Part shown: positions 1-11,328 of the stretch, piece by piece
Layout: every line of letters begins with the position of its first letter
How positions within the stretch are numbered: the stretch's first letter is position 1
NCBI GenBank assembly: GCA_031263435.1
Contig: JAISFT010000250.1
Coordinates: 1-11,328 of the forward strand
Reading direction: 5' to 3'
DNA: 11,328 nucleotides
Source: Treponema sp.
GTDB taxonomy: Bacteria; Spirochaetota; Spirochaetia; Treponematales; Breznakiellaceae
Made by a program: the position numbers and the translations under genes
The notes under the pieces: generated by a model
Told to the model about the DNA's origin: nothing
The model's database searches: none
What the model saw: only the letters and a program-made list of their open reading frames with translations

Positions 1-214
1 TCTCCCACATAATAAACAATCACATTATTATATTTTTTCCCGCAAAGATATTTTTGTACTTGCAGGTCAACCCCTTTAGCATCACCTATTAACACAAAAA
101 AATTCTTTTGCACAATACAATACTATCAAGTTTTTCGGTGGCCGAAAGAGGCAGTTTATCAATACTTATTGACCCTGAGATAAATACATTCCATGGTCCT
201 TTTATCTCGATCAT
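1..214 (-). pseudogene. Frameshifted SLOG/Rossmann-like protein gene, 5' part, runs off window
   Basis: The first frame starts at ATG 214-212, preceded by GGAGA at 225-221 with a 6-nt spacer, and stops at TAA 91-89 after 41 codons. A second frame from about position 108 to the window edge continues the protein without a stop. Joined, the product reads FISGSISIDKLPLSATEKLD, then a short bridge, then VLIGDAKGVDLQVQKYL and NVIVYYVG. A hydrophobic strand ending in a glycine/serine loop, then a strand ending in GDAKGVD, is the layout of SLOG-type Rossmann folds (DprA, LOG, YspA); this assignment is inferred. One extra base in the T7 run (102-96) or the A4 run just before it would restore one frame. 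So this is a pseudogene, a slippage-controlled gene or a sequence error. The region is much more AT-rich than the genes to its right, which suggests separate acquisition. The C-terminal part lies outside the window. Confidence 0.6.
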
Positions 215-232
215 TTCAATTCTCCGTTTGAT

Positions 233-262
233 ATTATACGATTATACAAAGATAGCTGTCAA
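233..262 (-). promoter_or_regulatory. Consensus sigma-70 promoter for the left-edge gene
   Basis: On the minus strand, TTGACA lies at 262-257 and TATAAT at 238-233, with an 18-nt spacer. Both boxes match consensus exactly. The expected start, near 226, is just upstream of the GGAGA ribosome site (225-221), so the leader would be very short. A second TGTATAAT (248-241) lies inside the spacer but is too close to the -35 box. Confidence 0.75.
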
Positions 263-266
263 TCCA

Positions 267-342
267 AATGGCGGCGCCATGGATGGCGCTGTTTCCATTG
301 CTATCCGTCGTAGACGGATAGATGGAGTTTGTCGCAGACAAA
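267..342. repeat. Cluster of three small perfect hairpins
   Basis: Three inverted repeats follow one another: GCGCCAT/ATGGCGC (274-280/283-289, 2-nt loop), enclosed by AATGG/CCATT (267-271/295-299); CTATCCGTC/GACGGATAG (301-309/313-321, loop GTA); and TTTGTC/GACAAA (328-333/337-342, loop GCA). No convincing gene covers this stretch. With the terminator-like stem at 349-382 they form a densely folded spacer between the two minus-strand transcription units. Confidence 0.6.
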
Positions 343-348
343 ATCCAA

Positions 349-382
349 GGCCAAAAACCGGCAAGGATGCCGGTTTTTGGCC
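349..382. terminator. Bidirectional rho-independent terminator hairpin
   Basis: A perfect 15-bp stem (349-363 with 368-382) closes on loop AGGA. Its core is CCGGCA/TGCCGG, preceded by A5 (353-357) and followed by T5 (374-378), so on either strand the RNA would be a GC stem with a U run. It sits about 290 nt past the thiI stop and upstream of the left-edge gene's promoter. There it would insulate that gene from operon read-through. Confidence 0.5.
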
Positions 383-390
383 CGCGCAAG

Positions 391-410
391 GGATAGAAGC
401 GGAAATACCG
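391..410. repeat. Short direct repeat, copy 1 (GAAGCGGA core)
   Basis: This 20-nt segment matches 597-616 at 15 of 20 positions, including an unbroken GAAGCGGA core and a CCG at the end. The two copies lie outside the inverted-repeat element at 416-589, 206 bp apart. Confidence 0.4.
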
Positions 411-415
411 CAGAC

Positions 416-589
416 CTCCAAAAAGGTGCCTGGCACCATGTGCGTTTACTTAAGGATTTTCCGGTCAAGTCCAGCGTAAAAAACGCTAATTTTTCTCCTG
501 CGTTTTCAGACTTTTTGGCATTCTTCACCGATTCTTGCATCACTCTGCCCACTAAGTGAACGCCTATGGTGCCTGGCACCTTTTTGGAG
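416..589. mobile_element. 174-bp MITE/REPIN-like element with 37-nt terminal inverted repeats
   Basis: Arms 416-452 and 553-589 are inverted copies matching at 33 of 37 positions. The outer 24 nt (416-439 and 566-589) differ only at the central base. Each arm contains the near-palindrome GGTGCC-N-GGCACC, so it folds on its own as well as pairing with its partner. The interior has no convincing gene; a small hairpin AGCGT/ACGCT lies at 473-487. The arrangement fits a non-autonomous palindromic element of REPIN/MITE type, such as those mobilised by REP-associated tyrosine transposases. No transposase gene is present here, and no clear target-site duplication was found. Confidence 0.6.
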
Positions 590-596
590 AGTCGAG

Positions 597-638
597 GAAT
601 TGAAGCGGATAGCCCGGTCCCCGGAGCGCCGCAGGCGC
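597..638. repeat. Short direct repeat copy 2 and adjoining hairpin
   Basis: Positions 597-616 are the second copy of the GAAGCGGA-core repeat (first copy 391-410). Just beyond, GCGCC/GGCGC (626-630/634-638) folds around a GCA loop. The hairpin has no U run on the minus strand, so it is not a convincing terminator for thiI. Confidence 0.35.
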
Positions 639-669
639 GGAGGGGATGCGCCCAAAAAACAAAACAATC

Positions 670-1914
670 CTAGGCGTTTATCCTGCCGATATCCAAATCT
701 TTAAGCGCCGGCTGGCTGCCTTCGTTACATCTGCGGCCGGCGCCGCATTTTTCCATCACGGCATCGGAGAGGGCCCGGTCGATTTCCTGTCCCAGGTCGA
801 GGGACCGGTAATGCGTCCGGGCGTCCGCTACGCTGCCCCTGAGGACGGGGTGGGCGGGGCTGAAAAGGACGCAGCAGTCCTGGTAGGGTAGTATTGATGT
901 TTCGTAGGTGCCGATGCTCCGGGCCAGGGTGATGATCTCCTCTTTGTCCGTGCCGATGAGGGGGCGCAGCACCGGAAGTTCCGTCAGGCTTTCCGTGCAG
1001 CTTATATTTTCTATGGTCTGGCTTGCCACCTGGGAAAGGCTTTCGCCGGTAATCAGGCATTTGGCCCGGATACGGCGGGCCAGTTTTTCTGCGGCCTCCA
1101 TCATGGCCATCCGCAGCATGACGGTTCCCCATTCTTCCGGGGCGCCTGCCTTGATCCGCCGCTCGATCTCCGTAAAGCCCAGGGTCCAGAGCCGGATGCC
1201 CAGGGTATAGGCCCCCACGGTGTCCGCCAGGCGGATCACCTTCTGCCGGGCCTCTTCACCGGTGTAGGGGAAGGCGTGGAAGTAGACCGCGTCCAGTCCC
1301 ATGCCCCGGGAAGCCATTCTGAAACCGGCCACCGGGGAATCGATGCCCCCGGAGAGGAGCAGGAGCCCCCGGCCCGCCGTACCCACGGGAAGGCCCCGGA
1401 GTCCCCGCCGGGTCATGCCGTACACGTATGCCCGTTCCCGTATCTCCACCTGGATGATCACCTGGGGGGCGCGGACATCCACCGCAAATCCGGGCAGGGC
1501 CTGCCGTACCGCTTCCCCGGTGGCGGCGCAGATGCCGTAGGAATCCAGGGGGAAACTCTTGTCGGTCCGCCGGGCCTCCACCTTAAAACTCCGCAGCCCC
1601 CGGTCGTACAGGGCCTTGCCCTCCTCAACGCAGGCGGCAAGCAGGGATTCGACGTTTTTTTCGCAGCTCCGGGTCCTTGCCCAGCCGGTAATGCCGAACA
1701 GGTGGTTCAGCGCATCCTCCGCCCGGGGAGCGGCTTCCCGGGGGCAGTGGACGAAGTAGCGGCCGCCGGTGGTTTCCACCCGTTCCCCCGCGCCCTTCAA
1801 ACCCCGGAGGGCCAGGAGGGCCCGGAGGTTCCGTATCAGAATCCGCTCGAAGCCTGCCCGGTTCCCCCCCTTAAGGGTAAGTTCCCCCGGTTTAAGGATG
1901 TAGATCACGTTCAC
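670..1914 (-). CDS. thiI: tRNA 4-thiouridine synthase / thiazole sulfur carrier ThiI
   Basis: ThiI adenylates U8 of tRNA through its PP-loop ATPase and inserts sulfur passed on from a cysteine desulfurase; in many bacteria it also serves thiamine-thiazole synthesis. The protein has 414 residues. An N-terminal ferredoxin-like segment begins ILKPGELTLKGGNR and is followed by a THUMP domain to about residue 165. The PP-loop SGGIDS is at 188-193, ITGESLSQVASQT at 288-300 and QDCCVLFSPAHP at 345-356, whose cysteines 347/348 lie where ThiI proteins carry a conserved cysteine. There is no C-terminal rhodanese domain, unlike E. coli ThiI, so this is the short form. The chosen GTG start (1914) overlaps the desulfurase stop as GTGA and agrees with the family's N-terminus. 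An in-frame ATG at 1953 with GAGG upstream would add 13 residues that look like desulfurase shadow. Confidence 0.93.
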   Translation of the reverse strand: MNVIYILKPGELTLKGGNRAGFERILIRNLRALLALRGLKGAGERVETTGGRYFVHCPREAAPRAEDALNHLFGITGWARTRSCEKNVESLLAACVEEGKALYDRGLRSFKVEARRTDKSFPLDSYGICAATGEAVRQALPGFAVDVRAPQVIIQVEIRERAYVYGMTRRGLRGLPVGTAGRGLLLLSGGIDSPVAGFRMASRGMGLDAVYFHAFPYTGEEARQKVIRLADTVGAYTLGIRLWTLGFTEIERRIKAGAPEEWGTVMLRMAMMEAAEKLARRIRAKCLITGESLSQVASQTIENISCTESLTELPVLRPLIGTDKEEIITLARSIGTYETSILPYQDCCVLFSPAHPVLRGSVADARTHYRSLDLGQEIDRALSDAVMEKCGAGRRCNEGSQPALKDLDIGRINA

Positions 1915-3068
1915 AGGTAGTTTAGAACCTCCCCCAGGGCCCGGATAAGACATTCGATATCCTCGCCGGTGGTGGACCAGCCCTGGGAGATTCGGATTCC
2001 CCCAAGCTGCAACGTGGGGTCCAGCCCCATAGCCGCAAGGACCGGCCGTTCTGTTTTGGCGGAGGAACAGGCCGATCCGGTGGATACCGCAAAGCCCGCC
2101 TGGTCCAGGGTCCTGACCATCAGCTCCCCGGGGATGCCGTCAAAGGCCGCCTGGAGGATGTAGGGTGAAAAGCGGCCGTCCTCCGCGTCCCTCCTGCCGG
2201 CGGGGATAGGGGAGTAGCGGCCCCCGGCTTCAAGGGCCTTCATCAGCCGGTCCAGGCGCGCCGCTGCCCCCCGGCGGGAAGCATCCAGCGCTTCCGGCCG
2301 GGTATGCCGTTCCAGACAGGAGGCCAGGGCCAGCGCGCCGGCGATGTTTTCGGTCCCCGCCCGGATTCCCCCCTCTTGGGCGCCCCCCCGGTACAGGGTT
2401 TCCAGGGGCCGGCGCAGGTACAGGAGCCCGATGCCCCGGGGTCCCCCCAGTTTATGGGCGCTGACGGAGGCAGAATCGATATCCCAGCGTGATATATCCA
2501 CCGGCACCTTGCCGGCAGCCTGGACCATATCGCAGTGGATATGTACGGGCGGTTCCTGCCGCCCCCGGATCAGCGTACTCAGGGCTTCCATGTCGTTCAG
2601 GGCCCCGGTTTCGTTGTTGACGGCCATGATTGCGGCAAAGCGGCAGTCCCGGTACTTTTCCAGGCTTTGTTCAAGGCCGGCCCTGCTTACCCGGCCGTCG
2701 GCTTCCACCGGGATACGGCCCACGGTTTTTCCCAGCCTTTCCAGAACCCGGCAGTTTTCCCGTACCGACGGATGCTCCACGGCGGAGTAGAGGCAGATCC
2801 CGGCGCCCCGTCTGAGGAGGAACGAGAGAATCACCATCGCGTTGGATTCGGTGCCCCCGGAGCTGAAGTAGATGGTTCCGGGACTTACCCCCAGGGCGGC
2901 GGCACAGCGGGAGCGGGCCTGTTCCAGAAGATCCCGGGCGGAGCGGCCTTCGGCATGGATGGAAGAGGGGTTCCCAAAGGGAAAGCCTTCCCGGTCCGGG
3001 ACATCCTCCCCATCGCCCGGTGCGGTGGCGGCCCAGTCAAAGTAGTGCCGCGGCGGCCCGGCCCTCAT
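1911..3068 (-). CDS. Cysteine desulfurase, NifS/IscS family (PLP-dependent)
   Basis: This enzyme removes sulfur from L-cysteine as an enzyme-bound persulfide and releases alanine. In the 385-residue protein, FGNPSSIHAEGRSAR begins at 31, FSSGGTESNA at 68, His99 (EHPSVRENC) should stack on PLP, NNETGALND is at 151-159, and HCDMVQAAGK contains PLP-contacting Asp180 and Gln183. SAHKLGGPRG carries the Schiff-base Lys206, and STGSACSSAK the catalytic Cys334 in a short loop. The stretch between AATAP and FGNPSS looks shorter than usual, and HCDMVQ replaces the common HTDAVQ. The ATG overlaps the preceding stop (ATGA) and lacks a clear ribosome site, suggesting translational coupling. Position next to ThiI suggests it is the dedicated sulfur donor, like the desulfurase beside thiI in Bacillus, rather than the general Fe-S enzyme; no iscU or scaffold gene is nearby. 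Confidence 0.93.
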   Translation of the reverse strand: MRAGPPRHYFDWAATAPGDGEDVPDREGFPFGNPSSIHAEGRSARDLLEQARSRCAAALGVSPGTIYFSSGGTESNAMVILSFLLRRGAGICLYSAVEHPSVRENCRVLERLGKTVGRIPVEADGRVSRAGLEQSLEKYRDCRFAAIMAVNNETGALNDMEALSTLIRGRQEPPVHIHCDMVQAAGKVPVDISRWDIDSASVSAHKLGGPRGIGLLYLRRPLETLYRGGAQEGGIRAGTENIAGALALASCLERHTRPEALDASRRGAAARLDRLMKALEAGGRYSPIPAGRRDAEDGRFSPYILQAAFDGIPGELMVRTLDQAGFAVSTGSACSSAKTERPVLAAMGLDPTLQLGGIRISQGWSTTGEDIECLIRALGEVLNYL

Positions 3069-4210
3069 GGGGAACGGGATTCCCGGCCGGCCGGTTCCCG
3101 GTCCGGGCCGCCGGATTTTCCGGCCCTGGGGAATCCGGCTGCGGAGGCTTTGGCAAGGGCGCGGTTATGCCCCCGGTTGAGGAAGTGGATCGTGGTAAAG
3201 AAACCGATCCCCGTCACATAGGACAGGGCGAGCAGGAAAAAGGAGAGCAGCGGCGGGGTTTTAACCGCGGCATAGACCAGAACCCCCAGGACCGCCTGCA
3301 GGGTAAACAGGATCGCGTCGATACGCCGGGAGGAAAGTCCCAGGTTCATTAACTTGTGGTGGGTGTGGGACCGGTCGGGGCTGTCTATCCGCCGGTGGTC
3401 CCGCAGCCGGCGCCAGACCGCCGCGGTCGTGTCCAGTATGGGGATCATCAAAATAGCGGCGGCATAGAGGACCGGCAGGCCCAGCCCGTCACCCATCAGG
3501 GGGAAAAGGGCCAGCGTAAAGCCCAGGAAGTAAGCCCCCCCGTCGCCCATGAAGATCCTCGCCCGGGGGAACGGGGCGTTGAACATCAGAAAACCCAGAA
3601 TCGCCGCGGCAAGACAGATGCAGAGCAGGGGAGTGGTGCTCGAAGTCCCCAGGAACATGAGGACTATCCCGAAGGTCAACACCGCCAGCAGGGAAATACC
3701 CCCCGCCAGGCCGTCAACCCCGTCGATAAAGTTGACGGCATTGGTCATTCCCACGATCCACAGGAAACTCAGGGGGTAACTGAGCAGTTCCCAGCCGGGG
3801 AAAGCCGGCGAAGTTTCGGAGCCGGTAAAGAAGAAGCGCTTGAAGGTGTAACCGGAGGCAAGGACGCAGATGGCCGCCCCCGTCTGGAATATCAGCTTGT
3901 AGCGGGGCGCCATAGGCTTAAAATCGTCCCGGACCCCGCTTATCAGGATGAGGATCAGGGCAAAAAACACCGGGAGGAACCGGATTCCCTGCTCATGGTC
4001 CAGGAATCGCAGGATAATGACCAGGGTGCATACGATAAAGGGAATCGCAAAACCCAGGCCCCCCAGCCGGGGAATGTTGCCCGTATGGATCTTCCGCTCG
4101 TTAATGTGATCATACCAGGACATGCGGCGGGAAATTCTGAGGATAAGGGCAACCGTCAGCACGGAAAAGAGAAAAACGCCTGCAATTATAAGAACAGAAT
4201 CAAAAGTCAA
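3065..4210 (-). CDS. MraY/WecA-family polyprenyl-phosphate sugar-1-phosphate transferase
   Basis: This polytopic membrane enzyme moves a sugar-1-phosphate, probably HexNAc-1-P, from a UDP-sugar to polyprenyl phosphate, the first step of a cell-surface glycan. Family motifs appear in order: ERKIHTGNIPRLGGLGF (residues 38-54), DDFKPMAP (95-102, with the Mg-binding aspartate pair), NAVNFIDGVDGLAGG (157-171), MGDGGAYFLGF (221-231) and DRSHTHHKL (279-287), the WecA/TagO-type cytoplasmic histidine loop. About ten hydrophobic segments separate them. The C-terminus ends in a charged, glycine/arginine-rich tail. I chose TTG at 4210 (381 aa): GGAG at 4220-4217 is 6 nt upstream and the protein then begins at the first membrane segment. 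The longer frame to TTG 4291 would start within the promoter's -35 box. The true sugar is unknown; no other glycan genes are visible. Confidence 0.88.
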   Translation of the reverse strand: MTFDSVLIIAGVFLFSVLTVALILRISRRMSWYDHINERKIHTGNIPRLGGLGFAIPFIVCTLVIILRFLDHEQGIRFLPVFFALILILISGVRDDFKPMAPRYKLIFQTGAAICVLASGYTFKRFFFTGSETSPAFPGWELLSYPLSFLWIVGMTNAVNFIDGVDGLAGGISLLAVLTFGIVLMFLGTSSTTPLLCICLAAAILGFLMFNAPFPRARIFMGDGGAYFLGFTLALFPLMGDGLGLPVLYAAAILMIPILDTTAAVWRRLRDHRRIDSPDRSHTHHKLMNLGLSSRRIDAILFTLQAVLGVLVYAAVKTPPLLSFFLLALSYVTGIGFFTTIHFLNRGHNRALAKASAAGFPRAGKSGGPDREPAGRESRSP

Positions 4211-4262
4211 AAAAAACTCCGCGTCCGCCGGCAGTCTGTTGCACTTGAAGACATTTTCCGGA

Positions 4263-4291
4263 TTTATACCATCGGTCCGGCTGTAAATCAA
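4263..4291 (-). promoter_or_regulatory. Promoter of the MraY-like / desulfurase / thiI operon
   Basis: On the minus strand, TTGATT (4291-4286) and TATAAA (4268-4263) are separated by 17 nt. Transcription would begin near 4256, giving a leader of about 46 nt before the TTG start at 4210. No other promoter was seen before the two downstream genes, which overlap their predecessors. Confidence 0.6.
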
Positions 4292-4303
4292 GCCTTTGCG
4301 GCC

Positions 4304-4331
4304 TTTACCCGGAAAGACACAGTACTATAAA
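4304..4331 (+). promoter_or_regulatory. Probable thrA promoter
   Basis: TTTACC (4304-4309) and TATAAA (4326-4331) with a 16-nt spacer form a moderate sigma-70 match. The predicted start near 4338 leaves a leader of about 22 nt before ATG 4360. That is too short for a leader-peptide attenuator of the E. coli thr type. Confidence 0.45.
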
Positions 4332-4351
4332 AGCGGAAAACAATATAGTAC
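4322..4351. promoter_or_regulatory. Candidate operator dyad GTACTATA-N14-TATAGTAC
   Basis: A perfect 8-bp inverted repeat (4322-4329 and 4344-4351) has half-site centres 22 bp apart, about two helical turns. It covers the thrA -10 box and predicted start site. Position and spacing suit a dimeric repressor site; it could instead be a chance dyad in AT-rich DNA. No regulator gene lies in the window. Confidence 0.4.
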
Positions 4352-4359
4352 CATGCGCT

Positions 4360-6954
4360 ATGCTGGTTTTGAAGTTTGGCGGCAGTTCCGTGGGTTCCCC
4401 CGCCGCAATTGAAAACATTATTGATATTTTAAACGATTCGGAACACCGGGGAAAGGTTGCCGCCGTGGTGGTTTCGGCTTTTTCAGGAGTAACCGACGAA
4501 CTTATTGCCGCCGCGCGCCTGGCCGCCGGGACCGCTGCCCCGGAGGGGCCGGCAACCCCGGATTCCCGGGACCGGCAGGCCCCGGCCGGGAGTCTGCGGA
4601 GGCGGCACCGGGATACGGCCGCCCACTTCCTCAAGGGGGAGGAGCTGGAAGCCGCCCTTGCCGCCCTTGACCGGAGATTTGGGGAGCTTGACCGTATCCT
4701 GCAGGGCCTTGAGGTTCTGGGGGAGCTTTCCCCCGGCATCCAGGACCGGGTGATGAGCTACGGCGAACGCCTGTCCGCGGACCTGCTCGCCCGGATCTTC
4801 AGCGCCCGGGGGATCGCCGCGTCCGCTGTGGATACCCGGCCCCTGATCAAGACCGACAGCTCCTACGGCAAAGCCGCGTTCATCCCCGCGGAAACCTACG
4901 CCAATATCCGCGGGTTCTTCGATGCTGCACGGGAATCTCCCGTGGCACGGCAAGCAGCGGCACAGGAAACCTCGGCGGCCCCTGCCGTCCGGCCCATCCC
5001 GGTCTGCACCGGCTTTATCGGTTCCGACAGCCGGGGCCATACCACTACCCTGGGCCGCGGCGGTTCGGATCTGAGCGCCTCCATCATCGGCGCCGCGCTG
5101 GATGCGGAGGAACTGGAGATCTGGACCGACGTGGACGGCATCCTTACCGCGGACCCCCGGCTCGTCAAGAACAGCTTCCGCATCGATCTGATCTCCTACG
5201 TGGAGGCCATGGAGCTCTCCCATTTTGGGGCCAAGGTGATCTACCCCCCCACCATCCGGCCAAGCCTGGAACGGGGAATACCCATCAGGATTCGGAACAC
5301 CTTCAACCCCTCCTCCCCCGGCACCCGGATCGTACAAGACGCCCCCGGCGGGGAGTACCCCATCCGGGGCATCAGTTCGATGAACAACATCGCTCTGATC
5401 CGGGTCCAGGGCTCCGGCATGGTAGGGGTTGCGGGCTTTTCTTCCCGTCTCTTCGGCGCCCTGGCCCGCAGGGGGATCAACATCATCCTTATCACCCAAA
5501 GTTCCAGCGAATACTCGATCTGCTTCGCCGTACTGCCCCAGGATGCCCCCGGGGCCCTCGCGGCGATTCAGGATGAATTCGGGCGGGAAATCGCCGCGGG
5601 GACCATCGAAAACCCCGTAAGCGAAGACGAACTGTCGATTATCGCCGTGGTAGGGGCCGGGATGAAGCGGAGTTCCGGCATCGCCGGCAAGGTTTTTCAC
5701 GCCCTGGGGCGGAACGGCGTAAACGTCGTCGCCATTGCCCAGGGCTCATCGGAACTTAACATCTCCGCGGTGGTGGCCCGGCAGGACGAGGCCAAGGCCC
5801 TGAACGCCATCCACGAAGCCTTTTTCCTCTCCACCGTCCGCAGCGTAAACCTCTTCCTCCTGGGCCTCGGCCTCATCGGAGGCACCCTGATAGACCAGAT
5901 CACCCGGCAAAAGGAGATCCTGGCAGCGGAGCACAAGATACGCATCAACGTGGTGGGGGCCGCCAACTCCTCCCGGATGCTCTTCAACAGCGCCGGGCTG
6001 GAAACCGGGGAACTCCGTTCCTTGCCCGGGGCGGAAGACCGCGGACCCCGGAACGGCTTCCCCGGCCCCGGTTCCAAGCCTAGCCCCGAACCCTACAGCC
6101 TCCCGGCCTTTATCGACCGAATGAAGGCCATGAACCTCCCCAATACCGCCTTTTGCGACTGTACCGCCAGCGACGAAGTATCCGCCGCCTACGGCGACAT
6201 TATCCGCTGCGCCATCCCCATCGTAACCCCCAACAAGCGGGCCAATTCGGGGGCTCTGGCCTATTACCGGGAACTGACCGAATATTCCCGGGAGAGGGGC
6301 ATCCCCTACCTGTACGAAACCACCGTCTGCGCGGGGCTGCCGGTCATATCCACCCTGCGGGACCTGCACCTCTCCGGGGACCGGGTCCACCGTATCGAAG
6401 CGGTCCTCTCGGGGACCCTCAGCTTCGTCTTCAACAACTTTGACGGCACCGCCACCTTTTCCGCGCTGCTGCGGGAAGCCCGGGCCCGGGGTTACACGGA
6501 ACCCGATCCCCGGGACGACCTTAACGCCATGGACGCGGCCCGCAAGGCCCTGATCCTGGCCCGGGAGTGCGGCATGGCCCTGGAATTCTCCGCCGTCGAC
6601 ATAGAGCCCATCCTGCCGCCGGCCTGCTTTGACGCAAAAGACGTGGAATCCTTCTTCACCGAGCTGGAAAAATCGGACGAAGCCTTTGAAAAACGGCGGA
6701 AAGAGGCCGAAAGCCGGGGCGAAGCCCTGCGCTATGTGGCAGTCATCGAGGAAGGCTCCGCGCGCCTGTCCCTGCGGGCAGAACCGGAGGGGAGCCCCTT
6801 CCGCTCCCTCGTGGATGCCGACAATGTGGTCGTCATCACCACCAGCCGCTATTCCAAACTCCCCATGGTCATCAAAGGCCCCGGCGCGGGGGCCCAGGTA
6901 ACCGCCGGCGGAATTTTTGCGGACATCGTGCGAATCGCCCGTACCCTGGTATAG
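4360..6954 (+). CDS. thrA: Bifunctional aspartokinase / homoserine dehydrogenase
   Basis: The fused enzyme phosphorylates aspartate and, after an intervening dehydrogenase step, reduces aspartate semialdehyde to homoserine for threonine and methionine. The aspartokinase domain shows KFGGSSVG (5-12), TLGRGGSDLSA (230-240) and DVDGILTADPR (257-267). Two ACT-type regulatory repeats follow, around RGINIILITQSSSEYSI (371-387) and RNGVNVVAIAQGSSELNI (451-468). The dehydrogenase begins with the NAD(P) loop GLGLIGG (502-508), then TPNKRAN with the likely catalytic Lys (623-629), LSGTLSFVFNNFDG (683-696), EPDPRDDLNAMDAARK (714-729) and GPGAGAQVTAGG (840-851). At 864 residues it is about 45 longer than E. 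coli ThrA; extra Pro/Ala-rich stretches at about 58-82, 196-212 and 553-578 account for this. The ATG agrees with the family N-terminus but has no clear Shine-Dalgarno. ACT repeats imply feedback control, probably by threonine. Confidence 0.96.
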   Translation: MLVLKFGGSSVGSPAAIENIIDILNDSEHRGKVAAVVVSAFSGVTDELIAAARLAAGTAAPEGPATPDSRDRQAPAGSLRRRHRDTAAHFLKGEELEAALAALDRRFGELDRILQGLEVLGELSPGIQDRVMSYGERLSADLLARIFSARGIAASAVDTRPLIKTDSSYGKAAFIPAETYANIRGFFDAARESPVARQAAAQETSAAPAVRPIPVCTGFIGSDSRGHTTTLGRGGSDLSASIIGAALDAEELEIWTDVDGILTADPRLVKNSFRIDLISYVEAMELSHFGAKVIYPPTIRPSLERGIPIRIRNTFNPSSPGTRIVQDAPGGEYPIRGISSMNNIALIRVQGSGMVGVAGFSSRLFGALARRGINIILITQSSSEYSICFAVLPQDAPGALAAIQDEFGREIAAGTIENPVSEDELSIIAVVGAGMKRSSGIAGKVFHALGRNGVNVVAIAQGSSELNISAVVARQDEAKALNAIHEAFFLSTVRSVNLFLLGLGLIGGTLIDQITRQKEILAAEHKIRINVVGAANSSRMLFNSAGLETGELRSLPGAEDRGPRNGFPGPGSKPSPEPYSLPAFIDRMKAMNLPNTAFCDCTASDEVSAAYGDIIRCAIPIVTPNKRANSGALAYYRELTEYSRERGIPYLYETTVCAGLPVISTLRDLHLSGDRVHRIEAVLSGTLSFVFNNFDGTATFSALLREARARGYTEPDPRDDLNAMDAARKALILARECGMALEFSAVDIEPILPPACFDAKDVESFFTELEKSDEAFEKRRKEAESRGEALRYVAVIEEGSARLSLRAEPEGSPFRSLVDADNVVVITTSRYSKLPMVIKGPGAGAQVTAGGIFADIVRIARTLV

Positions 6955-6995
6955 CGCCCCGGCCTGCCCTATACTGGAACATGAGGAGTGTTATC

Positions 6996-7679
6996 GTGAA
7001 AATTTTTGCCCGCGCCTGCGGCGCCCTTGCCCTGCTGTTTCTGGCCGCAGCCTGCACCACCATTGATATGTCCACCTACGAAGATGAAAATATCTATGCG
7101 GAACTGGAACTGAACAACCCCAAACAGGTGATCCTGACCGTGGATAACCGGAGCGGGGCCGCATTTGTCCTGGATCAAACCAGGACCGCCAGCCTCCGCG
7201 GCGGCCCGGAATTCCCGCTGATCCCGCTGGACGGAACCGGAAGCGGAGACAGCCCCATGAACATCGAAATGAACATCGAACCCGGAGCGCGGCAGTCCCG
7301 GAATTTCATCGCCAGACAGGCCCTCGGCGTCGACGGCGGCAAGCCTGTCATCAACGACTGGGTTCCCGCGGACCCTTCCGGCATGGTCTTCCGCTTTAAC
7401 TACCGCATCGGCGGGGAAGATCGGCCCCTGACATTCCCCGACCCGCAGACCCGGACCCTGAGGGGCAAAGTAAACGTTTCCGCCGACATTGCCCTGCCCT
7501 TCCTCAAATCCATCGAGGCCCGGCGCCGCAAGCTCTACGATCAGGCCCAGGCCCAGGCTGCCGCCAGCTTTGGCGCCCCCGGGAAAACGCTCCGGCTGGT
7601 AAATCTGCGCTACAGCAGCAGCACCAACGGCTTCGTGGAAAAAGCCGCGCTCAGCGCCGATGTCGTCGAAAACCCCTAA
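6996..7679 (+). CDS. Unrecognised lipoprotein
   Basis: I do not recognise the family. The start is taken as GTG 6996 because GAGGAG (6983-6988) lies 7 nt upstream; the in-frame ATG at 6981 has no ribosome site and would place GAGGAG inside the coding region. The 227-residue product begins with a lysine, an arginine, a hydrophobic core and the lipobox LAAAC, with Cys20 as the lipidated residue followed by TTID, so export beyond the inner membrane is likely. The mature part has short alternating hydrophobic strands (for example KQVILTVDNRSGAAFVLD), suggesting a beta-rich domain, and an Ala/Gln/Lys-rich helix near EARRRKLYDQAQAQAAAS (about residues 167-184). It lies 41 bp after thrA; TATACT (6970-6975) could be a -10 box but has no good -35. 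A link to threonine synthesis is not implied. Confidence 0.8.
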   Translation: MKIFARACGALALLFLAAACTTIDMSTYEDENIYAELELNNPKQVILTVDNRSGAAFVLDQTRTASLRGGPEFPLIPLDGTGSGDSPMNIEMNIEPGARQSRNFIARQALGVDGGKPVINDWVPADPSGMVFRFNYRIGGEDRPLTFPDPQTRTLRGKVNVSADIALPFLKSIEARRRKLYDQAQAQAAASFGAPGKTLRLVNLRYSSSTNGFVEKAALSADVVENP

Positions 7680-7728
7680 CCGGGCCTGATGGGAATGTGC
7701 TGTAATGCGGGTCACGTCTAGATTTTAC

Positions 7729-7836
7729 AGGGGGGGCCCGCTACCCCGGCCAAACCCTCCGCAGCCTGCTCAAGGGCGGGCAAAATACGCAGTATTTTGC
7801 CCGCCCTTGAGCTTAGCGTCCTCCTTGGCCCCCCCT
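7729..7836. repeat. Nested palindromes: 10-bp G/C-run arms around a perfect 21-bp hairpin
   Basis: AGGGGGGGCC (7729-7738) is inverted at 7827-7836. Inside, 7768-7788 pairs perfectly with 7792-7812 around a GCA loop. This 45-nt structure runs from GCTCAAGGGCGGG to its exact complement and has AAAATAC/GTATTTT next to the loop. There is no gene here. The shape is that of a REP-like or other palindromic intergenic repeat. It is not a standard terminator, because the A/T run is at the loop end. Confidence 0.6.
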
Positions 7837-7844
7837 CCGCTCCA

Positions 7845-7867
7845 TAAAAACCCCGCCGGGGTTTTTA
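7845..7867. terminator. Bidirectional terminator hairpin between lipoprotein and ktrB
   Basis: TAAAAACCCC pairs with GGGGTTTTTA (7845-7854/7858-7867) around loop GCC. On either strand this gives a short GC stem followed by a U run. It would stop transcripts from thrA and the lipoprotein gene before ktrB. A CGCTACCCC repeat occurs at both 7739-7747 and about 7872-7880, marking the edges of the palindromic region. Confidence 0.5.
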
Positions 7868-7907
7868 GTTCCGCTACCCCCCAGCCCGATTGATCCGCCC
7901 CTTTAGT

Positions 7908-9263
7908 ATGGCACACAGCAGACCCAAAACAGCGCCGGGCACCACATGGAATTTTTGCAGGTCGGAAGCATTTTACCTCCTCTCCTTTTTTGCCGTCCTC
8001 ATAATCATCGGGACCATCTTGCTCGTGCTGCCCGGCGCGGACGCGGAAAGCGCAGGGATAAAACTTGTTGACGCGGCGTTTACCGCCACCAGCGCGATCT
8101 GCGTTACCGGACTTACCACCCTTCCCCTGTCGTCGTTCAGCCCGTATGGACAGATGATCATTCTGTGCCTGGTACAGATCGGGGCCCTCGGCATCATCAG
8201 CTTTACGTCGATCCTCGTCGTCATGCCGGGACACCGGTTTTCCATCGGCTCAAGGAACACAATACAGGGCCTGTATCTCAACGGGATTGAATACAACCCG
8301 CGCAGAATCATCCGCAGCATCGTGCTGCTTACCCTGACCATCGAGGCAGCCGGCGTTTTTTTTCTGGTCCTGATCTTCAAAAACGCCGGGCTCGATCATC
8401 CGGTCTACGCGGGCCTCTTTCACGGGATCTCCGCCTTCTGCAACGCGGGAATGTCGCTGTACGACGACAGCCTTATCGGGTTTCGGGACAACAACCTGCT
8501 CATCATCGTTTTCGGCGCGCTCATCGCCGCGGGCAGCGCGGGCTTTCTCGTGCTGCACGACATGTTCCGCGTCCTGACCGGGAAAAAAAGAAAACTCAGC
8601 TACCACAGCCTTGTCGTCATAGGAATGTCCCTTGTGCTATCCGCGGGCGGCGGCATCTTTTATTTTATCCTTGAATCGAATCATGTGTACCGGGGGCTCG
8701 ATCTGTGGACAAAACTGAACAACGCGATCTTTCACGCAATTACCGCGCGTACCGCCGGCTTCCAGGCCGCGCCGCTGACAGAGTTTACCGGCCCCTCACG
8801 GCTGCTCACCGGTATCCTCATGTTTATCGGCGGCGCTCCGGGTTCGGTTTCCGGCGGAGTAAAAGTAACCACGATCTTTGTCATCGCCGCGGTCATGCTG
8901 CGCAGGCCCGATTCCCAAGGCGATATCCGGATACGCCATCACCGGCTGTCCGCCGGAACCATCAACCGTGCGGTAAGCTATTTTTTGAAGGCCCTTTTCC
9001 TGCTTTTTCTCTGCGTCTTCGCGCTTTCCCTTACGGAACGGCACAGCACCGCATCGTTTGAACAGATCGTGTTCGAAACCGTATCCGCGTTTGCGACCGC
9101 GGGTCTGACGCTGGATTATACCCCCCTGCTAACGGGCGCAGGAAAAGTCGTCGTCATCGCCGCGATGTTTGCCGGGCGGGTCGGACTTGTCGCTCTGGCC
9201 TTTCCTCCCGTGCGGCATAAAAACTATGCTATAACCTACAGCGAAGGAGAATTGCTGATATGA
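7908..9263 (+). CDS. ktrB: Potassium uptake channel subunit, KtrB/TrkH family
   Basis: This is the membrane pore of a Ktr/Trk-type K+ transporter. The 451-residue protein has the four membrane-pore-membrane repeats of the superfamily. Pore loops with the filter glycine are TSAICVTGL (61-69), SAFCNAGMS (175-183), ITARTAGF (278-285) and SAFATAGL (393-400). GAPGSVSGGVKVTT (309-322) is the intramembrane gating-loop region after the third pore. Lack of the two extra N-terminal helices of E. coli TrkH makes it KtrB-like. ATG 7908 is preferred over an in-frame TTG 18 nt upstream; neither has a strong ribosome site. It lies after a terminator with no clear promoter visible. The last codons overlap ktrA, so the two subunits are translationally coupled. 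Arg and Gly codons look less CGG/GGG-heavy by eye than in thrA. Confidence 0.93.
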   Translation: MAHSRPKTAPGTTWNFCRSEAFYLLSFFAVLIIIGTILLVLPGADAESAGIKLVDAAFTATSAICVTGLTTLPLSSFSPYGQMIILCLVQIGALGIISFTSILVVMPGHRFSIGSRNTIQGLYLNGIEYNPRRIIRSIVLLTLTIEAAGVFFLVLIFKNAGLDHPVYAGLFHGISAFCNAGMSLYDDSLIGFRDNNLLIIVFGALIAAGSAGFLVLHDMFRVLTGKKRKLSYHSLVVIGMSLVLSAGGGIFYFILESNHVYRGLDLWTKLNNAIFHAITARTAGFQAAPLTEFTGPSRLLTGILMFIGGAPGSVSGGVKVTTIFVIAAVMLRRPDSQGDIRIRHHRLSAGTINRAVSYFLKALFLLFLCVFALSLTERHSTASFEQIVFETVSAFATAGLTLDYTPLLTGAGKVVVIAAMFAGRVGLVALAFPPVRHKNYAITYSEGELLI

Positions 9264-9982
9264 AACAGGTGGCGATCCTCGGTCTGTCCCATTTTGGAAT
9301 AAGCGTTCTTGAAGAACTGGTCCGCCTTAATGTCGAAGTGTTCATCATGGACAAGAACCGCGAGCGTATCGATCAGTACAAGGATATGGCCGCAGGTTCG
9401 GTCATCATCGACGTCCTGAACGTAGAAAACCTGCGCAAGGTACTGCCCGATTCGACCGACGCGGTGGTCATCGACATGGGAGACAGCATCGAAGCGTCCA
9501 TCCTTGCGGCAAGTTACTGCGCAAAGCTGCACATCAAGACCATCATCGTAAAGGCGGAAACCGAATCCCACGGCGAAATCCTCGAACTTGTCGGCGCAAC
9601 CCAGGTGGTATTCCCGAACAAAGAGGCGGCCAAAAGGGTAAGCCCCCTCCTCCTGTCGTCGGTACTGTTAAATTACCTGCCGGTAAGCGGCAAGCTGGTC
9701 ATAGCCGAACTGGCCATCCCCGATTCGATGATAGGAAAGACCATTATGCAGGTAGAGCTGCGCAAAAAACACGGTCTTAATCTGATTTCCGTCCGCACCG
9801 AAGACGAAGAATTTGACGAATTCAAACCCTCCCACATCTTCCAAAAGGGCGACATCGGCCTCTTTTCCGGCGCCGATGAAGCCCTCGGCGCGTTTTCCGG
9901 CTCCATCGTCAAAGAACAAAAACACGAAGCCCTCCAGTCGCAGGTTTTCAAACTCTTCCACAGAGAAAAGAAAAGCCCCTGA
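9260..9982 (+). CDS. ktrA: Potassium uptake regulatory subunit, single-RCK KtrA/TrkA family
   Basis: This cytosolic gating subunit binds nucleotides and controls the KtrB pore. It has 240 residues: an RCK-N Rossmann domain (about 1-120) with VAILGLSHFG at 4-13 and the ribose-contacting Asp31 (FIMDKN), then an RCK-C domain (about 135-218) and a charged tail. One RCK unit matches KtrA, not the two-unit E. coli TrkA. The usual GLGRFG loop here reads GLSHFG, with serine for the second glycine. ATG overlaps the ktrB stop (ATGA), with AAGGAG at 9244-9249, 10 nt upstream. Codons from Ala149 to the stop are repeated at 10646-10924 beyond a toxin-antitoxin module. This upstream copy remains a complete gene. 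Confidence 0.93.
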   Translation: MKQVAILGLSHFGISVLEELVRLNVEVFIMDKNRERIDQYKDMAAGSVIIDVLNVENLRKVLPDSTDAVVIDMGDSIEASILAASYCAKLHIKTIIVKAETESHGEILELVGATQVVFPNKEAAKRVSPLLLSSVLLNYLPVSGKLVIAELAIPDSMIGKTIMQVELRKKHGLNLISVRTEDEEFDEFKPSHIFQKGDIGLFSGADEALGAFSGSIVKEQKHEALQSQVFKLFHREKKSP

Positions 9983-10010
9983 CAGCGACATGCCCGGCCC
10001 GGCGGAACAC
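9703..10010 (+). repeat. 308-bp direct repeat, copy 1 (ktrA 3' end)
   Basis: This segment covers the last 92 codons of ktrA, the stop and 28 nt beyond. It recurs at 10645-10952 at a fixed offset of 942 bp with no indels. Eight substitutions fall in the coding part and four just after the stop. The match begins at AGCCGAACTGG and ends at GGCGGAACAC. Confidence 0.95.
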
Positions 10011-10036
10011 GTTGTTCTAAGGGGAAATAGCTCGGT

Positions 10037-10234
10037 TTACGCCCTCCGGGGGCTGGTATAGGTGGGGGCAGGGGCTTGCCGGGGGGTGGATTTTGGGGCC
10101 TGATCCGGCTTCCGGATGAGGCACATTTTGTCAAATTCCCGCATTCTGGCATCGTCAATTATTCCTAATTGGTGCATACCTTCGGCGTCCTGGTGTACAA
10201 TCATCGAAATTTCGCTCTGATATTTCTTTTCCAC
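10037..10234 (-). CDS. Short antitoxin-like protein, second gene of toxin-antitoxin pair
   Basis: This is probably the antitoxin that binds and neutralises the RelE/HigB-like protein encoded just upstream. The 65-residue product contains KYQSEISMIVHQDAEGMHQL and DARMREFDKMCL, the N-terminal pattern found in antitoxins paired with this toxin family. After that point it is Pro/Arg-rich (PKSTPRQAPAPTYTSPRRA) with no helix-turn-helix, so it is either a short-form antitoxin or has lost its DNA-binding half; no HTH was found in the other frames. GTG 10234 is chosen because GAGGAG (10246-10241) lies 6 nt upstream. ATG 10240 directly abuts that site, which is too close. The ribosome site overlaps the toxin stop, so the genes are coupled. 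It converges with ktrA. Confidence 0.65.
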   Translation of the reverse strand: MEKKYQSEISMIVHQDAEGMHQLGIIDDARMREFDKMCLIRKPDQAPKSTPRQAPAPTYTSPRRA

Positions 10235-10244
10235 GTTCATCTCC

Positions 10245-10610
10245 TCAGTTTATCTCATTCCAATGGCCTGCTTTAATACGGTTTTTTAGCTGCTCATCAG
10301 TCATGCCTATATTTTCTTTGGCCATTTCCTTAAATCTCTTCAGATCTTTCCCGCTAACATTTGCCCTGGCCGATTTCGCAAATCCGTATACATAAAACGT
10401 CCGCTCTCCGCTCCTGAAAAACACGATGATCCGGTATCCTCCTGCCTTGCCTCTCCCCGGACGGGCTGCCCGCACCTTGTAGACACCGCCACCCAGATCG
10501 GCATCCGCCTGGCCCGCCTCAAGCCGGTTGACCATACCCAGCAGTTCGCCGTCTGTAATACCCTCTTTCGCGGCAAAGCGGGTAAACCACGAGTTTTTGA
10601 ATACCCTCAC
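10245..10610 (-). CDS. RelE/HigB-like toxin of a type II toxin-antitoxin system
   Basis: Proteins of this group (RelE/ParE superfamily, COG4737-like) are expected to cut mRNA on the ribosome. The 121-residue product has the core of the fold: DADLGGGVYKVRAARPGRGK (36-55), GGYRIIVFFRSGERTFYVYGFAKS (57-80) and a helical C-terminus (KRFKEMAKENIGMTDEQLKN). Basic residues in the ARPGRGK loop and Tyr59/Arg60 are candidates for RNA contact. It appears full length and intact. The only plausible start is GTG 10610, since an in-frame TAA is directly upstream, and there is no Shine-Dalgarno before it, consistent with a leaderless transcript. Toxin-first order resembles higBA. The pair lies between the two copies of the ktrA 3' repeat, so it was probably acquired or moved with that segment. 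Confidence 0.85.
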   Translation of the reverse strand: MRVFKNSWFTRFAAKEGITDGELLGMVNRLEAGQADADLGGGVYKVRAARPGRGKAGGYRIIVFFRSGERTFYVYGFAKSARANVSGKDLKRFKEMAKENIGMTDEQLKNRIKAGHWNEIN

Positions 10611-10616
10611 TTATGA

Positions 10617-10645
10617 AGGATAACCGGAAATGACAGACTTTTCAA
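10617..10645 (-). promoter_or_regulatory. Possible leaderless promoter of the toxin-antitoxin pair
   Basis: TTGAAA (10645-10640) and TATCCT (10622-10617) are 17 nt apart on the minus strand. The predicted start coincides with the toxin's GTG at 10610. The -35 box ends exactly at the repeat boundary (10645). The -10 match is only fair. Confidence 0.3.
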
Positions 10646-10952
10646 GCCGAACTGGCCATCCCCGATTCGATGATAGGCAAGACCATTATGCAGGTAGAAC
10701 TGCGCAAAAAACACGGTCTTAATCTGATTTCCGTCCGCACCGAAGACGAAGAATTTGACGAATTCAAACCCTCACACATCTTCCAAAAGGGCGACATCGG
10801 CCTCTTTTCCGGCGCCGATGAAGCCCTCGGCGTGTTCGCCGGCTCCATCGTTAAAGAACAAAAACACGAAGCCCTCCAGTTGCAGGTTTTCAAACTCTTC
10901 CACAGAGAAAAGAAAAGCCCCTGACGGCGGACTGCCCGGCCCGGCGGAACAC
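10645..10952 (+). repeat. 308-bp direct repeat, copy 2
   Basis: This is the second copy of 9703-10010, with no indels. Homology starts at AGCCGAACTGG and stops after GGCGGAACAC. The upstream flank (TTTTCA) and downstream flank (AGGTTCAG) are unrelated to those of copy 1. Confidence 0.95.
10646..10924 (+). pseudogene. ktrA: Duplicated ktrA 3' fragment (RCK-C domain only)
   Basis: The fragment encodes ktrA residues 149-240 in frame to the stop. It has no start of its own: an in-frame TGA lies at 10631-10633, and the first internal ATG (10670) lacks a ribosome site. Compared with the intact gene it carries A211V, S213A and S227L and five silent changes (codons 159, 166, 191, 212, 217), with no frameshift or stop. 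Such a pattern suggests it diverged while part of a working gene, then was joined here. Expression is unlikely, though an isolated RCK-C domain could in principle bind a partner or ligand. Confidence 0.85.
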
Positions 10953-10994
10953 AGGTTCAGTGGATCACGTTCAGCGCCTGCGGCGGGGTCGTCA

Positions 10995-11328
10995 TTAGTT
11001 TTTAATGTCGGCTATTGTCAGACCGGTGGCCTGGAGAATGATGTCCCCCGCGACCCCGGCTTTTAGCAGATTCCGCGCCACTTTTGCTTCGGTCGCCGCC
11101 GCTTTTGCCCTGGCCTCCGCCGCTTCCGCCTTGGCCTTCGCTATTTCCACCTCGGCCTCCATCCTCAGTTTATCAAACCGGGTCAGAATCCTTTCATCTA
11201 CCATCGTCTTCGCCTCCCTAAACCCTTCATAGGGCTTATACAACTCCGTATATAGTACCTCTTGGGCTGGATTCCTGGACGAGGCGTTTGAAGATGAGGT
11301 CGAAGAGGTGATGGGTTTTGTGTCCGGG
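10995..11328 (-). pseudogene. Broken Rpn-family (PD-(D/E)XK nuclease / putative transposase) gene
   Basis: Two fragments in different frames are seen. From the window edge to the stop at 11236, one frame reads HKTHHLFDLIFKRLVQESSP, resembling the N-terminal start of Rpn-type proteins. Another frame, down to the stop at 10995-10997, reads LYKPYEGFREAKTMVDERIL, then an alanine/glutamate/lysine-rich coiled coil (EIAKAKAEAAEARAKAAATE) and VARNLLKAGVAGDIILQATG, the typical Rpn C-terminus. The middle, where the nuclease residues would lie, is missing: the family is usually around 300 residues, here about 110 remain. The junction is near 11255-11265. A TTG at 11243 opens the second frame but is unlikely to be a real start. 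The N-terminal assignment is less certain than the C-terminal one, and the 5' end lies outside the window. Confidence 0.6.

Follow-up and report, generated by a model that had tools for sequence, protein, structure and literature searches.

The window, by which we mean the whole 11,328-bp stretch of DNA analysed, contains an intact ktrA gene (9260..9982, plus strand) encoding a 240-residue K+ uptake regulatory subunit with TrkA_N and TrkA_C domains, the best solved relatives of which are KtrA/KtrC chains. Its start is overlapped by the gene for a TrkH/KtrB-type K+ channel subunit (7890..9263, plus strand; PF02386 TrkH, E 4e-46); the features expected of a KtrA, i.e. both RCK N and C domains and an adjoining TrkH/KtrB-type gene, are present. 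The closest relatives of ktrA come from Treponema / Spirochaetaceae MAGs, the nearest being L013, with 94% protein identity over residues 1-171 only, followed by L001-L003, with 86-88% protein identity. Genomes of such spirochaetes are probably of insect-gut origin, and Breznakiella homolactica (L008, genome G008) was included among the 195 family genomes searched around G013, the genome of L013. Comparison of L001-L003 with the window reveals no DNA match past 9961, so they do not place the native downstream side of ktrA, and a DNA search of 190 genomes with positions 9983-10110, run without a positive control, gave zero matches. In L013 / L017 (G013:C130) the contig stops inside ktrA, approximately 70 bp past the position at which the window repeat begins; this stop could reflect duplication there too.

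Repeats and toxin-antitoxin pair at the ktrA 3' end

The sole long direct repeat of the window (a reference copy of 300 nt at 96% in the initial scan, the runner-up family being of 40 nt at 70%) is formed by the end of ktrA. Its two plus-strand copies, 9703..10010 and 10645..10952, are each 308 bp long, start 942 bp apart and are 96.1% identical, with 12 mismatches and zero indels. Copy 1 comprises ktrA from codon 149 to the stop plus 28 nt, with codon 149 coinciding with the start of the Pfam TrkA_C match (149-212); because the repeated segment extends beyond the stop codon, ktrA stays whole. Copy 2, which is defined by the repeat scan, by alignment and by a counterpart in another protein, P0003 (described below), is a ktrA 3' end without the N-terminal domain. 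Between the copies lies a 634-bp insert (10011..10644), which holds a toxin-antitoxin (TA) pair. The initial annotation had described this arrangement, a TA segment that follows ktrA and is bracketed by duplicates of the gene end, and alignment recovered its exact coordinates; its count of eight coding differences between the copies, five of them silent, agrees with our site-by-site listing, and its remark that no integrase is visible holds for the insert, the only recognised genes of which are the TA pair. Two 308-bp copies of this similarity could also recombine, as had been proposed; the 942-bp unit might in principle loop out through them, and the toxin might select against its loss.

A promoter-like site (10617..10645, minus strand) lies directly upstream of the toxin gene at the insert edge; it is a consensus match only, one of two such matches in the region versus 0.8 expected. 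Beside copy 2, an 82-aa ORF (10995-11243, minus strand), possibly a broken gene, is similar to the C-terminal region of Rpn-type nuclease/transposase proteins (TIGR01784, E 2e-5, under the curated cut-off). Elsewhere in the window, an inverted repeat of 37 nt, 89% complementary and with its arms 100 nt apart, occurs at 416-452 / 553-589.

The toxin gene (10245..10610, minus strand) encodes a 121-residue RelE/HigB-2-like protein, which matches PF06296 RelE over its full length (residues 1-120 on profile positions 1-120, E 9e-42) and HigB-2 chains in the PDB (5ja8) over residues 40-89 (E 8e-6). The antitoxin gene (10037..10240, minus strand) comes straight after it on the same strand, which is the type II TA order. 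Its 67-residue product matched no family in a scan of Pfam and NCBIfam and has no C-terminal helix-turn-helix, a motif that the same scan detects, as HTH_3, in L091 and L097. Its N-terminus is homologous to those of the full-length plasmid antitoxins L015 and L016, which are annotated as DNA-binding regulators and extend into a helix-turn-helix-like tail. A census was made of the first 60 spirochaete loci (L062-L121), with the 20 later loci excluded; in six no antitoxin was found and in two a contig end truncates it, so that the census comprises 52 complete antitoxins, 49 of which are short (52-89 aa from the match) and three of which have a helix-turn-helix, the classes being sorted by length and motif and HTH_3 being confirmed by Pfam in L091 and L097.

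A related toxin is that of the HigB2/HigA2 pair of Vibrio cholerae (PMC8438204; PDB 5ja8). In that pair the N-terminal segment of HigA2 is its main toxin-binding part, as it may be in the window antitoxin, and a peptide spanning residues 3-23 of HigA2 has very high affinity for HigB2 (PMC8438204), whereas HigA2 differs in having its own C-terminal helix-turn-helix for dimerisation and DNA binding. Since the HigA2 peptide binds so tightly, the short antitoxin could still neutralise its toxin despite the missing helix-turn-helix; autoregulation by the short antitoxin itself would be lost. With the helix-turn-helix generally absent here but present in some homologues, it must be asked how these operons are controlled. 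The antitoxin of the PaaA2-containing TA module reportedly also has no DNA-binding domain, but a separate regulator is said to be present there, whereas none was identified here, where no systematic search for one was made. That module belongs to E. coli O157:H7, in which it lies within a cryptic prophage (PMC8630535).

Relationship of the two ktrA ends

Copy 2 has an open frame of up to 84 residues (10670-10924). An in-frame stop at 10631, the lack of a ribosome site before 10670 as judged by eye, and the frameshifted state of its P0003 counterpart make it unlikely that copy 2 is expressed as a free RCK C-domain; on these features of the sequence, it is probably an unexpressed relic. P0003 itself (102 aa, JGI) was found by protein search with copy 2 and derives from a 2,814-bp contig. 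P0005, found by the antitoxin search and 90% identical, likewise derives from a contig of 2,814 bp, and the equal lengths suggest that the two proteins are encoded on one contig. P0003 starts with MTDFSSRT, which corresponds to the window read from 10630, i.e. 15 insert-end bases followed by copy 2. As judged from the protein, approximately 50 bases are lost after this joint, the KtrA frame is regained for 62 residues and the end lies 22 residues beyond the expected stop; the frame changes and the deletion imply that copy 2 is decaying in that lineage. The recurrence in P0003 of the joint between insert and copy 2 also implies that the joint was not created by the assembly of a single contig; the insertion/duplication event is probably old, predating the split from the P0003 lineage. 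A comparison over 60 residues gives three differences between copy 1 and copy 2, and nine between either copy and P0003. As copy 2 is no nearer to P0003 than to copy 1, we infer that either ktrA and copy 2 have undergone gene conversion, in one lineage or in both, or the insertion took place twice, to the exact base.

The coding differences between the copies were polarised against L001-L003 throughout, and against L013 over the first 70 bp only. Four derived changes are placed on copy 1, comprising three that are silent (9757, 9832 and 9895, the last being weakly placed, with L002 carrying the copy 1 base) and one from Ala to Ser (9896). Three are placed on copy 2, comprising one that is silent (10852) and two that alter the protein, from Ala to Val (10833) and from Ser to Leu (10881); the silent difference at 9736 is ambiguous in its placement. 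Over the 70 bp covered by L013, both copies are equidistant from it, with six differences each. The initial annotation had proposed that copy 2 was shaped by selection elsewhere, a proposal at odds with the observation that three of the four changes of copy 1 are silent, whereas two of the three changes of copy 2 alter the protein. This polarity fits copy 1 as the live gene, and copy 2 looks to be under relaxed constraint, although three changes are few.

The proposal belonged to a wider reading, in which a segment from a related strain, carrying the TA pair and a ktrA 3' end, recombined into ktrA by a single crossover or by homology-assisted joining, such that the copies were already different when they met. 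This would account for adjacent copies that nevertheless differ at 12 of 308 sites, and the map is that expected if a circle bearing the ktrA end together with the TA pair had integrated by a single crossover. Most of the placed silent changes, however, are on the resident gene. Moreover, in a tree of ktrA 3' ends with 13 rows (L013 is omitted, being too short there, and the outer branches are weak) the two copies are sisters at 98/98, the very grouping that the initial annotation had named as the sign of local duplication and which argues against a foreign donor. The expected donor allele did not appear either, there being no better match in 14 ktrA loci or in the best 120 of 273 KtrA proteins (best 89%), a comparison comprising no close strains. 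Finally, the P0003 lineage has the identical joint but a copy 2 that differs at 9 of 60 residues. Given these observations, we consider recombination with a related strain to be unlikely.

Flanking repeats at related loci

The toxin is present in 53 of 190 family genomes (E <= 1e-15), and an order-wide sample gave 53 of 390 genomes (E <= 1e-12), all of them already met in the family search. The TA pair nearest to that of the window (L043, in G071), with 85% DNA identity over 10097-10625, lies between other genes, with no ktrA, implying that the module occupies different sites. We fetched 60 TA loci and then 20 more, the 80 being most, but not all, of roughly 90 listed places, along with 20 control regions. 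To score as positive, a locus had to have direct repeats of 30 bp or more, at 85% or more, with a copy within 800 bp on each side, and loci with less than 300 bp on one side (7 of the 60 and 8 of the 20) were untestable. TA pairs lie between direct repeats at 15 of the 65 testable loci (12/53 in the first set and 3/12 in the further set). The 12/53 compares with 14/627 for control spans in unrelated regions, from 4 of 20 regions (Fisher p 6e-8), and with 5/174 for spans away from the TA pair in the same loci, from 3 of 52 loci (Fisher p 2e-5), the p values being rough because the control spans overlap and are not independent. The repeat-TA-repeat layout is clearly enriched.

Reading each of the 15 positives individually, we assigned about five to duplicated host sequence, seven to TA-derived sequence and three to dispersed repeats or hairpins. 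The host sequences are the terminal 50 nt of a PF00701 dapA-family gene with 33 further nt (L102, 83 bp), the last 43 nt of an alpha/beta-hydrolase gene with following sequence (L088, 91 bp), the 3' end of a 332-aa BspA-type leucine-rich-repeat ORF (L079, 104 bp), part of a small HTH ORF (L074, 46 bp) and the start side of a 596-aa alpha-amylase-domain ORF (L177, 52 bp), the toxin frame being broken in the last case. No third copy of the L102, L079, L074 or L177 repeats was found in their own genomes, and about half of the L088 repeat, its second half, is a dispersed element. At 2457-2499 of L088 (G013), a sequence of approximately 43 bp has matches at dozens of G013 places among the matches listed. 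The hydrolase gene of L088 has a counterpart in G091, and the dapA-family gene of L102 has one in G174; in both, the gene end is single and the flank examined, which for G091 is 305 bp past the match, has no match to the TA pair. The downstream DNA of both is unalignable, so they are not clean empty sites.

The TA-derived repeats, recognised by eye as antitoxin tails, toxin promoters and arrays, are those of L085, L090, L103, L113, L114, L118 and L167. The repeat of L110 is dispersed, as is that of L168, which occurs at six places in its own genome, and the 32-bp repeat of L067 is of unsure class, appearing by eye to be a hairpin yet having only two genome copies. Because several have another identity (antitoxin tails or TA promoters, hairpins, dispersed repeats), the flanking repeats are not duplicated gene ends in general, and enrichment of the host-duplication class by itself is suggestive, at 5/53 as counted with L067 included (p 0.056 versus same-locus spans) and 4/53 without it. 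TA places are in excess near contig ends (19/85 within 500 bp versus 7.6 expected), implying that assemblies probably hide the youngest cases, in which the repeats are identical. Separately, we observed a tandem toxin/antitoxin array with near-identical stretches between its copies in L041 / L085 (G010:C106) and, in one of the control regions (L133, 11161-12636), a HigA-like gene and, by eye, a short toxin-like ORF, with direct repeats of approximately 90 bp around them.

Origin of the insert and comparison with known systems

The explanation that we favour, and which we consider probable, is insertion of the TA module with local duplication of its target, followed by decay of copy 2 and perhaps by gene conversion. 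A HigB-2-like TA module would have inserted at the ktrA 3' end and would now be flanked on either side by the last 308 bp of its target, resembling a target duplication but of unusual length. Copy 1 would keep ktrA whole, copy 2 would be a non-functional relic, and gene conversion afterwards may have kept both copies alike in the window lineage. A single event would then have produced both the duplication and the insertion, and an intact target would favour the survival of such events at gene ends. The map, the sister relationship of the copies among the sequences compared, the polarity of changes and the recurrence of the layout in related genomes support this explanation. Against it count the repeat lengths, which range from 46 to 308 bp, and the variable insert ends, such that no enzyme signature is visible, as well as the nature of the other positives, 7 of 15 being relics of TA arrays or promoters and 3 being dispersed or hairpin, with 4 of 20 control regions also holding such repeats. 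It also has a cost, in that, with copy 2 not being closer to P0003, conversion or an independent insertion at the same base must be assumed.

An identical map would result from tandem duplication of a unit comprising the ktrA end and a TA pair already located downstream, with the second TA pair then being deleted and with no insertion into ktrA. In these genomes it is common to find TA arrays in which antitoxin tails or promoters have been left behind (L085, L090, L103, L113, L114 and L118), which implies that duplication followed by partial deletion does occur. However, two events are required, there is no remnant of a second TA pair after copy 2 in the window, and L102 and L079 have host ends on both sides with no second TA pair; for the ktrA locus we find this route improbable. 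Much less credible still is an assembly chimera of two strains' ktrA genes. The window is an entire contig, and the number of TA loci near contig ends (19/85 versus 7.6 expected) implies that assembly around them is hard, but a separate JGI contig encodes a protein with the joint between insert and copy 2, and no extended sequence is common to the two sides at the joint. An integron cassette (no attC core pair GTTRRRY/RYYYAAC in 9903-10700 on either strand), an IS or transposon (longest inverted match between the insert ends 7 nt, and no transposase in the insert), integration of the tRNA type (no tRNA genes in the window) and a phage origin (no toxin relative confirmed in viral contigs, and zero exact matches in a search with a 28-base repeat-start pattern) were rejected.

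To our knowledge, the route by which small TA modules without a transposase reach new chromosomal sites is poorly understood. Extending insertion with target duplication beyond ktrA, a compact TA module, its antitoxin devoid of a DNA-binding domain, might spread without a transposase in this spirochaete family, leaving long and variable target duplications mostly at gene ends; the module would land without gene breakage, and the repeats would then exchange with the live gene. We hold this broader form to be doubtful. Modules of the same kind between duplicated pieces of different host genes nonetheless represent datable events with testable joints.

There are integrative elements that target the 3' end of a gene and restore that end on insertion; the insert at ktrA resembles them, and site-specific integrative elements as a type, in being flanked by direct repeats with a duplicated gene 3' end. 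It differs in that no integrase or recombinase lies inside it. In addition, the genes targeted, among them ktrA, a dapA-family gene and a hydrolase gene, bear no relation to one another, and the repeats are not of one length. Among the matches listed in searches of the open-licence literature, we found none that reports a TA module flanked by duplicated ends of host genes and none on the TA systems of termite treponemes. A TA pair between long direct repeats after a host gene is already known in Microcystis (PMC7935541). In that case, Microcystis aeruginosa PCC 7806 has a TA pair beside MaOC1 that is fenced by 152-bp direct repeats, the likeness to the window extending to a two-gene module, a RelE/ParE-like toxin, a position straight after the host gene and long repeats on both sides. 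The Microcystis repeats are identical, begin 14 bp past the stop codon and carry inverted repeats (PMC7935541), whereas those of the window comprise the coding 3' end of the host gene itself and have diverged.
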